NCBI RefSeq assembly: GCF_020177335.1
Contig: NZ_JAIVMG010000012.1
Span: 62,001 to 126,000, forward strand
Source: Stappia indica
GTDB taxonomy: Bacteria > Pseudomonadota > Alphaproteobacteria > Rhizobiales > Stappiaceae
DNA: 64,000 nucleotides
Direction: 5' to 3'
Part shown: positions 1-64,000 of the stretch, in pieces
Numbering within the stretch: position 1 is the first letter of the stretch
Layout of the letters: each line of letters begins with the position of its first letter
Made by a program: the position numbers and the translations under genes
Notes under the pieces: generated by a model
What the model saw: only the letters and a program-made list of their open reading frames with translations
Told to the model about the DNA's origin: nothing
Databases searched by the model: none

Positions 1-1199
1 ACATCTCCCAGACCCCGCAGGGCGCCGATGGTGACCGCCATCGCCGCATCCGCCGACAACATGAAGGCGGCCACCTGCAGCGCCGCGGCAGCCGCGGCAA
101 TGGTCGCCGGATCCTCGGTGATCAGCGCGGCGACCCGGTCGGGGACCAGCAGGAAGGCAACCGACACCGGCACCGGCCACAAGGCACCGAGCGCGATACC
201 GGCGAAGCCTGCCCGCCGGGCGTTTTCCCGGTGGCCCTCGCCGACCGCGTGGCCGACCCGGATCGCGGTGGCCCCGCCGGTGCCAATGGCCATCATGAAG
301 GCCAGCGTCACCAGCGTCATCACCGTCTGATAGGCGGCCAGTTCCACGGTGCCGATCAGCCCGGCCATCATCACCACGGTGGCGAAGGCCGCGCTTTCCG
401 TCCCCTGCGCCAGCCCCATCGGCAGGCCGAGGCGGCGCAGCCGACGCGCCGGCTCCCCTGACAGCGCCTCCGCCAGCATGGAGCGGCCGGCGTCACCTGA
501 CAGGATGCGGAAGCCATCCGCCCGGCGGGCCTGCCGGACCAGCAGGGCGGCGATGAAAATCCCGGCCGCCGTGCGCAGGATCGAGGAGGCCAGCATCACC
601 CCTTCGGCGCCCATGGGCGCAACCAGATCGCCCCAGCCAAGGCCAAGAACGCCATTCAACGGAATGTTCAGCATGTTGGCGACCAGCATGATCGCCATGC
701 CGGTCTTCGGCCGCCCCGTCGCCTCCATGAACAGGTTGCAGGCGATGAACAAGAGGGTTCCCGGCAGGCCAAGGCCGAACATCACCGACACCGTGCCCGC
801 CCCGGCGGCAAGTTCCGGCGGATGACCGATCGCCAGAAACAGCGCCCGGGCAAACTGCGACAGCAGCAGCACCGCCACTCCCAGGGCCAGCGCATGCAGA
901 ACGGCGGTGCGCAGAACCGCGCCGGCCCGTTCCGGCGCACCGGCGCCCGCGGCTTGGGCCACCAGCACGGCGGTCGCCTGCAGCGCGCCGACGGCGATCA
1001 TCATCAATGTGAGCTGCGGGGCAACGCCCAGACCGAAGAACGCCAGTTGTTCCGATCCTGCCCGGCCGACCATCACCGTATCGACGGTGAACATGACGAT
1101 CAGCGCCGCGCGGGCCATGATGATCGGCAGCGCCAGTTCGACGGTGCGCGAGAGATGGCGGCCGAGCGAAGCCGGCGCGGGAACGGCAAAGGCTGTCAT
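1..1199 (-). CDS. MATE family efflux transporter (3' end outside window)
   Basis: Reading the minus strand from ATG at 1199 gives an uninterrupted frame of 399 residues that runs off the left edge, so the C-terminus is missing. The product is very hydrophobic with repeated membrane segments and MATE-like stretches such as FTVDTVMVGRAG near the N-terminus and ATAIRVGHAVGEGHRENARR in the second half, typical of Na+ or H+ coupled multidrug exporters of the inner membrane. Family members are about 450 residues, so some 50 are lost. No clear Shine-Dalgarno precedes the start. It is transcribed divergently from pckA. The family is well supported; the substrate cannot be told. Confidence 0.85.
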   Translation of the reverse strand, partial: MTAFAVPAPASLGRHLSRTVELALPIIMARAALIVMFTVDTVMVGRAGSEQLAFFGLGVAPQLTLMMIAVGALQATAVLVAQAAGAGAPERAGAVLRTAVLHALALGVAVLLLSQFARALFLAIGHPPELAAGAGTVSVMFGLGLPGTLLFIACNLFMEATGRPKTGMAIMLVANMLNIPLNGVLGLGWGDLVAPMGAEGVMLASSILRTAAGIFIAALLVRQARRADGFRILSGDAGRSMLAEALSGEPARRLRRLGLPMGLAQGTESAAFATVVMMAGLIGTVELAAYQTVMTLVTLAFMMAIGTGGATAIRVGHAVGEGHRENARRAGFAGIALGALWPVPVSVAFLLVPDRVAALITEDPATIAAAAAALQVAAFMLSADAAMAVTIGALRGLGD

Positions 1200-1409
1200 G
1201 CAGCGTCCACGAGATCGGGGTGACGGAAGAAGCGCGGGCCCACAACTCACCCGCGTTCCTGCCAGTATCCACAAGGCAGGGACCGCCACAACCCCCTTCA
1301 GGCCTGGTCGATACCGACAGGGGCGCCCGGATGTGTCCCGACACCTCCGTGACCTCCTTGAAGTGGGATTCGCCGGCTCAGAAACCGGCGGTTTGCCGGG
1401 TAAACTCCC

Positions 1410-1444
1410 TAAATTTCACCATCCCCGAAATTTAATCGATTTAG
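1410..1444. promoter_or_regulatory. Candidate operator pair upstream of pckA
   Basis: TAAATTTC at 1410-1417 and GAAATTTA at 1427-1434 form a perfect 8-bp inverted repeat with a 9-bp spacer. Overlapping its right arm is TTTAATCGATTTAG at 1431-1444, a near-palindrome centred on CG as in LacI-family operators. Rhizobial pckA is known to be controlled by the LacI-family regulator PckR; assigning this site to a PckR-like protein is inference. Confidence 0.45.
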
Positions 1445-1470
1445 CCTCCCGCGTGGGGGTGCCGTAGTCC

Positions 1471-1499
1471 TTGTTGCGGCAGGGCCCATCCTCTAGGTT
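1471..1499 (+). promoter_or_regulatory. Possible pckA promoter
   Basis: TTGTTG at 1471-1476 and TAGGTT at 1494-1499 are spaced by 17 bp. They lie just downstream of the candidate operators, which would place those operators in an upstream, activator-like position. Both hexamers match the consensus only moderately. Confidence 0.3.
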
Positions 1500-1656
1500 C
1501 GAATTGCTCAAAACGAAACTTGGTGCCGCGCCGGATCAACCGGCTGCGGCTATCCACCTATGGACGGGGAGCGGGTAACGCCGCGCCGGGCCACGGCCGG
1601 GCATGCCGCGCAAGCGGAGGCGAAGCCGGTGAAACGCAAACAAGGACTTCGGAAAC

Positions 1657-3270
<1,614 letters not shown>

Positions 3271-3280
3271 CATCGGCCCC

Positions 3281-3318
3281 GCCCATCCGCCGACCCACTC
3301 GGGTTTCGGCGGATGGGC
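3281..3318 (+). terminator. Hairpin terminator after pckA
   Basis: A perfect 13-bp stem pairs 3281-3293 with 3306-3318, and an inner CCC/GGG extends it. It starts 10 nt after the pckA stop. No U-tract follows, so termination may be inefficient or Rho-assisted. Confidence 0.6.
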
Positions 3319-3396
3319 GCCTCACAACCTGCGGCATCTCTCCCCTGTCCCCGGCGCGCGGGCCGGCCTATATTGGCTGGCGTGGAGGATGCCATC

Positions 3397-3747
3397 ATGC
3401 CGACAGACCAGATTACTTCCCCTGACGATCCGCTGCTGCTCGCCGAAGGCTGGAGCCGGGCTGGACGTAAGGTCGCCCTGGCGACGGTGATCGAGACATG
3501 GGGCTCGGCTCCGCGACCGGTCGGCGCTCATCTGGTGATCGATTCCGAAGGCAATTTCGAAGGCTCCGTCTCCGGCGGTTGCGTCGAAGGGGCGGTGGTC
3601 GCCGAGGCCGCCGACGTGATCGACAGCGGCACCCCGACCATTCTCGAATTCGGCGTCGCCGATGAGACCGCCTGGCGGGTCGGCCTGTCCTGCGGTGGAC
3701 GCATTCGCGTCTATGTGGAGCCGGTCGAGGCCGCCCCCCACCGCTGA
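3397..3747 (+). CDS. XdhC/CoxI N-terminal domain protein
   Basis: The 116-residue product matches the N-terminal (XdhC_CoxI) domain of the XdhC family, chaperones that sulfurate and insert molybdenum cofactor into xanthine dehydrogenase-type enzymes. Family-like stretches are GSAPRPVGAHLVI, GSVSGGCVEGAVV and GLSCGGRIRVYVE. I chose ATG at 3397 over an upstream in-frame start at 3313 because GGAGG sits 7 nt before it and the upstream residues look non-coding. The C-terminal Rossmann half is a separate gene (3842-4540), so the usual single XdhC is split in two. It forms an apparent operon with the next two genes. Confidence 0.85.
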   Translation: MPTDQITSPDDPLLLAEGWSRAGRKVALATVIETWGSAPRPVGAHLVIDSEGNFEGSVSGGCVEGAVVAEAADVIDSGTPTILEFGVADETAWRVGLSCGGRIRVYVEPVEAAPHR

Positions 3748-3841
3748 TACCGCACGCCGGTCTTCCCCCAACATTCCCGCCGCTGGCGGATCGTTGCCAG
3801 CACAGCCCGACCCGCAACACCTGCCTGAGCGGATCTGATTC

Positions 3842-4540
3842 ATGGATCTTCACCTTCTCTCCCAGCTCAATGAGGCGCGCGAGGGCCGCCGCGCCGCCAT
3901 TCTGGTTACCGATCTGGGCAGCGGCGCCCAGCGCCTGGTCCGGCGCGGCGAAGCCCCCGCCGACGACCCGCTGGCAACGGAGCTGGCCCGCCGGTTCCGG
4001 TCCGGAAAATCGGGGCTGATCGAGACGGCCGAGGGCCAGCGCCTGTTCCTGACGGTCAGCGTGCCGCCGCCCCGGCTGGTCATCATCGGCGCCGTGCACA
4101 TCAGTCAGGCGCTGGTGCCGATGGCCACCATGGCCGGCTTCGATGTCACCGTGATCGATCCGCGTACGGCGTTTGCCACCGAGGAGCGGTTCCCCGGGAC
4201 CGCGCTTTGCGCCGACTGGCCGGAAGACGTTTTGGCAAGCCGACCGCTCGATGCCTACACCGCGCTGGCGGCCCTCACCCACGACCCGAAGATCGATGAC
4301 TTTCCGCTTCAGGCCGCGCTGGCCGCCGACTGCTTCTATGTGGGGGCGCTCGGCAGCCGCAAGACCCATGGCAAGCGGGCGGAGCGGCTGGCGGAGGTCG
4401 GTGTCACCGCCGCCGACCTTGCCCGGATCGATGCGCCGATTGGTGCCGATATCGGCGCTGCCTCCCCGGCGGAGATCGCCGTCGCGGTGCTGGCGAATGT
4501 CATTGCCGCGCTGCGCAAGGAACCGGAGGCCCGGTCGTGA
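3842..4540 (+). CDS. XdhC Rossmann-domain protein
   Basis: The 232 residues correspond to the C-terminal Rossmann domain of XdhC/CoxI, seen in VIIGAVHISQALVPMA (nucleotide-binding loop), VTVIDPRTAFATEERF and YVGALGSRKTHGKR. Together with the preceding 116-residue protein it would reconstitute a full XdhC for Moco sulfuration or delivery. Its TGA overlaps the GTG start of the next gene (GTGA at 4537-4540), indicating translational coupling. No molybdo-hydroxylase structural gene lies in the window, so the client enzyme is encoded elsewhere. Confidence 0.85.
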   Translation: MDLHLLSQLNEAREGRRAAILVTDLGSGAQRLVRRGEAPADDPLATELARRFRSGKSGLIETAEGQRLFLTVSVPPPRLVIIGAVHISQALVPMATMAGFDVTVIDPRTAFATEERFPGTALCADWPEDVLASRPLDAYTALAALTHDPKIDDFPLQAALAADCFYVGALGSRKTHGKRAERLAEVGVTAADLARIDAPIGADIGAASPAEIAVAVLANVIAALRKEPEARS

Positions 4541-6210
4541 AATTCGGTCCGGTGGCCACAGCCGACGCCGAAGGGGCACTGCTCGCCCATTCGCTGCGCC
4601 TTGACGGCGCCACCTTCCGCAAAGGACAACACCTCAGTGCGGCCGACATCGCCTTGATCGCGGCGGCGGGCATTGCCGAGGTCATCGTTGCCCGGCTGGA
4701 GCCCGGCGATTGCCATGAGGATGCAGCCGCCGAGCGGCTTGCCCGGGCCGTCGATGGTGGCGGGCTGCGTCTCGATCCCGCCTTTACCGGCCGGGTCAAC
4801 CTCTTTGCGGCGGAAGACGGCCTGCTCCTGGTCGATGCCCCAGCCGTCAATGCGGCCAACCGGATCGACCCGGCGATCACCCTTGCGACCTTGCCCGCCT
4901 TCGCCCGGGTCACCCGGGGACGGATGGTGGCGACCGCCAAGATCATTCCCTTTGCCGTCGCCGAACCGCTTGTCGCCCGCGCCGAGGCGGCCGCGCGTGG
5001 GGCCGTACGCCTCGCCCCCTTCCGCCCGCGCAAGGTCGGGCTGGTGGCCACCCAGCTGCCGCATCTGAAGCCCTCCGTTCTCGACAAGACCCGCCGCATC
5101 ACCGAGGCGCGGCTTGCCGTTTCCGGATCGACGATGATCGGCGAGGAGCGCGTCGCCCATGATCCAGCGGCGGTCGCCGCGGCACTAACGGCGCTTGCCG
5201 CTCAGGGTGCGGAGATGCTGCTGGTGTTCGGCGCCTCGGCCATTGTCGACCGCAAGGACGTGATCCCGGCGGCGATCGAGGCCGCCGGCGGCACGGTGGT
5301 GCATTTCGGCATGCCGGTGGACCCGGGCAACCTGCTGCTTGTCGGTGAGCTCTCGGGCGTGCCGGTGCTTGGCGCCCCGGGCTGTGCCCGCAGCCCCAGG
5401 GAAAACGGCTTCGACTGGGTTCTCGACCGGCTGATGGCCGATCTGCCGGTTCGGCCGGAAGACATCACCGGCCTTGGCGTTGGCGGGTTGCTGATGGAGA
5501 TCGGCACGCGGCCGCAACCGCGCGCGGCGGCGGCCGCAGCGAAAGCGGAGACAGGTGGCGGCGGCAGCGCCCTCGCTCACCCCACACCGATGCCGCGCAA
5601 GGTCGCCGCAATCCTGCTGGCGGCCGGCAGTTCCACCCGTGCCGGCGAGACCAACAAGCTGCTGGCGCGGCTTGATGGCGAACCGCTGGTGCGCATCGCC
5701 GCCGAGGCGGCCCTCGCCAGCGGCGTTTCCTCCCTGACCGTCGTCACCGGCCATATGGCCGAAGCTGTGGGCGCGGCGCTGGCCGGCCTGGACCTTGTCC
5801 TTGCTCATAATCCGGATCACGCCGACGGCATGGCCAGCTCGATCCGCACCGGTATCGCCGCCCTGCCGCCGGACGCCGACGCGGTGCTGATCCTGCTTGC
5901 CGACATGCCGGGCATCACGCCGGAGGCCATCGACCGGATGATCGCCGCCTATGCGCCCGAGGCCGGCAAGCCCATCGTGGTCGCGACGGCCGCGGGCAAG
6001 CGGGGCAATCCGGTCCTCTGGGATCGCGCCTTCTTCGATGCGCTCACGCAACTGGAAGGTGACGTCGGCGCCCGCGCCCTGATCGAGCGATATCACGACC
6101 AGCGCGCCGAGGTGGAGATCGGTCCGCCCGCGCGGCTCGACCTTGATACCGCTGCCGAACTGGCTGCGGCCGGGGCCAAAACCGACGGACAGGAGACGGC
6201 CAAGGATTGA
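4537..6210 (+). CDS. Molybdopterin-binding / NTP-transferase fusion protein
   Basis: This 557-residue protein fuses two Moco domains. Residues about 1-330 resemble a MoCF/MoeA-like molybdopterin-binding unit (MLLVFGASAIVDRKDVIP, GMPVDPGNLLLVGEL). After an Ala-rich linker, residues about 353-545 form a MobA/MocA-type nucleotidyltransferase starting with AAILLAAGSSTRAGETNKLL and containing ILLADMPGI. Such enzymes attach CMP or GMP to molybdopterin; the MocA-like half and the XdhC neighbours suggest the cytosine dinucleotide form used by xanthine or CO dehydrogenases. The start is GTG, overlapping the previous stop. Confidence 0.85.
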   Translation: MKFGPVATADAEGALLAHSLRLDGATFRKGQHLSAADIALIAAAGIAEVIVARLEPGDCHEDAAAERLARAVDGGGLRLDPAFTGRVNLFAAEDGLLLVDAPAVNAANRIDPAITLATLPAFARVTRGRMVATAKIIPFAVAEPLVARAEAAARGAVRLAPFRPRKVGLVATQLPHLKPSVLDKTRRITEARLAVSGSTMIGEERVAHDPAAVAAALTALAAQGAEMLLVFGASAIVDRKDVIPAAIEAAGGTVVHFGMPVDPGNLLLVGELSGVPVLGAPGCARSPRENGFDWVLDRLMADLPVRPEDITGLGVGGLLMEIGTRPQPRAAAAAAKAETGGGGSALAHPTPMPRKVAAILLAAGSSTRAGETNKLLARLDGEPLVRIAAEAALASGVSSLTVVTGHMAEAVGAALAGLDLVLAHNPDHADGMASSIRTGIAALPPDADAVLILLADMPGITPEAIDRMIAAYAPEAGKPIVVATAAGKRGNPVLWDRAFFDALTQLEGDVGARALIERYHDQRAEVEIGPPARLDLDTAAELAAAGAKTDGQETAKD

Positions 6211-6287
6211 CCTTTGCGCCGGAATGAACCGTAATATCCCCGACTCAGAGATCGACTGCGGTCACGATTGACCCGCTTGAGTTGAAC

Positions 6288-6302
6288 CGGTCAGACTGAC
6301 CG
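6288..6302. repeat. Short inverted repeat before the L,D-transpeptidase gene
   Basis: CGGTCAG and CTGACCG flank a single A just upstream of the GGGGGGAG ribosome-binding site of the following gene. A hairpin here could limit ribosome access or serve as an operator; either role is speculative. Confidence 0.35.
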
Positions 6303-6317
6303 AGGGGGGAGAACGGC

Positions 6318-6980
6318 ATGAGCAGCCATCCGTCGCGACGCTGTGTGCTTACCGGCGCCGGTGCCCTGCTGGCAGCGGCAAGCCTGCCGGTGCCGGCACT
6401 GGCGTCGTCCAAATGGTTCGACGGGGCCACAGCCGACAACGGCTTTTCCTACCGGCGCACCAATTTCAAGGTGATCAAGCCGCATCTGCAACGGCAGATG
6501 GTCAAATACTATTCCGAAGAGCCGGCGGGCACGGTCGTCATCGACACCCGCAACCACTATCTCTACTGGATCTGGGAGAACAACACCGCCCTGCGCTACG
6601 GGGTCGGTGTGGGCCGGGATGGCTTCAAGTGGTACGGCCGCGCCCAGATCAAGCGCAAGGCGCTGTGGCCGCGCTGGGTGCCGCCACCCGACATGCTGAA
6701 GCGTCAGCCGGACCTGCCGCGCCTCGTCCAGGGCGGGGCACCGAACAATCCGCTCGGACCGCGCGCCCTGTACCTTTACAACGACAGCGGTGGCGACACC
6801 GGCTACCGTCTGCACGGCACGCTCGAGCCCTGGAGCATCGGCTCGGACGTCTCCTCCGGCTGCATTCGCATGTTCCCGGAAGATATCGTCGATCTGTACC
6901 AACGCTGCCCGATGGGCACCCGCGTTCTGGTGCTGGAACACCTTGGCGCCGGATCCGGCCCCGGATCCCGTAAAGGCTGA
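6318..6980 (+). CDS. L,D-transpeptidase (YkuD family), exported
   Basis: This 220-residue YkuD-type enzyme would cross-link peptidoglycan or anchor proteins in the periplasm. The catalytic motif is clear: HGT near residue 169 and SSGCIRM near 184, carrying the nucleophilic Cys and its Arg. The N-terminus SSHPSRRCVLTGAGALLAAA looks like a Tat-type (RR) signal with an ALA cleavage motif. GGGGGGAG lies 7-8 nt before the ATG. The OmpA-type lipoprotein gene starts 26 nt downstream, and both products act at the cell wall, suggesting a two-gene operon. Confidence 0.93.
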   Translation: MSSHPSRRCVLTGAGALLAAASLPVPALASSKWFDGATADNGFSYRRTNFKVIKPHLQRQMVKYYSEEPAGTVVIDTRNHYLYWIWENNTALRYGVGVGRDGFKWYGRAQIKRKALWPRWVPPPDMLKRQPDLPRLVQGGAPNNPLGPRALYLYNDSGGDTGYRLHGTLEPWSIGSDVSSGCIRMFPEDIVDLYQRCPMGTRVLVLEHLGAGSGPGSRKG

Positions 6981-7006
6981 CCACCGATCTCAGGGAGCAT
7001 TTCATC

Positions 7007-7519
7007 GTGACGTCACGTGCCACCAGCAGGGTGAAACAGGCCCTGATGCTGACCGCTTGCGCTGCCCTTCTGGCGGGCTGCAACACCACCGAGCAGGTCG
7101 CCACCCCGGATGTGACCAACGCACCGGCAATCGGCTTCGCCAGAATCGCCCCCGGCAGCGAAGAAGCCTTCATGCTGAATGTCGGGCGGCGCACCTATTT
7201 CAGTGCCGGATCGGCGGAGATCGACGACACCGCCCGCATGACGCTCGACAAGCAGGCCGCCTGGCTCCAGGAAAACCCGGCCTGGTACGCCAAGATCCAG
7301 GGCTTCGCCGACGACCCGGGCAACGCCGCCGATAACACGGCCCTGTCGACCCGCCGGGCAAACGCCACCATGGCCTATCTGATCGGCAAGGGCGTCGATC
7401 CACGCCGCCTTTGGGCCAAGGGCTATGGCACCCAGCGCAAGGTTCGCGATTGCCCCGAGCAGGAATGCCAGGCGCAAAACCGGCGTACCGTGACAAACCT
7501 GCGCGAGAACAAGGACTGA
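7007..7519 (+). CDS. OmpA-family peptidoglycan-binding lipoprotein
   Basis: The 170-residue product begins with a signal peptide ending in a lipobox (LLAGC, Cys about 25), so it should be lipidated and anchored to the outer membrane. An OmpA C-terminal domain follows, with TYFSAGSAEIDDTA, IQGFADDPG and the NTALSTRRANATMAYL helix that contacts diaminopimelate. The end (CPEQECQAQNRRTV) has two Cys that could form a disulfide. The start is GTG with GGGAG upstream. It resembles Pal but there is no tol operon nearby, so the symbol is withheld. Confidence 0.87.
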   Translation: MTSRATSRVKQALMLTACAALLAGCNTTEQVATPDVTNAPAIGFARIAPGSEEAFMLNVGRRTYFSAGSAEIDDTARMTLDKQAAWLQENPAWYAKIQGFADDPGNAADNTALSTRRANATMAYLIGKGVDPRRLWAKGYGTQRKVRDCPEQECQAQNRRTVTNLRENKD

Positions 7520-7521
7520 CG

Positions 7522-7559
7522 CCTGTCCTCCGCATAGCCTCTGCGGGTTCTTGGACAGG
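7522..7559 (+). terminator. Hairpin after the OmpA lipoprotein gene
   Basis: CCTGTCC at 7522-7528 pairs with GGACAGG at 7553-7559, and an inner CCGCA/TGCGG stem is nested inside. It begins 2 nt after the stop codon. There is no U-tract. Confidence 0.45.
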
Positions 7560-7664
7560 AGCATGCATTTGACAAGAAGGGCTTGAGTTCTTTCCGTATT
7601 GCCGAAAGAGCTCCGACCAGGCTCCACGCGATCATTGCCGGCGTTTCCCATCGCCGCCGGATTG

Positions 7665-7680
7665 TTGCACTGCAGTGCAA
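7665..7680. repeat. Perfect palindrome TTGCACTGCAGTGCAA
   Basis: This is a 16-bp perfect palindrome. Its right half plus flank (GCAGTGCA then GCATGGCAC) recurs as GCAGTGCAGCATGACAC at 7712-7728, 40 bp away and inside the spacer of the predicted promoter, as expected for operator sites on one DNA face. Confidence 0.6.
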
Positions 7681-7706
7681 GCATGGCACCTATACCGAGG
7701 CCAAGC

Positions 7707-7735
7707 TTGCCGCAGTGCAGCATGACACTTATATT
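7707..7735 (+). promoter_or_regulatory. Predicted promoter of the GcrA-like gene
   Basis: TTGCCG at 7707-7712 and TATATT at 7730-7735 are separated by exactly 17 bp. The second copy of the CAGTGCA repeat occupies the spacer. The leader to the ATG at 7862 would be about 120 nt. Confidence 0.5.
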
Positions 7736-7861
7736 ACAGGTCTCTGGTTTTTTTGAACTGGCGCCATACGGGTTCGCCGGTCGTTCAAGCGCTCATCCCA
7801 CGCCGTTGGCGTGACGCGGGTTTCAACGCCCGCCGGATGGCCACACCAACGGGATGCACTC

Positions 7862-8074
7862 ATGACCGATCTTCGTCTGCCCCGCTCCGGGCAATGCAAA
7901 TGGGCCGAAGGCACCGGCGGCAACTATTCCTTCCCCTGCAGCAACCGCGTCGAGCCGGGCGTTTCCTACTGCGACGAGCACCGCGCGCTTGTCTACATCT
8001 CGCCGGAAGAGCGTCGTCGCAACCGCGAGAACGCCCCGGTCGCCTTCCGGGCGCAGAAGCGCATCGCCGCCTGA
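7862..8074 (+). CDS. Small GcrA C-terminal-like zinc-ribbon protein
   Basis: The 70-residue product has the spacing SGQCKWAEG...FPCSNRV...SYCDEHRALVY, with three Cys and one His that could bind zinc. This resembles the C-terminal segment of GcrA, the cell-cycle sigma70 cofactor of alphaproteobacteria, but the helix-turn-helix N-terminus is absent. A basic tail (ERRRNREN, AQKRIAA) follows. I chose ATG at 7862 rather than an in-frame start at 7811 because the motif begins right after it. The gene is monocistronic, with a predicted promoter at 7707 and a terminator at 8115. The function is unknown and the GcrA likeness rests on motif spacing only. Confidence 0.75.
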   Translation: MTDLRLPRSGQCKWAEGTGGNYSFPCSNRVEPGVSYCDEHRALVYISPEERRRNRENAPVAFRAQKRIAA

Positions 8075-8114
8075 AGACAAGACGTTCCGGCGCTCGGCCG
8101 GAGGCCGAGACCAT

Positions 8115-8152
8115 CAAAAAAGCCGCCCGCGGATCGCGTGGGCGGCTTTTTT
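8115..8152 (+). terminator. Strong intrinsic terminator
   Basis: A-run, GCCGCCC stem, short loop, GGGCGGC and T6: a symmetrical hairpin flanked by A and T runs that can work in both directions. It ends the GcrA-like transcript 40 nt after its stop. Confidence 0.9.
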
Positions 8153-8311
8153 GATGTCCAGCGCCTGATGAACGCGGCCAGCCCCGGGCGGCAGTGGCCA
8201 GACAGGTCTACGGTCGAGGCGGCCATCCTCGCCGCTGCCGGGCGTGCGCACCGTCGCGTGCGGGAGGCCCAGAGGCTATCCGACGGGAGTGGCAGGCAAG
8301 AGCCAGACGCG

Positions 8312-8337
8312 AAAAACCCCCGGCCGAAGCCGAGGGC
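8312..8337 (-). terminator. Intrinsic terminator of rpsL
   Basis: On the minus strand CCCTCGGC, a TTCG tetraloop and GCCGGGGG are followed by TTTTT. It lies about 40 nt after the rpsL stop, so rpsL is not cotranscribed with anything downstream. Confidence 0.88.
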
Positions 8338-8376
8338 ATTGTCGCAGCAGGTCTACCCAGAAACAAAAGCTGGTGC

Positions 8377-8748
8377 TTACTTCGGCCGCTTGGAGCCGTA
8401 GAGCGAACGACGCTTCTTACGATCCTTGACGCCCTGGGTGTCGAGCACGCCGCGGATCACGCGGTAGCGCACACCCGGAAGGTCGTTCGGGCCGCCGCCG
8501 CGAACGAGCACGACGGAGTGTTCCTGGAGATTATGACCTTCGCCCGGAATGTAGGCGGTCACTTCGTTGCCATTGGTCATGCGCACACGAGCGACCTTAC
8601 GCAGAGCCGAGTTCGGCTTACGCGGCGTCGTGGTGTAGACGCGAGTGCAGACGGCGCGCTTCTGCGGATTTCCGTTCAGAGCGGGCGTCTTGGACTTCTT
8701 GACGATAGGCTTGCGGTTCTGGCGAACCAACTGATTGATTGTCGGCAT
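8377..8748 (-). CDS. rpsL: 30S ribosomal protein S12, divergent solitary copy
   Basis: The 123 residues starting [10 protein letters not shown] give a full-length S12 of the decoding centre. In mature numbering, position 42 is Arg (TTTPRKPNS) where E. coli has Lys, and 85-87 are Gly-Pro-Asn (GGGPNDLPG) in place of Arg-Val-Lys; the modified Asp88 is kept. Positions 42 and 87 are the classical streptomycin-resistance sites. The gene has its own consensus-like promoter at 8795-8823 and a terminator at 8312-8337, and no rpsG, fusA or tuf follows, unlike the normal str operon. An in-frame extension to 8823 runs through the promoter, so I start at ATG 8748. It may be a second copy or the only one. 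Confidence 0.95.
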
Positions 8749-8794
8749 TGTGCGATACGGCTTGTTTTTGAGGAGATTGCTGTCTTGGCCGCTT

Positions 8795-8823
8795 CGTATA
8801 GGGGCAGCGGCCGGCTTTGTCAA
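8795..8823 (-). promoter_or_regulatory. rpsL promoter
   Basis: On the minus strand TTGACA (8818-8823) and TATACG (8795-8800) are spaced by 17 bp, a near-perfect sigma70 promoter. The leader is about 40 nt and carries no obvious Shine-Dalgarno. Confidence 0.75.
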
Positions 8824-8836
8824 AGGGTCTTTGCCG

Positions 8837-8861
8837 TTGCGGGCGAAAACTTCGCCCGCAA
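8837..8861 (-). terminator. Hairpin after gyrB
   Basis: A perfect 11-bp stem (TTGCGGGCGAA and its complement) with a 3-nt loop begins 4 nt after the gyrB stop. No U-tract follows. It sits immediately upstream of the rpsL promoter and separates the two transcripts. Confidence 0.6.
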
Positions 8862-8865
8862 AGGA

Positions 8866-11328
<2,463 letters not shown>

Positions 11329-11356
11329 TTACTCGCTGGATCACTGTTGAAGAACC

Positions 11357-11384
11357 GTTATACGGGCTTCACACACCTGTTCAA
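11357..11384 (-). promoter_or_regulatory. Predicted gyrB promoter
   Basis: On the minus strand TTGAAC (11379-11384) and TATAAC (11357-11362) are spaced by 16 bp, and the ATG lies 38 bp downstream of the -10 element. A small CCCGGC/GCCGGG hairpin with a GAAA loop lies just upstream at 11390-11405. Confidence 0.55.
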
Positions 11385-11494
11385 CCAACCCCGGCTTTCG
11401 CCGGGCACGGCCCACCATCGCCGCTATTTCCGATACGCACCCAAAAGGCGCCGTGCGGGCTTTGCAAGGCGGCAGGATGAGCCTTTGCGCCACG

Positions 11495-12112
11495 TCAGCG
11501 GGTGGCGATCGCCACCGCCGCGCCGGCCATCACCGAGCCGGCCACACGATTGAGCAGCCGGACCGCCCGCGGGCTCGACATCAGCCCGCGTGCCCGCTCC
11601 GCCAGCAGGCAATAGCCACCGAGCACCACCGCCAGCACCGCGAAGGTGACCGCGCTGAGTTCGACATAGCCGAGCACGGTCACCGTCTCCAGGGCGATGA
11701 TGTTCGGCAAGAGGGCCAGATAGAACACGATCACCTTGGGGTTCCCGAGTGTGACCGCCAGACCGCCGAACACCAGATTGAGCCGGCTTTCACTCGCCGG
11801 GCGGACCACGCTTGCCAGGCCCGCATCGGCCGGCGCCCGCCACATCTTCCACGCAAGATACACCAGATAGGCAGCGCCGAGGTACTTGATCGCGAGAAAA
11901 ACGGTGGCGAAGGTGTTGGCCACCACCGCCAGCCCGGCAACGGCCAGGCCGAGCCAGATCACATCCCCGAGGGCAACACCGAAGCAGAAGGCCAGAGCGC
12001 CATCGCGGCCACGGGACAGAACGCGCGCGACAATCGCCGCGATGCCCGGACCGGGAATGACGGCAGCCACGAAGAGCGCCGATGCGAAGACGATCAGGGC
12101 GGTGATATCCAT
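11495..12112 (-). CDS. LysE/RhtB family exporter
   Basis: The 205-residue hydrophobic protein has about six membrane segments. It carries the family's PGPGIAAIVARVLSRGR loop after the first helix, KYLGAAYLVYLAWKMWR and TLGNPKVIVFYLALLP in the middle, all typical of amino-acid or homoserine exporters. It lies 24 nt downstream of recF on the same strand, so it may be read with dnaN-recF. A second paralog is at 34490-35104. The substrate cannot be inferred. Confidence 0.9.
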   Translation of the reverse strand: MDITALIVFASALFVAAVIPGPGIAAIVARVLSRGRDGALAFCFGVALGDVIWLGLAVAGLAVVANTFATVFLAIKYLGAAYLVYLAWKMWRAPADAGLASVVRPASESRLNLVFGGLAVTLGNPKVIVFYLALLPNIIALETVTVLGYVELSAVTFAVLAVVLGGYCLLAERARGLMSSPRAVRLLNRVAGSVMAGAAVAIATR

Positions 12113-12136
12113 GGGGTTGAGACAGTCCTTGATTTT

Positions 12137-13276
12137 TCAGCCCGGACTATAGGGTGTGACGCTGCCGCTGGCGACCTGAAATACCGCGCTTTCGTGCGGC
12201 AGGGCGGAAAAAAGCAGCGGATCCGTGCCGGTCATCAGCACCTGCGGCCCCAGCTCGGCAAGCCGGGCAAACAGTGCTGCCCTGCGGTTCGGGTCGAGAT
12301 GGGCCGCCACCTCGTCCAGCAGCAACAGCGGCGTCATTCCGGACATGGCGGCGGTTACCTCCGCATGGGCGAGTACCAGACCGATCAAGAGGGCCTTCTG
12401 CTCACCGGTGGAGGCCAGCCCGGCCGGCATGTCCTTGGCCAGATGATGCACCTTCAGATCCGACCGGTGCGGCCCATCGAGCGTGCGGCCGGCGGCGCGA
12501 TCGCGCCGGCGCGTCTCGGCCAGCCGGGCGCGGTAGCGGTCTTCCAGATCACCAGCGGCACAGGCATCGGCCTCCTCCTCGAAGGGCCCCTCCAGGCTGA
12601 TGCCCGCCTGCGGAAAGGGCAGCCCCAACCCGGCCTGGGCGGCGACCCGCTCGGCGAGCAGCGCCACGGTCTCGCGCCGGGCGAAGCACACGGCCACCGC
12701 CAGCGGGGCAAGCTGCGCCTCGACCGCATCGAGAAACTCCGGCGCACCATTGCCGTCGAGCAGACGATTGCGGGCCCGCAGGGTCTTTTCCAGATCGGCG
12801 ACGCGCCGGCCATGCCCGGGATCGACCGCCAGCACGAACCGGTCGAGAAACCGGCGCCGATCCCCGGCCGGCCCGGTGAACAGCCCATCCATCGAGGGCA
12901 ACAACCAGAGAACCCGCAGATAATCGAGAAGCTGCTCGGAATTGCGCGCGTCCGTCCCGTCGATGCGAATGCGCCGACCGGTCTCGCCGGGCCGATGGCC
13001 GACCCCGATGCGGGTTTCACCCTGCGGCCCATCAACGAGCGCCGAGACCGTCCAGTCGCCGGCGGAGCCCTTGCGGGCGATCTCGCCAAGCGGCGCCCGG
13101 CGCAAGCCCCGCCCGGCGGTCAGCAGCGACACCGCTTCGAGCAGATTGGTCTTGCCGGCACCGTTCTCGCCGACGAAGGCCACCAGCGGCGCCTCCAGCG
13201 TCAGCGAAAACGTCTCGTAGTTGCGAAAATTCGTCAGGGCGAGGCGGCGCAGCGCCACATGGACCGGCCCGCTCAT
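12137..13276 (-). CDS. recF: DNA replication and repair protein RecF
   Basis: The 379-residue SMC-like ATPase loads RecA at single-strand gaps together with RecO and RecR (recR is at 63294). The Walker A GENGAGKTNLLEAV follows the start LRRLALTNFRNYE. The ABC-type signature with LASTGEQKALLIGLVL and the Walker B MTPLLLLDEVAAHLD occur in the C-terminal third. It is 44 nt downstream of dnaN, the usual dnaA-dnaN-recF order. Confidence 0.97.
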   Translation of the reverse strand: MSGPVHVALRRLALTNFRNYETFSLTLEAPLVAFVGENGAGKTNLLEAVSLLTAGRGLRRAPLGEIARKGSAGDWTVSALVDGPQGETRIGVGHRPGETGRRIRIDGTDARNSEQLLDYLRVLWLLPSMDGLFTGPAGDRRRFLDRFVLAVDPGHGRRVADLEKTLRARNRLLDGNGAPEFLDAVEAQLAPLAVAVCFARRETVALLAERVAAQAGLGLPFPQAGISLEGPFEEEADACAAGDLEDRYRARLAETRRRDRAAGRTLDGPHRSDLKVHHLAKDMPAGLASTGEQKALLIGLVLAHAEVTAAMSGMTPLLLLDEVAAHLDPNRRAALFARLAELGPQVLMTGTDPLLFSALPHESAVFQVASGSVTPYSPG

Positions 13277-13320
13277 GGCGCGCGCCCCGTCAGCCGCCGC
13301 GTCACGACGTCAGGCGGCCG

Positions 13321-14439
13321 TCAGACCCGCATCGGCATGAGCACATAGAGCGTGTCCTCGGCGCCCTGGTCCTGAATCAGGGTCGGCGCGCCCGCATCGG
13401 CGAAGGAGAAGCTGGCCGTATCTCCACGAAGCTGCCCCGTGATTTCAAGCAGATAGCGGGAGTTGAAGCCGATCTCCAGCGGATCGGAGTCATAATCGAC
13501 CGCAACTTCCTCGGTCGCCGAACCGGAATCGGGATTGATCACGGTCAGCACCATCCGGCCCTCGGAAATGGCCAGCTTGACGGCCCGGCCGCGCTCGGAC
13601 GAAATGGTCGACACGCGATCGACCGCGGCCTTGAAGTCATCGCGATCGACCAGCATCGTCTTGTCGTTGTTCTGCGGAATGACCCGACCGTAGTCGGGGA
13701 AGGTTCCGTCGATCAGCTTGGAGGTCAACACCACATTGCCGGTGGTGATGCGGATCTTCGCCTCGGAAATCTCGACCCGCGCCTCGGCTTCCGGATCCTC
13801 CAGCAGTTTCTGCATCTCGCCCACGGTCTTGCGCGGCACGATGATCCCCGGCATGCCCGAGGCGCCGGCAGGTGCGGGAACCTCGGCACGGGCAAGGCGA
13901 TGACCGTCGGTGGCGACACCGCGGAACCGCTCGCCCGCCTCGGTCGTCACCGTGTGCATGTAGATGCCGTTCAGGTAGTAGCGGGTTTCCTCGGTGGAAA
14001 TCGCGAATTGGGTCGAATCGATGATCAGCCGCAGATCCCGCCCGGTCAGGGTAAAGGCGTGGCTGAACTCCCCGGCGGTGATGTCCGGAAAATCGGCTTC
14101 CGGCAGCATCTGCAGGGCAAAGCGCGAGCGGCCGGCCCGCAGCTCCAGCGTGGCATTGTCGCCGGAGGTCTCCAGCGAGACCTGCGCGCCCTCGGGCAGC
14201 TTGCGCACAATGTCGTAGATCATGTGCGCGGGCACGGTGGTCGCGCCCGGCTGTTCCACATGCGCCGGAATCTGCTCGGAAATCTCCAGATCGAGGTCGG
14301 TCGCCTTGAGAGCGAGCTGACCGCCATCGCAGCGCAGCAGCACATTCGACAGGATCGGGATGGTGTTCCGGCGCTCGACGACACGATGCACATGGGTCAG
14401 GGACTTCAGGAGGTCGGTCCGCTCAAGAGTCACTTTCAT
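13321..14439 (-). CDS. dnaN: DNA polymerase III subunit beta (sliding clamp)
   Basis: The 372 residues starting MKVTLERTDLLKSL form the ring-shaped processivity clamp that tethers Pol III and recruits mismatch-repair and Hda-type factors. Typical stretches are VHRVVERRNTIPILSNVLL at the N-terminus and the C-terminal PMRV that closes the hydrophobic pocket. An ATG 15 nt upstream (14454) is in frame; I prefer 14439 because homologs begin MKVT, but neither start has a strong Shine-Dalgarno. It lies about 200 bp after dnaA. Confidence 0.96.
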   Translation of the reverse strand: MKVTLERTDLLKSLTHVHRVVERRNTIPILSNVLLRCDGGQLALKATDLDLEISEQIPAHVEQPGATTVPAHMIYDIVRKLPEGAQVSLETSGDNATLELRAGRSRFALQMLPEADFPDITAGEFSHAFTLTGRDLRLIIDSTQFAISTEETRYYLNGIYMHTVTTEAGERFRGVATDGHRLARAEVPAPAGASGMPGIIVPRKTVGEMQKLLEDPEAEARVEISEAKIRITTGNVVLTSKLIDGTFPDYGRVIPQNNDKTMLVDRDDFKAAVDRVSTISSERGRAVKLAISEGRMVLTVINPDSGSATEEVAVDYDSDPLEIGFNSRYLLEITGQLRGDTASFSFADAGAPTLIQDQGAEDTLYVLMPMRV

Positions 14440-14640
14440 TGTATCGTCCGTCATCCGATGCGGCGGCGGTCACAAGCCGCGTATGTGGGGAGGAGTTCGC
14501 GACAGCGAAACGGGCATCGACACTGCCCGCAAGCTGAGGGAAAAGCAAGAGCGGTTGCAACGCCATGACAGCCACCACAAAGGGCGAATCGGCGCGGGCT
14601 CATCTGCCCCGCGCCGGCTGCCGGTCATCCCTCTTGCGCG

Positions 14641-16116
14641 TCAGGCGTCGAGCATGCGCCGCAGCAGGTCGATTTCCTGTGCCAGATTGGCGTCGGCCCG
14701 GCTCATTTCCTCGATCTTGCGCACCGCATGCAGCACGGTGGTGTGATCGCGGTTGCCGAACCGCCGGCCGATTTCCGGCAGCGAGCGCGGCGTCATCATC
14801 TTCGCCAGGAACATGGCGATCTGACGCGGGCGGACGATGGTGCGGGTGCGCCGGGCCGACAGGAGGTCCGCCTTCGACACATTGTAGTGCTTCGACACCA
14901 CCCGCTGGATGTCCTCGATCTTCACCCGGCGCGGCTCGGTGTTGCGCACCAGATCACGCAAGGTGGCCTCGGCCATCTCCTGGGTCACCGGCTGGCTGGT
15001 GAGCTGGTTATGGGCGATCAGGCGGTTGAGAGCCCCCTCAAGGTCGCGGCCGGAGTTGCCCACATGCCGCGCCACGTAATCGAGCACGCTTTCGGGAATG
15101 GCAAAGCCGGTATGGGCCCGGCGCACCGTCTCCACCCGATTGCCGAGAATCGCCCGGCGCAGGCCGAAATCCGGCTCAGAGATCGACACCACCAGGCCGC
15201 CGGCCAGGCGCGAACGCACCCGATCGTCCAGGGTTTCGAGATCTGAAGGCGGACGATCGGCGGCGACCACAACCTGGCGGGCGCCATCAATCAACGCATT
15301 GAGGGTATGGCAGAATTCCTGCTGCACCTGCTTGCCGTGCAGGAACTGCATGTCATCGATCAGGAGAAGATCGATGGTCCGCAGGGTCTCCTTGAACGCC
15401 AGCGCCGACTGCGCCTTCAGCGCGGCGACGAAGCGATACATGAAATGCTCGGCGGTGAGGTACAGGACCCGGCGACCGGCGGCCTTTGCCTCGGCGGCGA
15501 CCGCCTGCATCAGATGGGTCTTGCCGAGGCCGACGGAGGCGTGAACGTAGAGCGGATTGAAGGTCACGGCGCTGGCGGTGGCGATCTGCCGCGCGGCGGC
15601 AAGCGCGAGCGCGTTGGATTCGCCCTCCACGAAGGAGGCGAAGGTGTATTTGGGGTCGAGCGAGGCGCCTTCCAGACCGTCACGGGTCTCCTGCGCCGGG
15701 CTCGGGCGAGCCGCGCTCACCGGCCGGGGCTGGGAGCGGCCGCCATCGACCACGGTCATCGAGGCGGAGCCGGCAACCGGGCGCGCTGCCGGCGACAGGG
15801 ACCGGGCGGCGGTCGCGGAGTTCGCTGGCCGGGCCCGGACCGCGCCGCGCACGGTCAGCTCGATGCGATGCACATCCGCGCATTCATGTTTCCAGAGGCC
15901 GACCAGGCGCTCGTGGTAATGCGACTGGATCCACTGCTTGAGGAACCGGGTCGGCACCGACAGGCGCACCGTGCCATCCGCATGGTCTTCCAGGTCCACC
16001 CGGGCAAACCAGCTCGAGAACACATCCTCACCCAGCTCGGCCCGAAGGCGCTTCTTCACGCGGGTCCAGTGATCCGCCCCTGTCATTTCGGGTGCCGGCA
16101 GTTCCTGCAAGTTCAT
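14641..16116 (-). CDS. dnaA: Chromosomal replication initiator protein DnaA
   Basis: The 491-residue AAA+ ATPase melts the origin and regulates transcription. Domain I ([24 protein letters not shown]) is followed by a low-complexity linker, then Walker [13 protein letters not shown], Walker [13 protein letters not shown] and the domain IV signature [15 protein letters not shown] that reads DnaA boxes. ATG at 16116 is chosen because TTGGAGG precedes it; the longer frame to 16239 has no such site. The gene follows a 1.16-kb non-coding, partly AT-rich leader. Confidence 0.97.
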
Positions 16117-17275
16117 CGTGTCGCCTCCAATGCCAACGGGTTTGTCCGCCGCCGCAGATCCCGTCGCGTGTTGCCGCCGTTTTGGCCCATGTGTGTTCAC
16201 CGCGCATGCGGTGTCTGGTGTCTGTCGCAAGCGCGACATCGGCCGTCGGGGCGGGAGAACCCTGCCCCGTTGCCTTGTTTCCCTTCAGGTCCTGTCACCG
16301 GAAATACTCAGGCGATCAGGGCGTTAGCCCCTGTCTCGCCCGGTGCCGATGTGACCCGGGAGTTATGTCGTGATCGGCTGCGGATCCCGCGCCGGCGTGC
16401 GCCGGGGAAAATCCTCGCGCTCAGGTCATGGCAAGGTCCGCAGTGCGGTCGACCTCGCCGGAGCGGCACAGAAAGTCCATTGCGCTGTCATCGTCAAGCC
16501 CCTCATCGTCGCACCTTCCTGCCAATCGACCGGCCCGTCCGTCATTCCGCTAGGAAGACCCGACGTTTGGTCGACCGAACATTCCGCCTCCCCTTTACGG
16601 GTTCCCCCGCTCAGGGTCAGCCCCCTCATCGGACATACCGGCCACGCGTGATATTCACCTTGACCAGACAAAATAACCCACCCCTTGCTGAAAGACTTCA
16701 GCAAGCTGAAAAACGTCAGAATGTAATGGATGTCGCCAGTTAGCCGGAAGAAATGAGACTTTCCAGCCTCAAATCACAGGATCCACCATACAGGGACCCT
16801 GAGAACACATGATACATTGCGCTATCTGATTTTCGGCACAAATATAGCATTGCTCTTCCAGAGGCCCTCGCGTTTTTTCTTGTTCGATTTACCCGGGCGG
16901 GCGCCCGATGAAAAGAACATACACATGCCCCAGACGGCCTGCAACAGGACATGGTTACCGAAGCATTAACCAGCACCATGCGGCCAAGGTTGATTCACCG
17001 CACCCCGCTTGAAAGGGCTTTTGGAAGGCGTTTGGACTCAACGTGTTTTGCGCCCTTCACGCGGGAAACCAACAACAAACATGTGCATCAAAAAAAAAAT
17101 TAACAGATCGATCTTGACTCCCGGCAAACGCGCATTGAGCCGGAAGCGCCGCAGCTACCTCTATGTATCTCATTGTTTTTATTTATCTTTCCGTGACAAT
17201 TGCGGATCCGCGCGGCCACATCGAATCGAAGGTAATATTTAGACGGGTACGCGCAGGACGTGCAGGTACCGGCTA
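16117..17275. other. AT-rich dnaA/rpsT intergenic region
   Basis: No supported gene is present here. The part from about 16740 to 17250 is visibly AT-richer than the rest of the window (A10 near 17090; TTTTTATTTATCTTT near 17176). It holds three GANTC sites at 16992, 17035 and 17116, with a fourth at 17223, a hairpin at 16684-16705 and the repeat TGGTTA/TAACCA around 16953-16972. I found no good DnaA box (TTATCCACA). It is probably the dnaA control region; a role as replication origin is unproven. Confidence 0.6.
16684..16705. repeat. Hairpin in the dnaA leader region
   Basis: CTTGCTGAA and TTCAGCAAG flank AGAC, a perfect 9-bp inverted repeat about 570 nt upstream of the dnaA start. No U-tract follows on either strand. 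Confidence 0.55.
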
Positions 17276-17303
17276 AAGAAAAACCCGGCCGAAGGGCCGG
17301 GTT
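17276..17303 (-). terminator. Intrinsic terminator of rpsT
   Basis: On the minus strand AACCCGGCC, a CTTC loop and GGCCGGGTT lead into TTTC. It lies about 25 nt after the rpsT stop and insulates dnaA from rpsT. Confidence 0.88.
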
Positions 17304-17328
17304 CTTGAATTCGCGCGGGTCGGAAATA

Positions 17329-17595
17329 TCAGGCGCTGAGCGCCTTGATCCGGGCGTTCAGCCGGGAGATCTTCCGGGCCGCCATGTTCCGATGAAAGAC
17401 ACCCTTGGTCACGGCCCGCATCAGCTCGGGCTGCGCGGTCTTGAGAGCGTCATTCGCCGCCGACTGGTCACCGGAAGCGATCGCTTCCTCGACCTTGCGC
17501 AGGTGCGTGCGCACCCGAGTCCGGCGGGCCTTGTTGATGGCCGTGCGACGCTCGATCTTCCGCGCCGCCTTCTTGGCCGAAGGGGTGTTGGCCAT
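17329..17595 (-). CDS. rpsT: 30S ribosomal protein S20
   Basis: The 88-residue basic helical protein starts [18 protein letters not shown] and ends [11 protein letters not shown], the usual S20 pattern and length; it binds 16S rRNA early in 30S assembly. ATG at 17595 is chosen from the conserved N-terminus; upstream in-frame codons read as non-coding. S20 upstream of dnaA is conserved synteny in Rhizobiales. The gene is monocistronic with its own terminator. Confidence 0.97.
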
Positions 17596-17784
17596 TATCT
17601 GTCCTGATGCGTTACGTGAACACTGTGTCTGGCCGAAGCGGCTCCCAACAGGAACCCTGGAGAAACCAGCTCTGCCAAACGAAAGCGGCGGCGAAACGAG
17701 CCGCCACCGGTCGACAAGGCTTATAGTCGGACACCTGGCCGCCGTCAATGCGAAAACCGCCCCGACGGCCAGCTAATCCGCCGC

Positions 17785-18558
17785 CTAGCGGTTCTTGAAC
17801 TGCGGCGCCCGCTTTTCGACGAAGGCCATCATGCCCTCCTGCTGGTCTTCCGTCGCGAACATGGAGTGGAACATCCGCCGTTCGAACCGCACGCCCTCGG
17901 CAAGGGTCGTCTCATAGGCGCGGTTGACGCTCTCCTTGGTCATCATCACGATGGGCATGGAGAAATCGGCGATCTTTTCCGCCACCCGCAGCGCCTCGTC
18001 GACAAGTTCGTCCACCGGCAGCACCCGGCTGACCAGCCCGGAACGTTCCGCTTCGGCAGCATCCATCATCCGCCCGGTCAGGCACATTTCCATCGCCTTG
18101 GACTTGCCGACGAAGCGGGTCAGCCGCTGGCTGCCGCCCGCGCCGGGCATCACGCCAAGGGTGATCTCCGGCTGGCCGAACCGCGCATTGTCCGCCGCCA
18201 GGATGAAATCGCACATCATCGCCAGCTCACAGCCGCCGCCGAGCGCATAGCCGGCGACCGCGGCAATGATCGGCTTGCGGAAGCGCGAGACCTGATCCCA
18301 ACTGGTGATGAAGTCGTTGGTATAGGCCTCGACGAAGGAGAGCGTGCTCATCTCCTTGACATCGGCACCGGCGGCAAAGGCCTTTTCGGAGCCGGTCAGC
18401 ACCACGCAGCCGATCTTGTCGTCGCCTTCGAACTGGGCAAGCGCCGTGTTCAGCTCCGCGATCAAGGCGGAATTCAGCGCATTCAGCGCCTTCGGCCGAT
18501 GCAGCGTAACAAGGCCGACGCGGCCTCGCTTCTCGACCTGAATATTCTCGTATCCCAT
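17785..18558 (-). CDS. Enoyl-CoA hydratase
   Basis: This 257-residue crotonase-family enzyme hydrates trans-2-enoyl-CoA in beta-oxidation. Family residues are visible: the oxyanion-hole segments [10 protein letters not shown] (around 66-75) and [16 protein letters not shown] (around 106-121), and the catalytic Glu region [18 protein letters not shown] perfect GGGAGG lies 5 nt before ATG 18558. It sits between rpsT and mutM as in many Rhizobiales genomes; cotranscription with mutM (169-bp gap) is uncertain. Confidence 0.95.
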
Positions 18559-18727
18559 GAGACCTCCCGGCGGATCTTGCGCGGCACCGACGCCGCTCCT
18601 GCTACAGCGACTAGGGGTAGCGGATGCGCGAAGCCGTCGCAACCGCGCCCTTCGGCCAGTCCGCACAAGGGCCCGCACCGGCCCCGGGACGCCCCCCCCC
18701 CTCATCGAGGTCGCTTCCGGATTCTGG

Positions 18728-19657
18728 CTACTTCTGACAACGTGGACAGTAGAAGGTCGACCGCCCGCCCTGGACCATGCGGGCAATGGTTCCGGTACAG
18801 CCGGGGGTGCGACAGGGCTCCCCCTCCCGGCCATAGACCGCAAAGCTGTGCTGGAAGTAGCCAAGCGAGCCATCGGCCTGGCGATGGTCGCGCAAGGTGG
18901 AGCCGCCGGCGGCAATCGCCTCGGCGATCACCTCGCGGATGGCGACCGCCAACCGTTCGGCGGCGGCTGTCGGCCGCCCCCTGGCGGTGACGAGACTGCC
19001 GGCGGCGCGGGTCGGCGACAAGCCGGAGCGATAGAGCGCCTCGCACACATATATATTGCCGAGCCCGGCGATCACCCGCTGGTCCAGCAGCGCCGCCTTG
19101 AGCGAGGTCGCCTTGCCGGCAAGGCGCGCGGCCAACAGCTCCGCATCGAGCTGGTTGCCAGTCGGCTCCACCCCGAGCTTGGCAAAATAGGGGTGCGTTT
19201 CCACCGCGCTGCGCTCGATCAGGGTCATGAAGCCGAAGCGGCGGGGGTCGTTATAGACGATGCGCATCGGAACCCGCGTGCCCGCGCCGGTCGGCGACAG
19301 CAGATGAAACACCACATGATCATGGGCGCGCGCCTCGGCAGGGGGATAGACCCGGAAGGCGCCGAGATCCGGGACAGGCGCCGCCGGCGACGCGCCGGGT
19401 TCCCCGGTTTCGATGCGGAAGGCGCCGGACATGCCCAGATGCATCACCAGCACCGCCGCATCGTCGAGATCTGCAAGCAGGTATTTCGCCCGCCGCCCGA
19501 GCGACACCACCTGCCGGCCGGTCAGCCGCGCGGCGAAATCCTCGGGGAAGGGAAAGCGCAGATCGGGCCGGTTTTGCGAGACGCTGGCGATCTCGGCCCC
19601 CTCGAACACCGGCGCAAGACCACGGCGAACCGTTTCGACCTCGGGCAACTCGGGCAT
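18728..19657 (-). CDS. mutM: Formamidopyrimidine-DNA glycosylase (Fpg/MutM)
   Basis: The 309-residue enzyme excises 8-oxoguanine and cleaves the abasic site. The catalytic N-terminus is intact ([14 protein letters not shown], with Pro2 and Glu3 after Met removal), as are the helix-two-turn-helix ([19 protein letters not shown]) and the C-terminal zinc finger ([10 protein letters not shown]...TFYCPRCQK, four Cys). Its length is slightly above the 270-295 usual. It is divergent from ubiE. Confidence 0.97.
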
Positions 19658-19950
19658 GATTGATGGCCTCCCCCTGTTCCGCCAGCCACGCGGCGCCGCC
19701 GCCTGTGCTGTGTCGCCGACCTCAGGACCGTGCATACAGGAAGCAAGCCCCGGGGAAAACTGCCCTTCAAGGACCATCGGGCCGCTGGCGGATTGCCGCA
19801 GCCGCCAGGGGAAAGCAGGTGGCTTCGTGACCTCTTGGGCAAAATGCTGTAAGGCATCGGCGGACGGGACGAGGCTTGGCTCTGACCAGGGCACCCGTCC
19901 GGAAACAATCGGTCTGGCATACGGCCGGACAACCTCAGCGGAGACCGAAC
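19658..19950. other. mutM/ubiE divergent intergenic region
   Basis: About 290 bp must hold promoters for both genes. I could not pick out a convincing hexamer pair or an open frame beyond extensions of the flanking genes. Confidence 0.4.
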
Positions 19951-20748
19951 ATGACGGGCAGCACGCAGGGCGACCGGTCGCGCACGCGCGGGCCGGAAAT
20001 GGCGACAAGCTTCGGCTTTCGCAACGTGGCGCGCGAGCAGAAACAGACGCTCGTCAACGACGTCTTCCACCAGGTGGCGGACCGCTACGATCTGATGAAC
20101 GACCTGATGTCCGGCGGTATGCACCGGCTGTGGAAGGACGCCATGGTCGCGGCCCTGGCCCCGCCGCGCGCGCAAGGGCGCCGGTTCAAGGTGCTCGACG
20201 TGGCCGGCGGCACCGGCGACATCGCCACCCGGATCGTCAACCAGGGCGGCGCCGCCACCCACGCCGTCGTCTGCGACATCAACGGCTCGATGCTGTCGGT
20301 GGGCCGCGACCGGGCGGAAAAGGCCGGCCTTGCCGATCGGCTTCGCTTCGTCGAAGGCAATGCGGAGGACCTGCCCTTTCCCGATGCCAGCTTCGACGCC
20401 TATACGATTGCCTTCGGCATCCGCAATGTCCCGCGCATCGACCAGGCGCTGCGCGAGGCACGCCGGGTGCTGAAGCGCGGCGGCCGGTTCCTGTGCCTGG
20501 AGTTCTCTCAGGTCGATGTCGCTGGCCTTGACCGGATCTACGACCAGTTCTCCTTCAACGCCATTCCGGCGATCGGCCGGGTCATCACCGGCGATGGCGA
20601 GCCCTATCGCTATCTGGTGGAATCGATTCGCAAGTTCCCCCATCAGGAGCGTTTCGCCGAGATGATCCGCGAGGCCGGGTTCTCCCGGGTCACCTATCGC
20701 AATTACTCCGGTGGCATCGCCTGCCTCCATTCCGCCTGGGCCATTTGA
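19951..20748 (+). CDS. ubiE: Ubiquinone/menaquinone C-methyltransferase UbiE
   Basis: This 265-residue SAM-dependent methyltransferase acts on the benzoquinol ring in ubiquinone synthesis. Motifs are [18 protein letters not shown], the SAM loop [12 protein letters not shown], and [18 protein letters not shown] chose ATG 19951 because CGGAG precedes it; a longer frame begins at 19876. It ends 7 nt before ubiB, with which it is surely cotranscribed; both act in the membrane-associated ubiquinone pathway that feeds the sdh and ATP synthase products encoded nearby. Confidence 0.96.
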
Positions 20749-20755
20749 GAAACCA

Positions 20756-22324
20756 ATGCCGCTGATCGCAGTCTTCCGTCTGGCCCGCGCGGGCCTTGTC
20801 ATGGCCCGCGAAGGGGTGTTCGGCATCGTCGACCTGCCCGATCTGCCGCCGGCCCAACGCATGGCGCTTCGCACCATCCGCCTGCTGGAACGCCGCTCGG
20901 TGCGCCGGAAGACCGCCGACAAGCGCCTGTCCGATGCGCTCAACCGGCTCGGCCCCTCCTATGTGAAGCTCGGCCAGTTCCTCGCCACCCGGCCGGATGT
21001 GGTCGGCCGGGACATCGCCACCGACCTGACCTCGCTGCAGGATCAGTTGCCGGCCTTTCCGATGGCCGAGGCCCAGCGCGTCGTCGAGGAGCAGCTCGGC
21101 CAGCCGGTGGACGCGCTGTTCGAGGAGTTCGGCGAGGCGGTGGCCGCCGCCTCGATCGCCCAGGTTCATCGCGCCAAGATCCGCGACCATGACGGCGAGC
21201 TGCGCGAGGTGGCGGTCAAGATCCTGCGCCCAGGCGTTGCCGAGCGGTTCCGCCGGGATCTGAAGAGCTACTATCTGGTCGCACAGACCATGGAGCGGCT
21301 GCATCCCCCCTCACGGCGCCTTCGTCCGGTGGCCGTCGTCGACACGCTGGCCCGCTCGGTCGAACTGGAAATGGATTTTCGTCTCGAAGCCGCCGGGCTT
21401 TCGGAAATGAACGAGAACACCCGGGAGGACCCAGGGTTCCGGGTGCCGCAAGTCAACTGGCCGCGCACGGCGAAATCGGTCCTGACCATGGAGTGGATCG
21501 AGGGCCGCAAGCTTTCCGATGTGGCTGGAATCGAGGCCGATGGCCACGACCTGCCGGCGGTCGGCGCCACCGTAATCCAGTCCTTCCTGCGCCATGCGGT
21601 GCGCGACGGCTTCTTTCATGCCGACATGCATCAGGGCAATTTGTTCGTTGAGGCCGATGGCACGCTGGTGGCGGTCGATTTCGGCATCACCGGCCGGCTC
21701 AGCCCGGCGGAACGGCGGTTCCTCGCCGAAATCCTGTTCGGCTTCATCACCCGCGACTACCGACGGGTGGCGGAAGTGCATTTCGAGGCCGGCTACGTGC
21801 CGCGCGATCAGGACATGGACGTGTTCGCCCAGGCGATTCGCGCCATCGGCGAGCCGATCCACGGCCATGATGCCTCCGAGATTTCCATGGCCCGGCTTCT
21901 GACCCAGTTGCTGGAGGTCACCGAGCTGTTCAACATGCGCACCCAGACCCAGCTCATCATGCTGCAAAAGACCATGGTGGTGGTCGAGGGGGTGGCGCGC
22001 ACGCTCAACCCGCATCTCGACATGTGGCACACGGCCGAACCGGTGGTGCGCGGCTGGATCGAGCGCAATCTCGGACCGGCCGGCCGTCTGCAGGATGCCG
22101 CCGGAGGCCTTGCCGCGCTCGGCCGTCTTGCCGCCGACCTGCCGCTGCTCGCCGACCGGGCCGGACGGCTCTCGGGCGAGATCGAGCGGATGACGGAAAA
22201 AGGGCTGAGGTTCGACGCGGAAACCGCCGAAGCCATCGGCAAGGCGGAAGCCCGGCACACCCGTTCGGGCCGAATCGCCCTCTGGATCATCGCCGGGCTG
22301 CTGGCCATCGCCGTCTTCGGCTAG
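20756..22324 (+). CDS. ubiB: Ubiquinone biosynthesis protein UbiB (ABC1/ADCK kinase-like)
   Basis: The 522-residue atypical kinase-like ATPase is needed for ubiquinone accumulation. Visible are KxGQ-type LGPSYVKLGQFLATRPD, AASIAQVHRAKI, the invariant Lys in VAVKILRPGV, FHADMHQGNLFV and VDFGITGRL. A C-terminal hydrophobic helix (IALWIIAGLLAIAVFG) would anchor it to the inner membrane. ATG 20756 lies 7 nt after the ubiE stop; a longer in-frame start (20711) lies inside ubiE and is less likely. Confidence 0.95.
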   Translation: MPLIAVFRLARAGLVMAREGVFGIVDLPDLPPAQRMALRTIRLLERRSVRRKTADKRLSDALNRLGPSYVKLGQFLATRPDVVGRDIATDLTSLQDQLPAFPMAEAQRVVEEQLGQPVDALFEEFGEAVAAASIAQVHRAKIRDHDGELREVAVKILRPGVAERFRRDLKSYYLVAQTMERLHPPSRRLRPVAVVDTLARSVELEMDFRLEAAGLSEMNENTREDPGFRVPQVNWPRTAKSVLTMEWIEGRKLSDVAGIEADGHDLPAVGATVIQSFLRHAVRDGFFHADMHQGNLFVEADGTLVAVDFGITGRLSPAERRFLAEILFGFITRDYRRVAEVHFEAGYVPRDQDMDVFAQAIRAIGEPIHGHDASEISMARLLTQLLEVTELFNMRTQTQLIMLQKTMVVVEGVARTLNPHLDMWHTAEPVVRGWIERNLGPAGRLQDAAGGLAALGRLAADLPLLADRAGRLSGEIERMTEKGLRFDAETAEAIGKAEARHTRSGRIALWIIAGLLAIAVFG

Positions 22325-22369
22325 GCGCGGCTGTCCGCCGGACCGGCAGGGGGGACGGGGGCGGGGCCC

Positions 22370-22981
22370 TCAGCCGACCCGGCGCAGCGTGAGGTTGATG
22401 CGCCCGTCATCCTTTAGCAGCGTCGAGGTGCCGGGAAGGATCCGGTCGATGCCGTGAAAGGCGAGCCTTGCCTCTCCGCCCAGCACCAGCACATCGCCAG
22501 ATGACAAGCGGAACGAGCGCGTCGGCGCCTGGCGGCTCGTGCCGCCGAGGCGAAAGATCGCGGTCGCGCCCAGCGAGACCGACACCACCGGCGCGGAAAA
22601 GTCCCGCTCATCCCGGTCCTGGTGCAGCCCCATGCGCGCCCCTGGCCCGTAGTAGTTGATCAGGCAGGCCTGAGCCGGCGGCTGATTTGGCACCACCATC
22701 GCCCACAAGTCGTCAAGCTGACCGGGCATCGGCGGCCAGGGCTCGCCGGTCTCCGGATGATGGGCCTGATAGCGGTAGCCCTCCCGGTCCGACACCCAGC
22801 CAAGCGGTCCGCAATTCGACATGCGCACCGAGAACGGGCGGCCCGTGCGCGGCATCACCGGGGTAAACAGCGGCGCGGCCGCCACCACCTTGCGGATGGC
22901 GGCAAGAAGCGCCTCCTGCCCGGCCCGGTCGAAATAGCCGGGCAGCAGGCGAAATCCTTCCGGTAGCGGCTTGGCGTTCAT
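22370..22981 (-). CDS. alkB: AlkB-type alkylated-DNA repair dioxygenase
   Basis: The 203-residue Fe(II)/2-oxoglutarate dioxygenase oxidatively removes N1-methyladenine and N3-methylcytosine lesions. The iron ligands are seen in MGLHQDRDE (HxD) and the later His in LAFHGIDRI, and the 2-oxoglutarate/substrate motif RINLTLR closes the domain. YYGPGARM precedes the HxD as in E. coli AlkB. GGGAGG lies 6 nt before ATG 22981; a TTG two codons upstream is also open. It is convergent with ubiB and shows no link to an ada gene here. Confidence 0.94.
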   Translation of the reverse strand: MNAKPLPEGFRLLPGYFDRAGQEALLAAIRKVVAAAPLFTPVMPRTGRPFSVRMSNCGPLGWVSDREGYRYQAHHPETGEPWPPMPGQLDDLWAMVVPNQPPAQACLINYYGPGARMGLHQDRDERDFSAPVVSVSLGATAIFRLGGTSRQAPTRSFRLSSGDVLVLGGEARLAFHGIDRILPGTSTLLKDDGRINLTLRRVG

Positions 22982-23054
22982 GCCCAACCTCCCTGCTTTC
23001 GCTCCCTGGGCGCCGGGAGCCGCGCGCCCATCCTATACCCGGAGCACCCAGCCA

Positions 23055-23085
23055 AGAAAAACGCCCGGCGCATGGCACCGGGCGT
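23055..23085 (-). terminator. Terminator of the atp operon
   Basis: On the minus strand ACGCCCGG and CCGGGCGT form the stem, followed by TTTTTC. It begins about 33 nt after the atpC stop. Confidence 0.85.
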
Positions 23086-23117
23086 TGATCAATCTTGAAA
23101 CGTTGCTGTCGCGTCGT

Positions 23118-23525
23118 TCAGAGCGTCTTCAGGACGGTCTCGGCGTCGCGGAGCTGCTGCAGCACGGTGGCTGCCCTCTCCCGGCTTGCCTCGTCCTTCG
23201 CATCGCGCACATCTTCCTCGGCATCGCGGATCTGCGAGGCGATCTCATCGGCCTTCAGATCCTCGACCGGCACGGCCATTTCGGCCAGAACCGTCAGCCC
23301 CTTCGGGCCGGCCTCGGCGAAACCGCCGCGAATGAAGTAGCGCTCGGTGCCGCCGGCGGCACGGACGACCCGAAGGACGCCCGGGCGCATGGTCGACATC
23401 ACCGGAGCGTGTCCCGCCATGATGCCGAACTCGCCCTCGGCGCCCGGCACCACAACCTCGGTGGCTTCTTCGGAGAGAAGAAGCCGCTCCGGGGAGACGA
23501 GCTCGAACTGGAATGCTCCCGCCAT
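23118..23525 (-). CDS. atpC: ATP synthase F1 subunit epsilon
   Basis: The 135-residue epsilon subunit joins gamma in the central stalk and can inhibit hydrolysis. The N-terminal beta-sandwich is recognised by FELVSPERLLLSEEATEVVVPG and GEFGIMAGHAPVMSTMRPG; a short helical C-terminus (AEEDVRDAKDEASRERAA) follows. It is the last gene of the operon, 24 nt after atpD, with a terminator behind it. Confidence 0.96.
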   Translation of the reverse strand: MAGAFQFELVSPERLLLSEEATEVVVPGAEGEFGIMAGHAPVMSTMRPGVLRVVRAAGGTERYFIRGGFAEAGPKGLTVLAEMAVPVEDLKADEIASQIRDAEEDVRDAKDEASRERAATVLQQLRDAETVLKTL

Positions 23526-23549
23526 GTCGTGCCTCGATCCTTCGTTGCC

Positions 23550-24998
<1,449 letters not shown>

Positions 24999-25880
24999 TC
25001 AGAGCGCTTCGGCGCCCGAGATGATTTCGATCAGCTCCTTGGTGATCTGAGCCTGACGCTGGCGGTTGTAGTTCAGCGTCAGCTTGTCGATCATTTCGCC
25101 CGCGTTGCGCGTGGCGTTGTCCATGGCGCTCATCCGTGCGCCCTGCTCGGAGGCCGCGTTTTCCAAAAGACTGCGGAATATCTGCACCGAGATGTTGCGC
25201 GGCAGCAATTCGGCGAGGATTTCCCCCTCGTCCGGCTCGTACTCGTACACCACACCGCGGTCCGCACCGCCTTCACCCGCCCCCTCGAAGGTGGCCGGGA
25301 TGAGCTGCTGTGCCGTCGGGATCTGGCTGATCACCGACTGGAACCGGGAGTAGAACACGGTGCAGACGTCAAACTCGCCATCGGCGAACATCTGCCGGAC
25401 CATGCTGCCGATCTCGTCGGCATCGTGGAAGGCAACGCGCTTGATGTGGCGCAGCTCGACGGTCTTGACGATATGGGTGCCAAGATCGCGCTTCAGGCTG
25501 TCAAAGCCCTTCTTGCCGACGCAGACGATCTTCACCGTCTTGCCAGCGGCGATCAGCGAGCGTGCGCGGTCGCGCGCCAGCTTGGCGATCGAGGAGTTGA
25601 AGCCGCCGCACAGGCCGCGTTCCGCCGTGGCGACGAGCAGCATGTGCACGTCGTCACGACCCGTTCCGGCGAGCAGGGCCGGCGCATCCTCGCGTCCCTC
25701 GAACGCGGTGGCGAGATTTGCCAGCACGGCTTCCATGCGTTCCGCATAGGGCCGTGCGGCCTCCGCCGCCTCCTGAGCGCGACGCAGCTTCGCCGCGGCC
25801 ACCATCTGCATGGCCTTGGTGATTTTCTGCGTCGCCTTCACGGAGGCGATCCGGTTTCTTAAGTCCTTCAGGCTCGGCAT
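24999..25880 (-). CDS. atpG: ATP synthase F1 subunit gamma
   Basis: The 293-residue rotor subunit has the conserved N-terminal coil [24 protein letters not shown] and C-terminal [21 protein letters not shown] helix. [19 protein letters not shown] lies in the middle. It is placed between atpA and atpD as usual, with short gaps on both sides. Confidence 0.97.
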
Positions 25881-25915
25881 GGCCGCCCCTTGTTCCAGGT
25901 GCCGTCAGTGATGCG

Positions 25916-27444
<1,529 letters not shown>

Positions 27445-27445
<1 letters not shown>

Positions 27446-28005
27446 CAGCCGACCTCTTTCATCGCGAACTTGAGGGAATTGAGTTTTGTCTTGAGCGAAG
27501 TATCGATCATCCGGCTCCCGACCTTGACGACCAGGCCGCCAATCAGGGAGGGATCGACCTTCGCCGTGATCGTCACGGACTTGCCGGTCGCCGCGTTGAG
27601 CGCCTCCTTCAGCGCCGCAACATGCGCATCGGACAGCTCGCTGGCCGAAACCACGTCCGCCGAAAGCTCACCACGCCGCCGCGCCAGATCGGCGCGGAAC
27701 GCGGCGATCATCGACGGCACGGCGAACAACCGCCGGTTCTGCGCCGCGAGCTTGAGGAAGTTAGCGGCGAGCCCGCCAATGCCGGCCTTGTCCAGAACCG
27801 CCGTCAACGCCTTCAGCTGCGCATCGGCGGTCAGAACGGGGCTGGTGACAAGACGGCTGAGGTCGTCGCTGTCCTGGAGCAGCTTCTCGAAAGCGGTCAG
27901 GGCCTTCTCGACGTCCGCCACGGAGCCCTGCTCCTCTGACAGATCGAGCAGTGCCGCCGCGTAACGGGAAGCCACGCCTGAAATGAGAGATACGTTGTCG
28001 GTCAC
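27445..28005 (-). CDS. atpH: ATP synthase F1 subunit delta
   Basis: The 186-residue delta subunit links F1 to the peripheral stalk. I take the GTG at 28005 ([22 protein letters not shown]) because this matches the usual N-terminus and length; the frame stays open to 28176 but upstream residues are unlike the family. The C-terminal segment [20 protein letters not shown] is the strongest signature. It opens an F1-only operon; F0 genes lie elsewhere, as is normal in alphaproteobacteria. Confidence 0.93.
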
Positions 28006-28136
28006 AGGGTCCGTGCTCTCTGACGCAGGTTTGCAGCCGAAGCTCTCAGCAATGCTGATTGCAAGGCCTTGGAAAACTGAAACTTTCTTGGATCGGGGAG
28101 CAGCCAAAGGCTTTTCGCCCCCGCAAAGCCGCGCTC

Positions 28137-28165
28137 CGATTAGCACAGGCTTCCGAGCGGCGCAA
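28137..28165 (-). promoter_or_regulatory. Possible atp operon promoter
   Basis: On the minus strand TTGCGC (28160-28165) and TAATCG (28137-28142) are spaced by 17 bp, about 130 nt upstream of the atpH start. The match is moderate. Confidence 0.3.
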
Positions 28166-28265
28166 CATAGCCGCATGGCTGATTTCGCGCTCGTGCCCCC
28201 GGAAATGGCTCCGGGCGCCCCACAAATGCAGCGGACTCAACGGCATTTGCCATTTTCAACGATGG

Positions 28266-30506
28266 CTAAAGAAAGCTCTGCGGATCGACATCAACCTGGA
28301 GGCGCACGCTGCCCCGCAGCTTCGGCGCCCGTTTCAGCCACTCCCGCAACAGCCCTTGCAGGTCGGTCGCGCGGGGGGTCATCGCCAGCAACCTGAACCT
28401 GTGGCGCCCGCGTACCAGCGCCAGCGCCGCTTCCGCCGGACCGAGCACGGTCAGGGCGGGATCATGCGGCGCGCACAGCGCCAGCGCACGCGCATGGGTG
28501 GCGGCGACGGCTTTGTCCGGGCCGGAGACGATCAGCGCCGCCATCCGGCCGAAGGGTGGCAGATGTGCCGCCCGGCGGGCGGCGATCTCCGCCCCGTAGA
28601 AGGCGGTGCGGTCATCGCGCGCCAACGCCCGGATCACCGGATGCTCGGGCGCGTAGGTCTGCAGCATCCCGTGGCCCTGGCCGCTGATCCGCCCCGCACG
28701 GCCCGTGACCTGGGCCAGAAGCTGGAAGGTCCGTTCGGCGGCGCGCGGGTCGCCATTGGCAAGGCCGAGATCCGCATCGACCACGCCCACCAGCCGCATC
28801 AGCGGAAAATTGTGCCCCTTGGCGACCAACTGGGTGCCGACAACAATGTCCGCGCCGCCCTCCTCGATCACCTTCATCTCCCGCTTCATCCGTTCGGCGC
28901 CGCCGGGCAGATCGGAGGACAGCACCAGCACCCGGGCATCGGGGAACAGATCACCGGCCTCCTCGGCGATGCGCTCCACCCCCGGCCCGCAGGGCACCAG
29001 CGAGTCCGTGCCGCCGCAAGAGGGGCAGTGATCCGGGCTCGGCTCCACATGGCCGCAGTGATGGCAAGCGAGCTGACCGCGAAACCTGTGTTCGATCAGC
29101 CAGGTACTGCAATTGGGGCATTGGAAGCGATGGCCGCAGGAGCGGCACAGGGTGAGCGGTGCATAGCCTCGCCGGTTCAGGAACAAGAGCGACTGGGCCC
29201 CGTCGGCCAGCGCCTCGGCGATGGCCCGGCGCAGGGCGGGCGCCAGCCACTGGCCGCGCTCCGGTCCGTCCTGGCGCATGTCGATCGCCACGATCTCCGG
29301 CATGTTGGCGCCGAGGGCACGCTCCGGCAGCTCCAGCCGCTGATAGCGTCCCGCCTCCGCGTTCACCTGGCTTTCCACCGAGGGGGTGGCCGAGGCGAGA
29401 ATCACCGGAAAACCGGTGAGATGGCCCCGCACCACCGCCATGTCTCGGGCGTTGTAGGGAACTCGGTCATCCTGCTTGTAGGCGCCGTCATGCTCCTCAT
29501 CGACAACGATCAGGCCCAGTTCGCGGAACGGCAGGAACAGGGCCGAGCGGGCGCCGACCACCACCCGGACATCGCCCGTGGCAACGCCGCGCCAGACACG
29601 AGCACGCTGCTTCGGCGAGATTTCCGAGTGCCATTCGGCGGGCCTTGCAGCGAAACGGCGCTCGAATCGCTCCAGAAACGCGCTGGTCAGGGCGATCTCG
29701 GGAATCAGGATCAACGCCTGCCGCCCGGCGCGCAGCGCGGCGGCGACCGCCTCGAAATAGACTTCGGTCTTGCCCGAGCCGGTCACACCATCGATCAGGA
29801 AGGTCTGGAACCCGCCGCGGGCAGCCGTGACAAGCCGGTCGGCGGCGACCTGCTGTGCCGCCGTCAGTTTTGGCGGCGCCCAGTCCGGATCCGGAGCCGG
29901 CACTGGCGGGACGGCCGGCATCTGCACCACCTCCAGCACCTCATGGGCGATCAGCCCGTCGATCACCGAGGGGCTGACGCCGGCGGCGTGGGCAAGACCG
30001 CTCTTCGACCAGGCAAAGCCGTCCTCCATGGTGTCGAGCACCCGTTTGCGGGCGGCGGTCAGGCGTTCGGGCGGCGGCGCCGCCTCGATCCGCCGTACGC
30101 CGGGAACCGGCGCCTCCGGCTCCAGCGCCTCCTCCGACCGCAGCACCATGCGCAGCACCATGCCCGGCGAGGCCAGCGTCCAGTTGGCGACCCAGTCGAT
30201 CAGCGCCCGCAAGGCATCATCGAGCGGCGGGGCCTGGTCGTAGTGATGCAACAGATCCTTCAGCCGCCCGGGTGAGACCGGGGCGGCCGCATCCACCGCC
30301 CAGACGACACCGATCACCTCACGCGGCCCAAGCGGCACGCGGACGATCGACCCGAGGCCGGGCGCCATCCCCTCCGGCACCCGGTAGGTGTAGGGCTCGG
30401 CGACCGCGACCGGCAAAAGCACCCGCACCAGCGGACGGGCAGACCCGCCAAACAGGTCCTGCACGGCGGTGCGGGCTGGAGCTTTCGGAAGAGGCGTCTG
30501 CGTCAT
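28266..30506 (-). CDS. priA: Primosomal protein N' (replication restart helicase PriA)
   Basis: The 746-residue superfamily 2 helicase reloads replisomes at stalled forks. Visible are Walker A DGVTGSGKTEVYFEA, the DEEH box VDEEHDGAYKQDD, ILASATPSVES, the zinc-binding cysteine cluster (CRSCGHRFQCPNC, CHHCGH, CPSCGG) and the late motif VTGRAGRISGQG. I start at ATG 30506 (MTQTPLPK); the open frame extends to 31139 only by running antisense through fsa. It precedes the atp operon on the same strand, 260 bp away. Confidence 0.96.
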   Translation of the reverse strand: MTQTPLPKAPARTAVQDLFGGSARPLVRVLLPVAVAEPYTYRVPEGMAPGLGSIVRVPLGPREVIGVVWAVDAAAPVSPGRLKDLLHHYDQAPPLDDALRALIDWVANWTLASPGMVLRMVLRSEEALEPEAPVPGVRRIEAAPPPERLTAARKRVLDTMEDGFAWSKSGLAHAAGVSPSVIDGLIAHEVLEVVQMPAVPPVPAPDPDWAPPKLTAAQQVAADRLVTAARGGFQTFLIDGVTGSGKTEVYFEAVAAALRAGRQALILIPEIALTSAFLERFERRFAARPAEWHSEISPKQRARVWRGVATGDVRVVVGARSALFLPFRELGLIVVDEEHDGAYKQDDRVPYNARDMAVVRGHLTGFPVILASATPSVESQVNAEAGRYQRLELPERALGANMPEIVAIDMRQDGPERGQWLAPALRRAIAEALADGAQSLLFLNRRGYAPLTLCRSCGHRFQCPNCSTWLIEHRFRGQLACHHCGHVEPSPDHCPSCGGTDSLVPCGPGVERIAEEAGDLFPDARVLVLSSDLPGGAERMKREMKVIEEGGADIVVGTQLVAKGHNFPLMRLVGVVDADLGLANGDPRAAERTFQLLAQVTGRAGRISGQGHGMLQTYAPEHPVIRALARDDRTAFYGAEIAARRAAHLPPFGRMAALIVSGPDKAVAATHARALALCAPHDPALTVLGPAEAALALVRGRHRFRLLAMTPRATDLQGLLREWLKRAPKLRGSVRLQVDVDPQSFL

Positions 30507-30801
30507 CGGGGTCGCTTGCAAGGGTCCATTGGCGGCACGGCGGACGCACCTCTTCGGCCCGTCCGCGAATCGGGACGGGCCACAATGTCGCAAATCCGGG
30601 GCAAGGACGAGGCGGTTTCGCCCTTTTCGAGCGAATCGGGGCTGTCGCCGCTGACCGTCCTGCGATATGCAGGCAAAAGCCGGCGCCCAAAAGGGGATGG
30701 CCGGCCACCCAGACATATCACACCGGCCGCCCGCGCCGATGCGACCCTGATGCGTCCGGCCGCCAGAGCCCGGGCCGTTCAGCCAAGGAGCCAGACACGC
30801 C
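30507..30801. other. priA/fsa divergent intergenic region
   Basis: About 295 bp without a supported gene, expected to carry both promoters. Nothing distinctive was identified. Confidence 0.4.
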
Positions 30802-31455
30802 ATGAAATTCTTCGTCGACACCGCGGATACAGCGGACATCAAGGAACTGGCCGCGACCGGGCTTCTCGACGGCGTGACCACCAATCCTTCGCTGATCCTC
30901 AAGGCCGGCCGGCCGATGCCCGAGGTGATCGCCGAGATCTGCGCGCTGGTTGACGGCCCCGTCTCCGCCGAGGTCACCGCGACGGACGCCGAGGCCATGA
31001 TCGCCGAGGGCCGCAAGCTCGCCGAGATCGCCGACAACATCGCCATCAAGCTGCCGCTCACCCTCGACGGGCTGAAGGCCTGCCGCGTGCTGACGGACGA
31101 AGGCCGGATGGTCAATGTCACCCTGTGCTTCTCCGCCAATCAGGCGCTGCTCGCCGCCAAGGCCGGCGCGACCTTCATCTCGCCGTTCATCGGCCGGCTC
31201 GACGACATCAACACCGACGGCATGGATCTGATCCGCGAAATCCGGGTGATCTATGACAATTACGGCTTCGAGACCGAGATTCTCGCCGCCTCGATCCGCT
31301 CCGCCAACCACGTCAAGGACTGCGCGCTGGTCGGCGCGGATGTCGCCACGGTGCCGCCGGCGGTGCTGAAGGGCCTCGTCAAGCATCCGCTCACCGACAA
31401 GGGGCTGGAGCAGTTCCTGGCTGACTGGGCCAAGACCGGCCAGAGCATCCTCTAA
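30802..31455 (+). CDS. fsa: Transaldolase / fructose-6-phosphate aldolase family protein
   Basis: The 217-residue small transaldolase-type TIM barrel has [16 protein letters not shown] at the N-terminus, [13 protein letters not shown], the Schiff-base lysine in NIAIKLPLT, and [19 protein letters not shown]. This subfamily is annotated either as transaldolase of the pentose phosphate pathway or as fructose-6-phosphate aldolase; sequence alone does not decide. It is divergent from priA, a neighbourhood conserved in Rhizobiales. Confidence 0.93.
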
Positions 31456-31526
31456 GCTCCGACTTACCGCGTGGCGTGGACCGGTGGCGACCGCTACCGG
31501 TCCCGTACCATGCTACCCTTCCCCGC

Positions 31527-32495
31527 ATGACCGACGATGATTCGCTCCTTGTCTGTGCCCGTGCCGATGTGAATGCGGCAATCGATGACTGGCTCGATCA
31601 TCTCGGGTCAGAGCGCCGGCTCGCCGACAAGACGCTCATCGCCTACGAGCGGGATGTGCGGCAATTCCTGCGCTTCCTCACCGGTCATCAGGGCGAACCG
31701 CCCGCGCTCGCCCATCTTGCCGAGCTGCGCCCGGCGGATTTCCGCGCCTTTCTCGCCCGGCGCCGCCAGGGTGGCAGCCAGAGCCGGACCCTCGCCCGCG
31801 GCCTTGCCGGCATCCGCTCCTTCCTTGGATTTCTGGAGCGGCGTGGCGACGTCAACGCCGCGGCGGCCGCTGCCGTGCGCCCTCCGCGCCAGCCGCGCTC
31901 GCTGCCCAAGCCGGTTGCCGCCAGCGATGCCCTGACCATTGTCGATGCCGATTGCAGTCTGGATACCGAACCTTGGGTGGCGGCGCGCAACGCCGCTGTC
32001 TTCACCCTGCTCTACGGCTGCGGCCTGCGGCTGGGCGAGGCGCTTTCGCTGACCGGCGCCAGCGCACCGCGCAAGGAAAGCCGCTCCTTGCGGATCACCG
32101 GCAAGGGCGGGCGCCAACGGATCGTGCCGCTGCTGCCGATCGTCGGCGAGGCGGTGGAGGCCTATCTCGCCGCCTGCCCGTACACGCCCGCACCGGACGG
32201 GCCGCTGTTTCTTGGCGTGCGCGGCGGCCCGCTCAACCCGCGCATCGTCCAATACGCCATGGCTCGGCTCAGAAGCGCCCTGGGACTGCCCGACAGCGCC
32301 ACCCCGCATGCCCTGCGCCATTCCTTCGCCACCCATCTTCTGGCCGGCGGCGGCGATCTGCGGACCATCCAGGAACTGCTCGGCCACGCGAGCCTTTCCA
32401 CCACACAGATCTACACCGAGGTGGATGCGGCGCGGTTGCTCGATGTCTATGACCGGGCGCATCCACGCGCCGGCGCCGGCAAACCGGCGAGATGA
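31527..32495 (+). CDS. xerC: Tyrosine recombinase XerC
   Basis: The 322-residue site-specific recombinase resolves chromosome dimers at dif with XerD. The N-terminal SAM-like domain holds IDDWLDHLGSERRLADKTL. The catalytic residues are all present: Arg in GCGLRLGEALSL, Lys in ITGKGGRQR, HALRHSFATHLL, LLGHASLSTTQIY with the nucleophilic Tyr. No Shine-Dalgarno precedes ATG 31527; an upstream in-frame start at 31476 lies just after fsa. No dif site was found here. Confidence 0.95.
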   Translation: MTDDDSLLVCARADVNAAIDDWLDHLGSERRLADKTLIAYERDVRQFLRFLTGHQGEPPALAHLAELRPADFRAFLARRRQGGSQSRTLARGLAGIRSFLGFLERRGDVNAAAAAAVRPPRQPRSLPKPVAASDALTIVDADCSLDTEPWVAARNAAVFTLLYGCGLRLGEALSLTGASAPRKESRSLRITGKGGRQRIVPLLPIVGEAVEAYLAACPYTPAPDGPLFLGVRGGPLNPRIVQYAMARLRSALGLPDSATPHALRHSFATHLLAGGGDLRTIQELLGHASLSTTQIYTEVDAARLLDVYDRAHPRAGAGKPAR

Positions 32496-32533
32496 CGATT
32501 GACTGAGCACGCCACAGTAGAACAGAATCGCAC

Positions 32534-32938
32534 ATGCGCGTTCCCGCTCTTCCTCTCCTCGGCCTGCTGCTGCTGACGACGCCATCTCTGGCGGATGAGG
32601 AGTTTTGCCGCATTCCCGAGGCGGGAAGCTGGGTCAACCCGGCGGCGCAGACCCGGCAGATCCGGCGGATCGAAATCACCAGCGCCTGTATCGACGGCCA
32701 GGTCACGGCGCAGATGCGTGCCTTTACCCACTGCGCCCCGCGCGACTGCAAATGGGGCTGGACCGAGGCCTTCCGCCAAGCCGATGGCCGACTGTTCGCA
32801 CGTTTCGAAGGCTTTTTCAGTGCCCGCGAGATCATCATCGTCCGCATGGGCGAGCGCATCGAGGCGCTGGTGACCATCGACCCGCATGACCCCAAGGAGC
32901 CGAATGCCTTTCACAGCGCGATCATGATCCGCGAGTGA
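32534..32938 (+). CDS. Small secreted protein of unknown function
   Basis: The 134-residue product begins with a clear Sec signal (MRVPALPLLGLLLLTTPSLA, cleavage after ALA-type SLA) and a mature part with four Cys (FCRIP, SACID, HCAPRDCKWGW) that could pair in the periplasm. I do not recognise a named family. It lies 38 nt after xerC on the same strand and converges with lpdA. Codon use looks like its neighbours, so it is probably a real gene. Confidence 0.8.
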   Translation: MRVPALPLLGLLLLTTPSLADEEFCRIPEAGSWVNPAAQTRQIRRIEITSACIDGQVTAQMRAFTHCAPRDCKWGWTEAFRQADGRLFARFEGFFSAREIIIVRMGERIEALVTIDPHDPKEPNAFHSAIMIRE

Positions 32939-32959
32939 CCGGGCGCCTTGCGGCAAAGG

Positions 32960-32986
32960 CCCGGGCCGACCGGCGGCCGGCCCGGG
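32960..32986. terminator. Hairpin between convergent genes
   Basis: A perfect 9-bp stem (CCCGGGCCG with CGGCCCGGG) lies between the secreted-protein gene and lpdA, in the 63-bp convergent gap. It has no U-tract but is well placed to stop transcription from both sides. Confidence 0.5.
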
Positions 32987-33001
32987 AATGTCAGATCCGG
33001 C

Positions 33002-34426
33002 TCAAGCGTGGATCGGCTTGGCGAAAGCGGCCATCGCCGCTTCCTTGACCGCTTCGCTCATGGTCGGATGGGCATGGCAGGTGCGCGCCAGATCCTCCGA
33101 GGAGCCGCCGAACTCCATCAGAACGGCCGCCTCGTGGATCATCTCGCCGGCGCCATGACCGATGATATGCACCCCGAGCACCTGGTCGGTGGCAGCATCG
33201 GCCAGCACCTTGACGAAACCGTCCGAGTGCCCCATCGCCTTGGCCCGGCCATTGGCGATGAAGGCGAACTTGCCGACCTTGTAGTCGATCCCATCCGCCT
33301 TGAGCTGCTCTTCGGAGCGGCCGACCTCGGCCACCTCCGGGCTGGTGTAGACCACGCCCGGGATCACGCCGTAGTTCACGTGCCCGGCCTGACCGGCCAG
33401 GATCTCGGCCACCGCGACGCCCTCGTCTTCGGCCTTATGGGCCAGCATCGGACCGGCAATGACATCGCCGATGGCATAGATGCCCGGAACATTGGTCTGG
33501 TAGTGCCCGTCGGTCTGCACCCGGCCGCGCTCGTCGAGGGCGACACCGACTGCGTCGAGGCCAAGCCCCTCGGTCACGGGCCGGCGACCGATCGCCACCA
33601 GCACCACATCGGCGTCGAGCGTCTTCGCCTCACCGCCGGCAGCGGGCTCCACCGTGACCTTCAGCGTCTTGCCTGAGGTATCGACCGCCGTCACCTTGGA
33701 CGACAGGTGGAACTCCATGCCCTGCTTCTTCAACATCCGCTGGAAGTTCTTCGACACATCCGCGTCCATCGGGCCGAGGATCTTGTCCATGAACTCCACC
33801 ACGGTGACCTCGGCGCCCAGGCGGCGCCAGACCGAGCCCAGCTCCAGACCGATGACACCGGCGCCGATCACCACCAGCTTGCCCGGTACCTTCTCCAGCT
33901 CCAGCGCGCCGGTGGAGGACACCACCCGCTTCTCGTCGATCTCGATCCCCGGCAGCGACACCACGTCCGAGCCGGTGGCGATGACGATGGAACGGCTTTC
34001 AACGGTCTGGGTCGAGCCGTCGGCGGCGGTCACCTCCACCTGACCGGCGGCGAGAATGCGACCGGTGCCCTGATAGACGGTGACCTTGTTCTTCTTGAAC
34101 AGGAAATCGATGCCGGACACGTTGGCGTCGATGGTCTTGTCCTTGTGCGCCATCATCGCCTTCAGGTCGAGCTTCGGCTTGCCGACCTTGATGCCGAAGC
34201 CCTCGAAGTGATGGCCGGCTTCCTCGAACATCTCCGAAGTATGCAGCAGCGCCTTGGAGGGAATGCAGCCAACATTGAGGCAGGTGCCGCCATGAGCGGC
34301 GCTGTCGCCGTCGCGCACGGTGCGCTTTTCCACCACGGCCACCTTCAGGCCGAGCTGGGCCGCCTTGATGGCGCAAACGTATCCGCCAGGGCCGGTGCCG
34401 ATGACGACAAGATCAAACTGTGACAT
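33002..34426 (-). CDS. lpdA: Dihydrolipoyl dehydrogenase (E3)
   Basis: The 474-residue flavoprotein reoxidises the lipoyl groups of the 2-oxoglutarate dehydrogenase E2 with NAD+. It has the FAD loop [20 protein letters not shown], the redox-active disulfide [16 protein letters not shown], the NAD loop [16 protein letters not shown] and the C-terminal catalytic [13 protein letters not shown] at 34426 (MSQFDLVV) is preferred over one 21 nt upstream. It closes the mdh-sucCDAB unit, separated from sucB by a lysE gene. Confidence 0.96.
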
Positions 34427-34489
34427 TTCGTTCGCCTTTTCATTCAAGCTTGCTGTCGGCGCCCGGGGCGCCGGGCGGAGGTCGAGCGC

Positions 34490-35104
34490 TCAGCGGTCGG
34501 CCAGGGCCAGCCGCAGGCCGAAGCCGGCGAAGGCAACGGCAACCGTGCGGCGCATGAAGGCCAGGAACCGGGCAGAACGCAGAAGCCGCGCGCCGACGGC
34601 TGCGGCGAAGATGCCGTAGCCGGCGAAGACCACGAAGGTCAGCGCCATGAAGACGCCGCCGAGCCGCAGCATCTCAAGGCTCGTCCCGGGGCGCCCCGCG
34701 TCCACGAATTGCGGCAGGAACGCCAGGAAGAACACCGACAGTTTCGGATTGAGAACATTGATCAGAGCGCCGGTGCGCACCACCGCCGCGAGGCCCGGGG
34801 CATCACCGGCCGCAGCGCCAAGGCGCAGCGGTCCGGAGTCGCGCAAGGTCTGCCAGGCCAGATACAAAAGATAGGCCGCCCCGGCGTATTTCAGCGCCTG
34901 GAACAGCAGTGCGCTGGTGTGCAGCAGCGCCGCCAGACCAAGCATGGAAGCGAGGATCGCGGGCAGAATTCCCAGCGTGCAGCCGAAGGCCGCCGCGACC
35001 CCGTGGCGCCGCCCGAAGGCAAGGCCGGTGGCGAGCGTGTAGAGGACGCCGGTGCCCGGTATGAGAACCACGACCAGCGCGGTGATCAGGAATTCCAGCC
35101 CCAT
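34490..35104 (-). CDS. LysE/RhtB family exporter
   Basis: This 204-residue membrane protein has the LysE pattern: PGTGVLYTLATGLAFGRRHG after helix 1, ALKYAGAAYLLYLAWQTLRD and INVLNPKLSVFFLAFLPQFV. It is wedged between sucB and lpdA on the same strand. The paralog at 11495-12112 is clearly different in sequence. Possible roles include export of an amino acid made from 2-oxoglutarate, but that is only suggested by position. Confidence 0.9.
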   Translation of the reverse strand: MGLEFLITALVVVLIPGTGVLYTLATGLAFGRRHGVAAAFGCTLGILPAILASMLGLAALLHTSALLFQALKYAGAAYLLYLAWQTLRDSGPLRLGAAAGDAPGLAAVVRTGALINVLNPKLSVFFLAFLPQFVDAGRPGTSLEMLRLGGVFMALTFVVFAGYGIFAAAVGARLLRSARFLAFMRRTVAVAFAGFGLRLALADR

Positions 35105-35129
35105 CGTCCCCTCCGTCGCCGGCAGGTGT

Positions 35130-35170
35130 CGGGGCTCCTTCAGCGAAAGAAAGGCCGCTGAGGAGCCCCG
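35130..35170. repeat. Long hairpin downstream of sucB
   Basis: CGGGGCTCCTTCAGCG and CGCTGAGGAGCCCCG form a stem of about 15 bp with one bulge, located between the sucB stop and the lysE start. It could terminate or attenuate the suc transcript. Confidence 0.6.
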
Positions 35171-35185
35171 TCCTTAGCCTCTTGC

Positions 35186-35229
35186 GCATGTTCTTTCCCG
35201 AAAACCGTAAACACTTTTCGGGAACATGC
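35186..35229. repeat. Rhizobiales-type extragenic palindrome
   Basis: GCATGTTC, TTT, CCCGAAAA on the left mirror TTTTCGGGAACATGC on the right across a 10-nt loop. Palindromes of this form (GCATGTTC...CCCGAAAA...TTTTCGGGAACATGC) are dispersed in many Hyphomicrobiales genomes. It follows sucB directly, 2 nt before its stop complement. Confidence 0.6.
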
Positions 35230-35230
35230 T

Positions 35231-36742
35231 TTAGAGATCCAGCACCAGCCGCTGCACGTCTTCCAGGCTCTCCTTGACCCGCACCAGGAAGGTCACCGCC
35301 TCCTTGCCGTCGACGATGCGGTGATCGTAGCTGAGCGCCAGATACATCATCGGCCGGGCCACGATCTGGCCGTTGACCACCATCGGACGCTCCTGGATCT
35401 TGTGCATGCCGAGGATGCCCGACTGAGGGGCGTTGAGGATCGGCGAGGACATCAGCGAGCCATAGACACCACCGTTGGAGATGGTGAAGGTGCCGCCGGT
35501 CATGTCGGCCATGCCGAGCTTGCCGTCGCGCGCCTTGCGGCCGAGGTTGCCGATCTCCTGCTCGATCTGGGCGATCGACATCTGATCCGCATCGCGCACC
35601 ACCGGAACCACCAGGCCCTTGTCGGTGCCCACCGCCACGCCGACGTGGCAGTAGTTCTTGTAGATGATATCGGTGCCGTCGATCTCGGCGTTCACCGCCG
35701 GGATTTCCTTCAGCGCATGGCAGACCGCCTTGGTGAAGAAGCCCATGAAGCCGAGCTTGACGCCGTGCTTCTTCTCGAACAGGTCCTTGTAGGTCTTCCG
35801 CAGCTCCATCACCGGGCCCATGTCCACCTCGTTGTAGGTGGTCAGCATGGCCGCCGTGTTCTGGGCGTCCTTGAGCCGGCGGGCGATGGTCTGGCGCAGC
35901 TTGGTCATCCGCACCCGCTCTTCGCGGACCTCGTCCTCGGGCAGCGAGGCCGGGCGGGCGGCAACCGGTGCCGCGGCCTGTGCCGGCGCCGTCATGCCGG
36001 CGGCAACCGCGGCGATCACGTCGCCCTTCAGCACCTGGCCACGCTTGCCGGAGCCGGCAACCTGATCGGCCGACAGGCCCTTTTCCGCCATCATCTTGGC
36101 AGCGGAGGGGGCCGGCGGCATGGACGAGGCAGCAGCGGCCGGAGCCGGCGCAGCCACGGCAGCAGCCGAAGCGGCGGCAGCAGCGCCCGCGCCAACGGCG
36201 ATGCGGGCCAGCAGCTGGCCCGGGGTCACCGTGTCACCGGTGCTGGCGCTGATTTCCACCACGGTGCCGGCCTGCGGAGCCGGAATTTCCTGGGCTGCCT
36301 TGTCGGTCTCCAGCTCCACCAGGGTCTCATCGACCTTGACGCTGTCGCCGACCTTGACGAACCATTCGCCGACCTCGGCCTCGGTGACGCTCTCACCAGC
36401 GGAAGGTACCAGAACGTCGATGGTCTCGGTCGCCGCAGCCGCGCTCTTCGCCGCCGGCTTTGCAGCCGCCGGAGCCGCTGCCTTGGCCGGTGCCGCGGCG
36501 CCCGTACCTTCGGCGATCTGCCCCAGAAGGGCGCCAACCTCGACTGTATCCCCTTCCTTGACGAGGATGTCGGAGAGGGTGCCGGAGGCCGGAGCGGGAA
36601 CTTCCACGGTCACCTTGTCGGTTTCCAGCTCCACAATCGGCTCATCCGCGTTGACCGCGTCACCGGGCTTCTTGAACCACTGGGCGATGGTCGCCTCGGT
36701 AACGGATTCGCCAAGAGTGGGAACTCGAATTTCGGTCGCCAT
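35231..36742 (-). CDS. sucB: 2-oxoglutarate dehydrogenase E2, dihydrolipoyl succinyltransferase
   Basis: The 503-residue E2 core transfers succinyl from lipoyl to CoA. It has two lipoyl domains, each with the lipoylated Lys in ELETDK (residues about 2-77 and 103-178), Ala/Pro-rich linkers, an E1/E3-binding domain ([24 protein letters not shown]) and the catalytic domain ending [17 protein letters not shown]. Most E2o proteins have one lipoyl domain and about 400 residues. ATG 36742 matches the conserved start MATEIRVP. It lies 69 bp after sucA. Confidence 0.97.
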
Positions 36743-36811
36743 GATCATTTCTCTTTCATCGGACGGCGGCACGGGACGAGCCCGGCCGCGCTAATCTGTG
36801 AACCGCTCCGC

Positions 36812-39796
36812 CTACTCGGCGAAGGCCTCGTCGAGGAACGCCTGAAGCTGGGCGAGATGCTTGGACATGAGCCCGGTCGCCGTGGCCGCCGAGGCGGCGC
36901 GGCCGACATAGCGCGGCCGCTGATGCTTGGCATCGATCTGCGCCAGCACCCACTCCACATAGGACTGGATGAAGAACCAGGCCCCCATGTTCTTCGGCTC
37001 TTCCTGGCACCAGACGATATCCGCATCCTTGAAGCGGGCCAGCTCGGTGACCAGCGCCTTGGTCGGGAACGGGTAGAGCTGTTCCACGCGCAGCAGGTAG
37101 ACGTCGGTGATGCCGCGCTTTTCCCGCTCTTCCAGCAGGTCGTAGTAGACCTTGCCCGAACACAGGACCACCCGACGGATCTTCGCGTCCTCCACCAGCC
37201 GGATGCCGGCCTCCGGATCCATCTGCGCATCGTCCCAGAGCAGGCGATGGAAAGTCGATCCGTTGGTGAACTCGTCGAGCTTGCTGACCGCGCGCTTGTG
37301 GCGCAGCAACGACTTCGGCGTCATCAGGATCAGCGGCTTGCGGAAGTCCCGCTTCATCTGCCGCCGCAGGATGTGGAAGTAGTTGGCCGGCGTCGTGCAG
37401 TTCGCCACCTGCATGTTGTCTTCCGCGCAGATCTGCAGGAAGCGCTCCAGGCGGGCGGAGGAATGCTCCGGCCCCTGCCCCTCGTAGCCATGCGGCAGCA
37501 GGCAGACGAGGCCGGACATGCGCAGCCACTTGCGCTCGCCGGAGGAGATGAACTGGTCGAACACCACCTGGGCGCCGTTGGCGAAATCGCCGAACTGGGC
37601 TTCCCAGAGGGTCAGCGCATTGGGCTCGGTCAGCGTATAGCCGTATTCGAACCCAAGCACGGCCTCCTCGGAGAGCATCGAGTTGATGACCTCGTAGCGG
37701 GCCTGCCCCTCGCGCAGGTGATTGAGCGGAATGAACCGGTTCTCATCTTCCTGGTCGTAGAGCACCGAATGGCGCTGCGAGAAGGTGCCGCGTTCACAGT
37801 CCTGACCGGACAGGCGCACGGCGTGACCGTCAAGCAGCAAGCCGCCAAAGGCCATCGCCTCGGCCGTCGCCCAATCGATCCCCTGACCGCTTTCGAACAT
37901 CTTCTTGCGGTTGTCGAGGAAGCGGCGGATCGTGCGGTGGGCGTTGAACCCCTCCGGCACCTGGGTCAGAGCCGTTCCGATGGTCTTGACGAAATCATCG
38001 GAAATGCCGGTCTGACCACGGCGCGGATCGTCGAGATCCTTGGCCTGCTTCATGCCGGCCCACTTGCCATCGAGCCAGTCGGCCTTGTTCGGCTTGTAGC
38101 CGTTGCCGGCCTCGAACTCGGAGTCCAGCTGCGCACGCACTTCCGCACGCATGGCCTCGACTTCCTCGGCGCTCAAGACGCCGTCCTTGACCAGCCGCTC
38201 GGCGTAGATCTGCAGCGTGGTCGGATGCTTGCGGATCTGCCGGTACATGATCGGCTGGGTGAACGCCGGCTCGTCGGATTCGTTGTGGCCGAACCGCCGG
38301 TAACAGATCATGTCGATGACCACCGGCTTGCCGAACATCTGCCGGAACTCGGTGGCGATCTTCGCCGCGTAGACCACCGATTCGGGATCGTCGCCGTTGC
38401 AGTGGAAGATCGGCGCCTCGATCATCTTCGCCACATCCGACGGATACGGCGAGGAGCGCGAGAAACGCGGATTGGTGGTGAAGCCGATCTGGTTGTTGAT
38501 GATCACATGGATCGAACCACCGGTGCGGTGGCCGCGCAGCGCCGACAGGCCGAAGCACTCGGCAACCACGCCCTGGCCGGCGAAGGCCGCATCGCCGTGC
38601 AGCAACAGCGGCAGCACCTTGGAGCGGTCCACGTCGGTGGTCTCGACCCATTTTCCGTCAACCGCCGACAACTGATCCTGCTTGGCCCGCGCCTTGCCCA
38701 ACACCACCGGATCGACGATCTCAAGGTGCGAGGGGTTGGCGGTCAGCGACAGGTGGACGTTGTTGTCGTCGAAGGAGCGGTCGGAGGATGCACCGAGGTG
38801 GTACTTCACATCGCCGGAGCCTTCCACGTCATCGGGGGTGAAGGAGCCGCCCTTGAACTCGTGGAAGATGGCCCGCAGCGGCTTGCCCATCACCTGGGCC
38901 AGCACGTTGAGCCGGCCACGGTGGGCCATGCCCAGCACGATTTCCTTCACACCGAGCGCGCCACCGCGCTTGATGATCTGCTCCAGCGCCGGCAGCAGCG
39001 CCTCGCCGCCATCCAGGCCAAAGCGCTTGGTGCCGGTGTATTTGACGTCCAGGAACTTCTCGAACCCCTCGGCCTCGACCAGCTTGTTGAGGATCGCCCG
39101 CTTGCCCTCGGCGGTGAAGGAAACCTGCTTGTCCGGACCCTCGATGCGCTCCTGGATCCAGGCCTTCTCGGCCGGATTGGAGATGTGCATGAACTCCACG
39201 CCAAGGGTGGAGCAATAGGTGCGCTTGAGGATCTCGAGCATCTCGCGGATGGTCGCGAACTCAAGGCCCAGCATGTAGTCGATGAAGATCGGCCGGTCCC
39301 AGTCCGCCTCGGCGAAACCGTAGGTGGAGGGATGCAGCTCCTCGTGGCTCTCCAGCTCCTTGAGGTTGAGCGGATCGAGGTCCGCATGCAGATGGCCGCG
39401 CATGCGATAGGCGCGGATCATCATCAGCGCGCGCACCGAATCGCGCGTCTGCTGCTGCACGTCGGCCTCGGTGATCGCCTCACCGCGTGCCTGCGCCTTG
39501 TCCTTGATCTTGTCGCCGAGCGCCTTTTCCACCGGCGCCCAGTTGCCATCGAAGGCGTTGACCAGGTCCCCATTGGCGGCGACCGGCCAGTCGGCGCGCT
39601 TCCAGGATGCGCCACGCGCCTCCTTCAGCACATCCGCCTTTTCGTCGGCAAGGTTGGAAAAGAATGCCCGCCACGTCTCGTCGAGGGATCCCGGATCCTC
39701 CTTGTAGCGCGCATAAAGATCTTCGATGTAAGCCGCGTTGCCACCGTACAAGAACGACGTCATCGCGAAGGCATTGTTCACGTCTTGCCGAGCCAT
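36812..39796 (-). CDS. sucA: 2-oxoglutarate dehydrogenase E1
   Basis: The 994-residue thiamine diphosphate enzyme decarboxylates 2-oxoglutarate and succinylates E2 lipoyl groups. The N-terminus FAMTSFLYGGNAAYIEDLYA and the family stretches VLGMAHRGRLNVLAQ, DMICYRRFGHNESDEP and PLILMTPKSLLRHK are clear. I chose ATG 39796 because homologs begin MARQ; a longer frame reaches 39847. It follows sucD after a 212-bp gap with two hairpins. Confidence 0.97.
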   Translation of the reverse strand: MARQDVNNAFAMTSFLYGGNAAYIEDLYARYKEDPGSLDETWRAFFSNLADEKADVLKEARGASWKRADWPVAANGDLVNAFDGNWAPVEKALGDKIKDKAQARGEAITEADVQQQTRDSVRALMMIRAYRMRGHLHADLDPLNLKELESHEELHPSTYGFAEADWDRPIFIDYMLGLEFATIREMLEILKRTYCSTLGVEFMHISNPAEKAWIQERIEGPDKQVSFTAEGKRAILNKLVEAEGFEKFLDVKYTGTKRFGLDGGEALLPALEQIIKRGGALGVKEIVLGMAHRGRLNVLAQVMGKPLRAIFHEFKGGSFTPDDVEGSGDVKYHLGASSDRSFDDNNVHLSLTANPSHLEIVDPVVLGKARAKQDQLSAVDGKWVETTDVDRSKVLPLLLHGDAAFAGQGVVAECFGLSALRGHRTGGSIHVIINNQIGFTTNPRFSRSSPYPSDVAKMIEAPIFHCNGDDPESVVYAAKIATEFRQMFGKPVVIDMICYRRFGHNESDEPAFTQPIMYRQIRKHPTTLQIYAERLVKDGVLSAEEVEAMRAEVRAQLDSEFEAGNGYKPNKADWLDGKWAGMKQAKDLDDPRRGQTGISDDFVKTIGTALTQVPEGFNAHRTIRRFLDNRKKMFESGQGIDWATAEAMAFGGLLLDGHAVRLSGQDCERGTFSQRHSVLYDQEDENRFIPLNHLREGQARYEVINSMLSEEAVLGFEYGYTLTEPNALTLWEAQFGDFANGAQVVFDQFISSGERKWLRMSGLVCLLPHGYEGQGPEHSSARLERFLQICAEDNMQVANCTTPANYFHILRRQMKRDFRKPLILMTPKSLLRHKRAVSKLDEFTNGSTFHRLLWDDAQMDPEAGIRLVEDAKIRRVVLCSGKVYYDLLEEREKRGITDVYLLRVEQLYPFPTKALVTELARFKDADIVWCQEEPKNMGAWFFIQSYVEWVLAQIDAKHQRPRYVGRAASAATATGLMSKHLAQLQAFLDEAFAE

Positions 39797-40008
39797 CTCC
39801 ACAGCGAGGTTTCGCCCCGCCCGCCTATTTGAGGGGAGCCCTTTCACGCAGCGCCCCAGAGAACGGATATGGAATAGACCCGCGCGGGGCGTGTCCCGCG
39901 CAGGTCTCCTTCAATCGGTACACGGGAAATTCCCGGTGGGGAAGCACCCGTGCCCGCATATGCTCCCGCGATCACGGTTAAAATGCGGTGATCGCGGAAA
40001 TCTTTTCC
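39797..40008 (-). promoter_or_regulatory. sucD-sucA intercistronic leader with hairpins
   Basis: This 212-bp gap is unusually long inside an otherwise tight operon. CCGCGATCAC/GTGATCGCGG (39966-39997) is a perfect 10-bp stem just after sucD, and CGGGAAATTCCCG (39923-39935) is a near-palindrome further on. They may end or attenuate the sucCD transcript, with sucAB partly driven from an internal promoter I could not locate. Confidence 0.45.
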
Positions 40009-40917
40009 TCAGCCCTTGAGAACCTCAAGCAGCGTCTCGCCAAGCTTCGCCGGAGACGGGGAAACGCGGATGCCCGCCTCTTCCATCGCCGCGATCTTGT
40101 CTTCCGCACCGCCCTTGCCGCCGGAGATCACCGCGCCGGCATGGCCCATGGTGCGGCCCGGAGGCGCCGTGCGACCGGCAATGAACCCGGCCATCGGCTT
40201 CTTGCGGCCCTTCTTCGCCTCGTCCTTGAGGAACTGGGCGGCCTCTTCCTCGGCCGAACCGCCGATCTCGCCGATCATGATGATCGACTGGGTCTCGTCG
40301 TCGGCCAGGAACATCTCCAGGACGTCGATGAACTCGGTGCCCTTGACCGGATCGCCGCCGATGCCGACCGCCGTGGTCTGGCCAAGGCCGGCATTGGTGG
40401 TCTGGAACACCGCCTCATAGGTCAAGGTGCCCGAACGCGAGACGACGCCGACCGAGCCCTTCTTGAAGATCGAGCCCGGCATGATGCCGATCTTGCACTC
40501 TTCCGGGGTCAGGATGCCCGGGCAGTTGGGGCCGAGCAGACGCGAGTTCGACTTCTCAAGCCGCGCCTTGACCTTGACCATGTCGGCCACCGGGATGCCC
40601 TCGGTGATGCAGACGATGAACGGCACTTCCGCATCGATCGCCTCGATAATCGCGGCCCCGGCGCCTGCCGGCGGCACGTAGATCACGGAGGCATCGGCGC
40701 CGGTGGCTTCCTTGGCTTCACCGACGGAGGCGAAGATCGGCAGCTCCGCCGCGCTTTCCATGCCGGACGACCAGGTTTCGCCGCCCTTCTTGGGATGCAC
40801 GCCGGCGACCATCTTGGTGCCGTAGTATTCCAGAGCCTGTTCGGTGTGGAACGTACCGGTCTTGCCGGTCAGCCCCTGCACGATGACCTTGGTGTCCTTA
40901 TTGACGAGAATAGACAT
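40009..40917 (-). CDS. sucD: Succinyl-CoA synthetase subunit alpha
   Basis: The 302-residue ADP-forming subunit binds CoA and carries the phosphohistidine. Motifs are [19 protein letters not shown], the CoA-binding [14 protein letters not shown] region, [18 protein letters not shown] and the active-site [17 protein letters not shown]. Its ATG overlaps the sucC stop by one base, so the two subunits are made in step. Confidence 0.98.
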
Positions 40918-42116
40918 CAGGCGGCCTCCTTCACGGCCTTGACGATCTTCTGGGCGGCATCGTCGAGATCATCCGCCGCGATGACGTTCAGTCCGCTTTC
41001 GTTGATGATCTTCTTGCCGAGCTCGACGTTGGTGCCTTCCAGCCGCACGACCAGCGGCACCTGCAGCCCGACGTCCTTCACCGCAGCGACCACGCCTTCG
41101 GCGATGACGTCGCAGCGCATGATGCCGCCGAAGATGTTGACGAGAATGCCCTTCACGTTCGGATCGGAGGTGATGATCTTGAACGCGGCGGTGACCTTCT
41201 CCTTGGAGGCGCCGCCACCGACATCGAGGAAGTTCGCCGGCTCCGCGCCATAGAGCTTGATGATGTCCATGGTCGCCATGGCCAGGCCGGCGCCATTGAC
41301 CATGCAGCCGATGTCGCCGTCGAGCGCCACATAGGCGAGGTCGTACTTGGACGCCTCGATTTCCTTGGCGTCTTCCTCGGTCTCGTCGCGCAGGGCCATG
41401 ATGTCGTCGTGACGGAACAGGGCGTTGCCGTCGAAGGACACCTTGGCGTCGAGCACCCGGAGCCGGCCGTCCTTCATGACGATCAGCGGGTTGACCTCAA
41501 GCAGGCTCATGTCCTTCTCGACGAAGGCGGTGTACAGCACCGGGAACAGCTTCATGCCGTCCTCGCGGGCCGCGCCGGTCAGCTCCAGCGCGTCGCACAG
41601 CTTGGCCGCATCCGCCTCGGTGACGCCGGTGCTCGGGTCGATCGGCAGATTGTGGATCTTCTCCGGGGTTTCCTCGGCAACGGCCTCGATGTCCATGCCG
41701 CCCTCGGTGGAGACGACGAAGGCCACCCGGCCGCAGGTGCGGTCGACGAGAATGGAGAGATAGAGCTCACGCTCGATGTCCGCGCCATCCTCGATGTAAA
41801 GGCGGTTGACGACCTTGCCGGCCGGGCCGGTCTGCTTGGTCACCAGGGTGTTGCCGAGCATCTCGGCGGCATGGGCCTTGACCTCGTCGAGCGAGAAGGC
41901 AAGGCGCACGCCGCCCTTGGCGTCCGGGCCCAGTTCCTTGAACTTGCCCTTGCCGCGGCCGCCGGCATGGATCTGCGACTTGACGACCCAGAGCGGGCCC
42001 GGCAGCGCCTTGGCCGCCGCTTCCGCCTCGTCGGCGGTGAAGATGGCAATGCCTTCGGCGACCGGCGCGCCATAGGCCTTCAGGACCTGCTTGGCCTGGT
42101 ATTCATGAATGTTCAT
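40917..42116 (-). CDS. sucC: Succinyl-CoA synthetase subunit beta
   Basis: The 399-residue ATP-grasp subunit starts [16 protein letters not shown] and binds nucleotide through [33 protein letters not shown] and [17 protein letters not shown] mark the C-terminal domain. It follows mdh by 78 bp containing a hairpin. Confidence 0.98.
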
Positions 42117-42162
42117 GCGTCTATCCCCCCGTTGGGTTGGAGACTGTTCGCGTCATACGAAA

Positions 42163-42184
42163 CGGGAGGCCGTTCGGCCTCCCG
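42163..42184 (-). terminator. Hairpin between mdh and sucC
   Basis: CGGGAGGCCG and CGGCCTCCCG form a perfect 10-bp stem 11 nt after the mdh stop. The weak TTTCG tail suggests partial termination, giving more mdh than suc mRNA. Confidence 0.55.
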
Positions 42185-42194
42185 GTCAAATCCC

Positions 42195-43160
<966 letters not shown>

Positions 43161-43172
43161 CTATTGCTTCCC

Positions 43173-43182
43173 TTTACGTAAA
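43173..43182. promoter_or_regulatory. Candidate TCA operator upstream of mdh
   Basis: TTTACGTAAA is a perfect 10-bp palindrome, identical to the core of a palindrome upstream of sdhC (55671-55684). Relative to the predicted transcription start it lies at about +28 to +37, a position suited to a repressor. Confidence 0.6.
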
Positions 43183-43216
43183 ATGGAGCATCGGCCGTTC
43201 GTGACGGTCGGGCATG

Positions 43217-43245
43217 GCACTAACCTCTTTGCGCCCGAGGTGCAA
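43217..43245 (-). promoter_or_regulatory. Predicted mdh operon promoter
   Basis: On the minus strand TTGCAC (43240-43245) and TAGTGC (43217-43222) are spaced by 17 bp; the -10 is weak. A second inverted repeat, CTAATC/GATTAG around GAAG (43247-43262), abuts the -35 and could bind an activator. Confidence 0.4.
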
Positions 43246-43299
43246 GCTAATCGAAGGATTAGGCCGAACCGCCACCCCCTCGCCGCATGGACGAGATCG

Positions 43300-44481
43300 C
43301 TATCCCGCCGGGTCCTGCAACCATTCGCGCGAGCGCATCTCGATCAGGCGCGAGACGGTGCGCTCGAACTCGAAGCATTCCGTGCCGGTTCGCGCGATAT
43401 AAAGGCCGTCCGGCTCGGTTGCCGCCGACAGCACCAGCTTGTTGCGGTTGTTGTAGAGCGTGTCGATCAGGTTGATGAAGCGCTTGGCCGCGTTGCGCTG
43501 TGGCAGATCCATCACCGGCACGCCTTCCAGCACGATGGTGTGATAGGACAAGGCAATGCGCTGAAAGTCGGCGGCGCCAAGCGGCTGCTCGCACAGTTCC
43601 GCGAAGGTAAAGCGGGCGACGCCGGCCGCCGTCCGGGTGACCGGGATCCGGCGTCCCTTGGCCTCCAGCTCCTCCGAATGGGCAGGCAGGCCGTGGGTCA
43701 GCTTGCGCCAGAGCTCTTCCAGCCCAGCCTCCGCCTCCGGTCCGAGCGGCGTCAGGTAGAGCGGCGCCCCGGCCAGCTTCTCCAGCCGGTAGTCGGTGCG
43801 CGCATCGAGGCAAAGCACATCCACCCGGGTCTTCAAGAGTGCCACGAACCCGAGGAAATGGCCGCGATTGAGACCGTCGCGATAAAGGTCGTCCGGATCG
43901 ACGTTGGAGGTGGCGACCATCACCACGCCAAGCTCGAACAGCCGGGTGAACAGGCGGCCGAGAATCATCGCGTCGGCAATGTCCGTCACGGTGAATTCGT
44001 CGAAGCACAAAAGACGGGTTTCCTCGGCGATCGCCGCGGCCACCGGCGGAATCGGATCATCGCCGGAAATCTCCCCATCGCGAATCCGCGCCCGTACCGC
44101 ATGGACCCGCTCATGCACATCGGCCATGAATTCATGGAAATGGACCCTGCGCTTCTTGCGCGACACGGCAATATCGAAGAACAGGTCCATCAGCATGGTC
44201 TTGCCACGCCCGACCTTGCCCCAGACATAAAGCCCGCGCACCGGCGTCTTCGCCGCGCCGCGCCGGCCGAACAACCAGCCAAGGGCACTTTTCTTCGACG
44301 CCGGGCCGGTCTCCGCCAGCACTTCGTTCAGCGTATCGAGGGCGTGCACCACCTTGTCCTGGGCCGGATCATGCTCGATTTCGCCGGCGGCGATCAGCGC
44401 GGCATAACGGCCGGCCACCGTGTGAGCGACCGGGATCGCCTCATTGCGCTGCGATTCGGAACGACGCTGCAGCTCATCCAT
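43300..44481 (-). CDS. zapE: Cell division protein ZapE (AFG1-like ATPase)
   Basis: The 393-residue P-loop ATPase has VWGKVGRGKTMLMDLFF (Walker A), LLCFDEFTVTDIADAM (Walker B), VMVATSNVDPDDLYRDGL and RDGEISGDDPIPP. ZapE/AFG1 proteins associate with the division ring in proteobacteria and with respiratory-chain quality control in mitochondria. It lies directly upstream of mdh on the same strand, a neighbourhood conserved in Rhizobiales. Confidence 0.93.
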   Translation of the reverse strand: MDELQRRSESQRNEAIPVAHTVAGRYAALIAAGEIEHDPAQDKVVHALDTLNEVLAETGPASKKSALGWLFGRRGAAKTPVRGLYVWGKVGRGKTMLMDLFFDIAVSRKKRRVHFHEFMADVHERVHAVRARIRDGEISGDDPIPPVAAAIAEETRLLCFDEFTVTDIADAMILGRLFTRLFELGVVMVATSNVDPDDLYRDGLNRGHFLGFVALLKTRVDVLCLDARTDYRLEKLAGAPLYLTPLGPEAEAGLEELWRKLTHGLPAHSEELEAKGRRIPVTRTAAGVARFTFAELCEQPLGAADFQRIALSYHTIVLEGVPVMDLPQRNAAKRFINLIDTLYNNRNKLVLSAATEPDGLYIARTGTECFEFERTVSRLIEMRSREWLQDPAG

Positions 44482-44662
44482 GGGACGGGATCCGGGCGAG
44501 GGGCGGCACGGCGCAGGCAGCGCCGCACGATGTGCGGATGGAAGAAGAGGTCACGGTGTCTCCCCGCAAGAGGTGTTTTGCCGCTGATAGCCAATCCGCC
44601 CCCCGGGGTGCAACACCCGGCCACCAGAAAGGCTTCCCGCGGACCTCTGTCTGGGCAAAAGG

Positions 44663-45073
44663 TCAGTCGGTTTTCGGATCGGGAAGAAAGGCCTCATCCA
44701 CCGGCACCTGCAGACCGGTGGCGAGCCTGTTGGTCTCGCTCGCCATGCCGACCACCGCCAGCAACTCGCCGAGCTGCGCCTCGCTCATGCCCTTGGCGCG
44801 AGCCGCCGCCGTATGCGAGCGGATGCAATACTCGCAACCATTGGCGATCGACACCGCCACATAGAGCATTTCCTTGATCTGCGGATCGAGCGCGCCCGGG
44901 GCCATCACCTGCTTCAGGCTGTCCCAGGTGCGCGCCAGCAAAGCCGGATCATTGGCGAGCACCCGCCAGAAATTGTTGATGAAATTGGTCTTGCGCACCG
45001 CCTTGATGTCGGCGAACACCGCAGCCGCCTGCGGCGACAGCTCCTCATCCTTCAACACCGGCCAGATCGACAT
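44663..45073 (-). CDS. Carboxymuconolactone decarboxylase / AhpD-like protein
   Basis: The 136-residue helical protein carries the AhpD-type redox motif NGCEYCIRSHTAAARAKG (CxxC followed by His), so a peroxidase-reductant or disulfide role is likelier than a decarboxylase one. GGGAG lies 5 nt before ATG 45073, which is why I start there rather than at 45103. A second such protein is encoded at 47219-47575. Confidence 0.88.
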   Translation of the reverse strand: MSIWPVLKDEELSPQAAAVFADIKAVRKTNFINNFWRVLANDPALLARTWDSLKQVMAPGALDPQIKEMLYVAVSIANGCEYCIRSHTAAARAKGMSEAQLGELLAVVGMASETNRLATGLQVPVDEAFLPDPKTD

Positions 45074-45247
45074 GTTTCTCCCCCCCTCGTGGCGGCGGAA
45101 CACGCACTTGGAGAAACAAGCACCCCACCGGAGGCGGAACGCCCCGAGCGGAGCGCTGTTTTCCCGACAGCGCCCACCTTCTCCGTCGTGCCGCGATCTT
45201 GCGACGGAGAACCGGCGCTCCCTCGCCGGCCCCCGCCTCGATCTGCG

Positions 45248-45793
45248 TCAGCGGTAGACTGAAATCGGCGCGCCGGTCGAGGCCCGCCCGTTGAAGCTCT
45301 CGGCGCTGGTGGCGTAGAGCTGGGCAACCGTCGCTCCGGTGTCGTCCTTCAGAATCACCTGCTTGCCCTGAAGATCCCAGGCCGAGATCTTCTGCATCGC
45401 CGGCGAGGTGCAGCCGCGCGAATTGGCGCGGTACCCGCCGCTCCAGGTGGTCAGCGTCATGAACAGCTTGCAATTGTCCGATCCGGAGGCCAGCGACCAG
45501 CCGCCGAGCATATCGCTGCGTCCGATTTCCCGCGCGCCGGCCGGCGCTGTCGTGGACAAGGGCGCACCGCCGGCAACCTGCGTGCCGCTTCCATCCGGCA
45601 TGGTTCCATCGAGAGGCGCACCCGCCTGGCCCTGCTGCACCGGGTCCAGCGGCTCCAGCGGCTGGCTGCTGACCGGCGGGGTCGGGGTCGCCGGCAGGGC
45701 CGCCGGCCGGCTGCCGCCATAGCCCAGTCTCTGACATCCGGCGAGGGCCAGGGCCAGACAGAGTGTGGCGGTCACGGGCGCGGTACGGATCAT
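45248..45793 (-). CDS. Omp19-type lipoprotein with protease-inhibitor (AprI/Inh) domain
   Basis: The 181-residue precursor has a lipobox LALAGC (Cys about 20), a Pro/Ala-rich linker and a C-terminal Inh-like barrel (IGRSDMLGGWSLASGSDNCKLFM, SAWDLQGKQVILKDDTGATVAQLY). This layout and several stretches match Brucella Omp19, an outer-membrane lipoprotein that inhibits host and bacterial proteases. Two Cys (in DNCKL and SRGCTSP) could form the usual disulfide. ATG 45793 starts the signal peptide. Confidence 0.85.
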   Translation of the reverse strand: MIRTAPVTATLCLALALAGCQRLGYGGSRPAALPATPTPPVSSQPLEPLDPVQQGQAGAPLDGTMPDGSGTQVAGGAPLSTTAPAGAREIGRSDMLGGWSLASGSDNCKLFMTLTTWSGGYRANSRGCTSPAMQKISAWDLQGKQVILKDDTGATVAQLYATSAESFNGRASTGAPISVYR

Positions 45794-46034
45794 CTCGTTC
45801 ACTTCCTTGTTTCTTCGGCCTTGTTGCCTCGGCCCGGCGGCGGGCGGCGCCACTCTAGCGCAGGCGCCCCCCCACTGCCCATGCCGATCCTTGTCGTTTT
45901 TTGGTAACCAAAGGGTTGATAGCGGCCAATGCAAGGCAGGCGGTCTTGAAAACGCCGCAGTGGTCGGTGATCTTGTGCCTCACGGTCTGGGGAGACCCAA
46001 GAAGCGGCGCGCCCACGCAACAAGGAGCGCTGAG

Positions 46035-46610
46035 ATGCCGCGCAACACCAACGACACCCATCACACCGGATATTACCGAAAACTCACATTCGCCGATCAA
46101 GCGCAGTTTCGCGATCATCTGCTGCGGCTGACGCCGGAGGCGCGCCGGGCCCGCTTCGCCATGCCGGCGAGCGATGCCTTCCTGCGCTGCTATGCCCAGA
46201 CCAGCTTCACGCTGGAAACGCTGATCCACGGCTATTTCGTGGACGGATACCTGCGCGCGGTCGCCGAGCTGCGGATGTTCCCCGATGGCACCACCGCCGA
46301 AGCGGCGTTTTCCGTCGAAGCCGACTGGCAGCAGACCGGCGTCGGCACGCGGCTGATGGAACTGACCCTGATTGCTGCGCGAAACCGCGGCTGCCGTCAT
46401 ATCTACATGAACTGCCTGGCCACCAACCGGGCGATGCAGCAGCTTGCCCGCAAGTTCACCTCCGATCTGTCGTTCGAGATGGGAGATATCGTCGGCCGAA
46501 TCGCACCGCGCGCCTATTCGCCGTTCAGCCTGATTCGCGAGCAAATCGCGGACGTCTTCGGATTTCTCGGCGCGCTCGCGGACCGGCCGGGCCTTCAGGC
46601 CCGGCGCTGA
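46035..46610 (+). CDS. GNAT family N-acetyltransferase
   Basis: The 191-residue product has a GNAT fold with the acetyl-CoA loop QQTGVGTRLMELTLIAARNRG and a preceding beta strand (LRAVAELRMF). The N-terminal RKLTFADQAQFRDHLLRLTPEARRARF resembles the alphaproteobacterial group that sits beside protein-acetyltransferase or peptide modification genes. AAGGAG precedes ATG 46035. The acceptor cannot be inferred. Confidence 0.87.
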   Translation: MPRNTNDTHHTGYYRKLTFADQAQFRDHLLRLTPEARRARFAMPASDAFLRCYAQTSFTLETLIHGYFVDGYLRAVAELRMFPDGTTAEAAFSVEADWQQTGVGTRLMELTLIAARNRGCRHIYMNCLATNRAMQQLARKFTSDLSFEMGDIVGRIAPRAYSPFSLIREQIADVFGFLGALADRPGLQARR

Positions 46611-46632
46611 CCCGGCCGGCACTGCAACGCTC

Positions 46633-47088
46633 TCATGCCGAGATTCGCCAGCCATCCGCTTCGCACAGCCAAGTGTCATGGGCCCGGTTGATCGCCCGGC
46701 GTACGCTGCGGAACGCCTCGCGCACCGCTTCGGGTCCCGTTGCCTTGCCCGCCGAAGGCCCCGCCGCGAACGGCCATTCGAACGCTCGCGTGCGCGGTGG
46801 CCAGGCCTGCCGGGTGCGCTGCACGACGCCCGGCGCAAGGCTGATGACCACATCCGGGGCCGGTGCGTGCGGCAGCAGGAACAGCTCCCAGGGCTTGGGC
46901 TCCAGCCCGGCGGCGGGGATGCCGTGTTCGGACAGGATGCGCCCGACGCCGGGCGCAAGGCGCGGCGCCGGATCAAGCCCAGCGGAAAAGGCCCGAATCG
47001 CGCCATTGTCCAAGGCATTCAGATAGGCCTCGGCCAATGGGCTCAGCACCGAATTGTCATCGCAAAGAAAGAGAACCGTCTTCGCCAT
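46633..47088 (-). CDS. LMW-phosphatase/ArsC-like protein lacking catalytic residues
   Basis: The 151-residue product begins VLFLCDDNSVLSPLAEAYLN, which aligns with the CX5R phosphate loop of low-molecular-weight phosphatases and thioredoxin-type arsenate reductases, but the Arg is Leu (CDDNSVL). The later DFVITVCD-like strand reads PDVVISLAPG, and no DP general-acid motif follows. The fold is probably kept while the phosphatase/arsenate chemistry is lost. A GTG two codons upstream is an alternative start. Confidence 0.75.
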   Translation of the reverse strand: MAKTVLFLCDDNSVLSPLAEAYLNALDNGAIRAFSAGLDPAPRLAPGVGRILSEHGIPAAGLEPKPWELFLLPHAPAPDVVISLAPGVVQRTRQAWPPRTRAFEWPFAAGPSAGKATGPEAVREAFRSVRRAINRAHDTWLCEADGWRISA

Positions 47089-47218
47089 CGTCACATTCCA
47101 TCATTCGGATCGAATCGTCCCCGCCCGTGACAGGGGGTTTACGCCGATTGAAAAACGTCAGTGTGACGAAACCGGAGAGTGTGTCTGGCTTTGTCGCGAC
47201 AATCTCGTGGCAACGGGC

Positions 47219-47575
47219 TTAGCCCTTGTCGCCCTCGGTGAAACTGTCATAGGCCGCAAGGGCTTCGGCGCCGTAGATCATCGACGGGCCGCCGCCCATG
47301 TAGACCGCCACACCGATCGCTTCCATGATCTCTTCGCGGCTCGCGCCATATTTCGCCGCCGCGCGGGCGTGGTACGCAAGACAGCCGTCGCAGCGCACGG
47401 TGATGCCGATCGCCAGCGCGATCAGTTCCTTGGTGCGCGAATCAAGCGCGCCCGCGCCAATCGCAGACCGGGCAATCTCATGAAAGCCCTTGGCAACGCC
47501 CGGAATTCCGCCGCGAAGCTCTCCCATCCGCGCATCCGTTTGCGTGATGAAGGCCTGCCAGTCGCTCACAGCCAT
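47219..47575 (-). CDS. Carboxymuconolactone decarboxylase family protein
   Basis: The 118-residue helical protein contains RCDGCLAYHARAAAKYGAS, the CxxC...H pattern of AhpD-like enzymes, and ends with the GGGPSMIYGAEALAAYD helix common to this family. AAGGAG lies 8 nt before the ATG. It resembles the protein at 44663-45073 only in the motif, so the two are distant paralogs. Confidence 0.88.
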   Translation of the reverse strand: MAVSDWQAFITQTDARMGELRGGIPGVAKGFHEIARSAIGAGALDSRTKELIALAIGITVRCDGCLAYHARAAAKYGASREEIMEAIGVAVYMGGGPSMIYGAEALAAYDSFTEGDKG

Positions 47576-47821
47576 GATTCAGTCTCCTTGACATATTGCG
47601 CGATGATCTCGCGGGTGATGGGTCGTCGGGCCGGCCTCGGCATCGCTCGGCCGACCGGTCCGGACAGACCCTAGAGCCGCCGCGCGACCGGCCGCCATGC
47701 GCCAGATCAAAGCGTGCCCCGCGCCGCTTCGCCGCCTTGACGCGGGCGTGAGCGCAAGACAGGTTGCGCCACCTGCCGCGAACGGCTCCTCCCGCCCCTT
47801 TCCCATCAAGGAAACGCTTTC

Positions 47822-48199
47822 ATGCCCCTCGCCCTCTGGTGTGTTCTCATTGCCGCCCTGCTGCCCATGCTGTCCGCCCTGCCGGCCAAATTCGACAAGG
47901 GTTATGACAACGCCAACCCGCGCAATCCGGATTTCTGGCGCGAAGGGTTCCGCGCCCGCGCCGCCAGCGCCCAGGCCAATGGCTTCGAGGCCTTCCCCTT
48001 CTTCGCCGTTGCCGTGATCGCCGGCTTGTGGCAGGGCGGCGACGCAGAGTGGATCGACCGGCTCGCCGGCCTCTTCATTGGCCTCAGGCTGATCTACATC
48101 TTCTGCTACTGGACCGACCGGGCCAATCTGCGTTCGCTGAGCTGGGGCCTCGCCTTTGCCTCCGTCATCGCCATCTTCACCAGCCCGCTGTGGAGCTGA
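47822..48199 (+). CDS. MAPEG family membrane protein
   Basis: The 125-residue protein has four hydrophobic segments and the MAPEG pattern: NPRNPDFWREGFRARAASAQANGFEAFPFFAVAV (Arg and FEAFPFF) and RLIYIFCYWTDRANLRSLSW. Bacterial members are often of unknown substrate, some with glutathione transferase activity. AAGGAA precedes the ATG. It is monocistronic. Confidence 0.88.
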   Translation: MPLALWCVLIAALLPMLSALPAKFDKGYDNANPRNPDFWREGFRARAASAQANGFEAFPFFAVAVIAGLWQGGDAEWIDRLAGLFIGLRLIYIFCYWTDRANLRSLSWGLAFASVIAIFTSPLWS

Positions 48200-48350
48200 C
48201 GCGGCACCAGCGCCGCAAAACAAGACTTGTTGCATATCGGCGACACCACAGCCAAAAGGAGAAAAATGCCCGCATTGAGTGTTGCCGCAAGTGTCCCTCT
48301 CCATCCATAACAGCTTCAGTAAATTCGATAGTCAGGGACACTTTTACTCC

Positions 48351-48980
48351 ATGCGTGCATTTCTCGCCTCCACCGCCCTCGCCGTCGCGCTTTTTTCCGC
48401 ACCGGCCGTTGCCGCCGATCTGTCGCAGCAGAGCTTCTCAGCCCCGGCGAACCAGTATGACTGGACCGGGGTCTATGCCGGCGCCCATGCGGGCTATGGC
48501 TGGCTGAACGGCAAGGACAACTTCGGCGGCTCCAGCAGTTTCGACGGATTTATCGGTGGTCTGTACCTTGGCTACAACCACATGTTCGATCAGTTCATGA
48601 TCGGTGCCGAGATCGATGGAAGCCTCATGGATATTGGTGGCACCTCCAGCCCCGGCAACAAGTTCGATATGAACTGGGGCGCTACGGCGCGTCTGCGTGC
48701 CGGCCTCGCCTATGACCGCTTCCTGGTTTATGCGACCGGCGGCCTCAGTGTGGCGGATCTTGAAACCAAGAACACCGTGCGCGGCACGAAGAGCTCCAAC
48801 ACCCATACCGGCTGGGTACTTGGCGCAGGCATCGAGGCGTTTGTGACCGAAGCGGTCTCCGCCCGTCTGGAATACCTGCACCATGACTTCGGCAACAAGA
48901 CCTACAACCTCGGCGCCGCTGACTTCAAACTCAAGGGCCAGCTCGACGTGGTCCGCGCCGGTGTCGCCTACCATTTCTAA
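48351..48980 (+). CDS. Outer-membrane beta-barrel protein, Omp25/Omp31-like
   Basis: The 209-residue precursor has a Sec signal ending APAVAADL and a barrel domain recognised by YDWTGVYAGAHAGYGW, FIGGLYLGYNHMFDQFMIGAEIDG and the terminal DVVRAGVAYHF, whose last Phe is the usual BAM signal. This family provides the main surface proteins of Rhizobiales and Brucella. ATG 48351 begins the signal peptide; an open extension to 48279 is rejected. A strong terminator follows. Confidence 0.92.
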   Translation: MRAFLASTALAVALFSAPAVAADLSQQSFSAPANQYDWTGVYAGAHAGYGWLNGKDNFGGSSSFDGFIGGLYLGYNHMFDQFMIGAEIDGSLMDIGGTSSPGNKFDMNWGATARLRAGLAYDRFLVYATGGLSVADLETKNTVRGTKSSNTHTGWVLGAGIEAFVTEAVSARLEYLHHDFGNKTYNLGAADFKLKGQLDVVRAGVAYHF

Positions 48981-49026
48981 AGTCATTGCCGGTTTTCGGG
49001 CCACCTCGAAACACCACCGCGCCCAC

Positions 49027-49060
49027 AGCCCTTCAGCCGCATCCGGTTGAAGGGCTTTTT
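49027..49060 (+). terminator. Intrinsic terminator of the outer-membrane protein gene
   Basis: AGCCCTTCA and TGAAGGGCT form the stem around a 12-nt loop, followed by TTTTC. It lies 47 nt after the stop. Confidence 0.88.
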
Positions 49061-49109
49061 CTTGGTGCACGCGGGCTTGTCGCACCGCGCCTAAAGGCAC
49101 GCCGCCGCC

Positions 49110-49487
49110 TCAGTCGTTCCAGACCGTCGCGTTTTCCGCGAAATCCGGTCGTTGCGGCTTGACCACGCAGAAGCGGTGGCCGCTCGGCGCCTCCATCACC
49201 ACCCAGCCCTTGATCTCCCGCAGGCGGGTCGCGCCGAGCCGCTCCAGCCGGGCGACCTCCGCCGGAATATCATCGGTTTCAATATCGAGATGCACCCGCG
49301 AGGGATGATCGACCGCCTGCACCAGGACCCGCAGCTCGCCGGGCGGGCCCGTCAGATCGCGGTATTTCGGGTCGATCGGATCGACCTCGCGCTCACGCCC
49401 CAGGGCTGCGGCCCAGAAGGCTTCATGCGTTTCCGCATCCGGCCCCTCGCAATCGATCACCAGACAGGCCAACCGGCTTTTGTGCAT
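49110..49487 (-). CDS. VOC/glyoxalase-like domain protein
   Basis: The 125-residue product fits the vicinal oxygen chelate fold of the glyoxalase-like group: LACLVIDCEGPDAETHEAFWAAALG at the N-terminus, VHLDIETDDIPAEVARLERLGA in the middle and APSGHRFCVVKPQ near the end. GGAGGGGAG lies before ATG 49487. Substrate unknown. Confidence 0.87.
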   Translation of the reverse strand: MHKSRLACLVIDCEGPDAETHEAFWAAALGREREVDPIDPKYRDLTGPPGELRVLVQAVDHPSRVHLDIETDDIPAEVARLERLGATRLREIKGWVVMEAPSGHRFCVVKPQRPDFAENATVWND

Positions 49488-49563
49488 GGCTCCCCTCCAC
49501 CGCCAAGAACAAATAATGAACATAAAACCATGCACCGGAAGGGCGCGCAAGCCCGGAAACACA

Positions 49564-49592
49564 AAAGGCCGCCCCTGAGGGACGGCCTTTCA
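49564..49592 (-). terminator. Terminator of the sdh operon
   Basis: AAAGGCCGTCCC, TCAG, GGGCGGCCTTT with a following TGTG on the minus strand. It lies 43 nt after the sdhB stop and separates sdhB from the VOC gene. Confidence 0.75.
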
Positions 49593-49634
49593 TCGCTTTG
49601 CAGTCCGTCGGCAACGCCGATGGTACGTCCGGTG

Positions 49635-50417
49635 TCAGATCCGACGTTCGACCATCATCTTCTTGATCTCGGCAATCGCCTTGGCCGGGTTCAGCCCCTT
49701 CGGGCAGGCCTGTGAGCAGTTCATGATCGTATGGCAGCGGTAGAGCCGGAACGGATCCTCAAGATTGTCGAGCCGCTCGCCGGTCGCCTCGTCGCGGCTG
49801 TCGATCAGCCAGCGGTAGGCCTGCAGCAGCACGGCGGGGCCGAGATAGCGGTCGCCATTCCACCAGTAGCTCGGGCAGGAGGTGGAGCAACAGGCACACA
49901 GGATGCACTCATAGAGCCCGTCGAGCTTGGCCCGATCCTCGTGGCTCTGGCGCCATTCCTTTTCCGGCGCCGGCGTCGTCGTCTTCAGCCAGGGCTCGAT
50001 CGAACGGTGCTGGGCATAGAACCGGGTCAGATCCGGCACCAGATCCTTGACCACCGGCATATGCGGCAGCGGATAGATCTTCACCGGCCCTTCGCCGATC
50101 TCGCCCATGCCCTTGGTGCAGGCCAGCGTGTTGGTGCCATCGATGTTCATGGCGCAGGAGCCGCAGATCCCCTCGCGGCAGGAGCGGCGGAAGGTCAGGG
50201 TCGGGTCGATCTTGTCCTTGATGTAGATCAGCCCGTCGAGCACCATCGGCCCGCAATCATCCTTGTCGATGAAATAGGTGTCGATGCGCGGATTGCGCCC
50301 GTCGTCCGGGTTCCAGCGGTAGATCCGGAACTCGTGAAACTGGCTGGCGCCGGCCGGCTTGTCCCAGACCTTGCCCGCAGCAACCTTGGAATTCTTGGGA
50401 AGCGTCAGCTGTACCAT
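49635..50417 (-). CDS. sdhB: Succinate dehydrogenase iron-sulfur subunit
   Basis: The 260-residue subunit passes electrons from SdhA to ubiquinone. It has the 2Fe-2S cysteines in [16 protein letters not shown] and LACT, the 4Fe-4S motif [18 protein letters not shown] and the 3Fe-4S region [22 protein letters not shown] 50417 lies 4 nt after the creD stop, so ribosomes may be coupled from creD rather than from sdhA, which is 2.6 kb upstream. Confidence 0.98.
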
Positions 50418-50421
50418 ACCC

Positions 50422-51831
50422 TCAAGCCTCTTTCGCAGATTCTTCAAGCGCCTGTCCGGCAGTGCCGGACCATTCCACATTCCGCGTGGCGAACATCGTC
50501 ACGGCAATCGCCAGGAAGGCAATGACCGAGCCGACCAGCAGGGCATAGTCCTGCTCCCGCATCAGCAGATACAAAACCCCGTAAATGGTCGCAAGCACAA
50601 TGGCCATGACCGCGCCAGCGCGCCGGTCCCGTCCATTGGCGGACACATAGGCGGCAACCAGCAACGTGATCGCTGTCGCCGCAACAAGATAGGCCCAGTC
50701 GTAGCCGATCTGCTCAGCGAAGGCGAGCAGCAGCAGGTAGAAGATCATCAGCGCGAACCCGACCAGCAAATACTGGATCCAGTACATGCTCCAGCTTGCC
50801 TTCAGTTCCAGAATGAACACGGCAAGGAAGGTCAGCGCGATGAAGCCGATACCATATTTCAGGCAGCGGGCCACCATCTGATAAAGATCGACCGGCTGCA
50901 CGAACCTGACGCCCAGCGGCTGATCGGTCAGTGGCAGGCGGGTCATGGTTTCCGCCTTGGCCACGCCGCGCGCCAGGAAGGGGATCGACCAGGAGGCGGT
51001 GAAGCCATCCTTGGAGATGCTGCGGGCGTCGGGCAGGAAGGCCCCGGTAAAGCCCGGGTGCGGCCAAGGTGACGAAATCTGAAGATTGGTGCTCTGGCCG
51101 GCCGGCGTGAAATGCAGCGACTGCGAGCCATTCAGCGCAAGATCGACGCGGAAAGCAAAGCCGGAGCGCCATTCCGCCTCTGAAATCGGCACATGAATCC
51201 CCGGCGCGGGGCGGCGCCCGGTCGCGGTGGGAACGGGATCGTCAAGCGCGCCAAGCCCCGGCTGGAAGGGACGGGCGGAGGAGCCGTCGAGGTGCAGCGA
51301 CACGTCGTTCTTCACCGCGCGCATGTCGCTGATGCCGATGACCAGCGTTGCCTGATCGGCGAGAACGGTGATATCCGCATCCTGTTCGAAGGCGGCCATA
51401 TCGGCTGGCTCGAACCGGCCGGACAGGTCGATCCGCCCCTGGAACACCGGCAGGGTATAGATGGACTTCTTCCGCTCCTCGACCGTGGCCTCGACCTTGT
51501 TGGTCAGCGTCTTGGGATAGAACAGACGGTAATTGCGGTCGGTTTGCCGAAAGGTCTCGCCTCCGCTGCGGACTTCGCGGGTGGTCAGATACGGCACCAG
51601 CAGATAGGGGCCGTTGACCATCTGGGCATCGCCCCATCCACGGGCGATCTCATCGGCAACGCCGCGCGCCCGGCTTTCGCGCTCCTCAACCAGCGCCCAG
51701 ATCATCAGGCTGGGGATGAACAACAGCAGGGTGACGAAGCCGATCAGCACGAATTTCGTGCCCGGCGTGCTCACCCGTGGCCGCGTTGACAACAACAACC
51801 GTCCAGATGCACCGGCGCTCGCTTGGGTCAT
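50422..51831 (-). CDS. creD: CreD-like inner-membrane protein
   Basis: The 469-residue protein matches the CreD family: an N-terminal membrane helix ([22 protein letters not shown]), a large periplasmic part with [15 protein letters not shown] and [20 protein letters not shown], then several C-terminal membrane helices beginning [24 protein letters not shown]. In enterobacteria creD follows creBC and responds to colicin and beta-lactam stress; here no creBC is present and the gene lies inside the sdh operon. Confidence 0.9.
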
Positions 51832-51973
51832 ACTTCACTCTCCAAACAGGAAAACTCAACCGGAGCGAGCAAAGCGGAGGCCAACGGCGGTTTTATGCGC
51901 AAACCGAGGCAAGAGCGGGCCGAAATCGGGCCACTTGCGGCAAGCGGGGGACAAGGGCGCGGCAAGACGCGGG

Positions 51974-52840
51974 TCACGTTCCGATCTCCTCATCCGCCAG
52001 TGTCAAAAGAATGTTGTCCGCCGTTTCGCCGGCGGAGCGATAGCCGCAACCGATCAGCGCGGCGAGGCAATCCTCCTGCCAGTGCTCCCGGCAGTTGGTC
52101 TCCAGCAGGATGGCCAGCGGCCAGGCCTGGCGCGGCGCGGAGCTCAGGAAGGGCATCAACACCCTGTCCTCGAAGCCCTCGACATCGACCTTCAGCACAT
52201 CGGCGCGGCCGATCCGGTGGTCGGCCAGCACATCGCGCAAGGGGCGCACCGTCACCTGCCGCGAACGCCAGTCGCCGGCCCACTTCCCGGTGGTCAGGTC
52301 GGGCACGAGGGTCGCGAAGCCGCAGTTCGACGGCTCATGCCAGAGTGCCAGAGTTCCCGCTTCCGCACCGATGGCCACATTGGCGATTTCCACCGTCGTC
52401 GCGCCATTGGCGGCGACATTGTAGGCGAGCCTCTCCGCGGTGTCGGGATTGGCCTCGATCGCCAGAACCCGGACGCCGCGCCGGGCGGCATCGAGACTGT
52501 AGCTGCCCACATTGGCGCCGACATCGACAAAGGTCACGCCGGCCCGAAACCGCGGTGCCAGGAGGGCGTGTTCGGCCCGCTCCGGCAGCCGGCTGCGAGC
52601 AAGGATCTTGCGATCATCGTAATTGCTGCCGGGGTAGAGGCGAAACCGCAGGCCATCGGCCTCCGCGTCATAGGGGCCGCGAAAGCAGCGGGCCACGAGC
52701 GCACGCACGCGCTTGCGCAGCCGGTCCGGCAATTCGTGCCGGTCCGCCAGCCGCCAGGCGACGCGCCCGATCCCCTCGGCCGGATAGGTGCCAAAGGGAG
52801 ACGTGGTGTCGATATCGAAACTCACGGCCGCCATGCCCAC
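51974..52840 (-). CDS. FkbM family methyltransferase
   Basis: The 288-residue product has the FkbM SAM-binding core: FVDVGANVGSYSLDAARRG, VLAIEANPDTAERL and DVLKVDVEGFEDRVLMPFL. Members O-methylate sugars or polyketides. The start is GTG 52840 (or ATG 52834). It sits between the 51-codon frame and creD within the sdh gene cluster, with a 142-bp gap before creD. There is no sugar or polyketide cluster nearby to give the substrate. Confidence 0.9.
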   Translation of the reverse strand: MGMAAVSFDIDTTSPFGTYPAEGIGRVAWRLADRHELPDRLRKRVRALVARCFRGPYDAEADGLRFRLYPGSNYDDRKILARSRLPERAEHALLAPRFRAGVTFVDVGANVGSYSLDAARRGVRVLAIEANPDTAERLAYNVAANGATTVEIANVAIGAEAGTLALWHEPSNCGFATLVPDLTTGKWAGDWRSRQVTVRPLRDVLADHRIGRADVLKVDVEGFEDRVLMPFLSSAPRQAWPLAILLETNCREHWQEDCLAALIGCGYRSAGETADNILLTLADEEIGT

Positions 52841-52848
52841 ATCGCGTC

Positions 52849-53004
52849 CTACTGCGCGCCCGGACCGAGGAGCACGTCGACCCGGCCCGCGACTGCCGTC
52901 AGCGCGCCGGCCACAGCCGGCAGCACCACCCCCGCCGACAGGGTCGCCGCCAGGGCGATCCTGCCGAAGGTGTTCAATGCCTGCTGTGCCCGGCGCTGGA
53001 TCAT
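52849..53004 (-). CDS. Small membrane protein, 51 residues, next to sdhA
   Basis: On the minus strand ATG at 53004 opens 51 codons ending TAG at 52849. The N-terminus is basic and amphipathic (MIQRRAQQALNTFGRI), followed by one hydrophobic segment (ALAATLSAGVVLPAVAGALTA) able to span the membrane. It begins 4 nt after the sdhA stop and ends 8 nt before the FkbM start, spacing that suggests a real operon member. I do not recognise a family. A role as a small accessory of complex II is a guess. Confidence 0.5.
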   Translation of the reverse strand: MIQRRAQQALNTFGRIALAATLSAGVVLPAVAGALTAVAGRVDVLLGPGAQ

Positions 53005-53008
53005 CGGC

Positions 53009-54838
53009 TTAGTAGACGCGCGCTTTCGGCGCGATCTTGGCCATGTCGATGCCGCCTTCCTCGAAGGTGGTCAGCGGCTCGGTGACCACCGCGCGATAGT
53101 CGAGCGTCACCTTGCCGGCCTCGTCGACGCGGGCCAGCGTGTGCTTGCGCCAGTTCTCGTCGTCGCGACCGCCCATCGGACCGTCCTTGTAGTCCTCGCG
53201 GGCATGGGCGCCACGGCTCTCCTTGCGCGCCTCGGCGCCATAGACCGTGGTGATCGCATTGGCCATCAGGTTCTCCAGCTCCAGCGTTTCCACCAGATCG
53301 GAGTTCCAGATCATCGACCGGTCGGTGACCTTGAGATCGGCGAGCTCGCCCCAGATCGCCGTCAGGCGCTGACAGCCCTGCTCCAGGCTTTCCTGGGTGC
53401 GGAACACGGCGGCGTCTTCCTGCATCGCCCGCTGCATCTTCTCGCGAAGACGGGCCGTCGGGGTGCCGCCATTGGCATGGCGCAGCTTGTCGAAGCGGGC
53501 CATGATCTTGTCGCAGCTTGCCTCGTTCGGCGTCGGCACGGCGGACTTCGGGTCGACCACCTCGCCGGCCTTGATGGCGGCGGCGCGACCGAAGACCACC
53601 AGGTCGATCAGCGAGTTGGAGCCCAGTCGGTTGGCACCGTGCACCGAGGCGCAGCCGGCCTCGCCGACGGCCATCAGGCCCGGCTGGATCGCGTTGGGAT
53701 CGTCCTTGGTCGGGTTCAGCACCTCACCCCAGTAGTTGGTGGGGACGCCGCCCATATTGTAGTGGACGGTCGGCAGCACCGGGATCGGCTCCTTGGTCAC
53801 ATCGACGCCGGCGAAGATCTTCGCCGATTCCGAAATGCCCGGCAGACGCTCGGCGAGGATATCCGGATCGAGGTGGTCGAGATGCAGGAAGATGTGATCC
53901 TTCTGCTTGCCGACGCCGCGCCCCTCACGGATTTCCATGGTCATGCAGCGCGAGACCACGTCGCGCGAGGCGAGATCCTTGGCCGACGGCGCATAGCGCT
54001 CCATGAAGCGCTCACCCTCGGAGTTGACCAGGTACCCGCCTTCGCCGCGCGCGCCCTCGGTGATGAGGCAGCCGGCGCCGTAGATGCCGGTCGGGTGGAA
54101 CTGCACGAACTCCATGTCCTGGAGCGGCAGACCGGCACGAGCGGTCATGCCGCCGCCATCGCCGGTGCAGGTATGCGCCGAGGTGGCGGAGAAGAAGGCG
54201 CGGCCATAGCCGCCGGTCGCCAGCACCACCATCTTGGCGGAGAAGCGATGGATCGTGCCGTCATCGAGGTTCCAGGCGATCACGCCCTGGCAGACCCCAT
54301 CCTCGGACATGATCAGATCGAGCGCGAAATACTCGATGAAGAACTCGGCATTGTGCCGCAGCGACTGACCGTAGAGCGTGTGCAGGATCGCATGGCCGGT
54401 GCGGTCTGCGGCGGCGCAGGTGCGCTGCACCGGGGGACCGTTGCCATAGTTCTGCATGTGGCCGCCGAAGGGGCGCTGGTAGATGCGCCCGTCCTCGGTG
54501 CGCGAGAACGGCACGCCGTAATGCTCCAGCTCGTAGACCGCCTTGGGCGCCTCGCGGGCCAGGTACTCCATGGCGTCGGTATCGCCGAGCCAGTCGGAGC
54601 CCTTCACCGTGTCGTACATGTGCCACTGCCAGCAGTCCGGCGTCATGTTCTGCAGCGAGGCGGCGATACCGCCCTGGGCCGCGACCGTGTGCGAGCGGGT
54701 CGGGAACACCTTGGAGATACAGGCTGTGCGGAGGCCCTGCTCGGCCATGCCGAGGGTGGCGCGCAGGCCGGCGCCACCGGCACCGACGACGACCACGTCA
54801 TATTTGTGGTCGACAAAGGAGTAGGCTTGTCCTGCCAT
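53009..54838 (-). CDS. sdhA: Succinate dehydrogenase flavoprotein subunit
   Basis: The 609-residue subunit oxidises succinate to fumarate. It shows the FAD loop [20 protein letters not shown], the histidine that covalently holds FAD in [11 protein letters not shown], and the active-site region [25 protein letters not shown] precedes ATG 54838, 4 nt after sdhD. Confidence 0.98.
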
Positions 54839-54842
54839 TTGT

Positions 54843-55232
54843 TCAGCCTCCGAAGCTGATCTTGAGAACGGCGAACACCGACGCAAGGCCGATGAAAACC
54901 GAGAAGAAGGTATTGCCCATCAGCGCCAGCAGCTTGGCGCCCTCACCGTGGACATAGTCCTCGATGATCACCTGCATGCCGAGCTTCATGTGATAGACGG
55001 AGGACAGGATCACCAGCACCATCAGAACCCCGACGAGGGGATTGGCGAGGGTCTCCACCACGTCCTCGTGATCGCCGCCCTGCAGCGCCACGATCAGGAT
55101 CACGAAGAAGGAGATCAGGAACACATTGGCGACCGCGGTGACCCGCTGGTGCCAGAAATGGGTGGTGCCGTCCTTGGCCGAGCCGAGGCCCTCGACCCGG
55201 GAAAGAGGGGTGCGCATGTCGTTCATCGTCAT
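54843..55232 (-). CDS. sdhD: Succinate dehydrogenase membrane anchor subunit
   Basis: The 129-residue protein has three membrane helices and the anchor's haem-binding/quinone region in [37 protein letters not shown] marks the first helix. GGGAG lies before ATG 55232, 6 nt after sdhC. Confidence 0.95.
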
Positions 55233-55238
55233 TCTCCC

Positions 55239-55637
55239 TCAGCGAACCGCGTAGCCGATGACCCAGAGCAGGATCGTGATGGCGACCGAGCCGATGATCG
55301 TCGCCCGCGCCAGCCACTCGCGTGCCTCGCGGCCGAAACCGTAGCCCATGTCCCAGATGAAATGGCGCAGACCGCCGATCAGGTGGTGCACCAGCGCCCA
55401 GGTGAAGCCGAACAGCACCAGCCGCCCGAACAGCGAGCCGTACAGCTCGTTGACGAAGTCGAAGTACTCCGGTCCGGCAGCGGCGGCGACCAGCCACCAG
55501 GCAACCAGGATCGTGCCGACATAAAGCGCCGCGCCCGTGATCCGGTGCAGGATCGACATGACCATGGTGAGAATGGGTTTGTAGATCTGGATATGCGGCG
55601 ACAGCGGCCGGCTGTTCTTCATCCCGACGTCCGACAT
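55239..55637 (-). CDS. sdhC: Succinate dehydrogenase cytochrome b556 subunit
   Basis: The 132-residue haem b subunit starts with the conserved RPLSPHIQIYKPILTMVMSI and HRITGA, and has LVHHLIGGLRHFIWDMGYG with the axial His. Three membrane helices are clear. It is the first gene of the operon; the palindrome CGTTTACGTAAACG lies 34 bp upstream. Confidence 0.97.
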   Translation of the reverse strand: MSDVGMKNSRPLSPHIQIYKPILTMVMSILHRITGAALYVGTILVAWWLVAAAAGPEYFDFVNELYGSLFGRLVLFGFTWALVHHLIGGLRHFIWDMGYGFGREAREWLARATIIGSVAITILLWVIGYAVR

Positions 55638-55670
55638 GGGTTGTTCTCCCGTCTCCCCTAAGCCGCCTTA

Positions 55671-55684
55671 CGTTTACGTAAACG
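55671..55684. promoter_or_regulatory. Candidate TCA operator upstream of sdhC
   Basis: CGTTTACGTAAACG is a perfect 14-bp palindrome sharing its 10-bp core TTTACGTAAA with the site before mdh. It lies at about +24 to +37 from the predicted transcription start, the same offset as at mdh. Confidence 0.65.
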
Positions 55685-55713
55685 GTAGCTTTATCAGGGT
55701 CTTGTATCCCCGC

Positions 55714-55742
55714 CTTCTAACGCCAACATCGGGCGGCGTCAA
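55714..55742 (-). promoter_or_regulatory. Predicted sdh operon promoter
   Basis: On the minus strand TTGACG (55737-55742) and TAGAAG (55714-55719) are spaced by 17 bp. The leader is about 70 nt and contains the palindromic site. Confidence 0.5.
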
Positions 55743-55799
55743 AGTATCCTGTTGGATAAGCCGGGAGAAGCGGGCAACGAGCGCCGTGGCGATGCCCGG

Positions 55800-56480
55800 C
55801 TAACCACCCAAGGGGACAGGTGACCTATAGGTCAACCGTTTGTTGAGATGCACCATCATCACCGTGGCGAAGATCGGCGTCAGCAGGTTGAGCAGCGGGA
55901 TGGCCAGGAACCCGGCAATCGCCAGACCGGCGAGAAACACCGTGCCGCGATGGGCGCGGCGGAAGGCCTTCGCCTCTTCCGGCGCGCGAAAGCGCATGGC
56001 GGCGAATTCGAAGAACTCGCGGCCGAGCAGGTAGCCGTTGACCAGCAGGAAGGCGACCAGATTGACGCCCGGCACCAGCAAGAGGAACAGGGCCAGGAGG
56101 TTGCCAAGGATGACGATGCCGGTGAACTTGATCGCCTGGGGCACCGCCTGCGCCAGCGGCAAGGCCCTCCCCGGCGGATCGGCGGGATAGTCGCTGCGCT
56201 CCACCACCTCGGCGATATCGTCCTGCAGCAGGCCGGCAATGACGGCGGTGACCGGCGCCACCAGGAACCCGAGCACGAAGATCACGCCGATGCCGGTCAG
56301 GATCGACAGGGCGGTGTCGAGCCAGGGATAGGGCAGCGCGACGAACCAGGCGACGGCGCCGTTGAGCGCGAGCCAGACCAGCAGCAGCAGGGCCAGCGTG
56401 TAGCCCAGCGTCTTCCAGAAAATCGCCCGCAGTTCGGGCTGGAAAATCTGCGAGAGCGCGCGCAGCGCGGAGGAAATCAT
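55800..56480 (-). CDS. CysZ-like EI24 domain membrane protein
   Basis: The 226-residue membrane protein resembles the EI24/CysZ family: ALRALSQIFQPELRAIFWKTLGY, LGFLVAPVTAVIAGLLQDDIAEVVE, LVNGYLLGREFFEFAAMR and RGTVFLAGLAIAGFLAIPLLNLLTP. CysZ proteins move sulfate in some bacteria, but a transport role for this group is not settled. ATG 56480 lacks a Shine-Dalgarno; the frame is open to 56612. Confidence 0.87.
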   Translation of the reverse strand: MISSALRALSQIFQPELRAIFWKTLGYTLALLLLVWLALNGAVAWFVALPYPWLDTALSILTGIGVIFVLGFLVAPVTAVIAGLLQDDIAEVVERSDYPADPPGRALPLAQAVPQAIKFTGIVILGNLLALFLLLVPGVNLVAFLLVNGYLLGREFFEFAAMRFRAPEEAKAFRRAHRGTVFLAGLAIAGFLAIPLLNLLTPIFATVMMVHLNKRLTYRSPVPLGG

Positions 56481-56574
56481 GAGGCGCGAGTGTCCCGGTT
56501 GGTGAACGTCACCGCCTTCAGGTAGGTTCAGCGTGCGGCGATCACAAGCGTTTTCGCGTCCTGAGCAGCGCAGA

Positions 56575-57171
56575 TCAGCGGTCGATTGGCCGCCACACAA
56601 GCGCCCCGGCATCCTGCCCGGTCACAGCCTTGCGGGAAAACACGAAGAAGCCCCCGCCGCCCGCCGGCTGATCGCCAAGCCGGGAAATCGGCAATCCGCA
56701 CAGGTGACATTTCAGGAGGGTTCCAACACCGCCATGGCCGACGAACAGCACAGCCTCGTCCTCGGGGATGCGCGCAAGATGCGCCCCGACGCGGGAGACG
56801 ATGCGTGCCTGGGCGTCGGCGGCCCGTTCCCAGCCGCGCACGCTTGCCGTCGGCTCGGCGAAGAAGCGGTCGGCCACTTGTTCGAACTCCTCCGGCGGCA
56901 GATATCCGGTCGCGCTGCGGTCGTTCTCGTGCATCGCCTCATCGACAAGGACCGGCAGCGCGAGCCTTTCGGCAAAGACACCTGCCGTTTCCCGCGCCTT
57001 GCGTTCGTTGCTGGAAACGATATGCCGCAGATCCGCAACAAACGGCTGGCGCAAGCCGGCCCGCGCCCGCTGAAGACCGCGCTCGGACAACCCCCATTCG
57101 GGCACCGGCACCGCCGGGTCGATGCGAACCTCCGGGTGGGTCAGATAGATGCAATCGGCGGGCCGGCTCAT
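56575..57171 (-). CDS. Histidine phosphatase family protein with altered RHG motif
   Basis: The 198-residue product has the phosphoglycerate-mutase-like fold with WGLSERGLQRARAGL, SSNERKARETAGVFAERL, HENDRSATGYLP and the second catalytic His in VLFVGHGGVGTLLKC. The usual N-terminal RHG reads LTHPEV: the phosphoacceptor His is kept but its flanking Arg and Gly are replaced. Its ATG overlaps the nudC stop (ATGA), so both are cotranscribed. Confidence 0.85.
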   Translation of the reverse strand: MSRPADCIYLTHPEVRIDPAVPVPEWGLSERGLQRARAGLRQPFVADLRHIVSSNERKARETAGVFAERLALPVLVDEAMHENDRSATGYLPPEEFEQVADRFFAEPTASVRGWERAADAQARIVSRVGAHLARIPEDEAVLFVGHGGVGTLLKCHLCGLPISRLGDQPAGGGGFFVFSRKAVTGQDAGALVWRPIDR

Positions 57172-58142
57172 GCCGCCTCGATCCAGGAGCGAATCAGCCA
57201 ATGGGCGATGGACAGCGGCGGCGGGACCATCAGGCCTTGCGGATGGTCACTCGCCATCATGGCCCGCACCTCCTTGCGGGAAAACCAGCGGCAATCCTCC
57301 AACTCGCTTTCATCCATGCGGATCTCGCGGCTGGTCGCCGTCCCGTGGCAGCCCATCATCAGCGAGGCCGGGAACGGCCAGGGCTGGCTGGCCCGGTAGC
57401 TGACGGCCCCGACATGAATGCCCGCTTCCTCAAACACCTCGCGGCGCACCGCCTCCTCCACGGTTTCGCCCGGCTCGATGAAGCCGGCCAGGGTGGAATA
57501 GACGCCTTCGGCGATTTGCGGCGTGCGCCCCATCAGGCAGCGCTCGCCGTCGCTCACCAGCATGATCGCCACCGGGTCGGTGCGCGGGAAATGCAGGCTG
57601 CCGCAAGCGGGACAATCGCGCCGGTAGCCCCCGAGCGTCATCACCGAAGGGCTGCCGCAGCGCGAACAGAACCGGTGGGTGTCATGCCAATGAAGCAGTG
57701 CGCTGGCCTGTGCCAACATCCCCAACATGCCCGGCTCCAGCACGCCCTGCAGGGCGAGCGAGCGCAGATCGATCGGCTTGAGCGGTTCGCCCAGCGCCTC
57801 AAGCTGATCCGCGTCGATCTCCAGCGGCGCGGCGAACACCGGCGCGCCCTTTTCCGGCGCCCCGCCTTCCGGAGCGAAGCCCAACAGCAGACTATCCTCC
57901 ACCCGCATCGACAGCCGGTCGGCGCGGTCCCGCCGATGCAGCACGGACAGGGGCCGGCCCGGGCCCTGGTCCGACACATCGACCACCGGACGCTTGTCAC
58001 AAAAGAGCACGAAACGGGCCGCCTCCGCCGAAAAGTGGCGCGCGAGCCACTCCGCATCGCCGCGATGCTCGGACAGGCGCTCCAGCGGGTTGCCGTGAAA
58101 GGCGAAACCGGCGGCCGGAAGAGTGGCGGAACACAAGGTCAT
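57168..58142 (-). CDS. nudC: NAD+ diphosphatase / NADH decapping Nudix enzyme
   Basis: The 324-residue enzyme hydrolyses NAD(H) and removes NAD caps from RNA. The zinc ribbon (CSRCGSP...CPACGSL), the Nudix box within GFIEPGETVEEAV and REVFEEAGI, and the NudC-specific SQPWPFPASLMMG are all seen. ATG 58142 fits the family start; an open extension to 58238 overlaps the HIT gene and is rejected. It lies between the HIT and histidine phosphatase genes, all nucleotide-related. Confidence 0.95.
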   Translation of the reverse strand: MTLCSATLPAAGFAFHGNPLERLSEHRGDAEWLARHFSAEAARFVLFCDKRPVVDVSDQGPGRPLSVLHRRDRADRLSMRVEDSLLLGFAPEGGAPEKGAPVFAAPLEIDADQLEALGEPLKPIDLRSLALQGVLEPGMLGMLAQASALLHWHDTHRFCSRCGSPSVMTLGGYRRDCPACGSLHFPRTDPVAIMLVSDGERCLMGRTPQIAEGVYSTLAGFIEPGETVEEAVRREVFEEAGIHVGAVSYRASQPWPFPASLMMGCHGTATSREIRMDESELEDCRWFSRKEVRAMMASDHPQGLMVPPPLSIAHWLIRSWIEAA

Positions 58143-58200
58143 GAAGGCGTCCGATCCTGGCGGAAGAACAACGGGTGACGGTCGCTGGCGACGAAGCGAA

Positions 58201-58632
58201 TCACGCCCCCGGCCCGGAAGGGGCCATGCCCAGCGCATCGCGCAGACGGCGGATCAGCATCCCCGCCACGTCCTCCTCGTAGGGCAGCGGCACACCCTGC
58301 CCCCAGACGGGGCCGGGCCAGGCGGCATCGCCCTGGAAGCGGGCGATCACATGCACATGCAGTTGCGGCACCAGATTGCCCAGCGCGCCGACATTGAGCT
58401 TGTCGCAGACCGTCACCGCCCGCAGCGCCGAGCTGGCGGCGGCAATCTCGCGCATCAGCAGATGGCGCTCCTCCTCGTCGAGATCGAGGATTTCCGTCAG
58501 ATCGGGGCGCTGCGGCACCAGCATCAGCCAGGGGAAGCGGGCATCGCTCATCAGCCGCACCGCACACAGGCCAAGAAGGCCGACAGGCAATGTGTCCGCC
58601 GCCAGCCGAGGATCAAGCACAAAGGGCGTCAT
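58201..58632 (-). CDS. HIT domain hydrolase
   Basis: The 143-residue product carries the histidine triad in NVGALGNLVPQLHVHVIARF (HxHxH) and an upstream WLMLVPQRPDLTEILDLDEEE strand-helix typical of diadenosine polyphosphate hydrolases. It lies 58 nt upstream of nudC and probably leads an operon with it and the histidine phosphatase gene. Confidence 0.92.
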   Translation of the reverse strand: MTPFVLDPRLAADTLPVGLLGLCAVRLMSDARFPWLMLVPQRPDLTEILDLDEEERHLLMREIAAASSALRAVTVCDKLNVGALGNLVPQLHVHVIARFQGDAAWPGPVWGQGVPLPYEEDVAGMLIRRLRDALGMAPSGPGA

Positions 58633-58857
58633 TCAGGGACCATCCGTTGAGGTTCCCCGGCACTATATCGCGCCCTTGCCGCCGCACCACCCCCGACGCG
58701 CGCCGCTCCATCTCAAGAGGCAGATGCACAAGGCGCGGATTGAGGCTTGCCAAGGGCGCGCCGCTGCCGTTCCATTCGCCTGTCTATATCAAGGAGGGCG
58801 ACGTTGGGGGGAAGCGGCACGATGCCAGCATGCCTCGCCCGCGCCGAGGGAGGATCC

Positions 58858-60498
58858 ATGCTGCCAGCGGCCGAGAGTTACGATGATCTGACGACGCGGT
58901 TTCGCTGGCAGATCCCCGAGTTCTACAACATCGGCCAGGACGTCTGCGACAAATGGGCGGAGCGCGACCCGGAGCGCGACGCGCTGATCTGCATCGCCGA
59001 GGACGGGACCCGCGAAATCGTCAGCTTCGATGGCCTGCGCCGCCTGTCCAACCGGATCGCCAGGCTGCTGCGCGCCAGCGGCGTGACCCGCGGCGACCGG
59101 GTGGCGATCCTGCTGCCGCAGGCGGTGGAGACCGCCGCCACCCATATCGCCGCCTTCAAGCTCGGCGCCATTTCCCTGCCGCTGTTTCTCCTGTTCGGCG
59201 AAGAGGCCCTCTCCTACCGGCTGCGCGATTCCGGTGCCCGCGCGGTCGTCACCGATGCAGCGGGCGCGGCCAAGCTGGCGGCGATTCGCCCAGGCCTGCC
59301 TGACCTTGCCGAGGTGTTCACCATCGACGGCGCCCATCCCGGCACCCGCGACCTGCACGCGGAAGCGAGCGGGCTGCCGGACAGCTTCGAGCCGGTGAAG
59401 ACCAGCGCGGAAGATCCGGCGATCCTGATCTACACCTCCGGCACCACCGGCCAGCCGAAGGGCGCACTGCATGCCCACCGGGTGCTGCTCGGCCATCTGC
59501 CGGGGGTGGAAATGAGCCATGACTTCTTTCCCCGCCCGGGCGACCGGATCTGGACCCCGGCCGACTGGGCCTGGATCGGCGGCCTGCTCGACGTGTTGAT
59601 GCCGGCGCTGCATCACGGCGTGCCGGTGGTCGCCCGGCGCTTCGGCAAGTTCACCGCCGAGGCCGCCTTCGAGCTGATCGCCAGCGAGGGCATCCGCAAC
59701 GCCTTCCTGCCGCCGACGGCACTGAAGATGATGCGCGCCTTCGAGGACCCGGGCGCGCGCTGGAAGCTCGACATGCGCACCATCGCCAGCGGCGGCGAAA
59801 CCCTCGGCGCGGAGCTGCTCGACTGGGGCCGCCGGGTGTTCGGCGTCACCATCAACGAGTTCTATGGCCAGACCGAGTGCAACATGATCGTCTCCTCCTG
59901 CGGCGCGCTGATGCCGCCGCGCCCCGGCATCATGGGGCGGGCGGTGCCCGGTCACGATCTGGCCATCATCGATGCCGAGGGCCGACCACTGCCCGATGAC
60001 GAGGAAGGGGCGATCGCCGTGCGACGGGGCGATCCGGTGATGTTCCTGCGCTACTGGAACAATCCACAGGCGACGGAAGCAAAATTCGCTGGCGACTATC
60101 TTCTGACCGGCGACACCGGCGTGCGCGATGCGGACGGCTGGATCCGCTTCATCGGCCGCGATGACGATGTGATCACCTCCTCCGGCTACCGGATCGGGCC
60201 GGGCGAGATCGAGGACTGCCTGATCGGTCATCCGGCGGTGCAGATGGCCGGGGTGGTGGGCAAGCCGGACCCGGCACGCACGGAAATCGTCAAGGCCTAT
60301 GTGGTGCTTGCCGAGGGCTATGAGGCGGATGCGGCCCTTGCCGCCGAGCTTCAGGCCTTCGTCCGCCAGCGGCTCGCCGCCCATGAGTATCCGCGCGAGA
60401 TCGCCTTCGTCGACGCCTTGCCGATGACCACCACCGGCAAGATCATCCGCAAGACCCTGCGCCGGCAGGCGGAGGATGAGGCCGCGCACGCGCCCTGA
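58858..60498 (+). CDS. AMP-binding acyl-CoA synthetase
   Basis: The 546-residue adenylating enzyme has the AMP-binding signature IYTSGTTGQPKGALHAH, the motif TINEFYGQTECNM, FIGRDDDVITSSGYRIGPGEIE at the domain hinge and the catalytic Lys in TTTGKIIRKTLRR. The overall pattern is nearest to medium-chain acyl- or acetyl-CoA synthetases. GGGAGG precedes ATG 58858. Its product would feed beta-oxidation, as would the hydratase at 17785. Confidence 0.93.
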   Translation: MLPAAESYDDLTTRFRWQIPEFYNIGQDVCDKWAERDPERDALICIAEDGTREIVSFDGLRRLSNRIARLLRASGVTRGDRVAILLPQAVETAATHIAAFKLGAISLPLFLLFGEEALSYRLRDSGARAVVTDAAGAAKLAAIRPGLPDLAEVFTIDGAHPGTRDLHAEASGLPDSFEPVKTSAEDPAILIYTSGTTGQPKGALHAHRVLLGHLPGVEMSHDFFPRPGDRIWTPADWAWIGGLLDVLMPALHHGVPVVARRFGKFTAEAAFELIASEGIRNAFLPPTALKMMRAFEDPGARWKLDMRTIASGGETLGAELLDWGRRVFGVTINEFYGQTECNMIVSSCGALMPPRPGIMGRAVPGHDLAIIDAEGRPLPDDEEGAIAVRRGDPVMFLRYWNNPQATEAKFAGDYLLTGDTGVRDADGWIRFIGRDDDVITSSGYRIGPGEIEDCLIGHPAVQMAGVVGKPDPARTEIVKAYVVLAEGYEADAALAAELQAFVRQRLAAHEYPREIAFVDALPMTTTGKIIRKTLRRQAEDEAAHAP

Positions 60499-60578
60499 TC
60501 CGGCCGCCAGCGATGGGGACAAGGCTGTGCAAGGACGGCAGACCGGGAAAGCCGAGACGCATTTGTCCGGATTTTTCC

Positions 60579-60609
60579 TTGCAAACGGGGCGCTGAACGC
60601 CGATATATG
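60579..60609 (+). promoter_or_regulatory. Possible SRP RNA promoter
   Basis: TTGCAA (60579-60584) and TATATG (60604-60609) are 19 bp apart, longer than ideal. Transcription would start near 60615, at the 5' end of the SRP RNA. Confidence 0.35.
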
Positions 60610-60613
60610 CGCC

Positions 60614-60713
60614 CGGGAGGTTGGTGGTGGACGAGCCACTCGCCAACCGGGTCAGGTCCGGAAGGAAGCAGCCCCAACGAGTCGCGGCACGGGTCATCGT
60701 GCCAGCCTCCCAC
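60614..60713 (+). ncRNA. ffs: Signal recognition particle RNA (4.5S)
   Basis: The conserved core GGTCAGGTCCGGAAGGAAGC (60650-60669) is the Ffh-binding loop E signature. GGGAGG at 60615-60620 pairs with CCTCCC at 60706-60711 to close the rod, giving about 100 nt. The gene upstream of dnaX is conserved in alphaproteobacteria. Exact ends are estimated from the pairing. Confidence 0.93.
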
Positions 60714-60881
60714 CTCAAGCCTATCCCCTCCAGTCTCCGCTTCCCGCTCGCGGGAGCACCGATGCGCATGTTTCCGGCATGATCTTCGGTGGTCGCCTTG
60801 CGCGCGATCTGTCATGGACAAATCCGCCTTTGGCACGGATAGCCCTCTACATTGCGGCCAAGCGCCGTTAAGTTGGACGAC
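60714..60881. other. ffs-dnaX spacer
   Basis: This 168-bp spacer holds a TCCCGC/GCGGGA hairpin near 60745-60760 without a U-tract. No small gene is evident; a TTG-start extension of dnaX to 60852 is possible but unlikely. Confidence 0.4.
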
Positions 60882-62813
60882 ATGGACGGACCTTCGCACA
60901 CCGACACAGACCTCGGCCCGGATGACGGGCACGACCCGGCACATCCGGCTTCCGGCCTGGAGACCGGCGGCTACCGCGTTCTGGCGCGCAAGTATCGCCC
61001 CCGCAGCTTCGACGATCTCGTCGGGCAGGAGGCGATGGTGCGGACGCTGCAGAACGCCTTCGAGACCGGCCGGATCGCCCAGGCGTGGATGCTGACCGGC
61101 GTGCGCGGCGTCGGCAAGACGACGACGGCGCGCATCCTGGCGCGCGGGCTCAATCACGAGATTCCCGGCGAAAGCAGCCGTCCCACGGTGCAGCTCGACA
61201 AGATGGGCATCCACTGCGAAGCCATCATGGACGGGCGCCATGTGGATGTCATCGAGATGGACGCCGCCTCGCACACCGGCATCGACGACATTCGCGAGAT
61301 CACCGAGGCGGCGCGCTACCGTCCGGCATCGGCGCGCTACAAGGTCTACATCATCGACGAAGTGCACATGCTCTCCAAGGCCGCGTTCAACGGCCTTCTG
61401 AAGACGCTGGAAGAGCCGCCGGAGCATGTGAAGTTCATCTTCGCCACCACCGAAATCCGCAAGGTGCCGGTCACGGTGCTGTCGCGCTGCCAGCGCTTCG
61501 ACCTGCGCCGCATCGACGCCGACAAGCTGGTGGGGTTGCTGCGCCGGATCTCCGCCGCCGAATCGGTCGAGATCAGCGACGAGGCACTGGCGCTGATCGC
61601 CCGCGCCGGCGAGGGCTCGGCCCGCGATTCCCTGTCGCTGCTCGATCAGGCCATCGCCCATGGACAAGGCCCCGTCGCCGCCGACGATGTGCGCGACATG
61701 CTCGGCCTTGCCGACCGGGCGCGGGTGATCGACCTGTTTCAGCACTTGATGAAGGGCGACGCTGGCGCCGCCATGGCCGAATTCCGGGCGCAATACGACA
61801 GCGGCGCCGATCCGGTGGTGGTGCTCTCGGACCTTGCCGAATTCACCCATCTGGTCACCCGGCTGAAGATCGTGCCGAGCGCCGGCGATGAGGCCTCGGT
61901 CACCGAGGCGGAACGCCGGCGCGGGCGCGAATTGGCCGATACTCTGTCGCTGCGCATCCTGTCGCGCACCTGGCAGATCCTGCTGAAGGGCGTTGCCGAA
62001 GTGCAGGCGGCGCCGAAGCCGCATCTGGCGGCGGACATGGTGCTGGTGCGCATTGCCTATGCGGCCGACCTGCCGGACCCGGAAGAAGCGCTGAAGCTGC
62101 TGAAGAGCGGCCAGCCGCTGCCCGTGGCCGCTCCCGCTACACCGCAAGCCGGCCCCGCCGGCGGAGCTCCGGTGAGTGGATCGAACCCCGCCGCCGCGCC
62201 GCAGATGGCCGCGCCGGCGGTGTCCCAGCCGCAACAAACCGCCGCGCCCTCCTCCGCCCCGGTTGGCGGCGAGCCGCGACTTCAGGCGCTGGCCGGAGGC
62301 CGCGCCGCCGGTGGCCCGGTCGCCATGGCCGCGCCTCAGGTAGAGGACGCTCCGGCGCCGGGCCATGCCGAACCACAGGAAGAGGCTGTTCCGCTCAGAT
62401 CGCTGGCCGATTGCGCGGCGCTGGCCGCCGAAAAGCGCGACATCCGCCTGAAGGTGGAGATCGAACGGCAAATGCGGCTGGTGCGCTTCGAACCGGGTCG
62501 GATCGAGATCCAGCCGGTGCCGGAAGCCGATCCGGATCTGGCCGGGCGCTTCGGCCGCAAGCTTGGCGAATGGACCGGACGGCGCTGGATCGTCTCCGTC
62601 AGCCGCACGCAAGGGCGTCCGACCCTGCATGAGGAGCGGGAAGCCAACCAGCGCCAGCTCCTGTCCGATGCGAAGTCCGAGCCGGCCGTTGCCGCTCTGC
62701 TGGAGGCCTTTCCCGGCGCCAAGGTGGTCGATGTCCGGATGCAGGCACCCGATGACGGGCTTGACATGCCGCCAGCCGAGGACGACATCGAAAGCGAGAA
62801 CCCGGCACCCTGA
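60882..62813 (+). CDS. dnaX: DNA polymerase III subunit gamma/tau
   Basis: The 643-residue AAA+ clamp-loader ATPase has Walker A GVRGVGKTTTARILARGL, the Walker B DEVHMLSKAAFNGLLKTLE and the sensor ATTEIRKVPVTVLSRCQRFD. An Ala/Pro-rich linker leads to a tau-type C-terminus. It lacks the four-Cys zinc module of E. coli DnaX, keeping one Cys (GIHCEAIM), as is normal in alphaproteobacteria. I see no obvious A-rich frameshift site for gamma. It is followed by ybaB and recR. Confidence 0.96.
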   Translation: MDGPSHTDTDLGPDDGHDPAHPASGLETGGYRVLARKYRPRSFDDLVGQEAMVRTLQNAFETGRIAQAWMLTGVRGVGKTTTARILARGLNHEIPGESSRPTVQLDKMGIHCEAIMDGRHVDVIEMDAASHTGIDDIREITEAARYRPASARYKVYIIDEVHMLSKAAFNGLLKTLEEPPEHVKFIFATTEIRKVPVTVLSRCQRFDLRRIDADKLVGLLRRISAAESVEISDEALALIARAGEGSARDSLSLLDQAIAHGQGPVAADDVRDMLGLADRARVIDLFQHLMKGDAGAAMAEFRAQYDSGADPVVVLSDLAEFTHLVTRLKIVPSAGDEASVTEAERRRGRELADTLSLRILSRTWQILLKGVAEVQAAPKPHLAADMVLVRIAYAADLPDPEEALKLLKSGQPLPVAAPATPQAGPAGGAPVSGSNPAAAPQMAAPAVSQPQQTAAPSSAPVGGEPRLQALAGGRAAGGPVAMAAPQVEDAPAPGHAEPQEEAVPLRSLADCAALAAEKRDIRLKVEIERQMRLVRFEPGRIEIQPVPEADPDLAGRFGRKLGEWTGRRWIVSVSRTQGRPTLHEEREANQRQLLSDAKSEPAVAALLEAFPGAKVVDVRMQAPDDGLDMPPAEDDIESENPAP

Positions 62814-62947
62814 GCCTCGACCTTTGACACGCACGTTCCGGCGCCCTGAACCGGGACGGCCGGACCGGCCCGGCGACCCTGCGGGGCACCGGCTTTCTGG
62901 ATACTCGGGCGCGCGCGCCGCCCCCACTCACGCGATGGAGACCGCAA

Positions 62948-63268
62948 ATGGATTTCTTGAAGATGATGAAGCAGGCGAAGCAGATGCAGGAGCAGATGGG
63001 CTCGCTGCAGGAAAAGCTTGCCGAGCTGGAAGTCGAAGGCAGCTCCGGCGGCGGGCTGGTGCAGGTCACCATGTCCGGCAAGGGCGAATTGAAGGGCCTG
63101 AAGATCGACCCGTCGCTGGCCAAGGCCGATGAGGTCGAGATCCTGGAGGACCTCATTCTCGCCGCGCATCAGGACGCCAAGGGAAAGGCGGAAGCCGCCA
63201 TGCAGGAAAAGACCCAGGAGCTGATGGGTGGCCTCGGCCTGCCTGCCGGCATGAAGCTGCCGTTCTGA
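62948..63268 (+). CDS. YbaB/EbfC nucleoid-associated protein
   Basis: The 106-residue protein starts [18 protein letters not shown] and has the family core [24 protein letters not shown]. Dimers of this family bind DNA and have been linked to nucleoid organisation. Its position between dnaX and recR is widely conserved. GGAGA lies before the ATG. Confidence 0.95.
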
Positions 63269-63293
63269 CAGCGCGCGAAGACGGACGGAACGG

Positions 63294-63902
63294 ATGTCGA
63301 ACCGGGCGGTCGCCGGGCCGGAAATCGAGAAGCTGATCCAGCTGCTGGCCAAGCTGCCCGGGCTCGGGCCGCGCTCGGCCCGGCGCGCGGCGCTGCATCT
63401 GATCAAGAAGAAGGATCAGTTGCTGATCCCGCTTGCCCGGGCCATGGGCGTTGCCGTCGACAGCATCGGCGTCTGTTCCACCTGCGGCACGGTCGACACA
63501 ACCGACCCTTGCACCATCTGCTCGGACCCGCGCCGCGACACCGGCACCATCGTCGTCGTGGAGGATGTGGCCGACCTGTGGGCGCTGGAACGGGCCGGGG
63601 CGCTCAACTGCCGCTATCACGTGCTCGGCGGCACCCTGTCGCCGCTCGATGGCATCGGCCCGGACGACCTGACCATCACCGCGCTGCTCGAACGGGTCGC
63701 CGCCGGCGGCATCCGCGAGATCGTGCTGGCGGTCAACGCCACGGTGGAGGGCCAGACCACCGCCCATTACATCACCGACAGGCTGCGCGGCCTCGATGTC
63801 TCCGTCACCCGGCTGGCCCATGGCGTGCCGGTCGGCGGCGAGCTCGACTATCTCGATGAGGGCACGCTGGCGCAGGCGATGAAGGCCCGCACCCAGTTCT
63901 GA
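63294..63902 (+). CDS. recR: Recombination mediator RecR
   Basis: The 202-residue protein forms rings with RecO and works with RecF (12137) in gap repair. The helix-hairpin-helix ([21 protein letters not shown]), the zinc finger [16 protein letters not shown] and the TOPRIM segment with [13 protein letters not shown] are present. It lies 25 nt downstream of ybaB in the dnaX operon. Confidence 0.97.
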
Positions 63903-64000
63903 CCCCCCTCCCCCGCTTGCCTGTTTCACCGGCGCGCCGGGGTTTGCCAGGGTCGAGGGACAGCAGTTAGGTTCACTGCCGAGTGCCCCGTCGCGCCACC
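63903..64000. other. Right edge, downstream of recR
   Basis: About 100 bp with no recognisable gene, terminator or repeat; the window ends here. Confidence 0.4.

Follow-up and report, generated by a model that had tools for sequence, protein, structure and literature searches.

A solitary, divergent rpsL is the sole ribosomal protein S12 gene in the genus of Stappia indica

The window, which is the whole 64,000-nucleotide stretch of Stappia indica DNA analyzed here (G+C content, 65.9%), carries a gene for ribosomal protein S12, rpsL, separated by 117 nt from the upstream gyrB. Residues of S12 are numbered without counting Met unless stated otherwise. The features of the locus are as follows.

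8377–8748, minus strand: rpsL, ribosomal protein S12 (123 aa), a complete CDS with a TIGR00981 match.
8866–11319, minus strand: gyrB, an ORF that is the upstream neighbor of rpsL in the same direction.
8795–8823, minus strand: rpsL promoter, TTGACA-N17-TATACG, read by eye and conserved in the genus loci.
8787–8812, no strand assigned: inverted repeat GGCCGCT/AGCGGCC around the rpsL −10 (arms at 8787–8793 and 8806–8812).
8311–8336, minus strand: intrinsic terminator of rpsL found by folding, with a 9-bp stem, a UUCG loop, and a U run.

A profile search matched the window protein to the bacterial S12 equivalog TIGR00981 over residues 1–123 (203.9 bits; cutoff, 112.95). A preliminary description of the locus had called rpsL solitary after gyrB, and this was confirmed: no match to rpsG, fusA, or rpoC occurs within 1.5 kb of the gene in any of the 14 loci from the window's genus, and in none of them does rpsL stand directly before rpsG, as it does in the str operon. 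The claim that rpsL has its own promoter and terminator also held, with the promoter recognized by eye and the 9-bp hairpin followed by a U run; a simple promoter/terminator scan of the window lists neither this promoter (position 6 is G) nor a terminator. TTGACA is present in all 14 genus loci and is followed by TATACG (12) or TATAGG (2). The terminator hairpin has a z value of −2.0, and 7 of 200 shuffles fold equally well. Perfect repeat arms around the −10 are 6–9 bp long in nine of the 14 loci (9 bp in L004; 7 bp in L001, L002, and L009–L012; 6 bp in L003 and L013) and merely 4–5 bp in the other five (L005–L008 and L014). The arms vary among species yet still pair in several, and the left arm sits upstream of the expected rpsL transcript start.

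The window S12 carries R42, M56, G85, P86, N87, and R95 and retains Asp88. With R42, G85, and N87, it has the changes at positions 42, 85, or 87 that mark an S12 of the streptomycin resistance type. S12 was extracted from 120 of the 122 loci attempted (L086 and L117 were left out), and residues were compared across these sequences. The Arg42 and Gly-Pro-Asn (GPN, residues 85–87) described earlier are present in 14 of 14 genus sequences, and all 106 sequences from outside the genus, many of which were collected through their likeness to the window S12, have K42 and R85-V86 followed by K87 (95 sequences) or R87 (11). G31, L56, R85, and V86 are invariant in these 106 and altered in the genus. Relative to the family, the window protein is further changed by G31A, L56M, F60N, and H95R. 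In all, 31 consensus differences separate the genus S12 from 19 family S12s (genera g2, g3, g6, and g7), and in that alignment the genus has T, A, L, and V at family I63, G64, M80, and I81. The 19 family proteins have pairwise identities of at least 95.9% (median, 98.4%; range, 96–100%) and are 73.2–75.6% identical to the genus S12. Natural R42 is found elsewhere in the class Alphaproteobacteria.

A search of the window's genome, a 99.97% complete assembly of 4.66 Mb in 40 contigs, gave a single S12 match at E ≤ 10; the second rpsL that the preliminary description had envisaged was not found. All 14 genomes of the genus, two of which are only 85–89% complete, have a single rpsL, and their S12s are 97–100% identical to that of the window. 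A canonical rpsL alongside, as expected of a specialized paralogue, was found in none of the 14; with one rpsL per genome, neither a specialized second S12 nor a self-protection copy, both raised earlier, is supported. Codon differences among the genus rpsL genes average 25.8 synonymous and 2.2 nonsynonymous (91 pairs), and this mostly synonymous pattern indicates that the altered S12 is under purifying selection. The search of the family covered 87 genomes, 86 of which gave an S12 match. The S12s of the other 72 family genomes with a match are 73–76% identical to the window S12, and none is of the window type. Family genome G448 gave no S12 match, and in G424 a second hit is weak, partial, and interrupted by stops. 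An S12 match is also absent in genomes G044, G052, G803, and G806, possibly through assembly gaps, as for G448.

The usual place of rpsL, the str operon, was also examined. A query made of the first 69 residues of S7 located rpsG in all but two of the 14 genus genomes, the exceptions being assemblies that are 89% and 85% complete; in the other 12, it is on a different contig from rpsL or more than 1.5 Mb away from it. In the three genus str operons examined (G000, which is the window's genome, G002, and G013), rpoC, an intergenic stretch, rpsG, and fusA are present, but no rpsL stands between rpoC and rpsG. In these three operons rpsG is 88–90% and fusA 87–93% identical to Polymorphum, and both look native. 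In G002 and G013, tuf is 90–92% identical to Polymorphum, and tuf and rpsJ are native-looking; the G000 contig stops before tuf. Polymorphum gilvum, a relative from the same family (Stappiaceae), retains rpsL inside its str operon. A four-sequence search of the rpoC–rpsG gap for an rpsL remnant gave best genus matches at E values of 0.2–0.5, none convincing. Sequence that would have preceded the lost rpsL is partly kept (loci L131–L133), with ~73% identity to Polymorphum over 190 bases. Because parts of this leader survive the loss of rpsL, rpsG-fusA-tuf of the genus may retain the old str promoter.

We searched for similar S12 proteins in other lineages. A class-wide pattern scan for R42 in 337 genomes gave nine matches, including the window's own, and eight of the nine are S12. 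Genome G491, which belongs to a genus of another order (g171), has an S12 with R42, M56, GPN, and R95. This type is the only S12 match in three of three g171 genomes, one of which is just 82% complete, and its rpsL is solitary within 1.5 kb on either side in all three. The family of g171 was covered by 12 genomes, 10 with an S12 match, and seven canonical loci in this family have the order rpoC-rpsL-rpsG-fusA. The GGPNDLPGV-type motif occurs in five of 397 genomes of the window's order, all five from the window's genus, in a pattern scan that misses other variants; in further samples the motif occurs in two of 398 genomes of the phylum and three of 61 genomes of the order of g171. Across this sampling it is rare. 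A 1.18-Mb plasmid of Indioceanicola profundi encodes an S12 that is 83.7% identical to the G491 protein by tblastn and has R42, GPN, and R95, but L56. No match to rpsG, fusA, or rpoC was found in the 49 kb around this plasmid rpsL. Plasmid records matching the window S12 number 68, the best at 77.2% identity and that of Indioceanicola at 75.6%. The solitary rpsL adjoins rimO in G797 and G798, where the two genes are convergent, and in Indioceanicola, where rimO is on the same strand directly upstream. The regions in which rimO neighbors a GPN-type rpsL are as follows.

L202, 6529–8369: rimO next to rpsL.
L208, 9449–11358: rimO next to rpsL.
L209, 1508–3367: rimO next to rpsL.

In G491, by contrast, rimO has no match within 10 kb of rpsL. 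The product of rimO is a methylthiotransferase that modifies Asp88 of S12. Loss of RimO was considered as an explanation of the altered protein and found uninformative: no RimO match over the curated cutoff was obtained in the 14 genus genomes or in nine others searched (0 of 23), so canonical relatives fail the cutoff too.

A phage origin of the genus S12 was also considered and rejected, as the protein has no PHROGs match. Two viral contigs carry an S12 (73% and 69%), of which L116 groups with Flavobacterium (the L117 sequence was left out). An alignment scan using just two peptide patterns detected no relative, and none of six viral contigs with the motif yields an S12 match. Phage records with an S12 match number 18, with identities of 61.8–72.6% in the best 15 of the 18.

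The preliminary description had allowed that the locus might be an ordinary lineage trait. At the level of the genus this is so: no second copy was found, and the relatives share the residues and the place of the gene. The trait is still not ordinary because the 72 other family genomes do not have it, rpsL is gone from the three str operons read, and unrelated lineages have a similar S12.

Phylogenetic analyses were used to compare transfer with convergence. In a 42-row alignment, six states are common to the window's genus (g1) and g171 and absent from the other rows. Simulated vertical descent gave a mean of 0.64 shared states and a maximum of 3, and none of 1,000 simulations reached six. 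Chance convergence of the g1 and g171 S12s under neutrality is therefore unlikely; adaptive convergence is a possible source of the shared states. Trees were made from 42 rows (g1 and g171) and 37 rows (Indioceanicola added), leaving out nine long-branch rows, L179, L180, L086, and L117. In unconstrained trees, g1 and g171 still group together when the trait columns are removed, both with Indioceanicola and without it. Constrained trees were compared by approximately unbiased (AU) tests, for which P values are given in pairs (LG+G4/mixture model); seven trait columns were removed from the trimmed alignments, and tests on all columns include the trait itself. Holding g1 with its own family was not rejected when trimmed (0.165/0.253; 0.166/0.22 with Indioceanicola added) and was borderline on all columns (0.052/0.10; 0.054/0.16 with Indioceanicola added), and the value had been 0.36 on all columns before g171 was known. 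The S12 tree with other alphaproteobacteria foreseen in the preliminary description bears on the question in two ways, joining g1 to g171 when unconstrained and leaving g1 with its own family unrejected. Holding g171 with its own family was not rejected when trimmed (0.191/0.573) and was rejected on all columns (0.008/0.028). Joint vertical descent, with both genera in their families, was not rejected when trimmed (0.073/0.225) and gave 0.016/0.099 on all columns, where it is rejected under one model only. With Indioceanicola added, the trimmed values for joint descent were 0.0136/0.018. This rejection is not decisive because the same tree also separates g171 from Indioceanicola, and the Indioceanicola-added trees may be under-optimized, with at least one search incomplete. 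An early quick tree placed the genus near Bacteroidota; this placement was dropped, as keeping the genus within its family was not significantly worse (P = 0.361), and a tree with the genus among the alphaproteobacteria scored 10.2 higher. The closest S12 outside the genus is 78% identical among the matches listed, and no donor is among them. On these sequence comparisons, a foreign displacement of the native S12 in the genus has a little over even odds.

The strongest alternative is vertical: the native rpsL would have moved to gyrB and evolved fast, with adaptive convergence at epistatically linked positions 42, 56, 85–87, and 95. We hold this to be a serious possibility that falls short of an even chance. 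The AU tests fail to reject g1 with its own family, both at 0.36 on all columns and in the trimmed sets. Further, three small alphaproteobacterial genomes (0.6–1.1 Mb) have an S12 with R42 and altered residues 85–87: KGPPDL in L178, whose protein is one residue shorter and was called S12 by eye; GPK in L179, with A31 and M56, inside a normal str operon; and HVP near residues 85–87 in L180. Their occurrence indicates that the combination can arise through convergence. When the trait columns are dropped, quick trees place g171 close to both Rhodospirillaceae and its own family. Against this, one quick tree proved to be a poor search, since a tree constrained to keep g1 with g171 was better by 14.5 log units, and the unconstrained trees join the two genera without those columns. 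The simulations set neutral convergence aside, and the T, A, L, and V of the genus at family I63, G64, M80, and I81 are states of distant S12s, for example, in actinobacterial chains.

Several of the altered sites have been linked to streptomycin. K43R (Met counted) gives extremely high streptomycin resistance in Agrobacterium (PMC10521367), and in Klebsiella K42R and K87R give an MIC of >1024, with a low cost for K42R (PMC4182516). For Thermus, PMC9456066 quotes streptomycin phenotypes of R85C/H and K87R/E. In Escherichia coli, R86S is synergistic with two other mutations (PMC13390409) and must be R85 when Met is not counted. G85 and N87 differ from the substitutions named in the accessible text of these resistance papers. 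Since sites 42, 85, and 87 are all changed, we predict an intrinsically streptomycin-refractory ribosome in the genus. The preliminary description had offered a relocated sole copy of a naturally resistant lineage; the gene is indeed relocated and sole, and the natural resistance is a prediction from sites 42, 85, and 87. An isolate named Stappia stellulata (Ss-F1) is reported to be resistant at 100 mg/L streptomycin, as are Rhizobium isolates in the same study (PMC4557100), and Agrobacterium carries strB (PMC10521367). The resistance of S. stellulata agrees with an altered S12 but may have another cause; it fits without proving S12 responsible because Rhizobium is also resistant and Agrobacterium has strB.

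The genus S12 shares its sites and ribosomal target with known rpsL resistance alleles (K42R, K87R, and R85 changes), but those arose by point mutation of the native gene, whereas the genus S12 is genus-wide and relocated, has 31 consensus differences from its family, and is altered at the three sites together. It shares family, length, and Asp88 with the str operon uS12 (TIGR00981); its gene instead lies outside the operon with its own promoter and terminator, and residues invariant in the 106 other sequences are replaced. Orthologous displacement of ribosomal proteins, such as S14, likewise involves a universal single-copy gene that was apparently displaced. For S12, however, 0 displacements were recorded when 40 universal gene families were surveyed across 191 species (PMC3151239). 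No relocated or displaced S12 was found in the accessible portions of the literature searched. The S12 family is already known; the placement, alteration, and recurrence of the R42-GPN type are new.

We consider it somewhat probable that the native rpsL was lost in the ancestor of the genus and that the solitary, divergent R42-GPN rpsL after gyrB took over, yielding a streptomycin-refractory ribosome. A solitary foreign rpsL related to those in the other lineages would have arrived in this ancestor. The native str operon rpsL would then have been lost, leaving the cell dependent on the single solitary rpsL after gyrB, and resistance would have been expressed only once the native sensitive S12 was gone. 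In rpsL counter-selection genetics, the sensitive S12 is dominant in cells that carry both types. We propose that the native rpsL was lost cleanly because a dominant sensitive S12 would mask resistance. More tentatively, a mobile, solitary, streptomycin-refractory S12 (R42, GPN, and R95) may have replaced the native rpsL on at least two occasions, in the genus and in g171, with an extrachromosomal form in Indioceanicola, and natural streptomycin-like compounds may have driven deletion of the native gene, so that drug resistance was fixed in the ribosome through gene displacement; we regard this broader proposal as plausible but somewhat less than probable. The odds of the foreign and vertical readings overlap because resistance is expected under the vertical reading as well. 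S12 is a strongly constrained protein. Whether displaced or rebuilt, the S12 of the genus would reveal which residues near the decoding center, invariant in other S12s, are dispensable. If the proposal is true, these would be natural ribosomes for studying accuracy and streptomycin action, and displacement would be a route to intrinsic resistance besides point mutation or drug-modifying enzymes. rpsL is a risky phylogenetic marker in the lineages of the genus, g171, and Indioceanicola.

It is improbable that the S12 changes compensate for a change in the decoding region of 16S rRNA and have no origin in drug resistance, and we do not favor this compensatory reading. In one 16S copy of Indioceanicola, just three columns differ where eight other alphaproteobacterial 16S sequences agree, and one of these is an A to G change in helix 27, at what we take to be position 906 (E. 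coli numbering). This change had appeared specific to Indioceanicola among the nine sequences, a view abandoned when it was later found in Acetobacteraceae records: the same G is present in Acetobacter, in Roseomonas, and in one record from Hyphomicrobiales. Counting Indioceanicola, four of 512 records match the probe at ≥99%. The probe in its Hyphomicrobiales form matched none of 512 records at ≥99%. The single Acetobacteraceae S12 that was read (L046) is canonical, with the 16S of L046 itself outside this comparison, and the h18 and h44 motifs of the Indioceanicola 16S match the others. Finally, an assembly or contamination artifact is extremely unlikely, given that 14 of 14 genus genomes agree in S12 sequence and gyrB neighbor and three of them are single contigs (G002, G008, and G010).

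Plasmid-borne 16S rRNA genes were seen in the same searches. The Indioceanicola plasmid has four 16S places, one of which was read. The 16S probe matches 532 plasmid records, and a 16S rRNA gene is carried on a 49-kb plasmid of Roseibium porphyridii (L217).
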